From contig NZ_JAQVKA010000003.1 of the NCBI RefSeq assembly GCF_028694895.1, positions 1 to 61,528 of the forward strand: DNA of 61,528 bases, in the 5' to 3' direction. The stretch is from Sulfurimonas sp. Lineage in GTDB: Bacteria; Campylobacterota; Campylobacteria; Campylobacterales; Sulfurimonadaceae. Of this stretch, positions 1 through 61,528 are shown piece by piece. Within the stretch, counting starts at the first letter, position 1; each line of letters opens with the position of its first letter. The position numbers were made by a program, and so were the translations under genes. The notes under the pieces were generated by a model. It was given only the letters and a program-made list of their open reading frames with translations. It ran no database searches and was not told where the DNA came from.

Positions 1-1
1 A

Positions 2-286
2 CCAAAGATAGTTGGCGTATATAGACTTGTGATGAAGAGTGGGAGTGATAACTTTAGAAGCTCGGCTATTCAAGGAATTATGAAGCGTATAAAAGCAAAA
101 GGTGTTGAGGTTGTTATATATGAGCCGGTACTTGAAGAGAGTGAATTTTTCAACTCAAGAGTTATAAAAGATTTGGATGAATTTAAAAAGATAAGTGATG
201 TTGTTGTGGCAAACAGACTAAGTGATAACATCATGGATATAAAAGATAAAGTTTATACAAGAGATATTTTCAATAGTGACTCATAG
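2..286 (+). CDS. UDP-glucose 6-dehydrogenase, C-terminal fragment
   Basis: This is the 3' end of a gene cut by the window edge; the frame is open from base 2 ([19 protein letters not shown]). The residues match the UDP-binding C-terminal domain of the UDP-glucose/GDP-mannose dehydrogenase family, with the conserved YRLxMKxxSDNxRxSAI stretch, the VxIYEP strand and a final VxANR segment. Family members oxidise UDP-glucose to UDP-glucuronate with two NAD+, supplying sugars for capsule, LPS or exopolysaccharide. The GTG at 29 is internal, not a start. The catalytic cysteine and the NAD domain lie outside the window, so the exact sugar-nucleotide substrate is inferred only. Confidence 0.82.
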
Positions 287-315
287 CGATACTATCTTGA
301 TATGGAGCCGCTTTA

Positions 316-3117
316 ATGGCAAAAAATAAGAAAAACTCTAAAGTAAACCAAAAAATCAAGAAGTATTTTGATGATGATCCTTTTGATGTAGGAGTTGCTA
401 GAGTAAGTACTCAAACTCTAAGTGAGCTTTTTAACTATCTTGGAATCTACGATATAGAACAAAGCAAAGATATGCTCCTAAAGATGGCAAGAATGCTTTG
501 GAGTGAAGCAGACAGTGGCATCAGAGTAGATATTTTTAGCTTTTTTGCACACAATGGTACAGTTTATAAAGCAACATCCAAGGTCGAACCGAGCTTAGAG
601 AGAGATGATAAGATAGAGTCTCTTATATCACAGCTTCAAGTTACTTCAGAAGAGGCAAAAGCCCTGCATAACGCCTTTGGAGACGTTAGAAGTAAAAAGA
701 TAACTATAGAGAAGATGGAGTCAAAACTCTTACATATTCGCTTTAGTTTTAAAAAAGAGCGTCTGCAAAAGAGAGTAGATGGTATCTTTGATATAGATGA
801 CTCTATAGAGTTTAACGCCTCTTTAAAGTATGCAATTTATGGGCAACATTTTCATAAAATACTGACGCTAAATACAAAAACATTTGAGTATGAACATCTT
901 AGAGATACTGATGAAGATAAGCTAAGTAAAGAGATAGAAAAAGCAAAAAATCTCTCCATAAAGAAGAAGCAACAAGAGATAGATACATTTATAAAAAATC
1001 TCAAAGATCCACATCCTCATCTAAGCCAAAAAGAGATTTTACATGCGCTAAGAGTAATGCCGCCAAAAACAAAACTCTCATACCCTATGCTAAAAGAAAA
1101 TGTAATTCATAGTATTGTTAGTGGAGCTCTTGGAGAGGTTGAAATAGATATAAGCGATGAAGAGATGCTTATATCTATGCCTCAGAGTATAAAACTGCCA
1201 TATTCAAAGATAGAACAACCATATACGCTTGAGATACATGTAGAGTTAAATTCACTCTTAGAAGATATTTGGAGAGGCGAAAATATAGACTTTAGCACTG
1301 TTGTCGAGGAGTTTAAAAAAGAGCATGAAGAGCATTTTTTAAATGATTTAAAGTCTTTAGTTGATGAGTGCAGATCTTATGCTGCGCTTTTACATCTTAG
1401 TGATGAGGTTCTTTATGACAAAGTTTATGAACCACTCTTAGAACTCCTAAACGCTTCACTAAATATATCGCCAAAAATAGCTCAAAAAAGTTTGAGAAGG
1501 TTTATCCACTCCATCTCAGAAGAGATAGCAAAAAAACAGAGATATGAACTTTTAGCACGAACTATACGAGACTTTAAAAATCTTTTCCCACTTGCTCGTG
1601 ATATGAAAAGAAAGCTAATCCTTCATGTAGGGCCTACAAACAGCGGAAAAACTTATCAAGCTATGCAAAAACTAAAGAGTGCAGATACAGGCTACTACCT
1701 TGCTCCTCTTAGACTATTGGCGTTAGAGGGGTATGAAGATTTAAAAGAAGATGGAATTGACGCCTCTTTGATAACTGGTGAAGAGCAGATACTAGATGAA
1801 GATGCGACGCATATAAGCTCGACTATCGAGATGCTAAACTTTGATGTGGATGTGGATGTTTGTGTTATTGATGAAGTGCAGATGCTAGATGACCGTGACC
1901 GTGGCTGGGCATGGGCAAATGCTATTATCGGCGCACCTGCAAAAGAGATTATCATGACAGGATCAGCAAATGCAAAAGAGGCAGTTATAGCACTTGCAGA
2001 GTATCTTGGTGAAGAGCTTGAAATCATAGAGTTTACGAGAAAAAATCCGCTGATTTTACTAGATGCTCCAACACATGAAAAAGATGTGGAGCCAAATACT
2101 GCGATAATTGCTTTTAGTAGAAAAGATGTCTTAAAACTCAAACAGAATTTTTCAAAATACTTTAGCGTGAGCGTTGTTTATGGCAACCTCTCACCAGAGG
2201 TTAGACGTGAAGAAGCTAGAAGATTTCGCACAGGCGAGACTCAGATACTAGTTGCTACTGACGCTATTGCTATGGGTATGAATCTACCTATCAAAACCAT
2301 ACTCTTCTCAAAGGCGGAGAAGTTTGATGGCGTAAGTGATAGAAATCTTCTCCCTAGTGAAATACATCAAATCTCTGGCCGTGCTGGAAGATATGGGCTT
2401 TTTGAGAAGGGTTGTGTCGGGGCTTTGAGTGGTGATGTCTTAAATATTATAAAGAAAAACTTTTTTAAAGAGGCAAAGACTATAACGATACCTTTTAAAG
2501 TTATGGCAAATCTAGAGCATATAAAACTTGTTGGAAATATCTTAGAGGAGAAATCACTTTATGAGATTTTGAAGTTTTTTGTAAAAAATATGGAGTTTGA
2601 TGGTCCGTTTTTAGCAACAAACTTAGAAGATATGATGGAACTCTCAATACTTATAGATAGTTATAATCTTGATTTAACTACAAAATACCATCTTGCGTGT
2701 GCTCCAATGACGCTTAAATCTCCATATATTATGAGTGCTTTTGAAAACTATTTGAGCACACTTGAAAAAAACATGCCAGTTATTTATGTCGTGCCACCTC
2801 TAAGTGGAACGCACGCGCAAACAACAGATGAACTGCTTCGAGCAGAAGATATGGTAAAAGAGATTTCACTCTATCTTTGGCTTAGTTATAGGTTTAAAGA
2901 GTATTTCATTGATGCAGATAGAGCAAGAGCTTCAAGAGGAGTACTAAATAGGTTTATAGAAAACTCACTTCAGCAGAGCCAACTTGCTACGAAGTGTAGA
3001 ATGTGCAGCGCGCCACTCCCGCCAAACTCACCGTATGGTATTTGTCAGGCATGTTTTAAGAAAAACTATGCAGGGCAAGGTATAAAAAAAGGTGGAGGAT
3101 ATAGAAAGAGCAGATAA
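316..3117 (+). CDS. SUV3-type DExH RNA/DNA helicase with C-terminal zinc motif
   Basis: A 933-residue superfamily 2 helicase. The core matches the SUV3 family: Walker A GPTNSGKT at about 439-446, a DEVQ motif II at about 519-522 (SUV3-like, not DEAD or DEAH), a SAT-like TGSANAKEA motif III and motif VI HQISGRAGRYG near 684. SUV3 is best known as the mitochondrial RNA degradosome helicase; bacterial members are uncommon outside alpha- and epsilonproteobacteria. About 430 residues precede the helicase core and I recognise no domain there. The C terminus has two CxxC pairs (C894/C897 and C910/C913) that look like a zinc ribbon, followed by a Gly/Lys/Arg-rich tail. A role in RNA turnover is inferred. 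The ATG start at 316 follows the upstream gene by 29 bases. Confidence 0.85.
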   Translation: MAKNKKNSKVNQKIKKYFDDDPFDVGVARVSTQTLSELFNYLGIYDIEQSKDMLLKMARMLWSEADSGIRVDIFSFFAHNGTVYKATSKVEPSLERDDKIESLISQLQVTSEEAKALHNAFGDVRSKKITIEKMESKLLHIRFSFKKERLQKRVDGIFDIDDSIEFNASLKYAIYGQHFHKILTLNTKTFEYEHLRDTDEDKLSKEIEKAKNLSIKKKQQEIDTFIKNLKDPHPHLSQKEILHALRVMPPKTKLSYPMLKENVIHSIVSGALGEVEIDISDEEMLISMPQSIKLPYSKIEQPYTLEIHVELNSLLEDIWRGENIDFSTVVEEFKKEHEEHFLNDLKSLVDECRSYAALLHLSDEVLYDKVYEPLLELLNASLNISPKIAQKSLRRFIHSISEEIAKKQRYELLARTIRDFKNLFPLARDMKRKLILHVGPTNSGKTYQAMQKLKSADTGYYLAPLRLLALEGYEDLKEDGIDASLITGEEQILDEDATHISSTIEMLNFDVDVDVCVIDEVQMLDDRDRGWAWANAIIGAPAKEIIMTGSANAKEAVIALAEYLGEELEIIEFTRKNPLILLDAPTHEKDVEPNTAIIAFSRKDVLKLKQNFSKYFSVSVVYGNLSPEVRREEARRFRTGETQILVATDAIAMGMNLPIKTILFSKAEKFDGVSDRNLLPSEIHQISGRAGRYGLFEKGCVGALSGDVLNIIKKNFFKEAKTITIPFKVMANLEHIKLVGNILEEKSLYEILKFFVKNMEFDGPFLATNLEDMMELSILIDSYNLDLTTKYHLACAPMTLKSPYIMSAFENYLSTLEKNMPVIYVVPPLSGTHAQTTDELLRAEDMVKEISLYLWLSYRFKEYFIDADRARASRGVLNRFIENSLQQSQLATKCRMCSAPLPPNSPYGICQACFKKNYAGQGIKKGGGYRKSR

Positions 3118-3131
3118 AGTTTTATAACTTT
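3116..3131. terminator. Small shared hairpin between convergent genes
   Basis: AAAGTT (3116-3121) and AACTTT (3126-3131) form a perfect 6-bp inverted repeat around TTAT. It begins at the helicase stop codon (3115-3117), and the stop of the opposing gene (3122-3124) lies in the loop. A weak bidirectional terminator is inferred; there is no long T tract. Confidence 0.35.
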
Positions 3132-3604
3132 AGCAGCTCTTCTAGGGGTGTGGATTTCTTTTGTGAATTTAGATGAGACTCGACAAGAGTATTGCCACTA
3201 AGTTTGTTTTTGGTGTTTTTTATCTCATCTTCCATCTTATCTTTCATCTCTTCAATGAGCTTCGTTTTAAAATCTTCTACAAGCTTTGCAATCTCTTGTA
3301 GAGCTTCAGGAGAATCTCCCATGTTGTCTATGAGCTTTTGTTTATACTCCTCGACTAGTTTATCAATCTTCTCTTGATTTAGATCTGCTAAAAATTTTGC
3401 AGCACCTTTTTCACGAAGGTTTTTTAGGAAATCTGTAACAGCACTGTCCATCTGTGAGCTTCTAGTCTCTTTTTCCTCTTTTTTTTCTTCGGTATAAGGA
3501 ATCTCAAATTTTTGTTCAGAATCAGTTTTAGAATCTCTATTTTCTTTCGTTTGAAAGTTCTGTGTCATATTCGCATAGCTTTGGTAAGTAGTTACGCCCT
3601 GCAT
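3122..3604 (-). CDS. Hypothetical coiled-coil protein
   Basis: A 160-residue protein I do not recognise. The start is placed at 3604, where ATG (MQGVTTYQSY) follows the ribosome site AAGGAG by a normal spacing; the frame stays open upstream to 3637 but without such a site. Residues 1-50 are polar and low complexity (Gln, Ser, Glu, Lys). Residues 55-135 are strongly charged helix-forming sequence with spaced Leu and Ile, likely coiled coil, and the chain ends in PLEELLKL. There is no signal peptide or membrane segment. It faces the helicase gene with a 4-bp gap. The small protein at 47904-48107 has a similar style of both ends. Confidence 0.7.
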   Translation of the reverse strand: MQGVTTYQSYANMTQNFQTKENRDSKTDSEQKFEIPYTEEKKEEKETRSSQMDSAVTDFLKNLREKGAAKFLADLNQEKIDKLVEEYKQKLIDNMGDSPEALQEIAKLVEDFKTKLIEEMKDKMEDEIKNTKNKLSGNTLVESHLNSQKKSTPLEELLKL

Positions 3605-3676
3605 AATAACTCCTTGATTTTTTATTATAAAAAACAAGCAAATATAGTTCCGATAAAAAATTGAGATTATAAATGA

Positions 3677-3682
3677 TAAAAT
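3677..3682 (+). promoter_or_regulatory. Candidate -10 box for the DUF2798 gene
   Basis: TAAAAT followed by ATCGCG, 37 bases before the ATG at 3720. It fits a recurring pattern in this window, a TAtAAT-like hexamer followed within a few bases by CGC or GCC. Confidence 0.45.
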
Positions 3683-3719
3683 ATCGCGATAATTTAGCCA
3701 TTATTAAAAGGATAAAGAG

Positions 3720-3944
3720 ATGATTTCTGTTAAATATCTTCATCAAGTTCAAGCGTTTTTGCTTTCAGGTTTTATGAGTTTTATCATGTCTGCAGCGATA
3801 ACATTTATCAACTTAGGATTAGTAGAAAACTTTGTAGAGATATGGATTCATGCATGGATAATAGCCTACATGATAGCTTTTCCTACAATACTTCTAGTCT
3901 TTCCATTTGTACGCAAACTCGCCATGAAAATCGCATCCAAATAA
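3720..3944 (+). CDS. DUF2798 family small membrane protein
   Basis: A 74-residue protein with two hydrophobic helices (about residues 13-34 and 45-66), a central WIHAWIIAYMIAFP segment and a basic C terminus. This layout is typical of the DUF2798 family, for which no function is established. It would sit in the inner membrane. A ribosome site (AAAGGATAAAGAG) precedes the ATG. It stands alone between divergent and convergent neighbours, with its own candidate promoter at 3677. Confidence 0.72.
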   Translation: MISVKYLHQVQAFLLSGFMSFIMSAAITFINLGLVENFVEIWIHAWIIAYMIAFPTILLVFPFVRKLAMKIASK

Positions 3945-3951
3945 AATTTTA
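3942..3951. other. Palindrome holding both stop codons of a convergent pair
   Basis: TAAAATTTTA is a perfect 10-base palindrome. Its left end is the TAA of the DUF2798 gene (3942-3944) and its right end, read on the other strand, is the TAA of the ywbE-like gene (3949-3951). It is too short to be a strong terminator by itself. Confidence 0.4.
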
Positions 3952-4143
3952 GTTTATCTCTTTGACTCGTCCGACTTCACCGCTCATCAAACGAACTTTT
4001 ATACCGTGATGGTGATTTGGTGATTTTGTCAAAATATCTCTAACTATTCCGTATGTTAAAACCCCGCTTCTCTGGTCTTGCTTTAAAACGATAGCTACAC
4101 TTAAACCGCTTTTTATATCTTTTCTTTGAGTACCATCTGCCAT
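3949..4143 (-). CDS. YwbE family protein (DUF2196)
   Basis: A 64-residue protein matching the YwbE family: RKDIKSGLSVAIVLKQDQ, then TxGIVxDILTxSxxHxHGIKVRL and a closing GRVKEI. It looks like a small all-beta protein. The function is unknown; no signal peptide or catalytic motif is visible. The start is placed at ATG 4143 (MADGTQ), preceded by AAAAGGAG; the longer open frame to 4194 lacks a ribosome site. It is divergent from the beta-lactamase gene, with 64 bases between the starts. Confidence 0.75.
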   Translation of the reverse strand: MADGTQRKDIKSGLSVAIVLKQDQRSGVLTYGIVRDILTKSPNHHHGIKVRLMSGEVGRVKEIN

Positions 4144-4207
4144 ATATAAGCTCCTTTTGATTAAGATTTGTATTATAGTTAAATTATCAATCAAGGGTTA
4201 AAAAGCA

Positions 4208-4930
4208 GTGCCAAAGCTACTCATTTTATCTATATTTATTTTATCATTGTTTGCAAAAGAGCCAGATTTTGGCAAATATGATGGCAGTGCGGTTGTGTTG
4301 GATTTGCAAAGTGCAGAGCGAACTATTTTTGGAAATAAAGCAGACGAGAGACTCTCTCCATGCTCTACATTTAAAATCCTAAACTCTATGATAGCTCTTG
4401 ATAGCGGAGTTATAAAAGATGAAAATGAAACTCTGAAATGGGATGGCGTAAAGCGTGAATATGAGGTATGGAATCATGACCATTCTATGCGCTCTGCCAT
4501 AACGGTATCTACTGTTTGGTTTTATCAAGAGATGGCGAGACGGATTGGCGAGGAGCAAATGAGCTTACATGTAAGAGAGGCAAATTATGGAAATATGGAT
4601 ATTTCTAGCTCACTTGAGGGCTTTTGGCTTGGTGGTGGGAGTTTGAAAATATCGCTAAATGAACAGATAGATTTTCTATCACGACTTGTTAAAAATGAGT
4701 TGCCATTTTCTCCTCGCGCTATGAATGTAACAAAAGAGATTATGACTCTAGAAGAGCATGAAGGCTACCTCCTTGCGGGAAAAACTGGAAGCTGTGGCGG
4801 AGTTGGCTGGTTTGTAGGATTTTTGAAACAAGACTCTAAAACAGAGGTGTTTGCTTTTAACATAAAAGGCGATGGAGCAAGTGGAGCAGAGGCAAAGAGG
4901 ATAGCTTTGCAATATTTTAAAGATAAATAG
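4208..4930 (+). CDS. Class D (OXA-like) beta-lactamase
   Basis: A 240-residue serine beta-lactamase. A short signal peptide (about 1-16) is followed by all class D motifs: S53-T-F-K56 (nucleophile Ser and the Lys that is carbamylated in the family), S101-T-V103, Y127-G-N129 and K192-T-G194. A GWF segment follows at about 200. The residue before the nucleophile is Cys (PCSTFK). It would hydrolyse penicillins in the periplasm; its spectrum cannot be read from sequence. The start is GTG at 4208, preceded by AAGGG. No resistance cassette, integron or insertion sequence is nearby and base composition matches the neighbours, so it looks like an intrinsic chromosomal gene. A BlaR-type sensor domain is unlikely given its size and lack of membrane helices. 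Confidence 0.9.
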   Translation: MPKLLILSIFILSLFAKEPDFGKYDGSAVVLDLQSAERTIFGNKADERLSPCSTFKILNSMIALDSGVIKDENETLKWDGVKREYEVWNHDHSMRSAITVSTVWFYQEMARRIGEEQMSLHVREANYGNMDISSSLEGFWLGGGSLKISLNEQIDFLSRLVKNELPFSPRAMNVTKEIMTLEEHEGYLLAGKTGSCGGVGWFVGFLKQDSKTEVFAFNIKGDGASGAEAKRIALQYFKDK

Positions 4931-4941
4931 AAATTAGCTTG

Positions 4942-4947
4942 TATAAT
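4942..4947 (+). promoter_or_regulatory. Candidate -10 box for the EamA transporter gene
   Basis: A perfect TATAAT followed by TCG, 24 bases before the ATG at 4972. It suggests the transporter is transcribed separately from the beta-lactamase gene. Confidence 0.55.
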
Positions 4948-4971
4948 TCGTTAAAAACACAAAGTTAGAAG

Positions 4972-5868
4972 ATGAACAACACGAAAAACCAAACACGCTA
5001 TTTTATACTTATGATAATTGCTATGCTTTTTTGGGGTACTTCTTGGACGGCTGGAAAAGTAGCAGCAGCACACTCTCACGCAGAAGTTGCTGCTTTTTGG
5101 CGCTATGCTATCTCATTTATAACTCTATTGCCTATTGTCTGGTACCTTAAGAGTCCTCTTAAATCAGATAGAGTGGGGTATATCTACATGCTAATTGCTG
5201 GGGTTTTGACTTCGCTTTTTAACTACCTCTTTTTTGCTGGGCTCTCACATGGTGCAGCTGGATATGGTGGAACTATGGTTACCTCTCTTGCACCTATCTT
5301 TACATATCTTATGTCGATTACTATCTTAGGTACAAAGGTTACAAATAGACAAGTTGCGGCACTCTCTATTGGGATTTTTGGAGCATTGATTTTACTTAGA
5401 GTACCATTTGAAGGGTTTGCATTTTTAAATATAGAGAGTTCGTATTTTCTAGGGTGCGCTCTTGTCTGGGCCTTGGTTACTATCTTCTCTCAAAAAGCCT
5501 CATCGCGAACAAACCCTATGTACTACTCGCTCATCGTTTTTGGTATAGCTGGCTTTACAAATATGATGTTTGCACTCCCATACCATCCGTTTGACTTTGG
5601 CGCATATGACGCTATTTTCTGGGCTAATATCATCTTTATAGGCGTAATCCCAGGAACTTTTGCTACCACTCTTTACTTCATCTCAGCCGCAAAGATAGGA
5701 GCGCATAGAACGGGTGTTTTTATGTTCATAGTTCCAATCGGCGCCATCGCGTCAAGCTGGGTAGTATATGGTGAAAACCTCGCACTCTCAACGCTTATAG
5801 GGTGTCTACTTGCCTTTGTAGCAGTTGTTCTTTTTAATATGAAGAGTGGTAAGAAGAAATTAACATAA
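4972..5868 (+). CDS. EamA/DMT family transporter
   Basis: A 298-residue inner-membrane protein with about ten hydrophobic helices in two EamA repeats (about 12-145 and 155-290). Each repeat has the typical FWGTSW or LVWALVTIFSQK style start, and the second ends with the VPIGAIASSWVVYGE segment common to drug/metabolite transporters. Family members export amino acids, purines or other metabolites; the substrate here is unknown. Nothing in the context fixes a role. Confidence 0.85.
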   Translation: MNNTKNQTRYFILMIIAMLFWGTSWTAGKVAAAHSHAEVAAFWRYAISFITLLPIVWYLKSPLKSDRVGYIYMLIAGVLTSLFNYLFFAGLSHGAAGYGGTMVTSLAPIFTYLMSITILGTKVTNRQVAALSIGIFGALILLRVPFEGFAFLNIESSYFLGCALVWALVTIFSQKASSRTNPMYYSLIVFGIAGFTNMMFALPYHPFDFGAYDAIFWANIIFIGVIPGTFATTLYFISAAKIGAHRTGVFMFIVPIGAIASSWVVYGENLALSTLIGCLLAFVAVVLFNMKSGKKKLT

Positions 5869-5887
5869 TTTTTTAATTAAATTATAT

Positions 5888-5893
5888 TATAGT
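5888..5893 (+). promoter_or_regulatory. Candidate -10 box for the DUF3465 gene
   Basis: TATAGT followed by AATCGC, 31 bases before the ATG at 5925. One mismatch to TATAAT. Confidence 0.35.
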
Positions 5894-5924
5894 AATCGCT
5901 TTATAAATCGTTAGAAGGAAAAAA

Positions 5925-6332
5925 ATGAAAAAAATCTTATTTATTTTAGTAGCCTTGAGTATTTTTTACCAACAAAATTTACCGCTTCACGCAATAGACG
6001 CAGATTCAATAATTTCTGATGCATTTAAAAGTCATAGAAGTAATTTGCAGGTATCTGGTGAAGGTATTGTTACTAAGCTCTTAGCAGACGATAATGACGG
6101 TAGTAGGCATCAAAGGTTTTTAATCAAACTCTCTATGGGGCATACATTGTTGATTGCTCACAATATCGATCTTGCTCCTAGAATCTCTTTTATTAGGCAA
6201 GGTGAGAGAGTTGAATTTTATGGAGAATACGAGTGGAACAAAAAAGGTGGGGTTATACATTGGACACATAAAGACCCTCGTGGCTCCCATACCGCAGGCT
6301 GGATAAAACATAATGGAAGAACATATCAGTAA
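5925..6332 (+). CDS. DUF3465 family exported protein
   Basis: A 135-residue protein with an N-terminal signal peptide (about 1-24, cleavage near LHA). The mature part matches DUF3465: VSGEGIVTKLLxDDxxGxRHQRF, GHTLLIAHNIDLAPRI, a VEFYGEYEWNxKGGVIHWTHxDP core and a final GWIKHNGRTYQ. Family members are small beta-rich periplasmic proteins of unknown function; an OB-fold-like shape is plausible but not demonstrated. It has a good ribosome site (GAAGGAAAAAA) and converges on the NAT gene. Confidence 0.82.
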   Translation: MKKILFILVALSIFYQQNLPLHAIDADSIISDAFKSHRSNLQVSGEGIVTKLLADDNDGSRHQRFLIKLSMGHTLLIAHNIDLAPRISFIRQGERVEFYGEYEWNKKGGVIHWTHKDPRGSHTAGWIKHNGRTYQ

Positions 6333-6340
6333 TCTTTACT
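6328..6340. other. Mini inverted repeat over two facing stop codons
   Basis: AGTAA-TCT-TTACT. The TAA of the DUF3465 gene is in the left arm and the reverse-strand TAA of the NAT gene is in the right arm. Confidence 0.35.
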
Positions 6341-7133
6341 CTTTAACAAACTTCTCAAACAAATATTTTATCTCCTCATCAGAGATGTTGTAGTTAAACT
6401 CATTTTTTAGAATGCTACTTAGCTCTTCTTGGGTTGTTATGGTTTTTTCCTCGTTACTATCTTTAGATATCTCATGATATGAGTTGTTTTTTAAAGAGCA
6501 TATTTTCTCATCTGTTATCTTTGAGAGGACAAGGTTATTTACGAAGGTCGCATCTTTATGCTTTGAAGAGTAGAAGTTGCCCATCTCAAAGTCTCTCTCA
6601 TTGTACTTTGCTAAGTCAAACGAGTAGAGAGCGTAGAGCCCATTTGGACGCACCATAGCTAACTCAAAGTTGTTAGCGTCTATCTTTTTTATAAGGTAGT
6701 CTCTATCAAAGATGGTCTTTGTTGGAATTCTAGAGAACTTTATGGCAGAGTTTGGAGACATAAAAGAAAAACCAGCATCTACGATGTATTTCTCGCCCTC
6801 AAATGTCAAAAGTGTAAAGCGGTGAGTCTTTGGTACATCTATGTTCTGGTTGTTTAAAACTCTACCAAAGAGAGCTTGCACCTCAAAACCAAAATAGTTT
6901 AAAGCTTCATATATAAGCTTGTTATGCTCAAAACAGTAGCCACCCCTTTTGTGCTCTACCATCTTGCTAACTATCTCACCCAGTTCAAGCGATATCTCTT
7001 GGCCAAGTAAAATAGGGATGTTACAAAAACTAAGTGCTTGAAGATGCTTTTTGATAAGAGTATTTACATCAGCAATATCTTTTAGAGTATCTTCAATACC
7101 TATACTTTTTAAATATCTCTCTATGGCTTGCAT
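6336..7133 (-). CDS. Arylamine N-acetyltransferase (NAT)
   Basis: A 265-residue cytoplasmic acyl-CoA:amine acyltransferase. The family triad is visible: Cys67 in RGGYCFEHN, His104 in KTHRF and Asp119 in YIVDAGF, close to the usual 69/107/122 positions. Length is normal for bacterial NATs. It transfers acetyl or related acyl groups from CoA to arylamines or hydrazines; the physiological substrate is unknown. It lies 10 bases downstream of the PsiE-like gene on the same strand, so the two are probably cotranscribed, and its ribosome site overlaps the end of that gene. Confidence 0.88.
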   Translation of the reverse strand: MQAIERYLKSIGIEDTLKDIADVNTLIKKHLQALSFCNIPILLGQEISLELGEIVSKMVEHKRGGYCFEHNKLIYEALNYFGFEVQALFGRVLNNQNIDVPKTHRFTLLTFEGEKYIVDAGFSFMSPNSAIKFSRIPTKTIFDRDYLIKKIDANNFELAMVRPNGLYALYSFDLAKYNERDFEMGNFYSSKHKDATFVNNLVLSKITDEKICSLKNNSYHEISKDSNEEKTITTQEELSSILKNEFNYNISDEEIKYLFEKFVKE

Positions 7134-7143
7134 AAATCAATAC

Positions 7144-7668
7144 CTATTTTTCTTCTAAAAGCTTTTGCTCTTTTTTATCTTTCTTTTTTAACATATGAAT
7201 ATAGACGATAAGGATAAAAAATAGAGCCGATGTTAAACCAAGAACAAATAAAAGTATAGTTTCAGATGGATCTGTCTCTAGTAAAATCATCTTTCTAACT
7301 AAAACAACAAAAGTGATCTCTAAAAATGTTATTGTATAGTCAAAATTGTCTTTAATAAAAAGCGTTTTTACGATAGCAAGTACAATCAGTGTAAAGAGGC
7401 CATCAGTTAAAATAACTTTTATAGAAGCAAAGTCTAAAACGCCTTGAATAAGGGTATAAGAGACAACTTTGTGAAATAGACTCATAAGACAAACGGCAAG
7501 GTATGCAATCATAATCATAATAAAAGCATAGCGTAGGATATTTATAAACTTTAGAAGTATAAGATCTAATTTTTGATCTAAAAACATATCAAAAGCTGAT
7601 ATCTTTGAGAAAAAAAACTCTATTATATCTATCTTTTTAGCCTTAGTACTTTTATTTTTTGCTGGCAT
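7144..7668 (-). CDS. PsiE-like phosphate-starvation-inducible membrane protein
   Basis: A 174-residue membrane protein with four hydrophobic helices (about 40-65, 75-100, 108-122, 130-155), a basic N terminus and a lysine-rich C terminus. The pattern and the RYAFIMIMIAYLAVCLMSLF first helix resemble the PsiE family (phosphate-starvation-inducible E). The family's molecular role is unknown. Two matches to a ribosome site (AAGG, AAGGA) precede the ATG at 7668, and a near-consensus promoter lies at 7693-7721. Confidence 0.7.
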   Translation of the reverse strand: MPAKNKSTKAKKIDIIEFFFSKISAFDMFLDQKLDLILLKFINILRYAFIMIMIAYLAVCLMSLFHKVVSYTLIQGVLDFASIKVILTDGLFTLIVLAIVKTLFIKDNFDYTITFLEITFVVLVRKMILLETDPSETILLFVLGLTSALFFILIVYIHMLKKKDKKEQKLLEEK

Positions 7669-7692
7669 AATCCTTACCTTATTTTTTAACGA

Positions 7693-7721
7693 AGTATATT
7701 CTAAACTATTTTATCTGTCAA
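7693..7721 (-). promoter_or_regulatory. Near-consensus sigma-70 promoter for the PsiE-like/NAT genes
   Basis: Read on the minus strand: TTGACA (7721-7716), a 17-base spacer, then TATACT (7698-7693) followed by TCG. The start codon at 7668 is 24 bases further on. This is the best -35/-10 pair I found in the window; most other promoters here show only a -10. Confidence 0.65.
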
Positions 7722-7733
7722 TAATAGATAAAA
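7709..7733. promoter_or_regulatory. Inverted repeat over the -35 box
   Basis: TTTTATCT (7709-7716) and AGATAAAA (7726-7733) are perfect inverted 8-mers 9 bases apart. They flank and touch the -35 hexamer of the promoter at 7693-7721, so they could be a repressor or activator site. No regulator is identified. Confidence 0.35.
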
Positions 7734-7810
7734 GATAGCAATTTTTGGATTGTTAAATAACTCTGCATCAGATACTATTTTAAAAATAAAATAATAGCGG
7801 AGGTACTAAA

Positions 7811-9073
7811 ATGAGTTTTATATCTAATAAAAACTTAGAGCAAGCGGACAATGAGGTATTTTCTATCATAGAGGGTGAGTTAAAGAGACAGACTAACCAC
7901 TTAGAGATGATTGCAAGTGAGAACTTTACAAGCCCAGCGGTTATGGAAGCTATGGGTTCAGTTTTTACAAATAAGTACGCTGAGGGTTATCCATATAAGA
8001 GATACTACGGTGGATGTGAATACGCTGATGCTGTTGAGCAGTTGGCGATTGATAGAGCTTGTGAGATATTTGGTTGTAAGTTTGCAAATGTTCAACCACA
8101 CTCAGGAAGCCAAGCAAATGCAGCAGTTTATGCGGCACTTCTTAAAGCTGGAGATAAACTCTTAGGTATGGATTTGAGCCACGGTGGACACTTAACTCAT
8201 GGTAGTAAACCGAGTTTTTCAGGTCAAAACTACTCAAGTTTTACTTATGGTGTTGAGGCTGATGGTAGAATGGATTATGACAAAATTATGGAAATCGCAA
8301 AAGCTGTTCAGCCAAAAATCATAGTTTGTGGCGCTAGTGCTTATGCAAGAGAGATAGACTTTAAAAGGTTCCGCGAGATTGCTGATGCTGTTGGAGCTAT
8401 TATGTTTGCAGATATCGCTCATGTCGCTGGTCTTGTTGCAGCGAACGAGCACATGAGCCCTTTCCCTCACGCTCATGTAGTAACTACAACCACTCATAAG
8501 ACTCTAAGAGGTCCAAGAGGCGGTATGATTATGACTAATGATGAAGATATCGCTAAGAAGATAAACTCTGCTATCTTCCCTGGTATCCAAGGTGGTCCGC
8601 TCGTTCATGTAATCGCTGCAAAAGCTGTTGCTTTTAAAGAGATTTTAGACCCATCATGGAGAGAGTATGCGAAACAAGTAAAGGCAAATGCAAAAGTGCT
8701 TGAAGTTGTTTTAACAAAAAGAGGTTATGATTTGGTCTCTGGTGGAACGGATAACCACTTAGTTTTAGTATCGTTTCTTGACAAAGATTTCTCAGGTAAA
8801 GATGCAGATGCAGCGCTTGAGAGAGCGGGAATCACGGTAAATAAAAACGGTGTTCCAAATGATACAAGAAGTCCTTTTGTAACAAGCGGTATCCGCATAG
8901 GAAGCCCAGCACTAACGGCTAGAGGTATGAAAGAAGCAGAGTTTGAACTAATCGCAAACAAAATCTGTGATGTTTTGGATAATATAAACGATACAGAGCT
9001 ACATGTAAAGATAAACAAAGAGTTAGAAGAGTTAGCAAAAGGCTTTGTGATTTACAACAAATCAACTTTTTAA
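7811..9073 (+). CDS. glyA: Serine hydroxymethyltransferase
   Basis: A 420-residue PLP enzyme that interconverts serine and glycine with tetrahydrofolate, feeding one-carbon units to purine, thymidylate and methionine synthesis. The sequence is canonical: [38 protein letters not shown], and the PLP-binding lysine K230 in [14 protein letters not shown]. Length matches the bacterial enzyme. A strong ribosome site (GCGGAGGT) lies before the ATG. It is followed after 11 bases by the AraC-MGMT gene on the same strand. I see no glycine riboswitch in the 142-base upstream gap. Confidence 0.97.
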
Positions 9074-9084
9074 AAGAGTAAAAA

Positions 9085-9933
9085 ATGGATGAAATTTCAC
9101 TCCTACACGATAACTATAAACAGATTGAAAAAGCCATCAAATATATTGATGAAAATTTCAAAGAGCATCCGTCTATTGATGAGGTTGCTAAAAATATCGG
9201 TATGAGTAAATTTCATTTTATACGAGTTTTTAAAGAGTATGTCGGCGTTACCCCAAAACAGTTTCTGCACTCTGTAACTCTAAACTACGCAAAAGAGCAT
9301 ATAAAAGAGTCCAAATCTATCCTTGATAGTAGTCTAGATATAGGCTTATCGAGCAGTAGCAGACTTCATGAACTTTTTGTAAATCTTATCGGAGTAACTC
9401 CTAAAGAGTGGAGAGAAAAAGGAAAAGATGTCCTTATAACTTACGGTTATGGTGAGACTCCTTTTGGTGAAGCACTCATAGGTTTTACCGATAAAGGTGT
9501 CTGCTATCTGGGCTTTATTGATGAAAACAGAGAAGAGATTTTTCAAAGATTCAACGAACTTTGGGAAAATGCAAATCTATGTTTTGATGAAAAAGCGGCT
9601 CATGAGTACTTAAAAAATATCTTTATAAAAAACAAAAAATACTCCCTCTTTGTAAAGGGAACAAACCTTCAAGTAAATGTCTGGAAAGCCCTCTTAAACC
9701 TCCCAAACGGCGTAGTAGCAACCTACCAAGATATAGCAAACTACCTTGAGAAGCCAAAAGCCACAAGAGCAGTCGCCACCGCCATAGGTAAAAACCACAT
9801 CGGTTATCTCATTCCCTGTCACAGAGTCATCGCAAAAAGCGGAGCGATGAGTGGCTATAGATGGGGGATTGAGAGAAAAAAGATACTTATCGCGTGTGAG
9901 TCAATCCATAACAACAAGATAAGCAATAAGTAA
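9085..9933 (+). CDS. AraC-type HTH fused to methylated-DNA-cysteine S-methyltransferase
   Basis: A 282-residue two-domain protein. Residues about 15-110 hold a double AraC-type helix-turn-helix (PSIDEVAKNIGMSKFHFIRVFK, then TPKEWRE). Residues about 195-275 hold the O6-alkylguanine-DNA alkyltransferase domain with acceptor Cys245 in PCHRVI and the downstream GYRWGIERK. It is like E. coli Ada but lacks the N-terminal four-cysteine methylphosphotriester domain, so it can repair O6-methylguanine but should not sense phosphotriesters in the Ada manner. It may regulate its own gene. It lies 11 bases after glyA and is probably cotranscribed with it. Confidence 0.9.
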   Translation: MDEISLLHDNYKQIEKAIKYIDENFKEHPSIDEVAKNIGMSKFHFIRVFKEYVGVTPKQFLHSVTLNYAKEHIKESKSILDSSLDIGLSSSSRLHELFVNLIGVTPKEWREKGKDVLITYGYGETPFGEALIGFTDKGVCYLGFIDENREEIFQRFNELWENANLCFDEKAAHEYLKNIFIKNKKYSLFVKGTNLQVNVWKALLNLPNGVVATYQDIANYLEKPKATRAVATAIGKNHIGYLIPCHRVIAKSGAMSGYRWGIERKKILIACESIHNNKISNK

Positions 9934-9939
9934 GTAAAC

Positions 9940-9970
9940 ATTCCCAAGCTGGAGCTTGAGGAACGAGGGG
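9940..9970. repeat. REP-like palindromic unit
   Basis: TTCC-CAAGC (9941-9949), loop TGGA, GCTTG-A-GGAA (9954-9963), then CGAGGGG. It forms a 9-bp stem with one bulged A and fills the 37-bp gap between two convergent genes. From memory it resembles the palindromic intergenic repeat with an AAGCTGGAGCTT core that recurs in many bacterial genomes. I see no second copy in this window. It may also act as a bidirectional terminator. Confidence 0.5.
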
Positions 9971-10699
9971 TTACATGCGGTAGTTAGGGCTCCAATTTAG
10001 AGCCAACTTAATTTTCTCAGATGATAACCTATCATCGTCATCTGCTACATTGTATATCTGAGTTGAGTTTTGATTTAGTGCTAAAGCGGCCGCATGTGCC
10101 GCTGCATCAACATGCACTGGTGGTACAAAATCTACTGGAGCATCAAACCCTGTGCCATCGCCATAAAGAAGCCCATTTCTAAGCACTATACCGATAAAAG
10201 GTGCAGAAGTTACTTGCTCTTCTAAGCTTGCGACTGCATGAGATGTTTCGCCGTAAACTGGGTCTTTAAAGTTAAGCAGTGGAGACTTTTCGGTATGTGG
10301 TAACTCTCCCGCCTCATAAACAAAGCCGATGCTTTGTGCAATCATCTTTTTTACGCCAGCTTTAGTTGCAGCATCAACGAGATTTTTTGTGCCTTCTATT
10401 CTTAGTTTTGCATTTCTCACTAGTGCCGCTTCCATTTTTTGTGGGTCTAATCCAGCTGGGAGGTCGGTTAGTTGATGAAAAACTACGCTCGCTTTACTAG
10501 TTACAAGAGCATCTTCTAACTTTTTTTTGTCATAAACATCAACTACAACTGGAGTTACACCGATATCTTCAAGCATTTTTGTTTTCTCACTTGAGCGAGT
10601 AGTTCCAAAAACACTCCAACCATCTTTAACTAATATCTTGCACAATCTTATCCCGATAACACCAGTAGCGCCAGCTACAAATACTATTTTTTGTTGCAT
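9971..10699 (-). CDS. NAD(P)-dependent epimerase/dehydratase family protein (atypical extended SDR)
   Basis: A 242-residue Rossmann-fold protein of the extended SDR type. The nucleotide motif GATGVIG is at 10-16, and an NAKLRIEGTKNLVDAA helix and an SIGFVYE strand follow. The usual catalytic YxxxK reads YGETS here, so the lysine is missing and classic epimerase or reductase chemistry is doubtful. It is short for this family, with little C-terminal substrate domain. Substrate unknown. The start has the ribosome site AAAGGG. It is divergent from the DUF815 gene. Confidence 0.72.
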   Translation of the reverse strand: MQQKIVFVAGATGVIGIRLCKILVKDGWSVFGTTRSSEKTKMLEDIGVTPVVVDVYDKKKLEDALVTSKASVVFHQLTDLPAGLDPQKMEAALVRNAKLRIEGTKNLVDAATKAGVKKMIAQSIGFVYEAGELPHTEKSPLLNFKDPVYGETSHAVASLEEQVTSAPFIGIVLRNGLLYGDGTGFDAPVDFVPPVHVDAAAHAAALALNQNSTQIYNVADDDDRLSSEKIKLALNWSPNYRM

Positions 10700-10738
10700 A
10701 ATCTAACCCTTTTTAAAATAAGCTTCATATATCTATTG

Positions 10739-10744
10739 TAGAAT
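10739..10744 (+). promoter_or_regulatory. Candidate -10 box for the DUF815 gene
   Basis: TAGAAT followed by TGTAGC, 29 bases before the ATG at 10774. Confidence 0.35.
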
Positions 10745-10773
10745 TGTAGCAAGTTAATTAGAGTGGGAAATGA

Positions 10774-11544
10774 ATGCAAAAAAATATTGATTGGGATAAG
10801 ACTTACGCTGCTATTTATAGGGCTAAAAAAGAGTATCTAAAGCCTGTTACAAAGATTGAAGATGTTGGTTTTGAAGACCTTATCGGGATTGAGGAGCAAA
10901 AAACGGCACTCATAAAAAATACAGAGCGATTTTTAGATAATCTCCCATCAAACAATGTCCTTCTTTGGGGTGCAAGAGGTACGGGCAAATCTTCGCTTAT
11001 AAAAGCAGTTCTAAACACTTATGCAAAGAGAGGTTTGAGACTTATTGAGATAGATAGAGATGACCTTGATGATTTGATAGAGATATCTGATGTTATCCGC
11101 GATTTGCCTTACAAGTTCATCATCTTTTGTGATGATTTGTCGTTTGAAGAGGGCGAGAAGGGCTACAAAGGGTTAAAGAGAACCTTGGAAGGCTCGATAG
11201 AAGCTCCACCTGAAAATGTAAAAATATACGCAACCTCAAACAGAAGACATCTTATAACAGAATACCAAAGAGATAACGAGGGCACAAAAGTAGGAAACAA
11301 TGGCGAGATTCACTATTCCGATAGCGTTGAAGAGAAGATTTCACTTAGCGATAGGTTTGGCTTATGGCTCTCTTTTTATCATGGCGACCAAGATGAATAT
11401 CTAGCAGTTGTAGATAGCTACTTTAAAGATTACAAAGGTGATAGGAAACTCTTACATGTAGAGGCTCTACGCTTTGCACAAAGCAGAGCAAGCAAGAGTG
11501 CGAGGACTGCGAAACAGTTTTATAATAGCTACTTTAAAAGATGA
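10774..11544 (+). CDS. DUF815 family AAA-type ATPase
   Basis: A 256-residue cytoplasmic P-loop ATPase. Walker A GARGTGKSS is at 66-74, a Walker B-like FIIFCDDLSFE follows near 120, and a sensor-like IYATSNRRHLI segment near 155. This arrangement and the GxxGYKxLKRTLEGSIE region match DUF815, an uncharacterised AAA family common in proteobacteria. The C-terminal RFAQSRASKSARTAKQF stretch is also conserved in the family. The partner or substrate is unknown. Confidence 0.88.
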   Translation: MQKNIDWDKTYAAIYRAKKEYLKPVTKIEDVGFEDLIGIEEQKTALIKNTERFLDNLPSNNVLLWGARGTGKSSLIKAVLNTYAKRGLRLIEIDRDDLDDLIEISDVIRDLPYKFIIFCDDLSFEEGEKGYKGLKRTLEGSIEAPPENVKIYATSNRRHLITEYQRDNEGTKVGNNGEIHYSDSVEEKISLSDRFGLWLSFYHGDQDEYLAVVDSYFKDYKGDRKLLHVEALRFAQSRASKSARTAKQFYNSYFKR

Positions 11545-11592
11545 AATCATTTGATTAATAAACCTAAAATATCCTCTAAAGGCAAAATCACC

Positions 11593-11598
11593 TAAAAT
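11593..11598 (+). promoter_or_regulatory. Candidate -10 box for the DEAD-box helicase gene
   Basis: TAAAAT followed by ACGC, 26 bases before the ATG at 11625; the gene also has a GAGGGG ribosome site. Confidence 0.45.
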
Positions 11599-11624
11599 AC
11601 GCTCAAATAATAGAGGGGTGATAA

Positions 11625-12860
11625 ATGCCGTTTTCAAAACTTGGACTTTCAGAGAAAATACTACAAGCAGTAGAAAAAAGCGGTTTTTCTAAACCTACAC
11701 CTATTCAAGAAAAAGTTATTCCGCTTGTGCTAGAGCGTCATGATATTATGGCAAAGGCGCAGACTGGAAGCGGGAAGAGTGCTAGTTTTGTTCTGCCTAT
11801 TTTAGAGCTTTTGTCTCGTGAAAGTTATGAGGGCAAAGCGAAGATAAAAGTGCTTGTTTTAACGCCTACAAGAGAGCTAACACAACAGATAGTTGAAGCT
11901 TTTAATACCTTTGGTGCACTTATGAGTAAGAAGCCAAAAGTTGTTGGTGTAATCGGTGGAGAGGGGATTGGCGATCAACTCTTTGAGATTCAAAAAGGGT
12001 GCGATGTTTTGGTGGCTACTTCTGGTAGATTTTTAGACATTTTGAGCAAAAAACAGATGAATCTCTCTCGTGTTGAATTTTTTGTTCTTGATGAAGCGGA
12101 TAATATGCTTGACTTAGGCTTTGCTGAGGAACTTGAACTTATCCTTGAAGCACTTCCTCCAAAGCGTCAAAACCTGCTTTTCTCAGCTACTTATCCATCT
12201 AAAATGCTCGCCATTGCTTCAAAGATTACACAAAATCCTCTTGAGATTAGTATCGAAGAAGAAGAGCCGACAGTTGGAACTATAATTCAACGCGCTATTT
12301 CGGTAAGCCATGAAAACCGCGCTCCTCTTCTTAGACATCTGCTTCGTAGTGAAGGGCATGAACTTGTACTTGTGTTTATGTCAGGTAAAAGAGCAGCTGA
12401 TAATATAGCTGAGAAGTTTAGAAAACATGGATTTGCTGCAGAGTCGTTTCATGGGGATTTGCACCAAGAAGATAGAAACTACACACTTGAAGAGTTTAGA
12501 GCGAAAAAACTCCAAGTGCTTTTTGCTACGGATTTAATCTCAAGAGGTTTGGACATCAACGATATTACATGTGTAATCAACTTTGATCTTCCTCGTTCTA
12601 CTGATGACTATATCCACCGAATAGGACGAACTGCGAGAGCGGGTAAAAGTGGAATGGCTATCTCCTTTATAGACCATGAAGATGAGGCACATTTTCGTCT
12701 GATAGAAAAACGCTCAAACATAAAATTAGAGCGAGAGCAGATAGCGGGTTTTGAACTTTTTGGAGAAGCACCAAAAAAAGAGAAGGGCAAAGAGCCTCTT
12801 AAAGGTAAAGGTAAAAGTAAGAAGGATAAAGCAAGAGAAGCAGCGGCGGGATTACGTTAG
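11625..12860 (+). CDS. DEAD-box RNA helicase, RhlE-like
   Basis: A 411-residue ATP-dependent RNA helicase. Motifs in order: Q motif KPTPIQ (23-28), Walker A AQTGSGKS (45-52), PTREL (81-85), DEAD (156-159), SAT near 187 and HRIGRTARAG near 331. A short Lys/Gly-rich tail follows, as in RhlE-type enzymes. Likely roles are ribosome assembly, RNA turnover or growth in the cold; which of these cannot be decided. It is preceded by its own candidate promoter and is followed by an antiporter gene 71 bases later. Confidence 0.92.
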   Translation: MPFSKLGLSEKILQAVEKSGFSKPTPIQEKVIPLVLERHDIMAKAQTGSGKSASFVLPILELLSRESYEGKAKIKVLVLTPTRELTQQIVEAFNTFGALMSKKPKVVGVIGGEGIGDQLFEIQKGCDVLVATSGRFLDILSKKQMNLSRVEFFVLDEADNMLDLGFAEELELILEALPPKRQNLLFSATYPSKMLAIASKITQNPLEISIEEEEPTVGTIIQRAISVSHENRAPLLRHLLRSEGHELVLVFMSGKRAADNIAEKFRKHGFAAESFHGDLHQEDRNYTLEEFRAKKLQVLFATDLISRGLDINDITCVINFDLPRSTDDYIHRIGRTARAGKSGMAISFIDHEDEAHFRLIEKRSNIKLEREQIAGFELFGEAPKKEKGKEPLKGKGKSKKDKAREAAAGLR

Positions 12861-12931
12861 ATATATAACAACGTTTTTTTAAAATTAGTTTTAGTTTAAT
12901 GAATTTGTAAAGAAAAAGTAAGAGGAGTTGC

Positions 12932-14080
12932 ATGCAAAGTGTTGCATTCTTGTCGGGAATAGTTATTTTAATTTTAGTCGCTCCTATCTTTGCTAGAACA
13001 CTCAAAGTGTCGGTTTCAGTAGTAGAGATAATCTTAGGTGCGTTGGTTGTTTGGGTAGGGTTTGTAGATGCAGGTAACGAAGTTTTAAAAGATATTGCAA
13101 AGATAGGTTTCTTTTATCTAATGTTTTTGGCTGGCGTAGAGGTAAACATTAGAAAGTTTATAAGCTTTAAAGATAAATATCTAAAAAATATTGCCATTTA
13201 TTTTGGCTCTTTATATAGCATCTCCTTTTTACTATATTTTATTTTTGATCTAAACCCTGTTTATATAGTCGTTATCCCTATAGTCTCTTTAGGAATGATT
13301 ATGGTGCTTATAAATGAGCATGGTAAAGAGCATAAATGGCTTGAACTCTCTTTGATAATAGGTGTAATTGGAGAGCTTATAAGTATCTCCGCACTTGTAA
13401 TCTTTGATGCAATAGCAGTTCATGGTTTTGGTGAAGAGTTCTATAAAAACATCTCAATTCTTATCGTTGTTCTTTTTGTTACCGTGTATGCGTTTAAAGC
13501 GCTAGATATGCTTTTTTGGTGGTTTCCAATGCTTAGAAAAACCATTATGCCAGACAATGATAGTATGAGTCAGGATATTAGAGTATCAATGGCGCTCTTT
13601 TTTATTCTCATAGCAATTATGCAGTATCTTCATATAGATATGGTTTTAGGAGCTTTTATAGCAGGTGTTTTTATAGCAAACTTTTTTGATCATAAAGTCG
13701 AACTTCCCCATACGCTTCACCGCGTTGGATTTGGATTTTTGGTGCCTCTGTTTTTTATCTATGTAGGAACAACACTCGACATCAACGTCTTATTTACTAT
13801 GGAGATACTCTACACAGCGAGCTTGATAGTTATCGCTATGGTTATAGCGAGGTTATTTAGCTCATTTGTGGCATATTATAAATATCTCGGAGCTAAAGGG
13901 ACGGTGTTATTTAGCCTTGGAGACTCTATGCCTCTGACATTTTTGATAGCAATCGCCACAATAGCTATAAGTAACAATGCTATTAGTCTAAATGAGTACT
14001 ACGCATTTGTTTTAGCTGCGATAATAGAGGCTATTGTTATCATGGTTATAATTAAAGTGATTTTGAAAAAAGTTAAGTAG
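12932..14080 (+). CDS. Cation:proton antiporter (CPA2, KefB-type membrane domain)
   Basis: A 382-residue integral membrane protein with about 11-12 helices. The LAGVEVNIRKF, GVIGELISISALVIFDA and LGAFIAGVFIANFFDH segments are typical of the Na+/H+ exchanger domain of the CPA2 family. The C-terminal RCK/TrkA-N domain of KefB and KefC is absent, so it consists of the transport domain only. Likely role: K+ or Na+/H+ exchange in the inner membrane. A strong ribosome site (AGAGGAG) precedes the ATG. Confidence 0.83.
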   Translation: MQSVAFLSGIVILILVAPIFARTLKVSVSVVEIILGALVVWVGFVDAGNEVLKDIAKIGFFYLMFLAGVEVNIRKFISFKDKYLKNIAIYFGSLYSISFLLYFIFDLNPVYIVVIPIVSLGMIMVLINEHGKEHKWLELSLIIGVIGELISISALVIFDAIAVHGFGEEFYKNISILIVVLFVTVYAFKALDMLFWWFPMLRKTIMPDNDSMSQDIRVSMALFFILIAIMQYLHIDMVLGAFIAGVFIANFFDHKVELPHTLHRVGFGFLVPLFFIYVGTTLDINVLFTMEILYTASLIVIAMVIARLFSSFVAYYKYLGAKGTVLFSLGDSMPLTFLIAIATIAISNNAISLNEYYAFVLAAIIEAIVIMVIIKVILKKVK

Positions 14081-14100
14081 ATTTTTTATAGCATGATAAG

Positions 14101-14109
14101 TGTTATAAT
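14101..14109 (+). promoter_or_regulatory. Extended -10 promoter for the Na/Pi-type transporter gene
   Basis: TG-T-TATAAT, an extended -10 with a perfect hexamer (14104-14109), followed by AAGCGC. The GTG start is 30 bases downstream. Confidence 0.6.
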
Positions 14110-14139
14110 AAGCGCGAACAACACAAGTAAAGGCGAGAA

Positions 14140-15894
14140 GTGCTAAAGAAGTATTATTACTATTTTTTTCTAGTTTCATTAGTTCTTATTCTTGTTTATA
14201 GCCATGATTATAAGTTGATAATAGCGGGTATTGCCATATTTATAATAGGCATGTCTTTTATGGAAGATGGGTTTAGACTCTTTAGTGGAGGAGTTCTTGA
14301 GAAAATCTTGCATGTAAGCACAGATACGCTTTTAAAGGCAATGGGAACTGGTTTTATAGCAACTACACTGATGCAGAGTTCATCACTTGTATCTATCATT
14401 ATCATCTCTTTTTTAAGTGCAGAGCTCATAACCCTAACTGGAGCTGTCGGAGTTATGCTTGGCTCAAACGTGGCCTCAACTACTACAGCGTGGATAGTAG
14501 CTACTCTTGGCGTAAAGATAGATATAGCTTCTTTTGCAATGCCTATGATAATTTTTGGAGTTGCTCTAAAATTTTCAGACTCAAAGAGTTATCAAGGTGT
14601 AGGCAAGGTACTACTAGGACTTGGATTTGTTTTTTTAGGAATTGGATACACTAAAGATGGTTTTGAACTCTTGCAAGAGACATTTGATATGTCAAAATTT
14701 GCAGTTGAGGGATACTTTGGCGCATTAATTTATATATTTATAGGTGTTGTAATTACGGCTATCTTACGCTCGAGTGGTGCAACTATGGCACTTATTATTA
14801 CGGCTCTTGCAACAAATCAGATAGTTTATATAAATGCTCTTGAGCTAACCATTGGTGCAAATATAGGAACTACTGTAACAGCAATTCTAAGCGCGCTCTC
14901 TTCAAACTCAAATGGTAAGAGGTTAGCGGTTGCACACTTTATTTTCAACATCTCAGCAGCCTTTGTTGCTATCGTTTTTCTCTATCAGCTCAGTGATTTT
15001 ACAACCTTTGTAGCCTCAAAAATAGGTATCGCAGATGATGATTATGCTATGAAATTGGCACTTTTTCATACTATTTTCAATGTTATAGGACTGCTTATAG
15101 TTACTCCTTTTACATCAGTTTTAGTTAAATATCTAAAAACACTTTTTATAGAGGCAAATATTTATGCACTAAAACCTCTTTACTTGGATGAGGTTGTTAT
15201 AAATATTCCAGATGCTGCAATAGAGGCTACAAAAAAAGAGACTATTCGCCTGTATGAAAGTGCAACTGAGGCGATAGCTCACGCTATCTCCCTGCATAGA
15301 CATGAGTTTTTAAAAAGTAAAGATATACCAAATGTTGTAAAAAACTCGCAAGTAAATATGAATACAGATGTAGATGAGTTTTATGCCAAGAAGATAAAAT
15401 CTCTCTATGGTGATATAATTCACTATGCAACACTATCTCAAGAAAATATGTCTCAAGATGATCAAAACCATGTGTACGATTTAAAACTTGCTTCAAGGGA
15501 GATAGTTGAAGCCATAAAAAATATGCGTGATTTACAAAGAAATATCTACTACTATTCAAAATCAAAAAACAACTATATAAAAGATGAGTATAACAACATA
15601 AGAATCTATATCGCAAAGACTATTGATACGATAAACAGGGTTAAAGAGCACGAAGATGAGATGGACACGCTCTCTTCAATAGAGCTTTTAAAAGAGAGCG
15701 TAAAGTCTCTTGATAACATAAAAAACAGTCGTATAGATACACTAATACGAGAAAATAAGATAGACTCAAAGATGGCAACTTCGCTTATAAATGACAACTC
15801 TTTTGCTTATGAAGTAACGCAAAAGCTCTTACGAGCAGCTACAATATTGTGGATAAAAGATAAAGATTTAAGAACATTAGGAGCAGAGATATGA
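14140..15894 (+). CDS. Na/Pi cotransporter family protein with PhoU-like tail
   Basis: A 584-residue inner-membrane protein of the PNaS family. The two inverted family repeats are visible, each with a Ser-rich signature: LMQSSSLVSIII near 70 and LRSSGATMALIITAL near 210. About nine helices fill residues 1-335. Residues 350-580 are helical and charged and resemble the PhoU-like domain found in NptA/YjbB-type members. Transport of sodium with phosphate is the family role; direction and regulation are not clear. The start is GTG at 14140. It overlaps the next gene by ATGA. Confidence 0.87.
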   Translation: MLKKYYYYFFLVSLVLILVYSHDYKLIIAGIAIFIIGMSFMEDGFRLFSGGVLEKILHVSTDTLLKAMGTGFIATTLMQSSSLVSIIIISFLSAELITLTGAVGVMLGSNVASTTTAWIVATLGVKIDIASFAMPMIIFGVALKFSDSKSYQGVGKVLLGLGFVFLGIGYTKDGFELLQETFDMSKFAVEGYFGALIYIFIGVVITAILRSSGATMALIITALATNQIVYINALELTIGANIGTTVTAILSALSSNSNGKRLAVAHFIFNISAAFVAIVFLYQLSDFTTFVASKIGIADDDYAMKLALFHTIFNVIGLLIVTPFTSVLVKYLKTLFIEANIYALKPLYLDEVVINIPDAAIEATKKETIRLYESATEAIAHAISLHRHEFLKSKDIPNVVKNSQVNMNTDVDEFYAKKIKSLYGDIIHYATLSQENMSQDDQNHVYDLKLASREIVEAIKNMRDLQRNIYYYSKSKNNYIKDEYNNIRIYIAKTIDTINRVKEHEDEMDTLSSIELLKESVKSLDNIKNSRIDTLIRENKIDSKMATSLINDNSFAYEVTQKLLRAATILWIKDKDLRTLGAEI

Positions 15895-16094
15895 AAATAG
15901 ATAAACTATTTAAAGGGATAGAAGAGCTATTCTTTAGTGCAAATGGTGAAAAAAAACGAGAAAGATTAAAAGAGAAGCTTCTAAAGAAGATAGCAAAAAC
16001 AAAAAAAGAGTTAAAGCTTGCTCTTAAAAATGAGGAGAAAAAAAGCCTAAAAGATAAGCTCTACATCCTTAAAAAGTTACTTAAGAGGGTTTGA
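15891..16094 (+). CDS. Small lysine-rich coiled-coil protein
   Basis: A 67-residue, very basic protein with no recognised family. After MKIDKLFKGIEELFF it is nearly all Lys, Glu and Leu in heptad-like spacing, suggesting one long helix or coiled coil. Its ATG overlaps the TGA of the transporter gene (ATGA), so it is translationally coupled to it and may act with it. Function unknown. The gene ends inside a strong hairpin shared with the opposing gene. Confidence 0.72.
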   Translation: MKIDKLFKGIEELFFSANGEKKRERLKEKLLKKIAKTKKELKLALKNEEKKSLKDKLYILKKLLKRV

Positions 16095-16112
16095 GGTTTT
16101 ACAAACTCTCTT
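16083..16112. terminator. Strong bidirectional terminator hairpin
   Basis: AAGAGGGTTTG (16083-16093) pairs with CAAACTCTCTT (16102-16112) as an 11-bp stem with one G-U pair and an 8-base loop. The stop codons of both facing genes (TGA 16092-16094 and reverse-strand TAA at 16099-16101) lie within it. TT follows on the plus strand. Confidence 0.6.
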
Positions 16113-18678
16113 TTGGCTTTGAGAAGAAATATCCTTGTGAGGAGTCTACTCCTAACTCTTTAACTATTTTAAAAATCTCTTCGCTCTCAACAAACTCGGC
16201 AACAATCTTCATTCCTAGTTTATGCGAAAAATCAACGATAGTTGAGACTATAAGGCGAGCATTTCTATCTTTATCTATGTTTTTGATGAGTGAGCCATCT
16301 ATCTTTAAGTACTCAGGTCTTAATTTTATAAGATATCCAAAGTTGCTATAACCAGTTCCAAAGTCATCAATTGCTATTTTACAGTTAAACCTCTTTACAC
16401 TCTTTATAAACTTTAATACCCCTTCAAAGTTATTTATATACTCAGACTCGACAATCTCAAAAATCACTCTATTACCAATTTTATATTTATCAAGCATCAT
16501 AAGGATGTAATTAGAGACTTCTTCATCTAACATATCATTGATTGATAAGTTTATAGAAACTTCTGTCTCTTTATCTTTAAACATCTCAAAAGCCTGCAGA
16601 ACCACGGCTTTTGTAATGCCAAAATATTGCTTTGATTGCTTTGCAATATCTAAGAAAAACGCAGGAGGTAAAATCTCATCACCATCTCTCATCCTAACTA
16701 AACACTCATACTTTTCATATGCTAAGTCTGTGTTGTTGACTATAGGTTGATAGTAAGTGATGATGTTGTTGTTATTTAGTGCGTCTGCTATTTTTTTTGT
16801 AACTATCATGTTGTTTTTATACTGCTCATTTAGTGAGAGGGAGTCATTATAGACTAAAAGGTCGATGCCACTTTTCTTGGCAGTTTTTAGCGCCATATTT
16901 GCACCTAAAAGTATATGATCGTCATCTTCAAAAGAGATACCACAGCTACACGAGAGAAGAATCTCCTCATTTTGCATAGTAAATCTCTCTTTTACTAAAA
17001 GAAGAATCTCTTTTGTCTTTTTAATGAAGAGCTCTCTATCATACTGAATTCCAACTACCACAAACTCATCGCCTTGAAGCCTGAAGAACTTTAGTTTTTT
17101 ATCTTTTGAGATGAAATTATAGATTTTATTTGCCATTTCGATGATGACTAGATTTCCAAACTCGTGTCCATAGAAGTCATTAAGCTGTCTAAAATCATCA
17201 AGGTTAAATACCGATAAAGAGATGTTTTTGAGTTCTTTTATATCGTTTGAGAGTTTGACTCGGTTATTGTAACCAGTCAGGGCATCGATAATAAGAGCAT
17301 TTTTTATCTCTGTAATATCAGTGCGGATTGCAATGTACTCTACAACCTCTGAGTCTTTATCAAGAATAGGATTTATGATAGCTTTTATCCAATAAGATGA
17401 GCCATCTTTTTTAAGATTTAGTATTTCACCTTGCCACGGTTTTTTTAAATCTCTTAAAGTATGCCACATCTCTTTAAAAATCTTTTTTTGCATCTCAGGG
17501 TGTCTTAATATGTTGTGATACTTTCCAACTAGCTCATCTCTTGAAAAACCACTGATTTTACAAAACTCATCATTTACATAAGTGATAATTCCTTTTGCAT
17601 CTGTTTTAGAGACTATAAAACTTCTATCAACTGTTGCTCTGTACTGCTCTAAAAGTGAGATTGAATCATCATAGTTTTTCTCTAAAGAGTCAGTTGAAGA
17701 GAGAATTTTTCTAACAATAAGTACGCTTATAAATACAAGGGTAATGATAGTAAAGAGTAAAAACAGCGAAACAAGAAGAATCTTATAAAAAATGAGATTC
17801 TTCTTGTTATCTATAAGGCTGAGTACACGCGCAAAAAGATCATGCTCTACAGCTCTTAATGCGTTTATGGATATTGTCGATTGTTCAAACCAATACGATG
17901 ACTCTACTAAAGAGAGGTCTGTATTATGTCTATGCTCTAGTATCGAGTTTATAATACTCATAGTTTTCTCAACAGCTTCTCCCTTAAAGTGATTTTCATA
18001 TATAGCAATCAAATCATCAGTAGCGATTGCTTTAAAATTTGCACACTCAAGATTGTAAATTTCTAAAAATTTTACTAACGACATTAAAGAGTTCTCAGAT
18101 AATTTTTTATTTGAATAAACCTCCATCAAAGTTGCTCTTATTTGTCCTAGCGCTTCTTTTGCAGAAGAGAGGTAGCTTTGAGCTTGGAGATGGTTTCTGT
18201 TCTCTTTGTCATTCATCATAGAAGGAATTTTTTTAATAAAGAGCAAAAGTGATTCTGTTTTTTTCGTGTAGTACTGTTTTGCATCATGTATTAAAAGTGT
18301 AAGAAGCTTGGAGTTGTCTCTGTTTTTAATCTCTTGTAGAGTATTTAGTATCTCAGCGCTATCGCACAAGTCACACTTAGATAGGATATTGTATGCGTCT
18401 AAAACTGCTTTATCAGTAAATGTTTTTATATCTTGAAGATTTATGTCTCTCTCATCTGTTTTGTTATGTGCAATCATTCCTGCGGTAATACCGCGCTCTA
18501 TTTGCATATAGTGAATCACTTTTGAAATTGCTTCAGCTTCAAGGATATATTGTTTTGTAAGATTTAAGTTTTGTCTATCTTTGATAATGTCTGAGAGAAG
18601 CATAAACGAGAGAATAGCTATAAAAAGAGTAGGAAGGATTGAAAGAAAAAGTAATTTAGACTTCAACTTTAACTTCAT
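16099..18678 (-). CDS. Membrane-bound NIT-PAS-GGDEF-EAL c-di-GMP enzyme
   Basis: An 859-residue protein. Order: membrane helix (about 8-30), periplasmic NIT-type sensor (about 45-290, with MQIERGITAGM and SAKEALGQIRA), membrane helix (about 300-325), PAS (about 350-455), GGDEF (about 465-610) and EAL (about 620-859). The GGDEF signature reads LQGDEF and no RxxD inhibitory site precedes it, so cyclase activity is doubtful. The EAL domain keeps the metal and catalytic residues seen in active phosphodiesterases: YECLVRM, INLSIND, EIVESE, IDDFGTGYSN, LKIDGSLI and AEFVESEE. It is therefore most likely a c-di-GMP phosphodiesterase controlled by a periplasmic signal. It lies downstream of cheB-cheR, and its sensor is homologous to that of the chemoreceptor at 22324-24282. 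Confidence 0.9.
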   Translation of the reverse strand: MKLKLKSKLLFLSILPTLFIAILSFMLLSDIIKDRQNLNLTKQYILEAEAISKVIHYMQIERGITAGMIAHNKTDERDINLQDIKTFTDKAVLDAYNILSKCDLCDSAEILNTLQEIKNRDNSKLLTLLIHDAKQYYTKKTESLLLFIKKIPSMMNDKENRNHLQAQSYLSSAKEALGQIRATLMEVYSNKKLSENSLMSLVKFLEIYNLECANFKAIATDDLIAIYENHFKGEAVEKTMSIINSILEHRHNTDLSLVESSYWFEQSTISINALRAVEHDLFARVLSLIDNKKNLIFYKILLVSLFLLFTIITLVFISVLIVRKILSSTDSLEKNYDDSISLLEQYRATVDRSFIVSKTDAKGIITYVNDEFCKISGFSRDELVGKYHNILRHPEMQKKIFKEMWHTLRDLKKPWQGEILNLKKDGSSYWIKAIINPILDKDSEVVEYIAIRTDITEIKNALIIDALTGYNNRVKLSNDIKELKNISLSVFNLDDFRQLNDFYGHEFGNLVIIEMANKIYNFISKDKKLKFFRLQGDEFVVVGIQYDRELFIKKTKEILLLVKERFTMQNEEILLSCSCGISFEDDDHILLGANMALKTAKKSGIDLLVYNDSLSLNEQYKNNMIVTKKIADALNNNNIITYYQPIVNNTDLAYEKYECLVRMRDGDEILPPAFFLDIAKQSKQYFGITKAVVLQAFEMFKDKETEVSINLSINDMLDEEVSNYILMMLDKYKIGNRVIFEIVESEYINNFEGVLKFIKSVKRFNCKIAIDDFGTGYSNFGYLIKLRPEYLKIDGSLIKNIDKDRNARLIVSTIVDFSHKLGMKIVAEFVESEEIFKIVKELGVDSSQGYFFSKPKESL

Positions 18679-18757
18679 TTAAGTACCCTTTTTCTTTTTT
18701 GTGATTGTATCAAATTTTGACTTAGGACAAATTATAAAAAGTCATAATCAAGGTAAG

Positions 18758-19537
18758 TTAAAACAAATCTGCATGCCCAAAAAATATCTCTTGATTTTTG
18801 TTTTTTCTAAGGCTTTGTAAAATCTCTTTTGCCTTTAGTTTTGTCTCTTTATCAAAGTAAATAAGCATGTTTCTACAAAAGATATAATCAAAACTTCCGA
18901 TGTTCTTAAATGAAGGCTCAAAAATATTTTGCACTCTAAATTCGACTCTCGACTTAACGCTATCATTTAGAATAAATAGAGCATTTTCCTCTTTAAAATA
19001 TTTGCTAAGTTGCTCTTTTGAGAGATTTCTTACGTTTCTCTCTTTGTAAACTCCATCTTTTGCTCTGCTTATCGCATCTTGGTTTATATCAATGCCAAAT
19101 ATTTTAAAACTTTCAGCTCTCACGCCAGCTTCTAAAAGGGCTATAGCTATACTGTAAGGCTCCTCTCCAGTTGCAGATGGAGCGCACAAGATTTCTACTT
19201 TTTGGCCACCCTTTTTAACAATATCAACAAGCTGTGCTATCTGCTTGAACTCTCTATAAAAAAATGTCTCATTTGTTGTGAGAGCGTCGATTAATGCCTG
19301 CTTTAAGACGCTATCTTGCTTTAAAGATTTTAGTAGCTCGCCAAATGAGCAAATCTCTCTATGTTTGCAAAATGTTGTTACTTTGTTTTTTAAGATAGAT
19401 GTCTGTTTGTCAAACGTAACGCCTGTTTCACCTTTAAAAAAATTGGCAATCTTTAAAACATCATCATAATTTTGAGTGAGTGGTTTTGTCTGTTCGACCT
19501 CGGTAGAAGAACTTTTTTTAAAAAAATTAAAAAACAT
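18758..19537 (-). CDS. cheR: Chemotaxis protein methyltransferase CheR
   Basis: A 259-residue S-adenosylmethionine-dependent methyltransferase that methylates glutamates on chemoreceptors. An N-terminal helical domain (about 25-100, with TTNETFFYREF) is followed by the SAM domain with the ATGEEPYSIAIAL signature, a FGIDINQDAIS strand and FDYIFCRNMLIYF. Length is close to standard CheR, with no TPR extension. Its ATG overlaps the stop of cheB by one base, so the two adaptation enzymes are translationally coupled. Confidence 0.93.
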   Translation of the reverse strand: MFFNFFKKSSSTEVEQTKPLTQNYDDVLKIANFFKGETGVTFDKQTSILKNKVTTFCKHREICSFGELLKSLKQDSVLKQALIDALTTNETFFYREFKQIAQLVDIVKKGGQKVEILCAPSATGEEPYSIAIALLEAGVRAESFKIFGIDINQDAISRAKDGVYKERNVRNLSKEQLSKYFKEENALFILNDSVKSRVEFRVQNIFEPSFKNIGSFDYIFCRNMLIYFDKETKLKAKEILQSLRKNKNQEIFFGHADLF

Positions 19538-20118
19538 TAGTTACAAAACTCCATAATTTTATTTTTTATACCATTAGTATCATAGACTTCAATTGACTCT
19601 ATTAATGCTCTTGCTCGAAGCGGCATACCATCTACAATGGCGCTCTCTTGGCTTTGAGTAATGGCTCTTGCCCCCATCAAAGAGAGCTCTTTTCCTCCGC
19701 TAACTCCATCATCGCCGATTCCCGTTAGGATAACTACTAATGTTTTATAACTCTTTACAAAAGGTGCAAAAGAGCTAAAGAGTGTGTTTATATCAGGGTT
19801 ATATTTATATCCATTTGAGCATGCAAGATGAAACTCTAAACCCATGTTTGTGGCGTGTATGGTAGAGAATCCTTGAGAAACATATATCTCACCTGCTTCT
19901 ATTTTAAGAGACTCCTTTACTATTTGTATGGAGTTATTACTATGCTCATCTAGCCTTTTTGCAAAACTTACAACAAAATCAGGAGCCATGTGTTGAGCGA
20001 TAATAATTGCTGTACGCTCAAGTTTTGGAAGTGCCTTTATAATGCTCTCTATCTGGCTTGGTCCTCCAGTGGAAGCGCCTATGAAGAGAACTTTATCAAG
20101 TTTGTAGCTATTTGGCAC
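19537..20118 (-). CDS. cheB: Chemotaxis methylesterase CheB, catalytic domain only
   Basis: A 193-residue protein that is only the C-terminal methylesterase domain of CheB. The catalytic triad is visible: Ser16 in GASTGGP, His43 in AQHM and Asp137 in TGIGDDGVSG. The usual N-terminal receiver domain is absent, as known for Campylobacter CheB, so activity cannot be controlled by CheA phosphorylation in the E. coli manner. It removes methyl groups from, or deamidates, chemoreceptors. It is the first gene of the cheB-cheR-GGDEF/EAL unit. Confidence 0.93.
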   Translation of the reverse strand: MPNSYKLDKVLFIGASTGGPSQIESIIKALPKLERTAIIIAQHMAPDFVVSFAKRLDEHSNNSIQIVKESLKIEAGEIYVSQGFSTIHATNMGLEFHLACSNGYKYNPDINTLFSSFAPFVKSYKTLVVILTGIGDDGVSGGKELSLMGARAITQSQESAIVDGMPLRARALIESIEVYDTNGIKNKIMEFCN

Positions 20119-20161
20119 ATAAATTCCTAAGAGATATATTTTACAAATCTTTATTTGGGCT

Positions 20162-20167
20162 ATTTTA
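20162..20167 (-). promoter_or_regulatory. Candidate -10 box for the cheB operon
   Basis: On the minus strand TAAAAT followed by AGCCC, 43 bases before the cheB ATG. Confidence 0.45.
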
Positions 20168-20223
20168 TCATATGTAGTGTAGTAATTTAACCATTTTATG
20201 AGATATCGTTTTTATAAAAACGC

Positions 20224-20229
20224 TACAAT
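20224..20229 (+). promoter_or_regulatory. Candidate -10 box for luxS
   Basis: TACAAT followed by AAGCC, 25 bases before the luxS ATG at 20255. This supports the short luxS start. Confidence 0.45.
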
Positions 20230-20254
20230 AAGCCAAAAATACAAGGAGATTTAT

Positions 20255-20758
20255 ATGCCACTATTAGATAGTTTTAAAGTTGACCATACAATTATGCCAG
20301 CCCCAGCAGTTCGTCGTGCTAAAGGAATGAAGACACCAAGCGGTGATGATATTACAGTATTTGATTTGAGATTTGTTCAGCCAAACAAGGAAGTTTTATC
20401 TCAAGAAGGAATCCACACATTAGAGCACCTTTTTGCTGGTTTTATGAGAGACCATTTAAACTCTAAAGATGTTGAGATAATCGATATCTCACCTATGGGA
20501 TGCCGTACAGGCTTTTATATGAGCCTCATTGGCACTCCAGATGAGAAGAGGGTTGCAGATGCATGGAGCGCTTCAATGAAGGATGTTTTGGGCGTAAAAG
20601 AGCAAAAAGATATTCCAGAGTTAAATATTTATCAGTGTGGAACTTATAAGATGCACTCACTAGAGGATGCAAAAGAGATAGCTTCAAAAGTACTAGAGAG
20701 ACATATCGGTGTTATGGATAATGACGCGCTAACTCTTGATGAATCCATGATAGGGTAA
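20255..20758 (+). CDS. luxS: S-ribosylhomocysteine lyase
   Basis: A 167-residue metalloenzyme that cleaves S-ribosylhomocysteine to homocysteine and DPD, the precursor of autoinducer-2, in the activated methyl cycle. Metal ligands His54 and His58 (HTLEH, with base Glu57) and Cys128 (YQCGT) are present, as is the catalytic Cys83 (MGCRTGFY). The start is placed at 20255 (MPLLDSF), which follows AAGGAGA and gives the normal family length. The frame is open back to 20198, but the promoter lies within that extension. It is the first of four closely spaced genes. Confidence 0.95.
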
Positions 20759-20761
20759 AAA

Positions 20762-21064
20762 ATGTATATTTTAATCCCGATGGATAGCGATGATATAGAA
20801 GAGTCCAAAATAGTTGCAATAAATGATGTTGTGGTGTGGACTCAACTCTTTGTAGAAGAGGGCAAAGTAAAAGAGGTTGCTCATAACGTTGATAAAGATA
20901 GCTTTCTTAATCTAAGTGAAGTTGCAGTTGTAAAAAATGATAACGAGTATGTTTGGCCATTTATGGAGCAAAATATGATGGTTTTAGTAGCACATACACA
21001 GCGTAGTGTTGATGATATAGTTGAAGCTTATCTCTTTAAAGAGCTAAATGAGTTAGCGTACTAA
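20762..21064 (+). CDS. Hypothetical protein downstream of luxS (NifX-like pattern)
   Basis: A 100-residue acidic soluble protein, starting 3 bases after luxS. The pattern MYILIPMDSDDIEESKIV, LFVEEGKVKEVAHN and a late VAHTQRSVDDIVEAYLFKEL loosely resembles the dinitrogenase iron-molybdenum cofactor-binding fold (NifX/NafY-like), but the usual cofactor residues are not evident, so this is only a hint. Function unknown. Spacing indicates cotranscription with luxS and the next two genes. Confidence 0.7.
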   Translation: MYILIPMDSDDIEESKIVAINDVVVWTQLFVEEGKVKEVAHNVDKDSFLNLSEVAVVKNDNEYVWPFMEQNMMVLVAHTQRSVDDIVEAYLFKELNELAY

Positions 21065-21066
21065 AA

Positions 21067-21555
21067 ATGCTAGATTTAGAGCTCTTTAGAGATATTTTTA
21101 AACCTCTTCCAGGGAATCATTATCTTGAAGTTACAACAAAAACAGACGAGATAACTAAACTCTTTAGCGATATGATGCAAAGTGTTGGCGGAGAGTTTAA
21201 CTTGGCTCTTTATGCAGAGAATGAGCAAAGCCTTGAGGGCATAACCGCAAAGGCGCAGTTTATAAATGACTTTAAAACTCCATTTAGAGCGCTTCCAAGA
21301 GACCACGATGCAGTACTACTAAAAGATATATTCCATCTTCATCAAAATAAAAATATGATTTTAAAATTATCATACCTCACCCTTGCAAACACCGCAAATA
21401 TAATCATCATGGAAAAAAAAGGTATCTTGGATATAGATGAGGTCATGAAGCAACTAGAAGAGTTTGAGTTTAGAACACCAAACATGATAGAAGTAGTTGA
21501 AGGATACGACCTCTTTATAGCCAAAAAGATGCATATGTGGGGAAATGGATTATGA
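21067..21555 (+). CDS. Hypothetical protein, luxS operon third gene
   Basis: A 162-residue soluble protein I do not recognise. It has an alternating strand/helix pattern, with LPRDHDAVLLKDIFHLH in the middle and a NTANIIIMEKKGILD strand, then a helix-rich end with FRTPNMIEV. The layout suggests a small Rossmann-like or methyltransferase-like fold without a clear cofactor loop. It starts 2 bases after the preceding stop and overlaps the next gene by 11 bases, so it is probably coupled to the MnmC-like methyltransferase gene. Confidence 0.7.
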   Translation: MLDLELFRDIFKPLPGNHYLEVTTKTDEITKLFSDMMQSVGGEFNLALYAENEQSLEGITAKAQFINDFKTPFRALPRDHDAVLLKDIFHLHQNKNMILKLSYLTLANTANIIIMEKKGILDIDEVMKQLEEFEFRTPNMIEVVEGYDLFIAKKMHMWGNGL

Positions 21556-22321
21556 GATGCAAATGTTTAACGACGCTCTTCATTTGATGGTTCAAAGCTC
21601 TGATGGGAGTTATACTGCCTACTCTAAGGAGTATGAGGAGCATTATCACTCTACAAAAGATGGTGCGCTTTATGAATCTCTTATTAAGCACGTTATCCCA
21701 GCTTTTAAACTAAAAGAGGATTTAAAAGAGATAGTTATCTTGGATATCTGTTTTGGTTTAGGATTTAACACACTCGCCGCTATTTGGCATCATAGACAAA
21801 ACAAATTAACTTCAAAACTACGTATATATTCACCTGAGCTTGATAGCTCTTTAGTTAAATCCCTTGTAAATTTTAGTTATCCTCAAGAGTTTGAGCCACT
21901 TCAAGGGATAATAAAAGAGCTATCACAAAATGGAATTTATGAGGATGAAACCCTATATATAGAGCTATTTTTAGGCGATGCGAGAGAATATATAAAAAAG
22001 TTTAATTTGCAAACATTTGATGTAGTTTTTCAAGATGCTTTCTCGCCAACAACAAATCCAATGTTATGGACAAAAGAGTACTTTATGGATATAAAAAATA
22101 TCATAAAAGATGATGGTATCCTTAGTACATACTCAATAGCGCTGCCTATTAGAGTGGCTCTTTTTGAGAGTGGTTTTAAAGTTTTTTTAAATTCTGGAGA
22201 GGGCTTTAGAGATGCAACTGTAGCATCTCCATCGCACATAGATATTTTTGACGCAGTAGATGTAGAACATAAGATGAAGTGCAATCCGCAAGTGACTTCA
22301 CTTAGGGATTGTGCTCTTTAG
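21545..22321 (+). CDS. MnmC-like tRNA 5-aminomethyl-2-thiouridine methyltransferase
   Basis: A 258-residue protein matching the methyltransferase half of MnmC (DUF752). The SAM loop appears as VILDICFGLGFNTLAA near 61-76, the family signature as VVFQDAFSPTTNPMLWTKEYF, and a late YSIALPIRVALFESGF strand-helix follows. In E. coli this domain completes mnm5s2U at the tRNA wobble position. The FAD oxidase half of MnmC is absent, like the stand-alone MnmD/MnmM-type enzymes. It overlaps the upstream gene and faces the chemoreceptor gene with a 2-bp gap. Confidence 0.8.
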   Translation: MDYEMQMFNDALHLMVQSSDGSYTAYSKEYEEHYHSTKDGALYESLIKHVIPAFKLKEDLKEIVILDICFGLGFNTLAAIWHHRQNKLTSKLRIYSPELDSSLVKSLVNFSYPQEFEPLQGIIKELSQNGIYEDETLYIELFLGDAREYIKKFNLQTFDVVFQDAFSPTTNPMLWTKEYFMDIKNIIKDDGILSTYSIALPIRVALFESGFKVFLNSGEGFRDATVASPSHIDIFDAVDVEHKMKCNPQVTSLRDCAL

Positions 22322-22323
22322 GC

Positions 22324-24282
22324 TTAAGTTCTAAAAGTCTCTAGTTTAGTATGGAGTTCATTAGTCATAGAGTTTAGATGCTCAGCTGCTGCTGCAATCT
22401 CTTCAACATTTCTTGCATTTCTTGCAGATATCTCATTTATCTGAGTAACTTGAGAGACGATATGCTCAACATTTTTACCAGTTGTCTCAAAGTCACCTAC
22501 TGTTTTATCACTTGCTTTTACAGCATTTGCGACTATAGCAACACTGTCATTTATCTTATCCTCAACTGCAGAAGCACTCTGCGCTAGAGCTTGAACTTCT
22601 TCTGAGTTTGAGCTCATCTGCTCGCTTACATCAACAATTGACTGAACGATAACATTTATAGTTGCATTTATCTCAGTAAGACTTCTTTGCGTTCTTTCTG
22701 CTAGTTTACGTACTTCATCAGCAACAACTGCAAATCCACGTCCGTGCTCTCCTGCGCGGGCTGCTTCAATAGCTGCATTTAGAGCAAGCAGATTTGTCTG
22801 ATCGGCAATATCTGAGATGATTTCAAGAACATTTTTAACTTCATTTGCTTCACTTGAGAGAGTTCGCATTCTGTTAGAGAGCTCTACTTCTAGCTCTGCA
22901 CTATCTTGAACTTTTAGGCTAAGAGAAACAATCTCTTTCCTAGCCATATCAAGGTTTTCATTTGCCATTAGTATCTCTTTTTTACTCTCTTGTGCATCAT
23001 TAATTGCTTGATTTATTTCATCTTGAATACTTTGTGCTTTTTTAGTTGCCTCATCTATGATGAATACAGATTTCTCAACACTCTCTCCAACGCCCATAGC
23101 TGTAGTTGAGAGCTCATGTGAGATAGAAGCATTTTCGCTTGCACTTTGTTTTGAAGTCTCTATTAACTCTTTTAGAGAATCCATTAAATCGTTAAAACCT
23201 CTTGCCATCTCTGCTAACTCTTTTGGAGCATTTTCATCTGCTTTTAGGGTTAGATTTTTAGTATTACTTATGTTTAAAAGTGTCTTTTCAAAGGTTTCTA
23301 AAGGGTTTGAAATAGTTGTTTTTGTGAGGTAGAGTATAAATGCAGTAAATACAATTATACCCACTACTACAAGGAGGATAATATTTATAATTGCAGAAGT
23401 TGCATCAGATAGCTTTTTATCAATAGAATCATGAGTTGTTCTATATAATTCAAGTTCAACATCTCTAAGTAGGTTAATTGAAGTAGTTACTGCACTAAAC
23501 CAAACAGATGAGTCTACGCCAAAATTTCCACCCATACCTTTGACTTTTGCTATATCTATCATTGACATAGTTTTATCTACTACATCACCACTAAAAGTGG
23601 CTTTGTAAAATTTTTTTAGCTCAGATGATGTTAGAGTATTAAACTTATGAATATTTACAGCATAAGTATTAATACGACCCAAAAAGGCAAAATAATCTTT
23701 CTCTACAAAAAAATCTTTACTAAAAGCTATATTTAAATTAGCTCTTATCTGTCCTAGAGACTCTTTTGCTGAAGCCATATGTGTATATGCTTGGATGGTA
23801 TTTCTAATCTCTTTATCTTCTATAAGTGATGGAGCATTTGTTGTCGCATCTATTAGGGCTGTGATTATAGATGTAAAATATGCTCCAACCTCAGGCGCAC
23901 CTATACTTAAAGAGTCAATAGAGCCTCTTTGTTTAACTAATTCACTAAAAGAGTCTAAAGCAGAGCTATTACCTTTTGTTTTTGTATAAACAGTTTTAGC
24001 TTCAGAGATTGCACTATCTACATCTCCTCTGGCCTTAGAAATAGCACTAGCGTCGCTTTTATCTCTTGAGGCTGCAAAACCTACACTAAGGCCTCTTTCT
24101 ATTTGCAAGTAGTGAACGGCCTTTGCTAAAGACTCAGTCTCTAATACACGACTCTTTGTTATCTCAAGAGTGCTCTCTTCATCAACTTTTTGCTCTATTA
24201 TTACTATCGATAGTAACAAAATTGCTATGACTGGGAGCATTGTTAATAGCAACAATTTGGTTTTAATACTAGACTTTTTCAT
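22324..24282 (-). CDS. Methyl-accepting chemotaxis protein with NIT-type sensor
   Basis: A 652-residue chemoreceptor. Membrane helix (about 10-28), periplasmic NIT-type domain (about 40-290, with [11 protein letters not shown] and [11 protein letters not shown]), membrane helix (about 298-322), HAMP (about 325-375) and a cytoplasmic signalling domain with the conserved tip [32 protein letters not shown], split here as [18 protein letters not shown] and [16 protein letters not shown]. No C-terminal NWETF-type tether for CheR is present. The start is placed at ATG 24282, since AGGAG lies 11 bases before it; the GTG at 24294 directly abuts that site and is unlikely. NIT domains were described as nitrate/nitrite sensors; the ligand here is not proven. 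Confidence 0.92.
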
Positions 24283-24345
24283 TAATTTACTCACTCCTGA
24301 ATTTTTAATTTTTAATTCTATCTTATTTTTTTAAGAATTGTCTCT

Positions 24346-24381
24346 AAATAGTGAAAATAATGTCAGAAATTGCCACTATTT
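24346..24381. promoter_or_regulatory. Inverted repeat upstream of the chemoreceptor gene
   Basis: AAATAGTG (24346-24353) and CACTATTT (24374-24381) are perfect inverted 8-mers separated by 20 bases in the 140-base gap before the chemoreceptor. It could be an operator or the end signal of recQ. I see no sigma-54 or sigma-28 consensus there. Confidence 0.3.
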
Positions 24382-24422
24382 TTATAATATGAGGTAATTG
24401 AAGTATAAATTTTAGTTATTTG

Positions 24423-26198
24423 TCAGTTATTGAATAATTCTAAAAACTGCTCTCCAAAGAGTTGGAACTTCTTCTCGGCAACGCCGTTAACTCTTAGCAT
24501 GCTCTCTTTATCATGTGGTTTTGCAACTGAGAGATTTTTAAGCACTTTATCTGAGAAAACTATATAGGCTGGAACTTTTAGTTCACTTGCTATTAGTGTT
24601 CGCTTTTCTTTTAGCTTCTCAAACAACTCTGCATCAAATTCTTCTTCATCTTCAAGCTTTATTTTCTTTGCTTTATCGCTTATATGCAGTCTTGAAGCCC
24701 TTATAAAGAGCTCTTTTTTGCCTCTTAATATATCTGCTGCTTCTTGAGTAAGTTTGAGAACACTAAACTCACCCAAATAGACTATCTTTAGCTCTAAAAG
24801 CCTCTCGAGTATAACAAACCAGACCTTTTTCTCTCTTCCCTCACCAATCCCATAAACAGAGAGCGTATCAGCACCATTTGCTAAGAGTTTTTGCTCTTTT
24901 GAACCTCTTAAAATATCGATGATATAGTTTTTCCCAAACTTCTGTTCTGTTTTGTAGATAGCACTTAGAAGCATTTGTGCCTCTTTTGTGATGTTTTCTC
25001 TTATCTCTTTAGAGTTTGCGCAGTTGTCGCATCTGCTCACACACTCATCTAAAGTGTTCTCAAAGTACTCTGCTATCTGCTTGTGAAAGCATATCTCACT
25101 CGTTGCGTATTTGTAGATAGTCTCTATCTTTTGGCTGAGATGCTCTTTGTACTCGCTGTTTTGAATATCATCCAAAAATCTCTTATGTTGCGCTAAATCT
25201 GCTGCATTAAAGAGCATCAGAACCTCGGCATCATCGCCATCTCTTCCAGCTCGTCCTATCTCTTGGTAGTAGTTCTCAAGCGATTTTGGAAGTGACATAT
25301 GCGCTACAAAACGGATATCGCTCTTATCGATTCCCATTCCAAAAGCGATGGTAGCGACCATGATGTCTATCTTGTCATTTACAAAAATTTTGAAGTTTTG
25401 CTCTCTTACATGTTGAGGCAAACCTGCATGATACGGTAGAGATTTGTAGCCAGTTTTGTTAAGGAAAATACTTAACTCTTCGGCTTTTTTCCTTGAACTT
25501 ACATAGATGATTCCGCTCTCACCTTTATGTCTTGTCAAAAAGATTTTAAGCTGTTCATGTCCATTTGCAACTCTACGCTCAAGCGAGATAAAGATGTTTT
25601 TGCGAAATATTTTTCCCTTTAGCACAAGCGGGTCATGAAGCCGCAACTCTCGCAGTATATCCTCAGTTACATGCTGGGTTGAAGTTGCAGTAAACGCGCA
25701 GATAGGAGTAGATGGAAAGTTAGCTCTTAAGTTTCCAAGCGCTCTATAATCATCTCTAAACTCATGTCCCCATTGAGAGATACAGTGCGCTTCATCGACT
25801 ACAAAAAAATTTATATTTAAGCCTCTTAGCATCGCGGTTGTAGCTTGATTGTTTAGTCGCTCGGGAGATAGGTATAAAAACTTTAACTCGCCATTTTGTG
25901 CTTGCTGGATTATCTCATCCACTTCATCTCTGCTTTGCGCGGAGCTTATCATCTGTGCACTCATCCCTTGCGCTCTAAGTGAAGAGACCTGATCTTGCAT
26001 AAGTGCGATAAGTGGAGAGATAACTATGCTTATGCCATCCATAAGAAGTGTAGGGAGCTGATAAACAAGTGATTTTCCACCACCAGTTGGCAAAATCATA
26101 AGCAAATCGCGACCACTTAAGACGGCATCAACTCCCTCTTCTTGAAGCTCTCTAAAACTGTTATGCCCAAAGTTGTCTTTGAGTACTTTGTATTTCAA
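24423..26198 (-). CDS. recQ: ATP-dependent DNA helicase RecQ
   Basis: A 591-residue 3'-5' DNA helicase of recombination repair. Walker A PTGGGKS is at 37-43, DEAH at 135-138 followed by the RecQ-specific CISQWGHEFRDDYR, and motif VI QEIGRAGRDG lies near 315. A zinc-binding region with CISQ-independent cysteines (CFHKQ, CVSRCDNC) follows at about 375-405, then an RQC-like part and a C-terminal HRDC domain. The start is TTG at 26198, overlapping the ribE stop as TTGA, which indicates translational coupling. Confidence 0.93.
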   Translation of the reverse strand: MKYKVLKDNFGHNSFRELQEEGVDAVLSGRDLLMILPTGGGKSLVYQLPTLLMDGISIVISPLIALMQDQVSSLRAQGMSAQMISSAQSRDEVDEIIQQAQNGELKFLYLSPERLNNQATTAMLRGLNINFFVVDEAHCISQWGHEFRDDYRALGNLRANFPSTPICAFTATSTQHVTEDILRELRLHDPLVLKGKIFRKNIFISLERRVANGHEQLKIFLTRHKGESGIIYVSSRKKAEELSIFLNKTGYKSLPYHAGLPQHVREQNFKIFVNDKIDIMVATIAFGMGIDKSDIRFVAHMSLPKSLENYYQEIGRAGRDGDDAEVLMLFNAADLAQHKRFLDDIQNSEYKEHLSQKIETIYKYATSEICFHKQIAEYFENTLDECVSRCDNCANSKEIRENITKEAQMLLSAIYKTEQKFGKNYIIDILRGSKEQKLLANGADTLSVYGIGEGREKKVWFVILERLLELKIVYLGEFSVLKLTQEAADILRGKKELFIRASRLHISDKAKKIKLEDEEEFDAELFEKLKEKRTLIASELKVPAYIVFSDKVLKNLSVAKPHDKESMLRVNGVAEKKFQLFGEQFLELFNN

Positions 26199-26809
26199 TG
26201 GTATATGGCTGATATGGCGTCAACTTCGCCCCATGAGAGAGAGTTTTGTTTGTGAGAGATGATGTGTGCAACATAACGAGCAAACATATCTGTCTCTATA
26301 TTTACTTTTGAGCCCTTTTTGTAGTTTTTAAAAAGAGTCTCTTTCATTGTGTGTGGAATGATAGTAAGACGAAAACTATCATCAAAAACCTCATTTACAG
26401 TAAGACTTATGCCATCAACTGTAATTGAGCCTTTTGGGATTATAAATGCAATGAACTTTTTATCAATTTTTATAAAAACATCGTAAGAGTTACCGCTATT
26501 TTTTATCTCTTTTATCTCGCCAACTGCATCAACATGGCCTTGAACGATATGCCCCTCAAATCTATCACCCATCATCATGGCAGGTTCGATGTGAACTTCA
26601 TCTTGGTAGTTTTCCATTGCCAAGACTCTCTGGCTCTCAGGTGAGAGTTCAACGCTAAAGCCATCATTTGAGAGTTCTATAACTGTTAAACAAGCACCGT
26701 TTACCGCGATAGAATCACCAATAGAAGCTTTATGTTTGGCTCTAATGCTCAGTTTAGAGCCACGCAAACTTTTAACATGTGCTATCTCTCTAATCAATCC
26801 TGTGAACAA
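26195..26809 (-). CDS. ribE: Riboflavin synthase, alpha chain
   Basis: A 204-residue enzyme of two lumazine-binding repeats (about 1-90 and 95-190) that dismutates 6,7-dimethyl-8-ribityllumazine to riboflavin. The start MFTGLI, VNGACLTV, the ExxRxT-type ESQRVLA and the second-repeat GSITVDGISLTVNEV are typical. The start codon is TTG at 26809, preceded by AGGAG. It lies 8 bases after the Sel1 gene and overlaps recQ by 4 bases, so the three form a minus-strand operon. No FMN riboswitch is seen. Confidence 0.92.
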   Translation of the reverse strand: MFTGLIREIAHVKSLRGSKLSIRAKHKASIGDSIAVNGACLTVIELSNDGFSVELSPESQRVLAMENYQDEVHIEPAMMMGDRFEGHIVQGHVDAVGEIKEIKNSGNSYDVFIKIDKKFIAFIIPKGSITVDGISLTVNEVFDDSFRLTIIPHTMKETLFKNYKKGSKVNIETDMFARYVAHIISHKQNSLSWGEVDAISAIYH

Positions 26810-26817
26810 GTGTTCTC

Positions 26818-27504
26818 CTAAAATACAATTTTACCCTCTTCTTGAAGGCCTCTTATAATCTCTTGAGCTTTAGCATGCCCTTTGTAAGCGGCTTTACGGC
26901 ATAAGTCTAGTGCAAAATCGTGGTCTTGCGCACATCCAAAACCTTGATCATAAAGTAGCCCAAGATTATAAAGTCCTTCCGCAAGTCCGCCATCAGCAGC
27001 TCTTTTAAAACAGATAAAGCACTTTGCTTCATCTACAACAACACCATGCCCCTCTTTGTATAAAACACCAAGGTTATTAAAAGACTCTAAATGTCCTCTT
27101 TTTGCTCCCTCTTCATACCAAAAAGCAGCTTCTGAGTAATTTTGTAAACATCCAAGTCCACGCTCTAACATGAGTGCTGATTCATACATCGCTGGAACAA
27201 CTTCTCTAGTTGCTGCTTCTACAAAGAGTTCATGAGCCTTAAATTGATCATGCACTACCCCGCCAAGACCATTCATATATAAAACTCCTAAATTATAAAG
27301 AGCATAAGGTTGTTTAAGCTCAGCTGCTCTTTCATAAAGTTCTAATGTTTTTGCTTCATCACTCTCACAACCTTGAGCATTTTGGTACATGTAACCAAGA
27401 GATGCCATAGCGTCCGCATTTCCGCTTTTTGCAAGCTCTGTATAGAGTTCAAATGCGCTCTTAAAATCTTTTTTATTGTATGCGTCGTGTGCTTTTTTTA
27501 TCAT
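26818..27504 (-). CDS. Sel1/TPR-like repeat protein
   Basis: A 228-residue protein made of about six Sel1-type 36-residue repeats; units such as ALYNLGVLYMNGLG, SFNNLGVLYKEGHG and GLYNLGLLYDQGFG are clear. It would form a helical solenoid for protein-protein contacts. There is no signal peptide, unlike the Cys-rich exported Hcp proteins of Helicobacter, and cysteines do not pair regularly, so a cytoplasmic location is likely. The partner is unknown. It heads the operon with ribE and recQ and is divergent from mnmG. Confidence 0.85.
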   Translation of the reverse strand: MIKKAHDAYNKKDFKSAFELYTELAKSGNADAMASLGYMYQNAQGCESDEAKTLELYERAAELKQPYALYNLGVLYMNGLGGVVHDQFKAHELFVEAATREVVPAMYESALMLERGLGCLQNYSEAAFWYEEGAKRGHLESFNNLGVLYKEGHGVVVDEAKCFICFKRAADGGLAEGLYNLGLLYDQGFGCAQDHDFALDLCRKAAYKGHAKAQEIIRGLQEEGKIVF

Positions 27505-27553
27505 TTGTTAAACCGTATTTAAAATATATTGTCCAAATAATACTCAAAAATGA

Positions 27554-27559
27554 TAAAAT
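27554..27559 (+). promoter_or_regulatory. Candidate -10 box for mnmG
   Basis: TAAAAT followed by TCGC, 26 bases before the mnmG ATG. Confidence 0.45.
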
Positions 27560-27585
27560 TCGCTTTAAGATAGATGGAGTAGTGT

Positions 27586-29466
27586 ATGAAATATGATGTA
27601 ATTATTATCGGTGGTGGTCATGCAGGAGTTGAAGCAGCATTAGCATGTGCTAGAATGGGAGAGAAAACTCTCCTTATTTCTATGCTCGCAGAAAATGTTG
27701 GAGCAACAAGTTGTAATCCCGCAATTGGAGGTCTAGCAAAAGGACATTTAGTCCGTGAGATAGATGCTCTAGGCGGAGAGATGGCTTTAATAACCGATGA
27801 AGCAGGTATACAGTTTCGCATACTAAATCAGACAAAAGGTCCAGCAGTTCGTGGAAGTCGCGCGCAGATAGATATGGATAGATACCGAGTAATCGCTAGA
27901 AACAAGATTTTAAATACTCCAAATTTAGAGTTAGTTCAAGAGATGGCAGAATCGCTTATCATTGAAGATGATGAAGTCAAAGGCGTTAAAACAAATCTTT
28001 TAAACGAGTATAGTGCCAAGAGAGTGATAGTAACAAGTGGTACATTTTTACGAGGTCTTATACATGTTGGCGAGATAAAGCAAGTAGGCGGGCGTTTTGG
28101 TGAGCAAAGTAGCGAAAATTTAAGTGCTTCACTTAAAGCGTGCGGACTAGAGATGGGAAGATTAAAAACTGGAACATGCGCAAGAGTTGATGCCTCTACG
28201 ATAGACTTTTCTGTGATGGAAGAGCAAGGCGGTGATGAACTTCCAAACCCATTTAGTTTTAGAACTAACCGTGAAGAGTTTAGAAGAGATAAAAAGCAGA
28301 TTCCTTGCTACATCACTTATACAAACCAAAACACTCATGACATTATAGAGAGCAACTTCTACAGAGCACCAATGTTTACGGGTCAAATCGAGGGTCGTGG
28401 GCCACGTTACTGCCCAAGTATAGAGGATAAGATAAATCGTTTTAAAGATAAAGAGAGACATCACCTCTTTATAGAGCCTCAAACTTTTGAAAACACAGAG
28501 TGCTATATAAACGGTATGAGCACATCCCTTCCACCAGACGTTCAACAGCTGATGCTTAACTCTGTAAAAGGGCTAGAAAATGCAAAGATTGTTCGTTATG
28601 GATACGCTATAGAGTACGATTTTGTAGATCCAAGAGAGCTAAAACACTCACTTGAGACAAAAAAGATAAAAGGACTCTATCTAGCAGGACAGATTAATGG
28701 CACAACTGGCTATGAAGAGGCCGCTGCTCAAGGACTGATGGCTGGAATAAATGCTTCTCTTAGTCTCAAAGGTAAAGAACCTCTTGTGCTGCGAAGAGAT
28801 GAGGCTTATATCGGCGTTTTGATTGATGATTTGGTTACAAAAGGGACAAAAGAGCCATATAGAATGTTTACCTCTCGCGCAGAGTATAGACTTCTTTTGC
28901 GCGAGGAATCAGCAGATACAAGACTTAGCCATTATGGCCATGAACTAGGTCTTATAAGCGATGAAGTTTATGAGAGAGTTAAAGCTAAAGAAGCACAGAT
29001 TCAAGAGGGTGCTAAGGTTTTACGAGAGACTATGTTTACGCCAAACAAGGAGTTCATAGCATTTTTAGACTCTATCGGCGAAGAACCAGTAAGAGATACT
29101 ATCTCTGCCGAGCAGATAGTGGCTAGAAAAAGTTTTGATGTGCCAAAGATGCTAAAACTTGTTCCAGAATTTGAAAAATATGAATCATATATACTAGATG
29201 AGATTTTAGTAGAGGGAAAATACGCTCGCTATGTTCAAAAGCAAAGTGAAGAGATACAAAAGATGAAAAAGTATCTAAAGATTGAGATTCCCCAAAATTT
29301 TGCATTTAACAAGATAAGCGGTTTAAGCAGAGAAATAGTAGAAAAACTAGAAACATTTAACCCGCCAACTCTTCAAGCAGCTTCACAAATCAGTGGAATA
29401 ACCCCAGCTGCCATAGAGATTTTGCATATCTATATAAAAATAGATATTAAAAACAAAAAAGTTTGA
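27586..29466 (+). CDS. mnmG: tRNA uridine-5-carboxymethylaminomethyl modification enzyme MnmG
   Basis: A 626-residue FAD protein that, with MnmE, installs the cmnm5 group on the wobble uridine of several tRNAs. The FAD loop GGGHAG is at 9-14, followed by [20 protein letters not shown] split as [13 protein letters not shown] and HLVREID, and [14 protein letters not shown]. The later [16 protein letters not shown] and [13 protein letters not shown] motifs and the C-terminal helical domain that binds MnmE are intact. Length is normal. The MnmC-like methyltransferase at 21545 acts later in the same modification pathway. Confidence 0.97.
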
Positions 29467-29469
29467 TAG

Positions 29470-29803
29470 CTAGATAATCTTAGGCATCTAAATTTTAAGA
29501 TTTTATCAAATGCTTGTTCGTTAGAGTTGAATAATTTAGAAAATATATTAACCTTTTTAAATAATAACAATATTTTTTACAAGTGCATTTAGTAAAAACA
29601 ATGCAGCAAAGCTCTTTTACAAAGCTTTTAACATAGTAACTCCAAAAAATTGGAGAGAAAATTATGAATTTGATATTCAATTAGAAGGTAGGCTTCTAAA
29701 GGGGATTGTTTTGTTATCGCCCTCTGGAAGTGATAATATAGGAATAGCCAACAACAAGGCTTACAAAAATAAACAAGTAAGTGCTTCAGAATGTGCGCCT
29801 TAA
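29470..29803 (+). pseudogene. Frameshifted relic of an unidentified gene
   Basis: This 374-base gap (29467-29840) contains no intact gene but has protein-like sequence in two adjoining frames. Frame A is open from 29470 (LDNLRHLNF...LTFLNNNNIF), and frame B continues from 29579 (TSAFSKNNAAKLFYKAF...TPKNWREN...) to a TAA at 29801-29803. Removing one T from the T6 run at 29573-29578 joins them into about 110 codons. There is no ATG. The TPKNWRE part resembles the end of an AraC-type HTH (compare TPKEWRE at 9085-9933), but the rest is unrecognised. A relic is inferred. The last 37 bases carry the next promoter. The hairpin 29473-29507 also lies here. Confidence 0.35.
29473..29507 (+). terminator. 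Weak hairpin after mnmG
   Basis: GATAATCTTA (29473-29482) and TAAGATTTTATC (29496-29507) can pair with two bulged bases around a 13-base loop. There is no T tract after it, so termination is uncertain. Confidence 0.25.
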
Positions 29804-29811
29804 AAATATGC

Positions 29812-29817
29812 TAAAAT
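29812..29817 (+). promoter_or_regulatory. Candidate -10 box for the gene at 29841
   Basis: TAAAAT followed by GCCCG, 23 bases before the ATG at 29841. Confidence 0.45.
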
Positions 29818-29840
29818 GCCCGAAAAAATAGAGAAAACTT

Positions 29841-30707
29841 ATGAAAATATACTACTACGTACACACAGGACACCGTATAGGGCTTGATAGATTTAGACGA
29901 GCTTGTACTATTATCAGAGCTTTGGGAGATGTTGATATTACGCTTCTTTGTTCTGACTTTAGGATTGCAAATGAAGCAAGACACTTTGGGGTGGATAAAG
30001 CCGTTGGTATCGATGTTGTAAGAAACATTCCACATATAGCAAATCATGGTGATAAACTAATCTTTGACTCAGCAGAAGCAAACCCTATTATGCTTGAAGA
30101 TATGCGAAACTTTTTCTCTACCTTTATACGTATAAGTGATAACAAAGATGATGTAAAGATGGACAAAGAATTTCTGATTTCTCCATACTTGAGTGGTGAT
30201 GGAATATGCAATGCAGTAGTCATTGATGAGAAATATTTTGAAAAAAAAGACAAAACAGTAGAGCTTAGTTACTTCTTTGGGGACGATGATTATGAGAAAG
30301 ATTTAGAGAAAAATCTCTCATTTATAGAAGATTTAAACCCAGCTTTTCAACTTGGTTTTTACTACTTTTTAGATTATGAAGAGATGCTTAGAAAAAGGTT
30401 TAAAAGTTGTTATGAATTTGAAGAGTATGATGAGATGATTCAAAATTCAAAAATTCTTATCTCTTCATCTCCACAAGCCATCTTAGAGAGCCTAGCCTCA
30501 GGAGCAAAGCCTATATATGTCCAAAGAGAAGATTATACAAGAGATTTTTTAGACTTTTTTGAGAGCTTAAATATACCAGTTGTAAAAAATTATAAAAAAG
30601 AAGACCTTATTGAAATCATAAGCTCGATAAATAACATAAACTATTTCAAAACGCAACATACTACAGAGAAAATTGTACAATTTATAAAAGAAAGCTTAAA
30701 TTTATAA
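29841..30707 (+). CDS. Unknown protein with GT-B/PseG-like features
   Basis: A 288-residue soluble protein without a confident family. The start MKIYYYVHTGHRIGLDRFRRACTI and the later ILISSSPQAILESLASGAKPIYVQ and IPVVKNYKKEDLIEII resemble the N- and C-terminal halves of GT-B enzymes such as MurG or the PseG sugar-nucleotide hydrolase. The glycine-rich loop of the N-terminal half is weak. A sugar-nucleotide role is only inferred. It lies directly upstream of petABC but has its own -10 box, and petA has another, so coupling to the bc1 complex is not required. Confidence 0.6.
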   Translation: MKIYYYVHTGHRIGLDRFRRACTIIRALGDVDITLLCSDFRIANEARHFGVDKAVGIDVVRNIPHIANHGDKLIFDSAEANPIMLEDMRNFFSTFIRISDNKDDVKMDKEFLISPYLSGDGICNAVVIDEKYFEKKDKTVELSYFFGDDDYEKDLEKNLSFIEDLNPAFQLGFYYFLDYEEMLRKRFKSCYEFEEYDEMIQNSKILISSSPQAILESLASGAKPIYVQREDYTRDFLDFFESLNIPVVKNYKKEDLIEIISSINNINYFKTQHTTEKIVQFIKESLNL

Positions 30708-30728
30708 TTAATTAAAAGTATTTTAGTA

Positions 30729-30734
30729 TATAAT
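30729..30734 (+). promoter_or_regulatory. Candidate -10 box for petABC
   Basis: A perfect TATAAT followed by CGGCC, 32 bases before the petA ATG. Confidence 0.55.
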
Positions 30735-30766
30735 CGGCCTTTAATTTTACAAGAAAGAGAGCAAAC

Positions 30767-31291
30767 ATGCATAACAGTAGCCGTAGAGGGTTTATGGGTA
30801 AAGCATTTGGCGCCGTTGCAGGTGTGGGGGCAGTTGGTTCATTGATCGCAATGAAGAAAACTTGGGATCCGCTTCCAAGCGTAAAAGCCGCTGGTTTTAC
30901 TACTTTGGATATGACAATATATCCAGAGGGGGAGTTAGTAACAGAAAAGTTGAGGGGTAAACCAATTTTCGTTTTGAAAAAAACAGCTGCGATGGTAGCA
31001 AAGCAGACAGAGAGCCAAAAAGCAAGAGACGTTGTTGTTGGTGATTCTCACTTTATGCTTGCTATTGGTTTATGTACGCATCTAGGCTGTATTCCAGCAT
31101 ATATCCCTGCGGAAGAAGGATTTCTTTGTGCATGTCATGGTGGTAAGTTTAACTGGGCTGGTGAAGTAACAAAAGTTCCACCACCACGCGCGTTTGATAT
31201 TCCTCCATTTAAGATTGAGGGTACAACACTTGTTTTAGGTGAAGCTGGTCCAGAGTATAAAGCTATGAAAGATAGCGGCATAACGCTTTAA
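30767..31291 (+). CDS. petA: Rieske iron-sulfur subunit of cytochrome bc1
   Basis: A 174-residue [2Fe-2S] subunit of quinol:cytochrome c oxidoreductase. A Tat-type signal anchor (SSRRGFMGKAFG and a glycine-rich helix) spans about 4-28. Rieske box I C103-T-H-L-G-C108 and box II C121-A-C-H-G-G are intact; ligands are C103, H105, C121 and H124, with C108-C123 as the expected disulfide. Box II has Ala instead of the common Pro. The head faces the periplasm and passes electrons from quinol to the c-type subunit. It is the first gene of petABC. Confidence 0.95.
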   Translation: MHNSSRRGFMGKAFGAVAGVGAVGSLIAMKKTWDPLPSVKAAGFTTLDMTIYPEGELVTEKLRGKPIFVLKKTAAMVAKQTESQKARDVVVGDSHFMLAIGLCTHLGCIPAYIPAEEGFLCACHGGKFNWAGEVTKVPPPRAFDIPPFKIEGTTLVLGEAGPEYKAMKDSGITL

Positions 31292-31305
31292 AGGGGGGAT
31301 AAATT

Positions 31306-32520
31306 ATGGCACATTTTACAAAAGCAACAAGTGTTAAAGATTGGTTAAACCAACGTTTAGCAATTGAAAAAGTTGAAAAAGTTATGGCATCTGAGTATTG
31401 GATTCCAAAAAACATTAACTTCTTGTGGGCGATGGGTATGGTTCTTGCAATCACATTCGCACTACTTTTAGTTTCAGGAATTTTCTTGTTGATGTATTAT
31501 CAACCAGATGTTAAAGATGCATTTTATAGCGTAAACTATACGATTATGAGAGATGTTGATTTTGGTTGGTTATGGAGACATGTTCATGGAGTTGCTGCTT
31601 CAGTTGTTTTCTTAGTTATCTATATCCACATGTTCACAGGTATCTATTATGGCTCTTATAAAAAAGGGCGTGAGATGATCTGGATTTCTGGTATGCTCCT
31701 TTTTGTTACATTTTCTGCTGAAGCGTTTAGTGGTTATATGCTTCCATGGGGACAAATGAGCTACTGGGCAGGTATGGTTATTACAAATATCTTTAGTCTT
31801 GGTGGATTACATTTAGATGGTTTAGTTGAGTGGATTAGAGGGGATTACGTTCCTGCTCAAGCTTTCTTAGGCCGTTTCTTTATGCTTCACGTACTTCTTT
31901 TACCATTAGTTATTATAGGACTTATCGGGCTTCACTTTGCAGCTCTTAGAATTCCACACGTTAATAACCAAGATGGTGAAGAGATTGACTTTAATGCTGA
32001 AGCTAAAAAATATTTAGCTGGTGATAAAGCTGGTTCAAAAGTTATTCGTTTTGCAAATGACTTTATGGCTAAAGATTTGATGGTTGTTGGAGTTTACTTA
32101 ATCTTCTTTTTCTATCTTGTATTTTTTCAGTATGGTTTCGCACTTGACGCTGTAAACTTTGACCCTGCTGATGGACTTAAAACTCCAGCACACATCTACC
32201 CTGAGTGGTATTTCTTATGGTCTTATGAGATTCTTCGTCCATTCTCTATTAACATAGGTCTAATAGCGTTTGGTTTTGCACAAGTTATTTTTGTACTTTT
32301 ACCATGGTTAGATAGAAGTCCAAATGCTGTTCCTGCAAGTCGCCGTGGGCTATTTAGTGTTTGGTTCTGGTTATTACTTATCGATATGATAGTTCTAACA
32401 GCAATGGGTAAATTACCTCCAGAGGGTGCATTTAGTACTATCGGTTTAGTTGCGGCTGTTGCATTCATTGTTTTATGGATTGCACTACCATTTATAACTA
32501 AATATGAAAAAAAAGTATAA
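31306..32520 (+). CDS. petB: Cytochrome b subunit of cytochrome bc1
   Basis: A 404-residue inner-membrane diheme cytochrome b. The haem-ligand histidine regions (WRHVHGVAAS with IYIHMF, and RFFMLHVLLLP with GLHFAALR) and the Qo-site PEWY motif (YPEWYFLWSYE) are present. It contains the complete b-type fold with eight or more helices, so it is not split into b6 and subunit IV. It oxidises menaquinol and recycles electrons to the quinone pool. A strong ribosome site (AAGGGGGG) precedes it, 14 bases after petA. Confidence 0.96.
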   Translation: MAHFTKATSVKDWLNQRLAIEKVEKVMASEYWIPKNINFLWAMGMVLAITFALLLVSGIFLLMYYQPDVKDAFYSVNYTIMRDVDFGWLWRHVHGVAASVVFLVIYIHMFTGIYYGSYKKGREMIWISGMLLFVTFSAEAFSGYMLPWGQMSYWAGMVITNIFSLGGLHLDGLVEWIRGDYVPAQAFLGRFFMLHVLLLPLVIIGLIGLHFAALRIPHVNNQDGEEIDFNAEAKKYLAGDKAGSKVIRFANDFMAKDLMVVGVYLIFFFYLVFFQYGFALDAVNFDPADGLKTPAHIYPEWYFLWSYEILRPFSINIGLIAFGFAQVIFVLLPWLDRSPNAVPASRRGLFSVWFWLLLIDMIVLTAMGKLPPEGAFSTIGLVAAVAFIVLWIALPFITKYEKKV

Positions 32521-32530
32521 GGAGAATAGG

Positions 32531-33478
32531 ATGAAAAATAAAGAACCTTTGATTCTGGTTATTGTTGTTGCTTTTACTCTCCTAACTTATTGGTTAGTTG
32601 AGCCATATGCACACTCTGTAATGCATAAGCATGTAGAGAGTGTTAATTTTACTTATCCAGACTTAATGCCAGTTTCAAAAACAGGTAATGTTGCAAATGG
32701 TAAAGAGTTAGTTACTGGCGCTGCTGCATGTACAGGCTGTCACTCTATTGAAAAAGAGGGTATGCCAGCTATGATGGATGCGGTATCTGCTGCTGCTAGT
32801 TATGGTGTAAATCCACCAGACTTAAGTGAAGCAGGCGCAATATATGATGCAAAATTTTTGGCTAACTTGGTAGTAAACCCTGCGCATGCTCTAAAAGTTG
32901 AGCATAAATTTGATGCGGCAAAGGGTGAAATGCACCCAATGACGGCATTCTATGGTGCTGGTGGAGATATAGATCAAGAGGTTGCTGATATAGTTTCATA
33001 TTTACAATCAATTGCTCCAAAGCCAAGCGAAGTTACTCCAAAGATGGCGTACGAAAATGCTTGTGGTAGATGTCATGCAATGAAGTATGAAAATTGGACT
33101 CAAATCGGTGAAAAACCTGCATTTAAGTTTGAAAAAGACTCTTTAGCATTTGATATTCAAGTGTTAGAGTACCAAGAGCATTTAACAAAGTATATGGGTA
33201 AATTACCACCTGATTTAAGTATGTATATCCGTTCTCGTGGTGAGCATTTTATAAGCACATTTATAGAAAACCCACAAGCACACTTAGAAGGTACTGCAAT
33301 GCCAAGAGTTGGTGTTACTGCAGATGCTGCTGAGAAAGTAATAGAGCACCTAGCAGATGCTGGTGATACAAAAAGACACGAAAGAGATTCAATTGGTAAA
33401 ACAGTGATGATTTATTCTGTGATTTTTGCAATCTTTGCTCTTCTATGGAAAAAGCAAGTGTGGAAAGATCTACACTAA
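32531..33478 (+). CDS. petC: Diheme cytochrome c subunit of the bc1 complex
   Basis: A 315-residue c-type cytochrome replacing classic monoheme cytochrome c1. An N-terminal membrane anchor (about 8-24), two haem sites C67-x-x-C70-H71 and C178-x-x-C181-H182, and a C-terminal helix (about 290-310) are visible. The duplicated c4-like arrangement is the form known in Campylobacterota. Met residues that could serve as sixth ligands occur in AMPRVG and MHPMTAF. The start is placed at ATG 32531, preceded by AAGGAG; the frame is open upstream and overlaps petB. It ends the petABC operon before a hairpin. Confidence 0.92.
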   Translation: MKNKEPLILVIVVAFTLLTYWLVEPYAHSVMHKHVESVNFTYPDLMPVSKTGNVANGKELVTGAAACTGCHSIEKEGMPAMMDAVSAAASYGVNPPDLSEAGAIYDAKFLANLVVNPAHALKVEHKFDAAKGEMHPMTAFYGAGGDIDQEVADIVSYLQSIAPKPSEVTPKMAYENACGRCHAMKYENWTQIGEKPAFKFEKDSLAFDIQVLEYQEHLTKYMGKLPPDLSMYIRSRGEHFISTFIENPQAHLEGTAMPRVGVTADAAEKVIEHLADAGDTKRHERDSIGKTVMIYSVIFAIFALLWKKQVWKDLH

Positions 33479-33499
33479 ACGTTATTTTAGCTCTCTATA

Positions 33500-33524
33500 T
33501 CTCTTCAGAGTTTTTCTGAAGAGA
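33500..33524. terminator. Hairpin between petC and the RDD gene
   Basis: TCTCTTCAG (33500-33508) and CTGAAGAGA (33516-33524) form a perfect 9-bp stem around AGTTTTT. It lies 22 bases after petC and 18 bases after the converging RDD gene. No T tract follows on either strand, so it may terminate both directions or protect transcript 3' ends. Confidence 0.55.
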
Positions 33525-33541
33525 CAAAACCTTCAATTCAA

Positions 33542-34009
33542 TTAAATTTTCTTCTTTTGAACAACAATCGTTTTACAGATAATATCATGCAGAGCTTTTT
33601 TGTCTCTTCTATAAAAAGGTATAAAAAGTCCTAAAATAGTTGAAGCTGTTACTAAAAATAGAAAAAATCTCAAAATTGCTCTAAAAAATCCAATATTTTC
33701 ACCACTTCTATCATCAAGAACTTTAATCTCATATGCTTTTTTTCCTGGTGTCTGGCCAAATTTACTCAAAAGCAGCGCATATATAAGGCCATAAAGTATA
33801 ACTCCTGCAAATGGCGCTAATTGCGATGATTGAAACTCCTCTTTTCCATTCATAACAACATAAGTGATTATATAAAGTATAGGCGCGTAAATCATAAACA
33901 TATCTGTTATAAAAGCTTTTACTCTACTACTATAAGTCGCATAGATATATCTTGGACGCTCTTTAATGTCTTCTTTTTTTTGTCTGTTTTTAATGTTTCT
34001 AAATCTCAT
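33542..34009 (-). CDS. RDD family membrane protein
   Basis: A 155-residue inner-membrane protein with three helices (about 38-58, 68-85, 115-135). The family signature is seen as VKAFITDMFMIY near the first helix, TPGKKAYEIKVLD in the middle loop and a late RRDKKALHDIICKTIVV. RDD proteins are of varied or unknown function; some affect ion homeostasis. No ribosome site precedes the ATG at 34009; instead an extended -10 ends 6 bases before it, suggesting a leaderless message. Confidence 0.85.
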   Translation of the reverse strand: MRFRNIKNRQKKEDIKERPRYIYATYSSRVKAFITDMFMIYAPILYIITYVVMNGKEEFQSSQLAPFAGVILYGLIYALLLSKFGQTPGKKAYEIKVLDDRSGENIGFFRAILRFFLFLVTASTILGLFIPFYRRDKKALHDIICKTIVVQKKKI

Positions 34010-34015
34010 ATGGCA

Positions 34016-34024
34016 ATTATAACA
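34016..34024 (-). promoter_or_regulatory. Extended -10 promoter abutting the RDD start codon
   Basis: On the minus strand TG-T-TATAAT, then TGCCAT, then ATG. Only 6 bases separate the -10 hexamer from the start codon, so transcription should begin at or next to the A of the ATG. Confidence 0.6.
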
Positions 34025-34116
34025 GATTCAAAAAGTATTTTATTTGTTTATAGTGTGTCAAAAAAGAACAGTTAGTAGAATAAATAACAAAAAGTTAACA
34101 AATCATCCAAAATGCA

Positions 34117-34122
34117 TATAAT
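34117..34122 (+). promoter_or_regulatory. Candidate -10 box for the porin gene
   Basis: TATAAT, 110 bases before the porin ATG, giving a leader of about 100 bases. Other possible hexamers are TAGAAT at 34150 and TATAAC at 34177, so the true start site is uncertain. Confidence 0.4.
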
Positions 34123-34232
34123 TTAAACTTACTTTAAAATTTCTGGCTGTAGAATGTTCATTGTTCGAATAAATCGTATAACTTAGAGTGATATTTCACA
34201 TAAAAGTTAGCAAAAAAAACTAGGAGAGTACA

Positions 34233-35516
34233 ATGAGAAAAATGATAAAAATGTCTATGGCGGCAGTTATGATTATGGGTGTTGGTGCAGTTACTGCACA
34301 AGCAGAGGGAACAGATATCTTAACTAATATTAAAGCAAAAGGTGAAATCAGAGCTCGTTATGAGATGGTTGACCAAGACACTAAAAACAATGCAAACGCA
34401 TTTACTAACCGTTTAAGTGTTGGAATCAGTGCTGATTTATTAGGAACTGACTGGTTAAGTGCGTACGCTGAGATGACTGATGTTCGTGCATTAAACGACA
34501 ACTATAACAGTACTTCTAATGGAGAAACAACTCATGCTATTGTTGCTGATCCTAAGCAAACTCGTTTAACACAAGCATATCTTGATGTTAAATATGGCAA
34601 AACAAAATTCAGAGCTGGTCGTCAAATGATCAATCTTGATAATGAAAGATTTGTTGGTGCAGTTGGCTGGAGACAAATGCCACAAACATTTGATGCATAC
34701 ACGCTAACAGATAACTCAATTGAGAACTTAAATCTATTTGCATCTTATGTTAATCAAATAAATAGAGTATTTGATAATGATACTGGGCCATTTGCTAGAG
34801 ATTGGGAGACAAGAACTCTACTTTTAAACGCTTCATATAAGGTTATGGATGAGTTAAAAGTAACTGTTTATGACTATATGATTGGTACAGGAACAGCTGG
34901 AGGAATGGGAAGTGATACTTACGGTATAGCATTAACAGGAGATATTAAAGCTGCTGATGGTGTTAAAGTAGGTTACCGTGCTGAGTATGCAAATCAAACA
35001 GATGCAACTATGGAAAATTCAGGATTTAGTAACTCAACTAGTGATGTTGATGCAGATTACATGAACTTCCAACTTAATGCTGATGTAAGTGGTTTCTTAG
35101 TTGGAGCTCAGTATGAAGTATTAAGTGGTTCAAATGGAACTGATGGAAAGACAGCATTTGCAACACCACTCGCTACACTACACGCTCATAACGGTTTCGC
35201 TGATATGTTCTTAGCTACTCCACAAGAGGGTTTAGAGGATTTAAGTATCTGTCTTGGATATAAATCAAAAGATTTCGGTATGCTAAGAGCAACATATCAT
35301 GATTATACATCTGAAGTTGGAAGCACTGATTATGGTACTGAGCTTGACGTAACTTACTCAAGAGCTATTCCAGGTGTTAACAACCTAACTGGTCTTATAA
35401 AAGTTGCTGATTACAATGCAGATTCAGAAACTGCAACTTTAGGAACTGCTGGCGCTGCAAACTTAGACACTACAAAATTCTGGGCAATGTTAGATTATAA
35501 ATTCGCTACAAAATAG
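34233..35516 (+). CDS. Opr family outer-membrane porin
   Basis: A 427-residue outer-membrane beta-barrel protein. A signal peptide ends near AQA-EG (about residue 24). The mature part has alternating amphipathic strands, including KAKGEIRARYEM, FTNRLSVGISADLLG, LTQAYLDVKYGKTKFRAGRQ and a last strand FWAMLDYKFATK ending near an aromatic residue, as in barrels. It fits the Opr/alginate-type porins abundant in Sulfurimonas-like genomes. It should be a passive channel; specificity is unknown. Strong AT-rich leader, AGGAGAG ribosome site and a hairpin after the gene suggest a highly expressed single gene. Confidence 0.87.
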   Translation: MRKMIKMSMAAVMIMGVGAVTAQAEGTDILTNIKAKGEIRARYEMVDQDTKNNANAFTNRLSVGISADLLGTDWLSAYAEMTDVRALNDNYNSTSNGETTHAIVADPKQTRLTQAYLDVKYGKTKFRAGRQMINLDNERFVGAVGWRQMPQTFDAYTLTDNSIENLNLFASYVNQINRVFDNDTGPFARDWETRTLLLNASYKVMDELKVTVYDYMIGTGTAGGMGSDTYGIALTGDIKAADGVKVGYRAEYANQTDATMENSGFSNSTSDVDADYMNFQLNADVSGFLVGAQYEVLSGSNGTDGKTAFATPLATLHAHNGFADMFLATPQEGLEDLSICLGYKSKDFGMLRATYHDYTSEVGSTDYGTELDVTYSRAIPGVNNLTGLIKVADYNADSETATLGTAGAANLDTTKFWAMLDYKFATK

Positions 35517-35524
35517 TTAAAACT

Positions 35525-35550
35525 TTTTGCGCCTCTTTTATGGCGCAAAA
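35525..35550 (+). terminator. Hairpin after the porin gene
   Basis: TTTTGCGCC (35525-35533) and GGCGCAAAA (35542-35550) form a perfect 9-bp stem with an 8-base loop, 8 bases after the porin stop. No T tract follows, so it may act as a terminator or as a 3' stabilising stem. Confidence 0.6.
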
Positions 35551-35603
35551 GCCTCTTCATACAAAACCTCAAAACATTTAATTTACTTTTTACCTCCAAA
35601 AGA

Positions 35604-35609
35604 TATAAT
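35604..35609 (+). promoter_or_regulatory. Candidate -10 box for moaA-queE-queD
   Basis: A perfect TATAAT, 30 bases before the moaA ATG. Confidence 0.5.
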
Positions 35610-35639
35610 ACAAACATATAAAACAGTTTAGGAATTATT

Positions 35640-36605
35640 ATGCTAATAGATAGCTATGAGCGTGTTGTTGACTATCTGCGCATCTCTGTAACAGAGCGCT
35701 GCAACTTTAGATGTCAATACTGTATGCCTGAAAAACCATTTTCATGGGTTCCAAAAGAGAACCTACTTACTTTTGAAGAACTTTTTTTATTTGTCAAAGT
35801 AGCGATTGATGAGGGTATAAAAAAGATACGTATTACAGGTGGAGAACCACTTCTACGAGAAGATTTAGATAAGTTTATAAAGATGATATACGATTATGCC
35901 CCGCATATAGATTTGGCGATGACTACAAATGCTTTTTTACTTAAATCTACTGCCCAAAAGCTCCGTGATGCAGGGCTTAAACGCTTAAACGTAAGTATAG
36001 ATACACTAAAGCCAGAAGTAGCCCTTGCAATCGCTGGAAAAGATGTTTTAAAAAATGTTTTAGAAGGCGTAAATGAAGCACTCGCTGTTGGGTTAAAAGT
36101 AAAAGTAAACATGGTCCCTATGAAAAATATGAACGCTAATGAGATAGTGGATGTATTAGAGTACGCAAAAGAGCGTGGAATGACTATACGCTTTATAGAG
36201 TATATGGAAAATCAATATGCCTCAAAAGATATAAGCGGACTCAAATCAGATGAACTCCTATCTATGCTAAGAGAGCATTATGAGTTTGTTGATGAGGGTT
36301 ATGATGGTGCTTCTCCATCGCGGTATTATAAAATGAGTGATGGATATAGATTTGGGATAATCGAGCCTTATGGAGATGATTTTTGTAAGCAATGTAATCG
36401 TATTCGCTTAACTGCTGAGGGAAATCTTATACCATGTTTGTATTTTGATGAGGCACTAAGTATCGCAAAATCAATCAAAGCTGGGGATATAGTTGCTGCT
36501 TCTGAGGTTTTAAGAGAAGTTGTCAAAAATAAACCTGAGAAAAACCGTTGGGGTGCAGATGATGGCGAAATCTCTAGCAGAGCGTTTTATGAAACGGGTG
36601 GGTGA
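35640..36605 (+). CDS. moaA: GTP 3',8-cyclase
   Basis: A 321-residue radical SAM enzyme that starts molybdenum cofactor synthesis from GTP. The N-terminal cluster motif is C21-N-F-R-C25-Q-Y-C28, followed by [11 protein letters not shown]. The second cluster cysteines are in [11 protein letters not shown] and IPCLYFD. The chain ends in the ETGG tail needed for activity. Length is normal. Its TGA overlaps the next ATG (TGATG), coupling it to queE. moeA lies just beyond on the opposite strand. Confidence 0.96.
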
Positions 36606-37363
36606 TGGTATATCTAGTAGAGCATTTCTATAGCATACAAGGTGAGGGGCGTTATGTTGGAACTCCTTCACTCTTCTTTCGCTTTGGCGGTTGCAATATG
36701 AGATGTGAAGGTTTTGGTTGCGAAGAGACTGCACCAAATGGAGAAAAAATCATAGGATGTGATACTATCTATGCGGTAAACAAAGAGCACTTTTTACAAA
36801 ACTGGATTCCAATAACATCTGCAAATGAGCTTTTAAACATACTAAACTTATATGATTTGCCATTTGCTGTTGATGTTGTCTTTACTGGTGGAGAACCACT
36901 TATATATGCAAATGAGGCTCTTTTTGTAGAGTTTTTAGAGAAACTCGATGAGATGGGTCACAAAATAACTTTTGAGACAAATGGTACTTTGAGTGTTGAT
37001 TTTGAGCGATATGAAGTTTACAAAAAGTGTATATTTGCACTCTCAGTAAAACTCTCAAACTCAAATGAAGCGTTTGCAAAAAGAGTAAAAGGTGAGGTTA
37101 TCAGTACTATTGCACTAAATGCAAAAGAGGCTTTTTTTAAATTTTCAATTGATGCAGATTCAATTAATGCAGCATTAGAAGATGAAATCTTTGAGATAAC
37201 TTCATATGCATCAAAGAGTAGTGTTTATTGTATGCCTCTTGGTGGCACAAAAGAGGAAGTAGAGGCAAATACAGAGCCTTTAGTAGAGTTTTGTAAAGCA
37301 AAAGGGTACAATTTTAGCGATAGGCTCCATATACGAATATGGGATCAAAATAGAGGTGTGTAG
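36605..37363 (+). CDS. queE: 7-carboxy-7-deazaguanine synthase-like radical SAM enzyme
   Basis: A 252-residue radical SAM protein of queuosine/preQ0 synthesis, which contracts 6-carboxytetrahydropterin to 7-carboxy-7-deazaguanine. The opening FYSIQGEGRYVGTPSLFFRF and GGC are typical QueE, as are VVFTGGEPLIY and GHKITFETNGT. The cluster cysteines are unusual: C30-x3-C34, then C39, then C52 in the QueE-type GCDT context, so the third ligand is separated by an insertion. I choose ATG 36605 (overlap with moaA stop); GTG 36602 is an alternative. It overlaps queD by one base. Confidence 0.9.
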   Translation: MVYLVEHFYSIQGEGRYVGTPSLFFRFGGCNMRCEGFGCEETAPNGEKIIGCDTIYAVNKEHFLQNWIPITSANELLNILNLYDLPFAVDVVFTGGEPLIYANEALFVEFLEKLDEMGHKITFETNGTLSVDFERYEVYKKCIFALSVKLSNSNEAFAKRVKGEVISTIALNAKEAFFKFSIDADSINAALEDEIFEITSYASKSSVYCMPLGGTKEEVEANTEPLVEFCKAKGYNFSDRLHIRIWDQNRGV

Positions 37364-37944
37364 TGATAATAAGAAAACTTTTTAAATTTGAAAATGCGCA
37401 TGTGGTTAGAGGGTGCTCCACGCTTAGATGCAGAAGTTCAATTCATGGACACTCATATAAAATAGAGCTTCTCTTTGAATCAAACTTCTTAGACAATGGA
37501 CAGATGGTTTATGACTTTGGGCTTATGAAGCAAAATATGAAAGCAATCATTGATAGCTTTGATCACGCTATCACCATTTGGGATGAAGATGACAAAGAGT
37601 ACATATCTTCAATGCAAAAACACTCAGCAAGATGGGTGCTTATACCTCTCTCACCATCAGCAGAACAGTTCTCAAGACTCTTTTTTGTGCTAATGGATAA
37701 GCTTTTATCACTTACAACTTCAGTAAATGGAGAAAAAGAGGTAAAGCTACACAGCGTGATAGTACATGAGACAGACACAGGCTATGCACAGGCATTTGAA
37801 GAGGACGCTTACTCAAAAAATATGGGTATTATAAACTTAGATGAGATTATATTTAGTGACGCTATAAAAGATGACTGGGTAGATAGTGACTTTTGGGATA
37901 AGATAAAAAGAGGTGAGAGGTTTTTAAACCCCACAACTGTTTAA
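37363..37944 (+). CDS. queD: 6-carboxytetrahydropterin synthase-like protein
   Basis: A 193-residue member of the 6-pyruvoyl-tetrahydropterin synthase family that makes the QueE substrate from dihydroneopterin triphosphate. Zinc histidines are in FENAHVV (H13) and IHGHSY (H28, H30), a cysteine (C23) precedes them, and DHAITIW and HETDTGYA supply the remaining active-site residues. The cysteine-to-HGH spacing is one residue longer than in E. coli, and the protein is about 70 residues longer, with an insertion in the middle. The start is GTG at 37363, overlapping the queE stop. The 3' end overlaps moeA on the other strand by 21 bases. Confidence 0.88.
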   Translation: MIIRKLFKFENAHVVRGCSTLRCRSSIHGHSYKIELLFESNFLDNGQMVYDFGLMKQNMKAIIDSFDHAITIWDEDDKEYISSMQKHSARWVLIPLSPSAEQFSRLFFVLMDKLLSLTTSVNGEKEVKLHSVIVHETDTGYAQAFEEDAYSKNMGIINLDEIIFSDAIKDDWVDSDFWDKIKRGERFLNPTTV

Positions 37945-37946
37945 AA
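37922..37946. terminator. Inverted repeat within overlapping ends of queD and moeA
   Basis: TTTTAAAC (37922-37929) and GTTTAAAA (37939-37946) are perfect inverted 8-mers with a 9-base loop. The moeA stop (37924-37926, reverse strand) is in one arm and the queD stop (37942-37944) in the other. A shared bidirectional end signal is inferred. Confidence 0.45.
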
Positions 37947-39150
37947 GCTCTTTTTGCTCTTTTGAGTTAAAACTAAATCTTGTAGATATTATCTTAACAC
38001 TGCTACCTTTTTTTAGCATCTCACACTTTTCATCAACAATGATAAACGCGTTTGATAGAGCTAATGGCATTATCATACCAGGTGAATAACTTGCATATAG
38101 TTTGAATGAAGAGCCATCAAAAAATCCAGGCATCACAGCTCTTTTGCCACTTTTTATAGCATAATCATCTGCTATCTTAGTCTCAATTGCACAGATATAT
38201 TTTGCCTCATCCCCGCTAAGCGCTAAAATGATACTTTGCGCAAAGATTTCAAAGTTTAGTGCAGCTGCAAGTGGGTTTCCAGGAAGATTTAAAACAAGCG
38301 TATCTTTTATCCTACCAAATGTTGTAGGTTTCCCCGGTTTTATATCTATTTTATCAAAATAAATCTCATACCCAAAAGCGCCAAAAGCCTCTTTTGTAAA
38401 ATCAGCTTCTCCTACGCTTACACCGCCTGAAGTGATTATAAGATCGCTATCAAGAGCACTTTTTATATGTTCATGTATGTCTTCAAGAGTGTCCACCGCT
38501 GTTCCTATAAAGTCAACATCGCATCCAAGCTCCTCAGCTCTTGCAAAAAATGTAGGGCTGTTTGTATTGTAGAGCTGATGTGCTTCAACACTCTCAAAGT
38601 GCATCTTTAGCTCATTTCCAGATGCAAAAATAGCCACTTTTGGCTTTTTATATACTTTTATATGGCTAATACCTTGAGATGCTAGAAGTGTTACATGGTG
38701 CGCAAATATCTTCTCCCCTTTGTGAAGTAGAGTAGAGCCACTTTTTATATCCTCAGCGCATAAGCGAATATTGCTCCCTTTTTTAACTTTATCCATCATA
38801 GTTATAGTGTTATCAAGACTCTGTACTCTCTCAAAAGCTACAACACTATCACTTCCTTTAGGGATTTTTGCACCAGTCATTATTTTGATGGCAAACCCGC
38901 TCTCTAACTCTTCAATCGAGTTATCACCTGCAAAAATTGTATGCTTTACTTTTAGGCTCATCTGCGCATCATCAGCTTTTATAGCATATCCATCCATAGC
39001 TGAATTATCATATGAAGGAAGATTGTGCAGAGCTATCACATCTTGTGCTAGAACATATCCAAGAGCATTCTCAATAGGTATGATTTTTAGTGATTTTGGT
39101 ACAGTGTGTTTGTAGATAAGTTGTAGTGCTTCTTCTATTGAGGTAGCCAT
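37924..39150 (-). CDS. moeA: Molybdopterin molybdenumtransferase MoeA
   Basis: A 408-residue enzyme that inserts molybdenum into adenylylated molybdopterin. NLPSYDNSAMDGYA, IMTGAKIPKGSDSVVAFE, GDDV-type ASGNEL, the central MoCF-binding domain with ITSGGVSVGEADF, FDKIDIKPGKPTTFG and LNLPGNPLAAALNF are all present. The start is placed at ATG 39150 (MATSIEEAL), preceded by AGAAGAA; the frame is open further upstream, but that part is a shadow of the neighbouring membrane gene. It faces the queD gene with overlapping ends. Confidence 0.95.
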   Translation of the reverse strand: MATSIEEALQLIYKHTVPKSLKIIPIENALGYVLAQDVIALHNLPSYDNSAMDGYAIKADDAQMSLKVKHTIFAGDNSIEELESGFAIKIMTGAKIPKGSDSVVAFERVQSLDNTITMMDKVKKGSNIRLCAEDIKSGSTLLHKGEKIFAHHVTLLASQGISHIKVYKKPKVAIFASGNELKMHFESVEAHQLYNTNSPTFFARAEELGCDVDFIGTAVDTLEDIHEHIKSALDSDLIITSGGVSVGEADFTKEAFGAFGYEIYFDKIDIKPGKPTTFGRIKDTLVLNLPGNPLAAALNFEIFAQSIILALSGDEAKYICAIETKIADDYAIKSGKRAVMPGFFDGSSFKLYASYSPGMIMPLALSNAFIIVDEKCEMLKKGSSVKIISTRFSFNSKEQKELLNSCGV

Positions 39151-39175
39151 ATTTCTTCTTTTTGCATTTTTATTG

Positions 39176-39181
39176 TAACAT
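39176..39181 (+). promoter_or_regulatory. Possible -10 box 6 bases before an ATG
   Basis: TAACAT, then TTCGGC, then ATG at 39188. Only four of six bases match TATAAT, but the spacing equals that of the stronger cases at 34016 and 41436, and no ribosome site is visible. Confidence 0.3.
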
Positions 39182-39187
39182 TTCGGC

Positions 39188-39595
39188 ATGAATGAAATGT
39201 ATGATATGAGTATTGTAACACATAACTGGGGTGTTATGGCGGTTTTGGCTGTGATTTTTATAAATATTTTAATGCTCTTTGGTATAAAAAGCAGCGCAAA
39301 ATACACAAGAGCCAACTCCCTTTTTGCACCCATTGTTGGAACTGTAATTGGTATGGTAATCTTTACTGGCGTTATTATGATGGCTTCTAAACATTTAGAT
39401 TTTACTATTGAGAACATTGCGATGATACTCTTTGCTACAATCTTTATATATCTTGAAGCAAAGCGCTCTAAAAGGCTAAAGAGAGTAAGTGTAAAAGATG
39501 AAAAGACGTTTTTAAAATATAGAGCGGAGGCGCTTAAAATCCTTCTTACAGAGATAGTAGTTGTGCTTAGCATCTCTCTTTGGATGTGGATTTGA
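39188..39595 (+). CDS. Conserved membrane protein upstream of rsmE
   Basis: A 135-residue inner-membrane protein with four hydrophobic helices (about 12-32, 45-65, 75-90, 115-134). I recognise no named family; similar small membrane proteins are found in Campylobacterota, by memory. The basic loop KRSKRLKRVSVKDEK lies between helices three and four. It overlaps the TTG start of rsmE (TTGA), so the two are translationally coupled. No ribosome site precedes it. Confidence 0.7.
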   Translation: MNEMYDMSIVTHNWGVMAVLAVIFINILMLFGIKSSAKYTRANSLFAPIVGTVIGMVIFTGVIMMASKHLDFTIENIAMILFATIFIYLEAKRSKRLKRVSVKDEKTFLKYRAEALKILLTEIVVVLSISLWMWI

Positions 39596-40263
39596 TATAT
39601 ATACTTGATGATGAAGCAGGTAAAGAAACACTTCACGTAAGGGCTGAGTTATATAAATATCTGATTAAAGTACGCCGTCATAAAGAGGGTGATATTTTAC
39701 ACTTCAGAGCTAGAGTTGATCTAAGACCCCTACATACTTACAAGCTAGAGAGCCTTGAGCCAAGAAGTGCCGAGCTTACTCTAATCTCTTCAGAGATAAA
39801 AGAGGTTAAAAGTTCAAAAAATCTTCATATAGGTTGGTGCACGATAGACTCAAATGCTATCGAAAAGGTTCTTCCTTCTCTTTGTGAGATAGGAGTACAG
39901 AGGATAACTTTTATCTCATGCGAGAGAAGCCAGAAAAATTTCAAACTAGATTTTAAAAGGTTTGAGCGACTGCTTGAAGCTTCAATGCAACAGAGTGGCA
40001 GAAGTAACTATATAGAGTTTGATACATGTAAAAGTGTAAAAGAGTTTATAGCAAAACACCCAGATACAAAAGTTTTTGATTTTTGTGATAACACCCTCGC
40101 AGATTATAGTGATATAAGTACAGTTCTTATTGGATGTGAGGGAGGGTTTTCGCCAAATGAGAGAGAGATTTTTAAATCTTTAGGGAGTTTTAGACTAGAT
40201 ACCCCTATGGTTTTACGCTCAGAGAGTGCGACTTTGGCAGTTGCAAGTAAAATTCTACTATAA
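39592..40263 (+). CDS. rsmE: 16S rRNA (uracil1498-N3)-methyltransferase RsmE
   Basis: A 223-residue SPOUT methyltransferase for U1498 of 16S rRNA. An N-terminal PUA-like domain (KVRRHKEGDILHF) precedes the trefoil-knot domain with ERSQKNF, MQQSGRSN, LIGCEGGFSPNEREIF and the closing LRSESATLAVASKILL. The start is set at TTG 39592, which overlaps the preceding TGA and gives MIYILDDEAG, matching the family N terminus; in-frame TTG 39580 and GTG 39586 are alternatives. Confidence 0.92.
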   Translation: MIYILDDEAGKETLHVRAELYKYLIKVRRHKEGDILHFRARVDLRPLHTYKLESLEPRSAELTLISSEIKEVKSSKNLHIGWCTIDSNAIEKVLPSLCEIGVQRITFISCERSQKNFKLDFKRFERLLEASMQQSGRSNYIEFDTCKSVKEFIAKHPDTKVFDFCDNTLADYSDISTVLIGCEGGFSPNEREIFKSLGSFRLDTPMVLRSESATLAVASKILL

Positions 40264-40292
40264 CACTTTATTTAAATTAAGATAAATCTAGT

Positions 40293-40298
40293 TATAAT
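40293..40298 (+). promoter_or_regulatory. Candidate -10 box for rpmE
   Basis: A perfect TATAAT followed by GCC. It predicts a 5' leader of about 75 bases before the rpmE ATG. Confidence 0.55.
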
Positions 40299-40309
40299 GC
40301 CACTCTTAA

Positions 40310-40374
40310 AAATCCGCCCCCATACGGATTTAAAAAATATATAGATATTCGCAAACTACCGAGTATCAAAAGGC
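40310..40374 (+). promoter_or_regulatory. Two-hairpin rpmE leader, candidate ribosomal-protein leader
   Basis: Hairpin 1: AAATCCG (40310-40316) with CGGATTT (40325-40331), loop CCCCCATA. Hairpin 2: GATATTCG (40344-40351) with CGAGTATC (40360-40367), one T-G pair, loop CAAACTAC; it ends right before the AAAAGG ribosome site. Leaders controlled by L31 are described in several other bacterial groups; a similar role here is inference. Confidence 0.45.
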
Positions 40375-40380
40375 AAAAAG

Positions 40381-40581
40381 ATGAAAAAAGATATTCACCC
40401 AAAATTAGTAGCATGTACTGTTACATGTTCATGCGGAAACAGTTTTATAACTGAAGGTCAAAAAGATGAGATGAGAATTGACATCTGTAATGAGTGTCAC
40501 CCGTTCTTTACAGGTTCTGAGAGAATGGTAGATACTGCTGGAAGAATTGACAAGTTCAAGAAGCGTTACGCTAACAACTAG
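40381..40581 (+). CDS. rpmE: Ribosomal protein L31, zinc form
   Basis: A 66-residue large-subunit protein. The zinc cysteines C16, C18, C36 and C39 match the zinc-binding L31 type, so this is not the zinc-independent paralogue made under zinc limitation. The MKKDIHP start, the CSCGNSF segment and the [24 protein letters not shown] core are canonical (split here as HPFFTG and [13 protein letters not shown]). A strong promoter and a structured leader precede it. rsmI follows 12 bases later. Confidence 0.97.
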
Positions 40582-40593
40582 TCAAGATTTTTC

Positions 40594-41409
40594 TTGCTCA
40601 CATTAGTTCCAACCCCCATTGGAAATATAGGCGACATATCACTTAGAGCTATCGAAGCTCTAAGTAGCGCCGACACACTTCTTTGTGAAGATACAAGAGT
40701 CACAAAAAAACTTATCCAAATCCTCAAAGAGCGATACAACACCACTTTTAAAGACGAACAAAATTTCATTTCACTCCACTCCCACAATGAAAAAGAGTTT
40801 ATAGAAAAGCTCGACATATCTTTTTTTGATCAAAATATTATCTACGCTAGTGATGCAGGGATGCCTGGAATAAGCGATCCTGGACAACTTCTTGTAAAGT
40901 ATTGTCAAGAAAACAGTATAAAATACGATGTCCTCCCTGGTGCAAATGCTCTTCTTACGGCTTTTGTTGCGAGTGGATTTGTTGATACAAAAATGCTTTT
41001 TTGGGGATTTTTGCCTCATAAAGGTAAAGATAGAGAACTCTCACTCCAAGGTGCGCTAAATAGTGGGTTTACAACAATTCTTTATGAATCGCCACATAGA
41101 CTAGATAAACTCTTAAGTGAGCTTTTAACAAAAGAGCCTTCGCGAAAAATATTTTTAGCAAAAGAGCTTACTAAAAAGTATCAAAAATATTATTTTGGAA
41201 CAGCTGATGAGATTAAGAGTAAAGTTGATGAAAACTTAAGAGGCGAGTGGGTTGTAGTAATTGAGGCTTCTAAAGCTCATAATAGCTCAGCAATAAGTCA
41301 GAGTGATATTTTAGAGCTTGATTTACCAAAAAAAGTCCAAGCCAAACTAATCAGCAAAATAACTAATGAAAATACAAAAGCTTGTTACGAGAGATTGTTA
41401 CATCTCTAA
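40594..41409 (+). CDS. rsmI: 16S rRNA (cytidine1402-2'-O)-methyltransferase RsmI
   Basis: A 271-residue tetrapyrrole-methylase-fold enzyme that methylates C1402 of 16S rRNA. The family start LVPTPIGNIGDISLRAIEAL, the LLCEDTRVTKKL segment, YASDAGMPGISDPGQLLV, the VLPGANALLTAFVASG loop and LYESPHRL are all present. The start is TTG at 40594, the only in-frame start after the rpmE stop; its ribosome site is weak. Length is normal. Confidence 0.94.
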   Translation: MLTLVPTPIGNIGDISLRAIEALSSADTLLCEDTRVTKKLIQILKERYNTTFKDEQNFISLHSHNEKEFIEKLDISFFDQNIIYASDAGMPGISDPGQLLVKYCQENSIKYDVLPGANALLTAFVASGFVDTKMLFWGFLPHKGKDRELSLQGALNSGFTTILYESPHRLDKLLSELLTKEPSRKIFLAKELTKKYQKYYFGTADEIKSKVDENLRGEWVVVIEASKAHNSSAISQSDILELDLPKKVQAKLISKITNENTKACYERLLHL

Positions 41410-41435
41410 ATGTACACTATTTTAATAATTTTGGA

Positions 41436-41441
41436 TAAAAT
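41436..41441 (+). promoter_or_regulatory. -10 box 6 bases before the rlmB start
   Basis: TAAAAT (in GGATAAAAT), then ACCCAC, then ATG at 41448. The spacing places the transcription start at the ATG itself. No proper ribosome site precedes the gene. Confidence 0.5.
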
Positions 41442-41447
41442 ACCCAC

Positions 41448-42128
41448 ATGTTAATTTACGCAAAACAACCAATAAACTACATCATACAAAATCATCCCTC
41501 TAAGATAAAGACGCTTTATCTTGCAAAAGAGATGGATAAAAAAGAGTACTCACGCCTAATGAAAATAGGTTTTGAGATAAAAAGAATCCCCGCTGATGCA
41601 GCTGGAAAGATGTGTAAAAATGCTTCACATCAAGGTATATTAGCTGAAGTTGATGAGTATGTGCTTCATAACTATAAAGCATTTTTAAACTATGAGTTTG
41701 TACTTGTGCTCTCTGGACTTACTGACGTTGGTAACATAGGTGCAATTATTAGAACAGCGTATGCTCTTGGAGTTGATGGAGTAGTTGCTTGTGGAGTAAA
41801 ATCGCTTCCACTTGAAGCTATTGTTCGAACAAGCACTGGTGCGCTCTTTGATATGCCTTTTGCGATAGAGCAAAATGTACATGATGTTTTAAATGATCTC
41901 AAAATGTCAGGATTTACTACTTATGGCGCAGATATGGGTGCACAAGATATCCGCGATGTTAAAATAAAGCAAAAGAGAGCACTCTTTTTAGGCGGTGAAG
42001 GAGAGGGTCTTACTCAAAGAGTAAGCTCAAAACTTGATGAGGTTGTTAGCATAAAAATGTCACATGAATTTGATTCTTTAAATGTAAGTGTTGCAGGAGC
42101 TATATTGATGGACAGGATGAGAAAATGA
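41448..42128 (+). CDS. rlmB: 23S rRNA 2'-O-methyltransferase, RlmB/TrmH family
   Basis: A 226-residue SPOUT methyltransferase expected to methylate G2251 of 23S rRNA. An N-terminal substrate domain (to about 75, with NASHQGILAEV) precedes the knot domain: LSGLTDVGNIGAIIRTAYALG, RTSTGALFDMPF, LFLGGEGEGL and a final LNVSVAGAILMDRM. These are the three TrmH family motifs. The precise target is inferred from family. It overlaps the next gene by ATGA and may be translated from a leaderless message. Confidence 0.87.
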   Translation: MLIYAKQPINYIIQNHPSKIKTLYLAKEMDKKEYSRLMKIGFEIKRIPADAAGKMCKNASHQGILAEVDEYVLHNYKAFLNYEFVLVLSGLTDVGNIGAIIRTAYALGVDGVVACGVKSLPLEAIVRTSTGALFDMPFAIEQNVHDVLNDLKMSGFTTYGADMGAQDIRDVKIKQKRALFLGGEGEGLTQRVSSKLDEVVSIKMSHEFDSLNVSVAGAILMDRMRK

Positions 42129-43015
42129 GTATTGGTATCGATAAGTTAAAGAAAATTGGTGTTCAAAAAATTCATGAGAATACTCATATTTCAAGAGCGC
42201 ATATAGAGGCTATTTTTCAAGAAAATTTTGAAGACATGCATAACAAAGTCCAACTTAATGGGTTTTTATCAATACTTGAGAGAGAGTATGGAGTAGATTT
42301 GAGTGACTTGAAGTCAAAAGCAAATGAGCATTTTGAACATGTTGCAAAATATACGCAAATTCAAACCTCAACAACAAACCTATTTTTGGTAGACAATAAA
42401 AAGAAAAAAGCAACATTTTTCTATATAGCTCTTGGTATTGTTATTTTTATTCTCTTTGCATATTTGAATACAAATATTACAAAAGATGAGCCAGCTATAA
42501 GTGAAGAAAGTAGTAAAGTTGCGGTGGCTTTAGTTGAAGAAAATACCACAATTACAGATGAAAACAGCAGCTTGATAGAACACAACCAAACAAACATAGA
42601 AGAGATAGAAGAAGTTTTAATAAAAAATACACAAGAGACACAAGAAAAAGTTCAAGAAGTACCAAAAGAAGAAATTAAAGAAGTAATAAGAGAAGTGCCT
42701 CAAAAAAAAGCTTCTCTAGACTCAGAAGTTAAATCAACACTACTGAAAATTACTCCAAAAAGTAAAGTTTGGATAGGATATATTAATTTAAATACAGGCG
42801 AAAAATCACAGACGGTTTCTTCAGATAAGTTATCTTTAGACGCTAGCAAAGATTGGCTTTTGACATTTGGGCATGGTCATTTAGACATAGAAGTAAATGG
42901 TAAACTCCATCAGTATCAAACAGCAAAAAACTTAAGATTTATGTATAAAGATGGCGAGTTAAAAGAGCTAAGTTTTGATGAGTTCAAAGAGCTAAACAGC
43001 GGCAAATTATGGTAA
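42125..43015 (+). CDS. RodZ-like single-pass membrane protein
   Basis: A 296-residue protein. Residues 1-70 are helical and look like a Cro/RodZ-type HTH (IGVQKIHENTHISRAHIEAIF). A membrane helix follows at about 98-115 after KKKK, then a Glu/Lys-rich low-complexity linker (120-200) and a beta-rich C-terminal domain (KSKVWIGYINLNTGEKSQ, DWLLTFGHGHLDIEVNG) reminiscent of the RodZ C-terminal domain. A role in cell shape or envelope organisation is inferred only. It overlaps rlmB by 4 and the next gene by 7 bases. Confidence 0.65.
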   Translation: MSIGIDKLKKIGVQKIHENTHISRAHIEAIFQENFEDMHNKVQLNGFLSILEREYGVDLSDLKSKANEHFEHVAKYTQIQTSTTNLFLVDNKKKKATFFYIALGIVIFILFAYLNTNITKDEPAISEESSKVAVALVEENTTITDENSSLIEHNQTNIEEIEEVLIKNTQETQEKVQEVPKEEIKEVIREVPQKKASLDSEVKSTLLKITPKSKVWIGYINLNTGEKSQTVSSDKLSLDASKDWLLTFGHGHLDIEVNGKLHQYQTAKNLRFMYKDGELKELSFDEFKELNSGKLW

Positions 43016-43836
43016 AAATAATTGTTCTATTAGCGTTTTTATTATCCTCTTTAACTGCACAAGATCTTCTTATAAAAAAGATTCAAAATTTAGTGCATCC
43101 AAAAACATTTGCTAAAGATAGAGCTTTTATAGAGACTATATTCTCACCAAAGAGTGAGTTTTATAAATATAATGGAGAAGTCGATTCCATAAAGGTTATA
43201 AAAACGTTAAAAGACAATGGTATATTAAATCTATTTTTTAAAAAACCTCGTGATATAAATATAAGCTTTAAAACTACTGGTGATGACCTCTTTTTTATAA
43301 AAATCATGAGTGATGCTCTTCAAAACATAGGATATTATAAGTATATGACAAAGGAGTCTAGCTTTGATGGAGTAGAGTTTATGTGGAAAATAAATCTAAC
43401 ATCAGAATACGCAGCAGATCCGATAATCCTCTCTCAAGAACTCAAAAAAAATGGTTGCCAAATCATTGACGTTGTACGTGATAATGAGAGTGATTGGAGT
43501 TATGTGATAGATATGAAAGATGCAAGATTAAATGTGAGTGTACTAGAAGGTGGAGTTGAGTTTAGCCTAAAACGCTCGCTTTATGCTTATTGGCTTGATG
43601 TTTCAAAAATCCAGACACTAGATATTACTAGTTCACTAAGAAATGATTGGTACCCATATATTGCATTTTATGATAAGTCACTAAAGCTTCTTAGTGTAAT
43701 AAAGCTTGATACTAAAAAAACAAATATAACTCTAGATATCAACAGCGACGTTTATTATATAAAAATATCAGATATTTACACTCTTAAAAATATTAAAGAT
43801 GACTTGGTTTTATTGCCTCTGCAGAGAAAATATTAA
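43009..43836 (+). CDS. Hypothetical periplasmic protein
   Basis: A 275-residue protein with a signal peptide (about 1-17, SSLTAQ) and no recognised family. The mature chain is mixed alpha/beta, with a FFKKPRDINISFKTTGDD segment, a duplicated-looking FxxKIMSDALQNIGYYKY helix-strand and a late LRNDWYPYIAFYDKS. The gene overlaps the RodZ-like gene, so the two probably act together at the envelope. A 67-base gap with a new promoter separates it from the aminotransferase. Confidence 0.65.
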   Translation: MVKIIVLLAFLLSSLTAQDLLIKKIQNLVHPKTFAKDRAFIETIFSPKSEFYKYNGEVDSIKVIKTLKDNGILNLFFKKPRDINISFKTTGDDLFFIKIMSDALQNIGYYKYMTKESSFDGVEFMWKINLTSEYAADPIILSQELKKNGCQIIDVVRDNESDWSYVIDMKDARLNVSVLEGGVEFSLKRSLYAYWLDVSKIQTLDITSSLRNDWYPYIAFYDKSLKLLSVIKLDTKKTNITLDINSDVYYIKISDIYTLKNIKDDLVLLPLQRKY

Positions 43837-43870
43837 GGATTTGATAAACGTAATTCTGAATTTTTTTCGA

Positions 43871-43876
43871 TAGAAT
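43871..43876 (+). promoter_or_regulatory. Candidate -10 box for the aminotransferase-hom operon
   Basis: TAGAAT followed by GTCG, 28 bases before the ATG at 43905. Confidence 0.4.
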
Positions 43877-43904
43877 GTCGTTAATTATTTGAGTAGGAAA
43901 AATC

Positions 43905-45125
43905 ATGTTTGATGAGATACAGTTTGATAGAATGAAACGATTACCAAAGTACGTTTTTGCTGAGGTAAATGAGTTAAAGATGGCTGAGAGAAGAGCTGGT
44001 GTTGATGTTATAGATTTTTCTATGGGAAATCCAGATGGCGATACTCCTGAGCATATTAGAGAGAAGCTAATAGAGTCTGCACAAAAGACGAGAACGCATG
44101 GATACTCTGTTTCAAAAGGTATCCCAAAACTTTTACTGGCAATTGCTGATTGGTACAAAAGAAGATATGACTGCGATTTAGATCCAGCAACTGAGTGCGT
44201 AGCAACTATGGGCTCAAAAGAGGGTTATGCACATCTAGCTTACGCTATTACTAATCCTGGCGATGTTGCAATCGTACCAGATCCTACATATCCGATACAT
44301 GAGTACTCTTTTATTCTTGCTGGTGGAAATGTTGCAAAGTTTGGAATTGAGTTTGATGAAGATTATAAACTAAATGAAGATAAATTTTTTGAAGATTTAG
44401 ATAGAGTTTTTAAAGAAACTTCTCCAAAACCAAAATTTGTTCTTGTAAACTTTCCACATAACCCAACTACAGCAACTGTAACACAAGATTTCTACGTTCG
44501 CCTTGTTGCTATGGCTAAAGAGAAAAGATTTTATGTTATTAGCGATATTGCTTATGGAGATATAACTTTTGATGGTTATGTAACTCCATCTATCATGAGT
44601 GTTGAAGGGGCAAAAGATGTTGCAGTTGAGAGTTTTACACTCTCTAAAAGCTACAATATGGCAGGTTGGCGTGTTGGTTTCTTTGTAGGAAACAAAAAAC
44701 TAATCGGTGCACTTCAAAAGATAAAATCATGGTTAGATTATGGAATGTTTACGCCTATCCAAGTTGCGGCTACTATCGCGCTAAATGGAGATCAGCAGTG
44801 CGTAAAAGATATAACAGACAAGTACAACCACCGTCAAGAGGTTCTTCTTGATGCATTTGATAGAGCTGGTTGGCATATCAAAAAAAATCAAGCAAGTATG
44901 TTTGTTTGGGCTAAGATACCTGAATATTGTGTTCACTTAGGCTCACTAGAGTTCTCAAAAAGACTTCTAAAAGAGGCTGGCGTTGCAGTTGCTCCAGGGA
45001 TTGGTTTTGGTGTTTATGGAGATGAGTATGTTCGTATTGCACTTATAGAAAATGATAACCGTATCCGCCAAGCAGCAAGAAATATAAAAGAGTTTTTAAA
45101 ACAGTTTCAAGATAAAGCAGAGTAA
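43905..45125 (+). CDS. PLP-dependent aminotransferase, AspC/LL-DAP-AT-like
   Basis: A 406-residue class I aminotransferase. DFSMGNPDG, HGYSVSKGIPKL, VPDPTYPIHEYSF, VNFPHNPTTATV and the PLP lysine in SFTLSKSYNMAGWRVGF are clear. The family includes aspartate, alanine and LL-diaminopimelate aminotransferases, and the exact donor cannot be chosen from sequence. It precedes hom by 46 bases, the same order as in Campylobacter jejuni (by memory), which suggests a role in aspartate-family amino acid synthesis. Confidence 0.88.
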   Translation: MFDEIQFDRMKRLPKYVFAEVNELKMAERRAGVDVIDFSMGNPDGDTPEHIREKLIESAQKTRTHGYSVSKGIPKLLLAIADWYKRRYDCDLDPATECVATMGSKEGYAHLAYAITNPGDVAIVPDPTYPIHEYSFILAGGNVAKFGIEFDEDYKLNEDKFFEDLDRVFKETSPKPKFVLVNFPHNPTTATVTQDFYVRLVAMAKEKRFYVISDIAYGDITFDGYVTPSIMSVEGAKDVAVESFTLSKSYNMAGWRVGFFVGNKKLIGALQKIKSWLDYGMFTPIQVAATIALNGDQQCVKDITDKYNHRQEVLLDAFDRAGWHIKKNQASMFVWAKIPEYCVHLGSLEFSKRLLKEAGVAVAPGIGFGVYGDEYVRIALIENDNRIRQAARNIKEFLKQFQDKAE

Positions 45126-45171
45126 AAGAGTACTAAAACAGAGTAGAAGATAATAGAGATGGAGAAGTAGC

Positions 45172-46434
45172 ATGATAAAAGTTGGAATAATCGGTGTAGG
45201 CACTGTTGGAAGCAGTGTTGTAAATATACTCAGAGAAAACGCCGATGTTATCTCCGCTCGTGCTGGTGTTGATATAGTAGTGAAGAGTGGCGTAGTAAAA
45301 GATCTAAGTAAAGATAGAAGTCATTTGGGAATAAAACTTAGCGACAATGTTGATGATATTTTAGATGATAAAGAGATTGATGTTGTAGTTGAGCTTATGG
45401 GTGGAGTCGAAGAGGCTTTTGAGGTTGTAAAAAAGGCTCTAAGAAACTCAAAAGCAGTTGTAACGGCAAACAAAGCTCTTCTGGCTTATCATCGTTATGA
45501 GCTAGCAGATATTGCAAAAGATATAGCTTTTGAGTATGAGGCGAGTGTTGCTGGTGGTATCCCTATCATTAACGCACTACGTGATGGGCTCTCAGCTAAT
45601 CATATAGAGTCAATCATGGGTATCATGAATGGTACATGTAACTACATGTTAACTAAGATGACAAATGATGGCGTTGCTTATGATGATATCTTAAAAGAAG
45701 CGCAAGAGTTAGGTTACGCAGAAGCTGATCCAACCTTTGATGTTGGTGGGTTTGATACAGCGCACAAGCTTCTTATATTAGCAAGTATCGCTTATGGTAT
45801 AGATGCAAAGCCAGAAGATATATTAATCGAGGGGATAGAAAATATCTCTAGAGATGATATCGCTTTTGCTAAAGAGTTTGGATATGTTATCAAGCTTCTT
45901 GGAATCGCAAAAAAAGATAAAAATGAGGTTGAACTTAGAGTTCATGCCTCTTTAATAAAAAAAGATGCGATGATAGCAAAGATTGATGGTGTTATGAATG
46001 CAATTAGCGTGGTTGGAGACAAAGTTGGCGAGACTCTTTACTATGGAGCTGGAGCTGGTGGAGACGCAACTGCTAGCGCTGTTGTTGCCAACATCATAGA
46101 TATAGCAAGAAGTGGAAAGAGCAAACCAATGTTAGGTTTTGATAGACCAATGGAGGGTAAACTCACTCTAAAGGCTGCTGGGGATATAGAGTCAAAATAC
46201 TATCTACGTATAAATGTCTCAGATAAGATTGGTGTTTTGGCACGAATTACAAAAATATTTGAAGAGAATGCTATATCAATAGAAGCAGTTCTTCAAAGAC
46301 AATCTTCTATAGAGAGCGCAAACCTTCTAATCTCTACTCATAAAGCATATGAACATGATATTCAAAACCTAATTTTATCTTTAGAAAAACTAGAGTTTGC
46401 AAACTCAAAACCTGTGATGATTAGAATAGTATAA
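45172..46434 (+). CDS. hom: Homoserine dehydrogenase
   Basis: A 420-residue NAD(P)-dependent enzyme that reduces aspartate semialdehyde to homoserine for threonine and methionine. The nucleotide loop GVGTVGSSV, VVTANKALLA, EASVAGGIPIINALRDGL, MGIMNGTCNYMLTKM, EAQELGYAEADPTFDVGGFD split in two parts, and YGAGAGGDATASAVVANI are all present. The C terminus carries an ACT domain (about 345-420), the likely site of feedback control by threonine. A ribosome site (GGAGAAG) precedes the ATG. Confidence 0.96.
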   Translation: MIKVGIIGVGTVGSSVVNILRENADVISARAGVDIVVKSGVVKDLSKDRSHLGIKLSDNVDDILDDKEIDVVVELMGGVEEAFEVVKKALRNSKAVVTANKALLAYHRYELADIAKDIAFEYEASVAGGIPIINALRDGLSANHIESIMGIMNGTCNYMLTKMTNDGVAYDDILKEAQELGYAEADPTFDVGGFDTAHKLLILASIAYGIDAKPEDILIEGIENISRDDIAFAKEFGYVIKLLGIAKKDKNEVELRVHASLIKKDAMIAKIDGVMNAISVVGDKVGETLYYGAGAGGDATASAVVANIIDIARSGKSKPMLGFDRPMEGKLTLKAAGDIESKYYLRINVSDKIGVLARITKIFEENAISIEAVLQRQSSIESANLLISTHKAYEHDIQNLILSLEKLEFANSKPVMIRIV

Positions 46435-46440
46435 AAAAAG

Positions 46441-47169
46441 TTGAAGATCCTAGTCACTGGAGCGAGTAGCGGAATAGGCGAGGCTTTGGCTAGGCTTTAC
46501 GCTAAAGATGGACATGATTTAGTTCTTCTTGCTCGCAGAGAAGATAGACTAGAAATATTAAAATCAGAACTTATAGAGGCAAAAAGTGTTGAGTTAGTTG
46601 TAGTTGATGTTATCGACTTTGAGTTGCTTCAAAAGAAGATAAAACTTGTAAGTGATATCGACATGGTTATACTCAACGCTGGTGCATCTCTTGGACACTC
46701 TTTAGAAATTACTCCTTTTTGCGACTTTAAAAAACTCTACGATATAAATCTTCTCTCAAATCATGCTATTTTAGAAGTTCTTTTGCCACAATTTTGTGCT
46801 AAAAAAAGTGGAAAGATTGTCTTTATCTCATCTTTAGCTTCACTTATATTTATGCCAACCTCAGTTGCTTATAGCTCTTCAAAAAGAGCCTTAAATGCTT
46901 ATGCAGAGGGTATGAGATATAAATATAAAAATGATGGAATCAAAGTTATAAATATTTTACCAGGATTTATAAAAAGTGAGATGACGGATAAAAACAGCTT
47001 TAAGATGCCGTTTTTTCTAAGTACCGAAAATGGGGCGAAGAGAATTTATGATGCAATTAAAAAAGAGAAGATTTTTTATCCATTTCCACTTAGATTTTAT
47101 TTAATCATCTCTCTTTTTAAGCTGCTTCCGCAATTTTTAAGAGATAAGATTGTAAATTTGTTGCTTTAA
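46441..47169 (+). CDS. Short-chain dehydrogenase/reductase
   Basis: A 242-residue classical SDR. TGASSGIGEALA (6-17) binds the nucleotide, LNAGAS is the NNAG-like strand, and the catalytic Ser, Tyr and Lys are in FISSLASL and YSSSKRAL. The Arg after the first strand (ARREDR) suggests NADPH preference. Substrate unknown; membership near YqjQ/DltE-like SDRs is plausible. The start is TTG at 46441, 6 bases after hom, so it is cotranscribed. The C terminus is hydrophobic and basic. Confidence 0.85.
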   Translation: MKILVTGASSGIGEALARLYAKDGHDLVLLARREDRLEILKSELIEAKSVELVVVDVIDFELLQKKIKLVSDIDMVILNAGASLGHSLEITPFCDFKKLYDINLLSNHAILEVLLPQFCAKKSGKIVFISSLASLIFMPTSVAYSSSKRALNAYAEGMRYKYKNDGIKVINILPGFIKSEMTDKNSFKMPFFLSTENGAKRIYDAIKKEKIFYPFPLRFYLIISLFKLLPQFLRDKIVNLLL

Positions 47170-47191
47170 AAGTAGGGATGGTAAATATTAG

Positions 47192-47521
47192 ATGAGCAGA
47201 GCTAAAGGAAATGTGGCCGAAGATAAAGCTTCACTGTTTTTATTAGAAAATGGATATACGATACTTCAAAGAAACTTCTACTCACGTTTTGGAGAGATAG
47301 ATATAATCGCGTATAAAGATGAAGTTTTGCATTTTGTAGAGGTTAAGAGTGCCCTTGATTATGAGCTTGCAGTTCAAAATATAACAAAGAGTAAACTCTC
47401 AAAACTAATAAGAACTGGCGATGTCTATCTTAAAAAAAATGCCCTAAACGTGGACTATATGTACGACGCAGTTATAGTTACGCCTGAGAATATTTGTCAT
47501 TTACAAAACATCACTCTTTAG
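47192..47521 (+). CDS. YraN/UPF0102 family endonuclease-like protein
   Basis: A 109-residue protein of the UPF0102 family. GNVAEDKASLFLLENGYTIL, NFYSRFGEIDIIA and HFVEVKS give the Holliday-junction resolvase-like nuclease core with the GEID and EVK residues. Actual activity is not established. This family lacks the longer C-terminal tail seen in some members. It follows the SDR gene by 22 bases, the order hom-SDR-yraN. It converges on the thioredoxin-like gene with a 4-bp overlap. Confidence 0.85.
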   Translation: MSRAKGNVAEDKASLFLLENGYTILQRNFYSRFGEIDIIAYKDEVLHFVEVKSALDYELAVQNITKSKLSKLIRTGDVYLKKNALNVDYMYDAVIVTPENICHLQNITL

Positions 47522-47907
47522 TTTTTAAGTTCAACCTCTTCAAGAAGAGCAAAAAAACCATCAGGTTCTCTACTACCTCTATCTTCATGAATTATCTCGC
47601 CCTTATTTGTCAAGAAGTAGTGTCTAGGTACTCCTTGAACTTCAAATTTTTTTGGGATATTGTGTCTATCTCTTGACATATAAAGAAGTATATATTCCTC
47701 TTCTAATCTTAAAATAACTTCGTCTTTTGAGAGTGTCATCTCTTTAAATCTATCACACCATCTGCACTCATCAGCCCCAATGAAGAGATAAACCTCTTTG
47801 TTCTGCTCTTTAGCTTGTTTAATTGCTTCATCGTAATCATGTAGCCACTTTAAATCAGCACTAAAAAGGCTGGAGAGTATTAAAAGAAGAGAAAATATGT
47901 GCTTCAT
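47518..47907 (-). CDS. Periplasmic thioredoxin-fold protein
   Basis: A 129-residue protein with a signal peptide (about 1-17, SLFSA). The mature part is a thioredoxin fold with an active-site ADECRWCDRF (CxxC) and a cis-proline-type loop EVQGVPRHYFLT. It resembles the SoxW/DsbD-gamma or DUF255-like thioredoxins. It may act as a periplasmic disulfide reductase, for instance in cytochrome c or sulfur metabolism, but this is inference. Its ATG overlaps the stop of the small gene upstream (ATGA). Confidence 0.82.
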   Translation of the reverse strand: MKHIFSLLLILSSLFSADLKWLHDYDEAIKQAKEQNKEVYLFIGADECRWCDRFKEMTLSKDEVILRLEEEYILLYMSRDRHNIPKKFEVQGVPRHYFLTNKGEIIHEDRGSREPDGFFALLEEVELKN

Positions 47908-48107
47908 GCATATATGTCTAAGAGTTTTTCTGGAGATTTTACCTTTTGGCTCTCTTGCACATTTTTTGATTCTAGTGAAGTGCTCTTTTCATCAGAACTA
48001 CTCTTAGCATCTGACTCTTTAGCTTTTGAGTTTGTACTTGTCTCGGCTCTTCCAACTTGAACTTGACTTGAATAAGGTGACTGAAATAAATAGCGAGTTA
48101 CTTCCAT
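47904..48107 (-). CDS. Small Ser-rich hypothetical protein
   Basis: A 67-residue protein I do not recognise. The start is placed at ATG 48107 (MEVTRYLFQSPYSS), which has a strong ribosome site (AAAGGAGGA); the open frame to 48341 is a shadow of the aldehyde dehydrogenase gene. The middle is Ser/Lys/Asp low-complexity sequence, and the end is KSPEKLLDIYA. There is no signal peptide. It overlaps the thioredoxin-like gene by 4 bases. Its ends resemble those of the protein at 3122-3604 (TxYxxS near the start, PxxLL near the end). Confidence 0.65.
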   Translation of the reverse strand: MEVTRYLFQSPYSSQVQVGRAETSTNSKAKESDAKSSSDEKSTSLESKNVQESQKVKSPEKLLDIYA

Positions 48108-48127
48108 AACATCCTCCTTTTTCTTTT

Positions 48128-48138
48128 TATAATATAAT
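48128..48138 (+). promoter_or_regulatory. Candidate -10 boxes for the aldehyde dehydrogenase gene
   Basis: Two overlapping TATAAT hexamers (48128-48133 and 48133-48138), in the 62-base divergent gap, 31-36 bases before the ATG at 48170. Confidence 0.4.
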
Positions 48139-48169
48139 AACATAAAATAAAAAAGAGTTGGAGATTTGT

Positions 48170-49585
48170 ATGATAGCAAATGTATATTTTGGCTCATCTG
48201 AGCAGACAAAAGAGAATCTTGGCAATAGAATAAATCCCTATAATGGAGAGATTGCCTCACAGTATACAAAGTGTGATGCAAATGATGCACAAAAAGCTCT
48301 TGGTATTGCACTTCTTGCATCAAAAGAGGCTGCAAAAACAACCATTGCTCAAAGATGCTCTTGGCTTTTAGATGTTGCTATCAAACTAAGAGAGGCTAAA
48401 GAAGATATAGCAAAAACCATAACAGATGAGGTTGGAAAGCCTATAACTTACTCAAGGATAGAAGTTGAGCGCTGCATTGAGACTGTAAGACTAGCTGCTG
48501 AGACTATGCGAACTATGCATGGAGAGACTATAAACACAGACGCTTTTGCTTCTGGTAAAAAAACAATCTCCTATTTTTCGAGGGTTCCTTGTGGTGTTGT
48601 TGTGGCTATCACCCCTTTTAATTTTCCACTAAATCTTATAGCGCATAAACTAGCTCCAGCACTTGTTGCTGGAAATGCTGTTGTGCTCAAACCGACTCCA
48701 GAAGCTCCACTCACCGCTTATAAGTTTGTAAAGCTCTTTATTGAGAGTGAGTTTGCTATCAAAGATGCTCTTAGTGTTGTTTATGGAGACGCAGATGTTG
48801 GTAGCGCACTAGTCTCAAGCGAGATACCTAGAGTTATCAGCTTCACTGGCAGTGTAGGAGTTGGAGAGATTATAACAAAGAGCGCAGGGATAAAAAAAAT
48901 CTCACTGGAGCTTGGAGGAAATGCGGCAACATTTATAGATAAGAGCGCTGATTTAGACCTTGCAGCTCAAAGATGTGCAATAGGTGCTTTTGTAAACTCA
49001 GGACAAGTTTGTATCTCACTTCAGCGTATATATGTTCACGAGGAAATTTATAGTGAATTTGCTTCAAAAATTGCTGAGGCAACTAAAAAGTTAGTTGTAG
49101 GTTCACCTTATAATGAAGATACTTTTATGGGTCCTCTTGTTAATGATGAAGCAGCACTTAGAGCCATGGAGTGGGTACAAAGTGCTATAAAAGAGGGTGC
49201 AACTCCAATGCTTCTTCCTCGCGTTGAGGGGAGAGTTTTTTATCCTTGTGTTATGGCTGATGTAAAAGAGGATATGGCGATAGTGTGTCAAGAGGTTTTT
49301 GCACCAATTGTTTCTTTGATAAAAGTAAAGAGTTTTGATGAAGCTCTGCCTTTGATGAATAATTCCCCTTATGGGCTACAGTTTTCAATCTTTACAAATG
49401 ATTTGGCTCTTAGTAAAAGAGCGATAAATGAGCTTGATGCTGGAGGAATTGTAATCAACGACATGCCAACACTACGCTTTGATATTCAACCATACGGTGG
49501 AGTAAAATTAAGCGGCGTAGGTCGAGAAGGCCCAAGATTTGCGATAGAAGAGATGAGTGAAATAAAGAGTGTTATCATTTGTTAA
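48170..49585 (+). CDS. NAD(P)-dependent aldehyde dehydrogenase
   Basis: A 471-residue cytoplasmic aldehyde dehydrogenase. TPFNFPLNLIAHKLAPALVAGN and VVLKPTPEAPLT bind the nucleotide, SFTGSVGVGEII follows, the general base Glu is in SLELGGNAA and the nucleophile Cys in NSGQVCISLQR. The C-terminal PYGGVKLSGVGREGPRFAIEEM is typical. It resembles the lactaldehyde/GapN-like or succinate-semialdehyde group; the substrate is unknown. The start is placed at 48170 (MIANVYF) with GGAGA upstream. Confidence 0.9.
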   Translation: MIANVYFGSSEQTKENLGNRINPYNGEIASQYTKCDANDAQKALGIALLASKEAAKTTIAQRCSWLLDVAIKLREAKEDIAKTITDEVGKPITYSRIEVERCIETVRLAAETMRTMHGETINTDAFASGKKTISYFSRVPCGVVVAITPFNFPLNLIAHKLAPALVAGNAVVLKPTPEAPLTAYKFVKLFIESEFAIKDALSVVYGDADVGSALVSSEIPRVISFTGSVGVGEIITKSAGIKKISLELGGNAATFIDKSADLDLAAQRCAIGAFVNSGQVCISLQRIYVHEEIYSEFASKIAEATKKLVVGSPYNEDTFMGPLVNDEAALRAMEWVQSAIKEGATPMLLPRVEGRVFYPCVMADVKEDMAIVCQEVFAPIVSLIKVKSFDEALPLMNNSPYGLQFSIFTNDLALSKRAINELDAGGIVINDMPTLRFDIQPYGGVKLSGVGREGPRFAIEEMSEIKSVIIC

Positions 49586-49621
49586 ACTCTTATTTTAAAT
49601 ACCTTCGTTGCAATTTTTGGA

Positions 49622-49627
49622 TATAAT
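49622..49627 (+). promoter_or_regulatory. Candidate -10 box for the alaS-pbpA cluster
   Basis: TATAAT followed by CGCG, 29 bases before the alaS ATG. It is the only clear promoter seen before the seven coupled genes. Confidence 0.55.
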
Positions 49628-49656
49628 CGCGTAACTTTACAATAAGAGATATTTTT

Positions 49657-52206
49657 ATGGATATAAGAGAAGAGTTTTTAAGATTTTTCGAGTCAAAAAA
49701 CCACGATAGAGTAGCGAGTGCTCCGCTTGTTCCAGATGATGCAACGCTACTTTTTAATAACGCAGGAATGGTTCCTTTTAAGTCTATTTTTACAGGTGAA
49801 GTGCCAGCTCCTGCTAATCCTCGCGCTGTTTCATGCCAGACATGTATAAGAGCTGGTGGAAAGCATAACGACCTTGAAAATGTAGGCTACACTGCAAGAC
49901 ACCACACTTTTTTTGAGATGCTTGGAAACTTTAGTTTTGGTAACTATTTTAAAGAAGATGCAATTGATTATGCTTGGGAATTTATAACTGGGGTTTTAAA
50001 ATTTCCAAAAGAGAAGCTATGGGTTACTGTTCATGAGGGCGATGATGAGGCGGAGCTTCTTTGGCAGAAGCATGTAAGCCTTGATAGAATTATGCGTCTT
50101 GGAGATAAAGATAACTTCTGGCAGATGGGCGATACTGGACCTTGTGGGCCATGTAGTGAGATCTTTTTTGATCAAGGTGCCGAGGAGTTTAGCGGTCCTG
50201 AAGATTACATGGGTGGAGATGGCGATAGATTTTTAGAGATCTGGAACTTAGTTTTCATGCAGTATGAAAGAAGCAGTGACGGTACTCTTACACCTCTTCC
50301 AAAACCATCAATTGACACGGGTATGGGCTTAGAGCGTGTTGTGGCAATTAGCGAGGGAGTAAGTAGTAACTACTCATCATCACTATTTATGCCAATCATC
50401 AAAAAGGTTGAAACGCTTATTGGGCAAAAGTATGTTTACTCAACTGGAGCGTCATATAGAGTTATAGCTGATCACATTAGAACAGCTCTGTTTTTACTTG
50501 CTCAAGGTGTAAACTTCTCAAACGAGGGAAGAGGTTATGTTCTTCGCCGTATCCTTCGCCGCGCTGTAAGACATGGCTATCTTTTGGGCTTTAGTAAGCC
50601 TTTTATGTTTAAGCTTGTGGATAGTGTTGTTAAGATTATGGGTAGTGAGTATGACTATTTAGCACCAAAAGCAAATGCTATAAAAGAGCAGATAGAGCTT
50701 GAAGAGGCAAGATTTTTCAAAACTATCGCTTCAGGTATTGAGTTATTTAATGCTGAACTTGAGAACACTAAAGAGATATTTAGTGGAGAAGTGGCGTTTA
50801 AACTTTATGATACTTTTGGTTTTCCACTGGATTTGACAGAGGATATGTTAAGAGAGAAGAACTTAAAACTTGACTCTGATAAATTTGAAGAGTTGATGCA
50901 AGAACAACGTTCTCGTGCAAAAGCTGCTTGGAAAGGTAGCGGAGATGACGCTGTTCATGGAGACTTTAAAGAGATTTTAGAGAAGTTTGGTGAGAACAGC
51001 TTTGTTGGTTATGAGAGTACAAAACATAAAAGTAAAGTTTTAGCTCTTCTTGATGAGAACTATAAACACACTGATAAATTATCAGCTGGCTCTAATGGCT
51101 GGGTGTTTTTAAACTCAACACCATTTTATGCTCAAAGTGGTGGACAGTGCGGAGATAGCGGCTCTCTTGATGGTTTTGCAAAAGTCCTTGATACTAAAAA
51201 GTTTTTTGGTTTGAATCTATCTCAAATCACCGCAGATAAAGAGTTAAAAGTTGGAGATGAGGTTGAAGCAGTTGTTGATATCTCAAGAGGCGAGATAACA
51301 AAACATCACTCAGCAACTCACCTTTTACATGCAGTTTTATTTGATGTTTTAGGAGACCATATCTCTCAAGCGGGCTCACTTGTTGAAGCTTCAAGACTGA
51401 GATTTGACTTCTCTCATCCAAAAGCAATCTCTAGTGAAGAGTTAAGCGAGATTGAGCGCAGAGTAAATTATGAAATCATGCGTGGAATTAGTGCCAATAC
51501 AGAAGTTATGAGTATAGAAGAAGCTAAAAAATCTGGTGCAAAAGCTCAGTTTGGCGAGAAGTACGGTGATGAGGTTAGAGTTGTAAGTTTTGGGGACGCA
51601 AGTATCGAATTTTGTGGTGGCGTGCATGTACAAAATAGTGCAAACATTGGCTCTTTTATCATCACAAAAGAGAGCGGTGTAAGTGCTGGTGTTAGACGTA
51701 TAGAAGCTGTGTGTGGAAATGCGGCATATAACTACTTTGTGGAGCAAAGAGAGCTTGTAAGAGAAGTTGAGTCGGAAGTTAAAAACTTAGATATTTTAGC
51801 TGGTGTTGCGAGATTAAAAGCAAATGTAGTTGAACTAAAAAAAGAGCTTCATGATGCACAGAGTAGTATAAAAACAGATATAAAAGTTGAGTCTATTAAC
51901 GGTGTTAGTGTCGTGGTTGATGAACTTACAAGTGGTGATATAAAAGAGAAGATAGATGAGCTTAAAAACCAACATGAGAAGCTTTGCGCAATTTTGTTTC
52001 AAGTAAAAGATGACAAAGTTATGATGGCGGCTGGTGTTAAAGACTCTAGTGCAAAAGCTGGAGATTGGATTAAACATATCGCTCCACTTTTAGGCGGTGG
52101 CGGTGGTGGAAGAGCAGACTTTGCTCAAGCTGGTGGAAAAGATATTTCAAAACTAAAAGAAGCAAAAACTGAGGCAATGAGATATATAAGAGAGGTACTT
52201 TCATAA
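49657..52206 (+). CDS. alaS: Alanyl-tRNA synthetase
   Basis: An 849-residue class II synthetase. The aminoacylation core ([57 protein letters not shown]) occupies about 1-450. The editing domain has [10 protein letters not shown] near 550 and the CGGVHV zinc motif. The C-Ala domain ends with [15 protein letters not shown]. It is complete and of normal length. Its stop overlaps the next start by one base (TAATG). Confidence 0.97.
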
Positions 52207-52688
52207 TGCAAGATATATTTTTAGAGTATAAAGTAGTTATAGTTTTTTTACATGTAATGAGTGCCGTTATATGGGTTGGTGGAATGATTGCTATGCGCTA
52301 CGCGGCTCATCACTCATTTTTGGAGATAGAGTCACCTATGAAGCGCTTAGAACACGTTGCTCACGCACTTAAGAGACTCTTTATCATAGTTATTCCGTTT
52401 GTAATCATACTTCTTATAACAGCTATTTTTATGGTTAAGGGATATGGACTCTCACAAAGTGGGTTTTCTTCTATATCTTACTTAAAAGAGGCTATTTGGA
52501 GCATCATGTTTGTTAATCTTATAATTATGATTTTAAGAAGAAATAGAGGTGAGAGATTTTTAAATGAGGGTAATGTAGTAGGTGCCAAAGGGCAGATAGA
52601 ACTTATTGGAAAAGTTATGGTTCCACTAAATATAGTGCTTGGAATATTGGCAATATTTTTAGGAACATATCTCTCAAGTAATCTTTAA
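52206..52688 (+). CDS. Integral membrane protein, CopD-like pattern
   Basis: A 160-residue inner-membrane protein with four helices (about 10-28, 55-76, 92-110, 135-157). FLHVMSAVIWVGGMIAMRYAAHH near the start has the histidine and Trp pattern of the copper-resistance D/ DUF2269-like membrane proteins, which may bind haem or copper; this is a weak inference. It lies between alaS and maf with zero spacing on both sides, so it belongs to this operon. Confidence 0.7.
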   Translation: MQDIFLEYKVVIVFLHVMSAVIWVGGMIAMRYAAHHSFLEIESPMKRLEHVAHALKRLFIIVIPFVIILLITAIFMVKGYGLSQSGFSSISYLKEAIWSIMFVNLIIMILRRNRGERFLNEGNVVGAKGQIELIGKVMVPLNIVLGILAIFLGTYLSSNL

Positions 52689-53237
52689 ATGATAAGACTT
52701 GCTTCATCATCACCCACTAGAGCAAAACTTCTGCAAAGCGCAGGGATAGAGTTTGTGCAAGAGTGTGTTGATTTTGATGAAGACAAGATTATCGCTACTT
52801 CTGCAAAAAACTTTGTTTATAAAGCAACTCTTGGAAAATTTGAAGCAAATCTAAAGGCATTTGGATACGAAGATTTTCCTCTTTTAGTTGCTGATACAGT
52901 TGTTACTTCTAGTGGTCAAATACTTAGAAAAGCAAGATGTGCTGATGAGGCACGAAATATCTTAATGACACAGAGCCAGAGTGTTACTAGCATCATTACA
53001 TGTATGATTTTTCAGTCATGTGAGATGAACATTATTGATATATCTAAGACTGAGTATCTTTTTGATGCCTTTGATATGAATGATGTTGAGAGTTATCTCT
53101 CTAGCGGAGAGTGGCGCGGTAAAGCTGGGGCTTGTATGGTTGAGGGCTTTTGTAAAAAGTATATCAAAAGTACAAAAGGGTATGAGAGTACCGCCATGGG
53201 TTTAAATACAGATCTTCTAAGGAGATTCCTATTTTAA
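52689..53237 (+). CDS. maf: Maf-like nucleoside triphosphate pyrophosphatase
   Basis: A 182-residue Maf/Ham1-superfamily protein that hydrolyses non-canonical or specific nucleoside triphosphates, once called septum formation inhibitor. LASSSPTRAKLLQSAGIEF, KATLGKFEAN, PLLVADTVVTSSGQILRKA and the C-terminal GEWRGKAGACMVEGF are the family motifs. Whether it is of the YhdE or YceF subtype is not decided. It begins directly after the previous stop and overlaps the diguanylate cyclase frame. Confidence 0.9.
   Translation: MIRLASSSPTRAKLLQSAGIEFVQECVDFDEDKIIATSAKNFVYKATLGKFEANLKAFGYEDFPLLVADTVVTSSGQILRKARCADEARNILMTQSQSVTSIITCMIFQSCEMNIIDISKTEYLFDAFDMNDVESYLSSGEWRGKAGACMVEGFCKKYIKSTKGYESTAMGLNTDLLRRFLF
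53219..53224 (+). promoter_or_regulatory. Ribosome site pointing to an ATT start codon
   Basis: AAGGAG, six bases before ATT at 53231, within the end of maf. No ATG, GTG or TTG follows at a suitable distance; the next in-frame one is TTG 53369. Confidence 0.5.
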
Positions 53238-55039
53238 AACTTAACAAATTTTATTTTATTGAGACAATTGTCGCAGCTCTAATCATCTTAGTAGCACTCC
53301 TTTATGTCAGTTTTATCAGCAATGAACAAGATAAGATAAAAGAGCAGAGCTATCAAAAAGAGGCCTCTTTGATGAGAGAACAAGTAGAGAAGATGATTGT
53401 CTATAAACAAAAGGGCACACTTGCTATGGCTTTTGCAATAGCAAATGACAAATCTCTAGCGGATACAATTTTAAGTAATAATATGCAAAACGATTATTAT
53501 GATGATATCATCTCAAAATTCAGTGCAAATGGCTTGTATAAGAGAAGTTGGATGCAGATTTTAGATAAAGATTTAAACCCTATTTATAGTAGTTTTAATA
53601 GACAAAATAGTGTAGAGTTAAACAGTGTAAGAGAAGATTTGATGGAATCATCTGCGCTTGAGAAACCTATAATGTCTATAAGTGTAGGAAATTATAATCT
53701 ATGTATGCGCGCAATAACTCCAATAATAAAAAATCATAAATTTATCGGTTTGATAGAAGTCTCTTCAGGATTTGACTCAATCTCTTCGCAGATGAAAGAT
53801 ATAGGGATTGACTCTGTAGTAGTTTTAAGTAAAGAGTATAAAAACGCTCTTAAAATTCCTTTTACTAAGATGTTTATAGAAGATTATTATATAGCTAATA
53901 TAGATGCGCCTATTACGCTTATGGGGTACTTAAGAAGAAATGGTGTTCATAACTATATACACACATCACAAAAGTTTGAAAACGGTTATATTATAAGCAC
54001 TTTTCCTCTTAAAAATATTCAAAATAGGGTTATTGGACACTATATAATGTTTAAAAAACAAGAGGATGTTTTAAATATTAACCTAGATTTTTTTATGTAT
54101 AAGTGGTTTAGTATTGCAATAGTCGCTTTTATGATAATGGCTAGTATCTTTGGAAACTTTGCATTTTATAGAAATAAAAGACAGAAGATGTACTATAAAA
54201 ACATCATTGACTCATCTTCAAATATCGTGATGGTAGTTGATAAAGAGCGTATTATCGATGTGAATAAAACATTTTTTAAATATTTTAATGAGTTTGATAC
54301 TCTAGAAGAGTTCAAAGCAGAGTATCAATCTATCTCTGATTTTTTTGCTCAAGAAGATGGATGTATAGATGAAGATATGGATGGTGTAAGCTGGCTTGAG
54401 TATCTAATGAAAAACCCAAGAAATAATCTTGTAAAAATTCTCTATAATGAAAAAGAGTACTACTTTACTGCTAGTATCTCGCTAATAGCAGAAGATAACG
54501 CTCATTACAGTGTGATTTTTACTGATGTAACAGAAGAGAAGATTTACCAAAAAGAGTTAGAACATACAAATATTACTGATCCTCTAACAAAGATTAGAAA
54601 TCGCTACTACTATAATGAGCAGATAAAAAAAGAGAGTGCAAGCTCAAACAGATACTTCTATCCTCTCTCATTAGTTATCTTCGATATGGACCATTTTAAA
54701 AAGATTAATGATAACTATGGACATGACGTTGGTGATAAAGTTCTAATTGAGTACACAAAACTTATAACTACATACTTAAGAGATAGCGATATATTTTGCA
54801 GAATTGGAGGAGAAGAGTTTGCTCTTATCCTTCCACACGTAAACAAATCAGACGCCTATAAAATAGCTGATAAAATTAGAATGAAAGTACAAGAGTATAA
54901 AAAGATACTTCCTATTACTATGAGTTTTGGTGTAACAGAGTATGTAAAAGGTGAAGATTTAGAAGTCACTTTTAAGCGAGCAGATAAAGCTCTATATGAG
55001 GCAAAAAATGCTGGAAGAAACAAGGTTGTTGTTAGATAA
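53231..55039 (+). CDS. Membrane diguanylate cyclase (sensor-PAS-GGDEF)
   Basis: A 602-residue c-di-GMP synthase if it starts at ATT 53231. That start follows AAGGAG by six bases and adds a membrane helix (about 10-29, IVAALIILVALLYVSFIS). The next ordinary starts, TTG 53369 and ATG 53372, would remove this helix and leave the sensor on the wrong side. Order: helix, periplasmic Cache-like sensor (about 35-285), helix (about 290-314), PAS-like (about 320-440) and GGDEF (about 450-602). The active site is GGEEF at 526-530, with an intact RxxD inhibitory site at 517-520. It overlaps maf by 7 bases and the next gene by one. Confidence 0.85.
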   Translation: MLKLNKFYFIETIVAALIILVALLYVSFISNEQDKIKEQSYQKEASLMREQVEKMIVYKQKGTLAMAFAIANDKSLADTILSNNMQNDYYDDIISKFSANGLYKRSWMQILDKDLNPIYSSFNRQNSVELNSVREDLMESSALEKPIMSISVGNYNLCMRAITPIIKNHKFIGLIEVSSGFDSISSQMKDIGIDSVVVLSKEYKNALKIPFTKMFIEDYYIANIDAPITLMGYLRRNGVHNYIHTSQKFENGYIISTFPLKNIQNRVIGHYIMFKKQEDVLNINLDFFMYKWFSIAIVAFMIMASIFGNFAFYRNKRQKMYYKNIIDSSSNIVMVVDKERIIDVNKTFFKYFNEFDTLEEFKAEYQSISDFFAQEDGCIDEDMDGVSWLEYLMKNPRNNLVKILYNEKEYYFTASISLIAEDNAHYSVIFTDVTEEKIYQKELEHTNITDPLTKIRNRYYYNEQIKKESASSNRYFYPLSLVIFDMDHFKKINDNYGHDVGDKVLIEYTKLITTYLRDSDIFCRIGGEEFALILPHVNKSDAYKIADKIRMKVQEYKKILPITMSFGVTEYVKGEDLEVTFKRADKALYEAKNAGRNKVVVR

Positions 55040-56133
55040 TGTACTACACAAATGAACTTGAAGCTCTAAAGAGAGCAAAAAGGTACAGAAGCAGAGAGAT
55101 TGTAGATACATCAATTTTGGATTTTGCCTCAAATGATTATCTAGGACTCGCTCATAATAAAGAGTTACATGAAGCTACATGTAAAACACTTTCAAGCATG
55201 CCTCTTCACGCCTCAAAAGCCTCTCTTTTAGTAAATGGATATCATCAGATACATAAAGGTTTTGAAGATGCTCTTTGCGCTGCAAATGGTTTTGAAGATG
55301 GAGTTATTTTAGGTAGTGGTTTTAATGCAAATATTGCTCTTATTGAAGCGTTAGTTCGCCCTAAAGACGTGCTTTTTATGGATGAGCGCTATCACGCTTC
55401 GGGCATACTAGCAACAAACTTTAAAAAAATCAATGTAAAATTTTTTAAACACAATGATATGCAAGAACTCAAAGAACTTCTTGAATCAACTGAGGCGCAG
55501 AGAAAAATAGTTGCAGTTGAGGGAATCTACTCAATGGATGGCGATGTAGTTGATAGAGCTGTTTTTGAGCTTTGTAACGCACATGATGCTATCTTGATAG
55601 TTGACGAAGCTCATAGTAGCGGAGTTCTTGGAGAGCGTTTGATGGGTGTTTATGATCACTACAACATAAGCATAAAACCAAACCATATAAAGATGGGAAC
55701 ACTTGGTAAAGCTTATGGAAGTTTTGGTGCATTTATCTTAGCTTCCGAGCACATCATAGAATACCTTATAAACCGAGCAAAGCCTATCATCTATGCAACC
55801 TCACTCTCTTTGTATGATACTCTTTTGGCTCATAATGCTCTTAATTTTATGCTACAAAACACAGAGTATTTAAAGCAAGAGATTAAAAATAGACAAGAGA
55901 TAGTTTATAACGAGCTAGGTATTAAGATGGATGGTTTAATATGCAGTGTTGTTATAAATGATAATGAAAGGGTTATAAAAATCCGCAATGAACTAAGAGA
56001 GCAAGGCTACGCAGTTGGCGGTATAAGACAGCCAACGGTTGAGCGCGCCATTATACGTCTTATTGCTAGAGTTGGCGAGAGCTGTGAAGATTTAAGAGCA
56101 TTATGCAGAAGTTTGGATAAGATAAAAAGATGA
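55039..56133 (+). CDS. BioF/KBL-like PLP-dependent acyltransferase
   Basis: A 364-residue alpha-oxoamine synthase. LDFASNDYLGLAHN, ASKASLLVNGYHQIH, FMDERYHAS, VAVEGIYSMDGDV, VDEAHSSGVLG and the PLP lysine in KMGTLGKAYGSFGAF are typical. 8-amino-7-oxononanoate synthase (biotin pathway) is the most likely activity, because Campylobacterota use BioF and the length fits; no other bio gene is in the window, so this is inference. It overlaps the neighbours on both sides by 1 and 4 bases. Confidence 0.82.
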   Translation: MYYTNELEALKRAKRYRSREIVDTSILDFASNDYLGLAHNKELHEATCKTLSSMPLHASKASLLVNGYHQIHKGFEDALCAANGFEDGVILGSGFNANIALIEALVRPKDVLFMDERYHASGILATNFKKINVKFFKHNDMQELKELLESTEAQRKIVAVEGIYSMDGDVVDRAVFELCNAHDAILIVDEAHSSGVLGERLMGVYDHYNISIKPNHIKMGTLGKAYGSFGAFILASEHIIEYLINRAKPIIYATSLSLYDTLLAHNALNFMLQNTEYLKQEIKNRQEIVYNELGIKMDGLICSVVINDNERVIKIRNELREQGYAVGGIRQPTVERAIIRLIARVGESCEDLRALCRSLDKIKR

Positions 56134-56819
56134 AGATATCAAAACTACACATAACTATAGGTGATAAAACTTTAGTAGATATCAGCTTTAACATCAACTC
56201 ATCTCTCGCTCTTGTTGGGCAAAGCGGAAGCGGGAAAAGCCTTACTATAAAAGCACTGCTCTCAATGTTGCCAAGTAGCATGAAGGTATCATTAGAGTAT
56301 GAAAATAGTTTTGAACTCATTGCAGGTGAGAGTGTGGCCTTTGTCCCACAAAATCCTTTTACAGCGCTCTCTCCTCTAACAAAGATAAAAAAACAATTTT
56401 TTGTCCCAAAAGAGAGAGTTGAGAAGCTCTTTGCTCAAGTAGGTTTGGATATAGAACTCTTAGAGAGATTTGCTCCAGAGCTCTCAGGTGGGCAACTTCA
56501 AAGAGTAGTGATTGCTATGGCGCTGAGCCATGAGCCAAAACTAATGCTGCTTGATGAGCCTACAACAGCGCTTGATCCAAAAACTAGAGTTATGATTTTA
56601 GAACTCTTAAAAGAGCTCCAAAAGGAGTTTGGCTTTAAGATGCTCTTTGTTACACATGATATGAATTCTGCTAAGATGATTTGTGAAGATATCTGTGTGC
56701 TAAAAGATGGTGAAGTAGTAGAGAGTGGAGAGATGTCACATGTAGTTCAAAATCCTACACAAGAGTATACAAAAATATTAATAGACGCAAATTTTGCAAA
56801 TAGGAATTTTAGAATATGA
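56130..56819 (+). CDS. ABC transporter ATP-binding protein, peptide/nickel type
   Basis: A 229-residue single nucleotide-binding domain. Walker A GQSGSGKS near 30, Q-loop FVPQNPFTALSP, signature LSGGQLQRVVIAMAL, Walker B LMLLDEPTTALDP and switch VTHDMNSA are complete. It resembles DppD/OppD/NikD subunits but is short and lacks their C-terminal oligopeptide domain. No permease or binding protein is encoded nearby, so its partner is elsewhere or it has another role. It is coupled to bioF-like and pbpA by 4-base overlaps. Confidence 0.87.
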   Translation: MKISKLHITIGDKTLVDISFNINSSLALVGQSGSGKSLTIKALLSMLPSSMKVSLEYENSFELIAGESVAFVPQNPFTALSPLTKIKKQFFVPKERVEKLFAQVGLDIELLERFAPELSGGQLQRVVIAMALSHEPKLMLLDEPTTALDPKTRVMILELLKELQKEFGFKMLFVTHDMNSAKMICEDICVLKDGEVVESGEMSHVVQNPTQEYTKILIDANFANRNFRI

Positions 56820-58783
56820 GAATCATTAGAAATATCTTTTTTACCCTATTGTTGGTTGGGATTTTAACGCCTTTTATTATTGTAGGGTATTTTTTAAAGG
56901 AGTATAGCTATGACATCTCTTCGGTCATTGATTATCATCCACCACTTACTACAAGAATATATGACAGAAATGGCGAAAAAATAGCAAACCTTTTTGAAGA
57001 TGAGCATAGATACTATGCAAGATTTGATGAGATACCTCCAAGGGCTATCGAAGCACTTTTAGCAATCGAAGATACCACTTTTTTTGAGCACTCTGGAATA
57101 AACTTTGATGCTATTTTTAGAGCAATCATAAAAGATATTCAAGCAGGTAAATTGGTTGAGGGTGCTAGTACTATCACTCAACAGTTAGTTAAAAATAGAC
57201 TTCTCACACGAGAGAAAAAAATTTCAAGAAAAATAAAAGAGCTTATATTTGCATTTAAAGTTGAGTTGTCTCTTAGTAAAGAAGAGATTCTTGAGAGATA
57301 TTTAAATGAGATATATTTTGGGCATGGTTACTATGGTATAAAAACAGCGGCTGATGGATATTTTCATAAAAAATTAAATGAGCTTACACTAAAAGAGACA
57401 GCACTTCTTGTTGGCCTTGCTAAAGCGCCAAGTACTTACGCACCAACAAAAAACTATGATATATCAATGGGTAGAGCAAATCGTGTTGTATCAAGAATGT
57501 ATGCGCTTGGATGGGTAGATGATGAAACATATAATAACTCTTTACTCGAAAAGCCTGTAGTTTTTGATGACACGCTAACTCAAAACAGCGCACCATTTGT
57601 TGTAGATGAAGTGCAAAGAAGAGTTGCTGAAATCGGTATAGCTGATTTTAAAACTGGTGGGTATGAGGTATATACTACAATTGATTTAAAGCTTCAAGAA
57701 GCAGCAGAGCTTTCACTTAAAAAAGCTTATGATCTCTCAGTGGCTAGAATAAAAGCAAATACCTCTTCCAAAGATAAACAAAGTATAAAAACGGAACTTT
57801 TAAATGGTGCATTAATCTCGCTAAATCCAAAAAATGGAGATATTTTAGCTCTTGTTGGGAGCGTTGATTATAAAAAGAGTTCATATAATAGAGCAACACA
57901 AGGAAGACGTCAACCAGGTTCAGCTTTTAAACCATTTATCTATCAAGTTGCCCTAGATTTAGGCTATTCTGGGGTAACAGAACTATATGACATTGCGCGA
58001 ACATATACTTACTTTAAAGATGGAGAAGAGCAGAAGTGGCAGCCAAAGAACTATGAAAAAAGTTATAAAGGACTCTTAACTCTTAGAGAGGCTCTTGTTC
58101 ACTCAAGCAATCTTGCAACCATAAATCTAGTAAATGATATAGGGCTACCGCAATTACTTAGAGAGTTTAAAAAATTTGGTATCAAAAACCTTCCACCAGA
58201 TTTATCTATCGCACTTGGAAGTATTACACTCTCTCCACTACAACTAGCTCATTACTATAGTTCTTTTGCAAATGATGGGGTTCAAGTTGAGCCAATCCTT
58301 ATACGAAACATCGAAAAAGGGCTCACTACTGTTTTTGAGAGTGAGTCAAAGAGTCACTACATTACAAATCCAGCTCAAGCATATATCATGACAACCATAC
58401 TAAGAGATGTTGTTGAGCGTGGTACTGGACGCTTATCTAGAGTTGCTGGCATTGAGATAGCTGGAAAAACAGGGACTACCAACAAAAACATGGATGGTTG
58501 GTTTGCAGGGTATTCTCCAAGCGTTGAAACTGTTGTTTGGTTTGGAAATGACGACAATACACCTATGGATAGAATTGAGACAGGTGGTAGAATAGCAGGA
58601 CCCGCTTTTGCTATGTACTATGAGAAACTATTAGAGTTATATCCTCAAGTTCCAAGAAAGTTTGAAGTACCACAAGGAATTAAAGAGATTATTGTAAATG
58701 GTAAAAAAGAGTACTTTAGCGATACTTCAAAACCGCCACGCACAGATACAGATACAAATACAAACGAGACACTACTCTTTTAG
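56816..58783 (+). CDS. pbpA: Penicillin-binding protein 1A
   Basis: A 655-residue bifunctional class A PBP that polymerises and cross-links peptidoglycan. After a membrane anchor (about 7-27), the glycosyltransferase domain (GT51) has EDTTFFEHSG with catalytic Glu85, then EGASTITQQLVKN and RKIKELIFA. The transpeptidase domain has Ser369 in PGSAFKPF, SSN in HSSNLAT and K551-T-G-T. Length is normal for this lineage. It is the last gene of the alaS-led cluster, a position it also holds in Campylobacter. Confidence 0.95.
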   Translation: MRIIRNIFFTLLLVGILTPFIIVGYFLKEYSYDISSVIDYHPPLTTRIYDRNGEKIANLFEDEHRYYARFDEIPPRAIEALLAIEDTTFFEHSGINFDAIFRAIIKDIQAGKLVEGASTITQQLVKNRLLTREKKISRKIKELIFAFKVELSLSKEEILERYLNEIYFGHGYYGIKTAADGYFHKKLNELTLKETALLVGLAKAPSTYAPTKNYDISMGRANRVVSRMYALGWVDDETYNNSLLEKPVVFDDTLTQNSAPFVVDEVQRRVAEIGIADFKTGGYEVYTTIDLKLQEAAELSLKKAYDLSVARIKANTSSKDKQSIKTELLNGALISLNPKNGDILALVGSVDYKKSSYNRATQGRRQPGSAFKPFIYQVALDLGYSGVTELYDIARTYTYFKDGEEQKWQPKNYEKSYKGLLTLREALVHSSNLATINLVNDIGLPQLLREFKKFGIKNLPPDLSIALGSITLSPLQLAHYYSSFANDGVQVEPILIRNIEKGLTTVFESESKSHYITNPAQAYIMTTILRDVVERGTGRLSRVAGIEIAGKTGTTNKNMDGWFAGYSPSVETVVWFGNDDNTPMDRIETGGRIAGPAFAMYYEKLLELYPQVPRKFEVPQGIKEIIVNGKKEYFSDTSKPPRTDTDTNTNETLLF

Positions 58784-58796
58784 AGCGTGTCTGTTT

Positions 58797-58814
58797 TTAA
58801 AATTTATATTTTAA
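58797..58814. terminator. AT-rich hairpin between pbpA and the cytochrome gene
   Basis: TTAAAAT (58797-58803) and ATTTTAA (58808-58814) with a TTAT loop, in the 27-base convergent gap. The cytochrome stop codon (58811-58813, reverse strand) lies in one arm. Confidence 0.4.
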
Positions 58815-59233
58815 TACTCATCACGAACAATGTTGTGACATCTAAAGCAAGCATGCTCTATATAAGTGTAAGCTCTTTGCGCTTCTTCTCTTCTAACTTG
58901 ACCAGATTGGTTGTATTTATTATCAATAGCATCTAAAATTATTTGAACATTATGACTTATTATTTGAGCACTCATAACAGCTTCATTAGCTTTATTTTTT
59001 TTCTTTTCAGGGAGCATTGCAGAGAACTTCTCTTTGTTTCCAAGCAACTCTTGTGCATGTTTGTCAAAACGTTTGATAGATTGCTCTACACCATCTTGAT
59101 CGCTTGCAATAAATGCTCTTTGAACTTCACTAAGTTCTGCATTTAAGAGTAGCATATTAGACTTTAAATCATAAGCACTTAGTGATGAAAACAGTAGCGC
59201 CACTAAACCAATTACAACTATATTTTTAGACAT
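58811..59233 (-). CDS. Periplasmic c-type cytochrome, c556/c-prime-like
   Basis: A 140-residue exported protein. A signal peptide (about 1-20, SSLSA) is followed by about 110 residues of helix and a haem site CFRCH close to the C terminus (about 131-135). A helical bundle with a C-terminal CxxCH is the layout of cytochrome c556/c-prime. A likely role is electron transfer or gas binding in the periplasm, not proven. It stands downstream of leuA on the same strand but beyond a terminator. Confidence 0.82.
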   Translation of the reverse strand: MSKNIVVIGLVALLFSSLSAYDLKSNMLLLNAELSEVQRAFIASDQDGVEQSIKRFDKHAQELLGNKEKFSAMLPEKKKNKANEAVMSAQIISHNVQIILDAIDNKYNQSGQVRREEAQRAYTYIEHACFRCHNIVRDEY

Positions 59234-59337
59234 AACAAAATCCTTTATTTTACAGTAATTAATTGTAGCATAATGTCTTTTGATTGCAAGTAATGTTAAG
59301 AGATGATTTTTAAAATTTTCACGATTATAATTTAAGA

Positions 59338-59370
59338 AAAAGCAAAGAATATACTATTTTCTTTGCTTTT
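59338..59370 (-). terminator. Rho-independent terminator of leuA
   Basis: On the minus strand AAAAGCAAAG, a 13-base loop, and CTTTGCTTTT followed by TCTT. A perfect 10-bp stem with a T-rich tail, just after the leuA stop at 59375. Confidence 0.7.
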
Positions 59371-59374
59371 GTTA

Positions 59375-61033
59375 TTAGTTAAAGGCTCTGTTTAATGCAC
59401 AAAATAGAGCTTTTACAGATGCAGTTGCTATATCGTTATCAGCTCCTACACCAAAGCATGAGAGGGTGTCGCCAGTCTCTATCTCTATATATGCTATCGC
59501 TTTTGCAGAGCTTTTATTTCCAAATGAGTGCTCAAAGTATGAGTTGATGCTAAACTCATTTGTATAGTTTTTCATTAAAGCATCTTTGCAGGCGTCAACT
59601 GGACCGTTACCCTCCCCATCTGCCACAATCTCTTTGTCGTTATATAGGTATGTCAACGTACATTTTGAGATGCCTTTTACACTAGAGACCGTAAAATCAA
59701 TCAATGAAACATGCTCTTTTACGCCAAAATAGTTTTCGTTAAATATCTCAAAAATCTCTTCGCTACTTAACTCTTGACCTTTTTTATCGCTTACATCTTG
59801 AACTAACTTACCCATCTCTGGATGCATTGCTTTTGGAAGTTGATATCCAAAGTTTTTCTCTAGTATGTAAGCTACTCCGCCTTTTCCAGATTGTGAGTTT
59901 ATGCGGATGATACTCTCATAACTTCTTCCTACATCATCAGGATCTATAGGTAGATATGGAACTTCCCAATGAGAGGCTGGGTTTGATTTTCTATGTGCCA
60001 AACCTTTGTTAATAGCATCCTGATGAGAGCCAGAAAACGCCGTATAAACAAGCTCTCCAACATATGGATGGCGAACATGAGTCTCTATCTCTGTACACTC
60101 TTCAACCACAGCTAAAACCTCATTTACATCTGAGAAGTCAAGCTTAGAATCAAGGCCTTGAGTTGTCATGTTGAGTGCTAAAGTTATGATATCAACATTA
60201 CCAGTTCGCTCACCATTACTAAGAAGTGTCCCCTCAACTCTATCGGCTCCTGCCAAAAGAGCTAGTTCAGTAGCGGCGACACTTGTTCCTCTGTCGTTAT
60301 GTGTATGAGTTGAAATTATCACATGCTCTCTATTGTCTAGATGTCTGCTCATCCACTCTATTTGGTCTGCATAGATATTTGGCGTTGCCATCTCAACTGT
60401 TGCTGGAAGATTGATGATAACTTTTCTACTCTCACTAATTCCCCATCTTGCGGTTACTGCATTTGCTATCTCTGCTGCATAGTCAAGCTCAGTTCCCGTG
60501 AAACTCTCAGGAGAGTACTCTAAGTATATCTCGCCATCATGAGAGGCTTCATATTTCTTAACAAGGTCAACTCCCTCAAGGGCTAGAGCAATTATCTCAT
60601 CTCTTGATTTTTGAAAAACAATCTTTCTTTGAGCTACTGAGGTTGAGTTATATAGATGAACAGTCGCTTTTTTTACACCTTTTAATGCTTCAAAAGTTCG
60701 CTCTATCAAATGTTCTCTTGCTTGAACCAAGACCTGAATAGTTACATCATCTGGGATAAGCTTGTCATCAACTAAGCGGCGTAAAAAGTCAAACTCAACT
60801 TTTGAAGCAGATGGAAAACCAACCTCAATCTCTTTAAATCCGATTTTGAGTAAGAGTGCAAATAGTGAAAGTTTTTTGTTCATGTCCATTGGATTGATAA
60901 GCGCTTGATTACCATCACGTAAATCTACGCTACACCATCTTGGAGCTTTTGTTATGCTGTTATTTGGCCATGTTCTATCTGGCAAATCTATTTTTGGATA
61001 GGGACGATACTTCCCTTGTGGAATATTTTTCAT
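59375..61033 (-). CDS. leuA: 2-isopropylmalate synthase, type 2 LeuA
   Basis: A 552-residue enzyme that joins acetyl-CoA and 2-oxoisovalerate, the first step to leucine. The start MKNIPQGKYRPYPKIDLPDR and the opening RWCSVDLRDGNQALI belong to the longer LeuA2 type. Catalytic-region motifs GFKEIEVGFPSAS, HTHNDRGTSVAATE and LLSNGERTGNVD are intact. The C-terminal regulatory domain (about 420-552) likely gives leucine feedback. An extended -10 promoter lies upstream and a terminator downstream, so it is a single-gene unit. Confidence 0.95.
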   Translation of the reverse strand: MKNIPQGKYRPYPKIDLPDRTWPNNSITKAPRWCSVDLRDGNQALINPMDMNKKLSLFALLLKIGFKEIEVGFPSASKVEFDFLRRLVDDKLIPDDVTIQVLVQAREHLIERTFEALKGVKKATVHLYNSTSVAQRKIVFQKSRDEIIALALEGVDLVKKYEASHDGEIYLEYSPESFTGTELDYAAEIANAVTARWGISESRKVIINLPATVEMATPNIYADQIEWMSRHLDNREHVIISTHTHNDRGTSVAATELALLAGADRVEGTLLSNGERTGNVDIITLALNMTTQGLDSKLDFSDVNEVLAVVEECTEIETHVRHPYVGELVYTAFSGSHQDAINKGLAHRKSNPASHWEVPYLPIDPDDVGRSYESIIRINSQSGKGGVAYILEKNFGYQLPKAMHPEMGKLVQDVSDKKGQELSSEEIFEIFNENYFGVKEHVSLIDFTVSSVKGISKCTLTYLYNDKEIVADGEGNGPVDACKDALMKNYTNEFSINSYFEHSFGNKSSAKAIAYIEIETGDTLSCFGVGADNDIATASVKALFCALNRAFN

Positions 61034-61095
61034 AATAAACCTTCATAAAGTAAAATTTCAATAATGCACTCTTATATACAGTTATTGTGATGCGA

Positions 61096-61104
61096 ATTAT
61101 AGCA
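61096..61104 (-). promoter_or_regulatory. Extended -10 promoter for leuA
   Basis: On the minus strand TG-C-TATAAT followed by TCGC, 62 bases before the leuA ATG. A perfect hexamer. No Leu-rich leader peptide is visible in the leader. Confidence 0.6.
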
Positions 61105-61142
61105 AAATTGTGGTTAGTTGATTATTTTAGTAAAGAGTAAAT

Positions 61143-61159
61143 CCCCGCAAAAAGCGAGG
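61143..61159 (-). terminator. Terminator of glnA
   Basis: On the minus strand CCTCGC-TTTTT-GCGGGG then ATTTACTCTTT. A 6-bp GC-rich stem with one T-G pair and a T-rich tail, 19 bases after the glnA stop. Confidence 0.6.
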
Positions 61160-61178
61160 TTTAGGGTTTTAAAAAGAG

Positions 61179-61528
61179 TTAACAGCTATAAGTTGATTTG
61201 AACTCATAAGCAGTTGGGCGACTCTCATCAGGCCATATTTGTCTCTCAAACATGTAGTGCTGATAGTCATCGATGAATACATCTGTAAATACAGGCTTTA
61301 AAAACTCGTTATCTGCGATTAGAGCTTCAGTTGCCTCTCTTAGAGTATGTGGCATTTGAGGGATACCTTTTTGGCGAATCTCATCAAGGCTTAATTCAAA
61401 AAGATCTTCATCCATCGGGCCAACTGGAACAGTTTTATTTTTAATTCCATCAAGACCAGCCATCATAAGAGCTGAGAACGCTAAGTATGTACAAGCAGTA
61501 GAGTCAGGGAATCTAACCTCAATACGAG
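61179..61528 (-). CDS. glnA: Glutamine synthetase, C-terminal fragment
   Basis: The 3' end of a gene that continues beyond the window; the frame is open to the edge ([28 protein letters not shown], given here as [11 protein letters not shown] and [15 protein letters not shown]). The residues match GS type I: RFPD for Mg/ATP-site support, [10 protein letters not shown] and a final [11 protein letters not shown]. The tyrosine that is adenylylated in E. coli GS (NLYDLP region) is Phe here (DLFELSLDE), so adenylylation control is not possible at that site, as reported for Helicobacter. It catalyses ATP-dependent glutamine synthesis from glutamate and ammonia. Confidence 0.93.

What the first reader, a model, noticed from the sequence alone, without database searches (positions are those of the whole stretch)
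53219..53374. Probable ATT start codon on a membrane diguanylate cyclase
A perfect AAGGAG (53219-53224) stands six bases before ATT at 53231. The frame from there is open through the GGDEF gene and adds a clear membrane helix. No ATG, GTG or TTG occurs in this frame between 53186 and 53369. Starting at TTG 53369 or ATG 53372 would delete the first membrane helix of a two-helix periplasmic sensor. ATT starts are rare (infC and pcnB in E. coli) and are usually tied to low or regulated expression; overlap with maf by 7 bases suggests coupling.
Basis: partly seen in the sequence, partly recalled or inferred. Interest (0 to 1): 0.6.

Follow-up and report, generated by a model that had tools for sequence, protein, structure and literature searches.

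The report
Conserved AUU start codon, diguanylate cyclase
A membrane sensor that makes the bacterial signal molecule c-di-GMP almost certainly begins at the rare start codon AUU. Relatives across the genus Sulfurimonas keep the same odd start, so it is real and selected rather than a sequencing quirk, although AUU starts as such are already known from a few bacterial genes.

Summary
TAAGGAG (53218-53224) stands 6 nt before ATT 53231. The frame is open from 53186 to 55039. No ATG, GTG or TTG precedes TTG 53369 / ATG 53372, which would remove the first membrane helix and the start of the dCache_3 sensor domain. ATT is very probably the true start. In 11 further orthologues (37-71% identical) and two paralogues that lost the sensor domain, the same ATT stands behind a Shine-Dalgarno-like sequence, followed by TTA/TTT and AAA/AAG. 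Two more carry ATT or ATC one codon later. Twelve of 12 aligned sequences use ATT here, while every other conserved isoleucine column mixes ATT, ATC and ATA. In several, an in-frame stop lies 3-5 codons upstream, so the start is bracketed. Orthologues with ordinary starts place ATG or TTG at or beside this spot. The 7-nt maf overlap exists only in the window and its two closest relatives, so coupling does not explain the ATT. A scan of a complete relative's genome found two other conserved isoleucine-codon starts: ATA on a histidine kinase (also in this genome) and ATT on truD. AUU starts are known (infC, pcnB, Borrelia pncA, S. aureus cvfC1). Reduced or IF3-sensitive translation is inferred, not shown.

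The parts
53218..53224 (+). Shine-Dalgarno sequence TAAGGAG, 6-nt spacer to ATT
   Evidence: the 16S 3' end of the complete relative reads ...GGATCACCTCCTTTCT; duplex -8.2 kcal/mol
53231..53233 (+). ATT (AUU) initiation codon
   Evidence: conserved in 11 further orthologues and 2 dCache-less paralogues
53231..55039 (+). dCache_3-PAS-GGDEF diguanylate cyclase, 602 aa from ATT
   Evidence: Pfam PF14827, PF13188, PF00990; GGEEF with an RDSD I-site five residues before it is read directly in the translation
53252..53320 (+). transmembrane helix 1 (about residues 8-30), lost if translation began at 53369/53372
   Evidence: hydropathy 2.65; AlphaFold helix 2-71
53348..54058 (+). dCache_3 periplasmic sensor domain (residues 40-276)
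   Evidence: Pfam; Foldseek matches to DctB and other dCache sensors
53369..53374 (+). alternative canonical starts TTG 53369 and ATG 53372 (residues 47, 48), inside the long N-terminal helix
54107..54169 (+). transmembrane helix 2 (about residues 293-313)
54572..55024 (+). GGDEF domain (residues 448-598)
52689..53237 (+). maf (Maf-like nucleotide pyrophosphatase), its end overlaps the cyclase start by 7 nt

Best explanation
Translation of this dCache_3-PAS-GGDEF diguanylate cyclase starts at AUU 53231, directed by the Shine-Dalgarno sequence TAAGGAG six bases upstream and read by the initiator tRNA, so the protein begins with (f)Met-Leu-Lys-Leu. This start supplies the first membrane helix and the continuous stalk helix into the periplasmic dCache domain. 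The AUU is an old, selected feature of this gene in Sulfurimonas. It has been exchanged several times with AUG, UUG or GUG, and its most likely effect is a lower, initiation-factor-3-sensitive level of a c-di-GMP synthase. The start site is well supported by comparative sequence; the effect on expression is inferred from other bacteria.
For: Sequence facts. ATT at the same place with an SD-like sequence in 12 aligned dCache-bearing sequences, the window included, plus two dCache-less paralogues (L018, L019); ATT or ATC in L054 and L061. 12/12 ATT in that column versus mixed ATT/ATC/ATA in all 8 other conserved Ile columns; ATT is about 39% of Ile codons in the relative. In-frame stop only 3 codons upstream in L052 and 5 in L043, L044 and L080, which brackets the start. 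In L080 the nearby ATG of its near twin L043 is ATA, so that alternative is not kept. The second codon is TTA in nine and TTT in three, which argues against TTA as the start. Orthologues with ordinary starts have ATG at that position (L051) or TTG one codon later (L045, L046, L048, L056) and keep the helix. AlphaFold model: one helix from residue 2 to 71 (mean pLDDT 85.9), which a start at residue 47/48 would cut in the middle. dCache_3 begins at residue 40. Two more conserved Ile-codon starts show that the lineage uses them: histidine kinase ATA (ATC in one) in 14 genomes including the window's own; truD ATT in 15. Reporter precedent: S. aureus AUU/AUA starts with strong SDs give roughly 10% of AUG expression (PMC13009471).
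Against: No peptide, ribosome-profiling or reporter data. Some ATT orthologues have a TTG, ATG or GTG 6-14 codons further on (L043, L044, L047, L050, L052, L084), which would cost only part of the N-terminus there. L019 has an in-frame ATG seven codons upstream. Reduced or IF3-dependent expression was not tested, and infC itself starts with TTG here, not with ATT.
Confidence: 0.9

Rival explanations
1. Translation starts at TTG 53369 or ATG 53372, giving a cyclase with one membrane helix; the upstream reading is a leftover.
For: These are the first canonical starts in the frame, and automatic annotation would choose them.
Against: No AAGGAG-like sequence stands at a proper distance before them. 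They cut the predicted helix 2-71 and the first part of dCache_3. The upstream 46 codons score as coding and correspond to a membrane helix kept in about 40 orthologues, many with a canonical start at that end.
Confidence: 0.05
2. The start is UUA 53234, the codon after ATT (aligned with TTG in some orthologues).
For: TTG-start relatives L045, L046, L048 and L056 have their start aligned with this codon; the spacing of 9 nt is tolerable.
Against: In L047, L050 and L099 this codon is TTT while the ATT is kept. UUA differs from AUG at two positions, so it should initiate less well than AUU (general knowledge). The AUU spacing falls at the peak of the spacing distribution of ATG starts in the relative (aligned spacing 3-4).
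Confidence: 0.03
3. The gene has no start of its own and is made by ribosomal -1 frameshifting out of maf, or depends on maf through the 7-nt overlap.
For: Overlap of 7 nt with maf in the window, L041 and L042.
Against: In other ATT-start copies maf ends 1-92 nt before the ATT, or maf is absent upstream; in-frame stops separate the frames in L043, L044 and L052. The hairpin over the SD is no stabler than shuffled sequence (z -0.5) and is not shared. Coupling as an added effect in this one clade is not excluded.
Confidence: 0.01
4. Sequencing or assembly error: the real codon is ATG.
For: The window comes from a draft assembly of 159 contigs.
Against: The same ATT stands in many independent genomes, one of them a single 2,201,561-bp contig.
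Confidence: 0.01

Closest known systems
E. coli infC and pcnB (AUU starts)
   Same: AUU start behind an SD; single-gene exceptions in a genome of ordinary starts (infC described in PMC5472188; pcnB as Binns and Masters 2002 in the reference list of PMC13009471).
   Different: Different gene class: membrane c-di-GMP synthase. No autoregulation is expected, and infC here uses TTG.
S. aureus infC (AUA), cvfC1 (AUU) and ccpN (AUA), PMC13009471
   Same: Conserved AUU/AUA starts with strong SDs within one genus; roughly 10% of AUG expression in reporters. Same pattern as the cyclase (AUU) and histidine kinase (AUA) here.
   Different: Experimentally mapped there, comparative only here; different phylum and genes.
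Borrelia burgdorferi pncA/BBE22 (AUU), PMC13398362
   Same: AUU start missed by annotation, whose true N-terminus is needed for the fold.
   Different: Proven by genetics and crystal structure.
Streptomyces sigR (GTC start, IF3-repressed), PMC5472188
   Same: Non-canonical start on a signalling gene that holds its level down.
   Different: GTC, with IF3 dependence shown; IF3 dependence not tested here.

Membership tests
AUU-initiated bacterial genes | AUU in frame at a proper distance behind an SD | tested here: met
   TAAGGAG, 6-nt spacer, ATT
AUU-initiated bacterial genes | No usable canonical start that preserves the protein | tested here: met
   First TTG/ATG at residues 47/48, inside the helix 2-71
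AUU-initiated bacterial genes | Non-canonical start conserved in relatives | tested here: met
   ATT in 11 further orthologues plus 2 paralogues; ATT/ATC in 2 more
AUU-initiated bacterial genes | N-terminus or initiation mapped by experiment | not testable with these tools
   No proteome or ribosome profiling data at hand
IF3-regulated genes (infC, sigR type) | Expression changes with IF3 level or fidelity | not testable with these tools
   Inference only
infC-type autoregulation | infC itself carries a non-canonical start | tested here: not met
   infC starts TTG in the window's genome and in the complete relative
dCache_3-PAS-GGDEF diguanylate cyclase | GGDEF domain with intact GG[DE]EF motif | tested here: met
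   PF00990 E 6e-44; GGEEF, RDSD I-site
dCache_3-PAS-GGDEF diguanylate cyclase | Periplasmic dCache between two membrane helices | tested here: met
   PF14827 residues 40-276; helices 8-30 and 293-313; fold like DctB and other dCache sensors
dCache_3-PAS-GGDEF diguanylate cyclase | Makes c-di-GMP | not testable with these tools
   Not assayed

The most novel reading that the evidence does not exclude
Sulfurimonas keeps isoleucine-codon (AUU/AUA/AUC) starts as a standing device that holds down, and ties to initiation-factor-3 activity, the level of a small set of proteins: this cyclase, a membrane histidine kinase (AUA) and TruD (AUU), in a lineage whose infC has an ordinary start.
Probability: 0.2. 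Interest if true: 0.65.

Novelty: new member of a known kind. Interest (0 to 1): 0.45.

Why it matters
Standard gene finders accept only ATG, GTG and TTG, so they would call this cyclase and its relatives without the first membrane helix, with a wrong topology for a periplasmic sensor. Few bacterial genes with AUU starts are documented. A start conserved over a genus on a signalling enzyme, together with an AUA kinase and an AUU truD in the same lineage, gives natural test cases for what non-canonical starts are for. Natural orthologue pairs that differ at the start codon (L052 ATT versus L048 TTG; L046 TTG versus L051 ATG) make the question testable.

Tried and rejected
One search failed through wrong strand coordinates (repeated). 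A crude first scan admitted too many internal codons and showed no enrichment of ATT; it was replaced by a stricter scan without any upstream canonical start. The own-genome 16S 3' end was not found by pattern; it was taken from the relative. mRNA hairpin over the SD: no stabler than shuffles and not shared, rejected. Frameshift from maf, and maf-overlap coupling as the general cause: rejected. infC as an ATT-start partner: it starts TTG. A full-text search for Sulfurimonas with AUU and start codon gave no paper; a search with Campylobacter and Helicobacter gave two papers that, judged by their abstracts, are not about AUU starts.

Full report
WHAT IS THERE. The window lies in a draft genome (G000, 1.89 Mb, 159 contigs). 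Named relatives that carry the gene are mostly Sulfurimonas (Campylobacterota). At 53218-53224 stands TAAGGAG, then ATTCCT, then ATT at 53231. The frame is open from 53186 to the stop at 55039 and has no ATG, GTG or TTG before TTG 53369. From the ATT the protein has 602 residues: membrane helix 8-30, dCache_3 40-276, membrane helix 293-313, PAS 321-354, GGDEF 448-598 with an intact GGEEF motif. It follows alaS, a small membrane gene and maf, and precedes an aminotransferase resembling 8-amino-7-oxononanoate synthase (identities of the neighbours other than maf are by reading, not tested).

IS IT MORE THAN CHANCE. Of 2603 ATT triplets on both strands of the window, 4 have AAGGAG 4-9 nt upstream, and a scan of the window for an SD followed by a coding-like extension lacking canonical starts returns only this locus. 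The spacing of the ATT matches the commonest spacing of ATG starts in a complete relative (aligned spacing 3-4).

COMPARATIVE TEST. Orthologues were collected from 135 genomes of the genus, relatives outside it and named genomes. The start regions were read codon by codon. ATT behind an SD-like stretch, followed by TTA or TTT and AAA or AAG, is found in the window, L041/L091 (S. crateris), L042, L043/L092, L080/L119, L044, L047/L093, L050/L097, L052/L095, L053/L094, L084, L099, and in two paralogues that have lost the dCache domain but kept the start and first helix (L018, L019). L054 has ATT and L061/L103 ATC one codon later. In 12 of 12 aligned sequences the codon is ATT, while all eight other conserved isoleucine columns mix the three codons; ATT is about 39% of isoleucine codons in the relative, so 12 of 12 would have a probability near 1e-5 if the rows were independent, which they are not fully. 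In L052 an in-frame stop lies three codons before the ATT, in L043, L044 and L080 five, so the start is bracketed. Orthologues with ordinary starts carry ATG at the position (L051), TTG one codon later (L045, L046, L048, L056), or ATG/GTG near it, and keep the helix. On a tree of 41 orthologues built without the start, isoleucine-codon and canonical starts change at least 7 times, so the ATT is widespread and repeatedly exchanged rather than one recent mutation.

THE ALTERNATIVES. TTG 53369 / ATG 53372 are residues 47 and 48. The AlphaFold model (mean pLDDT 85.9) has one helix from residue 2 to 71 that runs from the membrane into the dCache domain, and dCache_3 itself begins at residue 40; a start at 47/48 would cut both. 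TTA 53234 as start is contradicted by TTT in three orthologues that keep the ATT. Frameshifting from maf is contradicted by copies in which maf ends before the ATT or is absent. The local hairpin over the SD is not better than shuffles and not shared.

WIDER PATTERN. The complete relative (one contig of 2,201,561 bp) was scanned for coding extensions with an SD and no canonical start. About nine loci remain of 2055 frames. Three are convincing and conserved: this cyclase (ATT); a membrane histidine kinase, AAGGAGTCGGTT-ATA, with an in-frame stop just upstream, ATA in 13 genomes including the window's own (L277), ATC in one, and ATG behind the same AAGGAGTCGGTT in a more distant homologue (L293); and truD, AAAGGAGCTAAA-ATT in 15 genomes (families). 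For truD a second reading is possible (ATA four codons later, aligned with ATG in others).

HOW IT LIKELY WORKS. Shown by sequence: SD, codon, conservation, topology. Inferred: the initiator tRNA reads AUU and the protein starts with methionine; initiation is weaker than from AUG. In S. aureus, AUU and AUA starts conserved with strong SDs gave about 10% of the AUG reporter signal (PMC13009471); a Streptomyces GTC start is repressed by IF3 (PMC5472188); Borrelia pncA starts at AUU and was mis-annotated (PMC13398362); ATT at infC was found by peptides in Xanthomonas (PMC5559785). A low level of a c-di-GMP synthase is a plausible benefit but was not tested. infC in this lineage starts with TTG.

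VERDICT. It is a new, genus-wide conserved member of a known kind. Coupling to maf is at most a local extra. The most interesting extension is that isoleucine-codon starts recur in Sulfurimonas on at least three genes.

Noticed in passing
L277 (own genome, G000:C42:8848-9987 +); L276 (G065:C1:916995 +): Membrane histidine kinase whose only start that keeps the first helix is ATA (AAGGAG, 6-nt spacer, ATA GAG TTA ACA) with an in-frame stop 12 nt upstream in both; ATA conserved in 13 genomes, ATC in one (L279), ATG behind the same SD in a distant homologue (L293).
   Followed up: partly
L246-L260 (for example G065:C1:1412826 -): truD with a probable ATT start (AAAGGAGCTAAA-ATT-TCT/TTT-ACA) conserved in 15 genomes; an ATA four codons later aligns with ATG in other species.
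   Followed up: partly
L018 and L019 (G021:C30, G005:C7), behind maf: The cyclase lost its periplasmic dCache domain in these genomes, joining the first helix almost directly to the second, while keeping 70% identity in PAS-GGDEF and the ATT start.
   Followed up: partly
G065:C1:1432283 -: MATE transporter frame with GAGGT 6 nt before ATT and no canonical start for 34 codons; weaker candidate.
   Followed up: no
L070 (own genome, infC): infC starts with TTG (GAGGTAAATTT-TTG), so the classical AUU autoregulation of IF3 appears absent in this lineage.
   Followed up: yes
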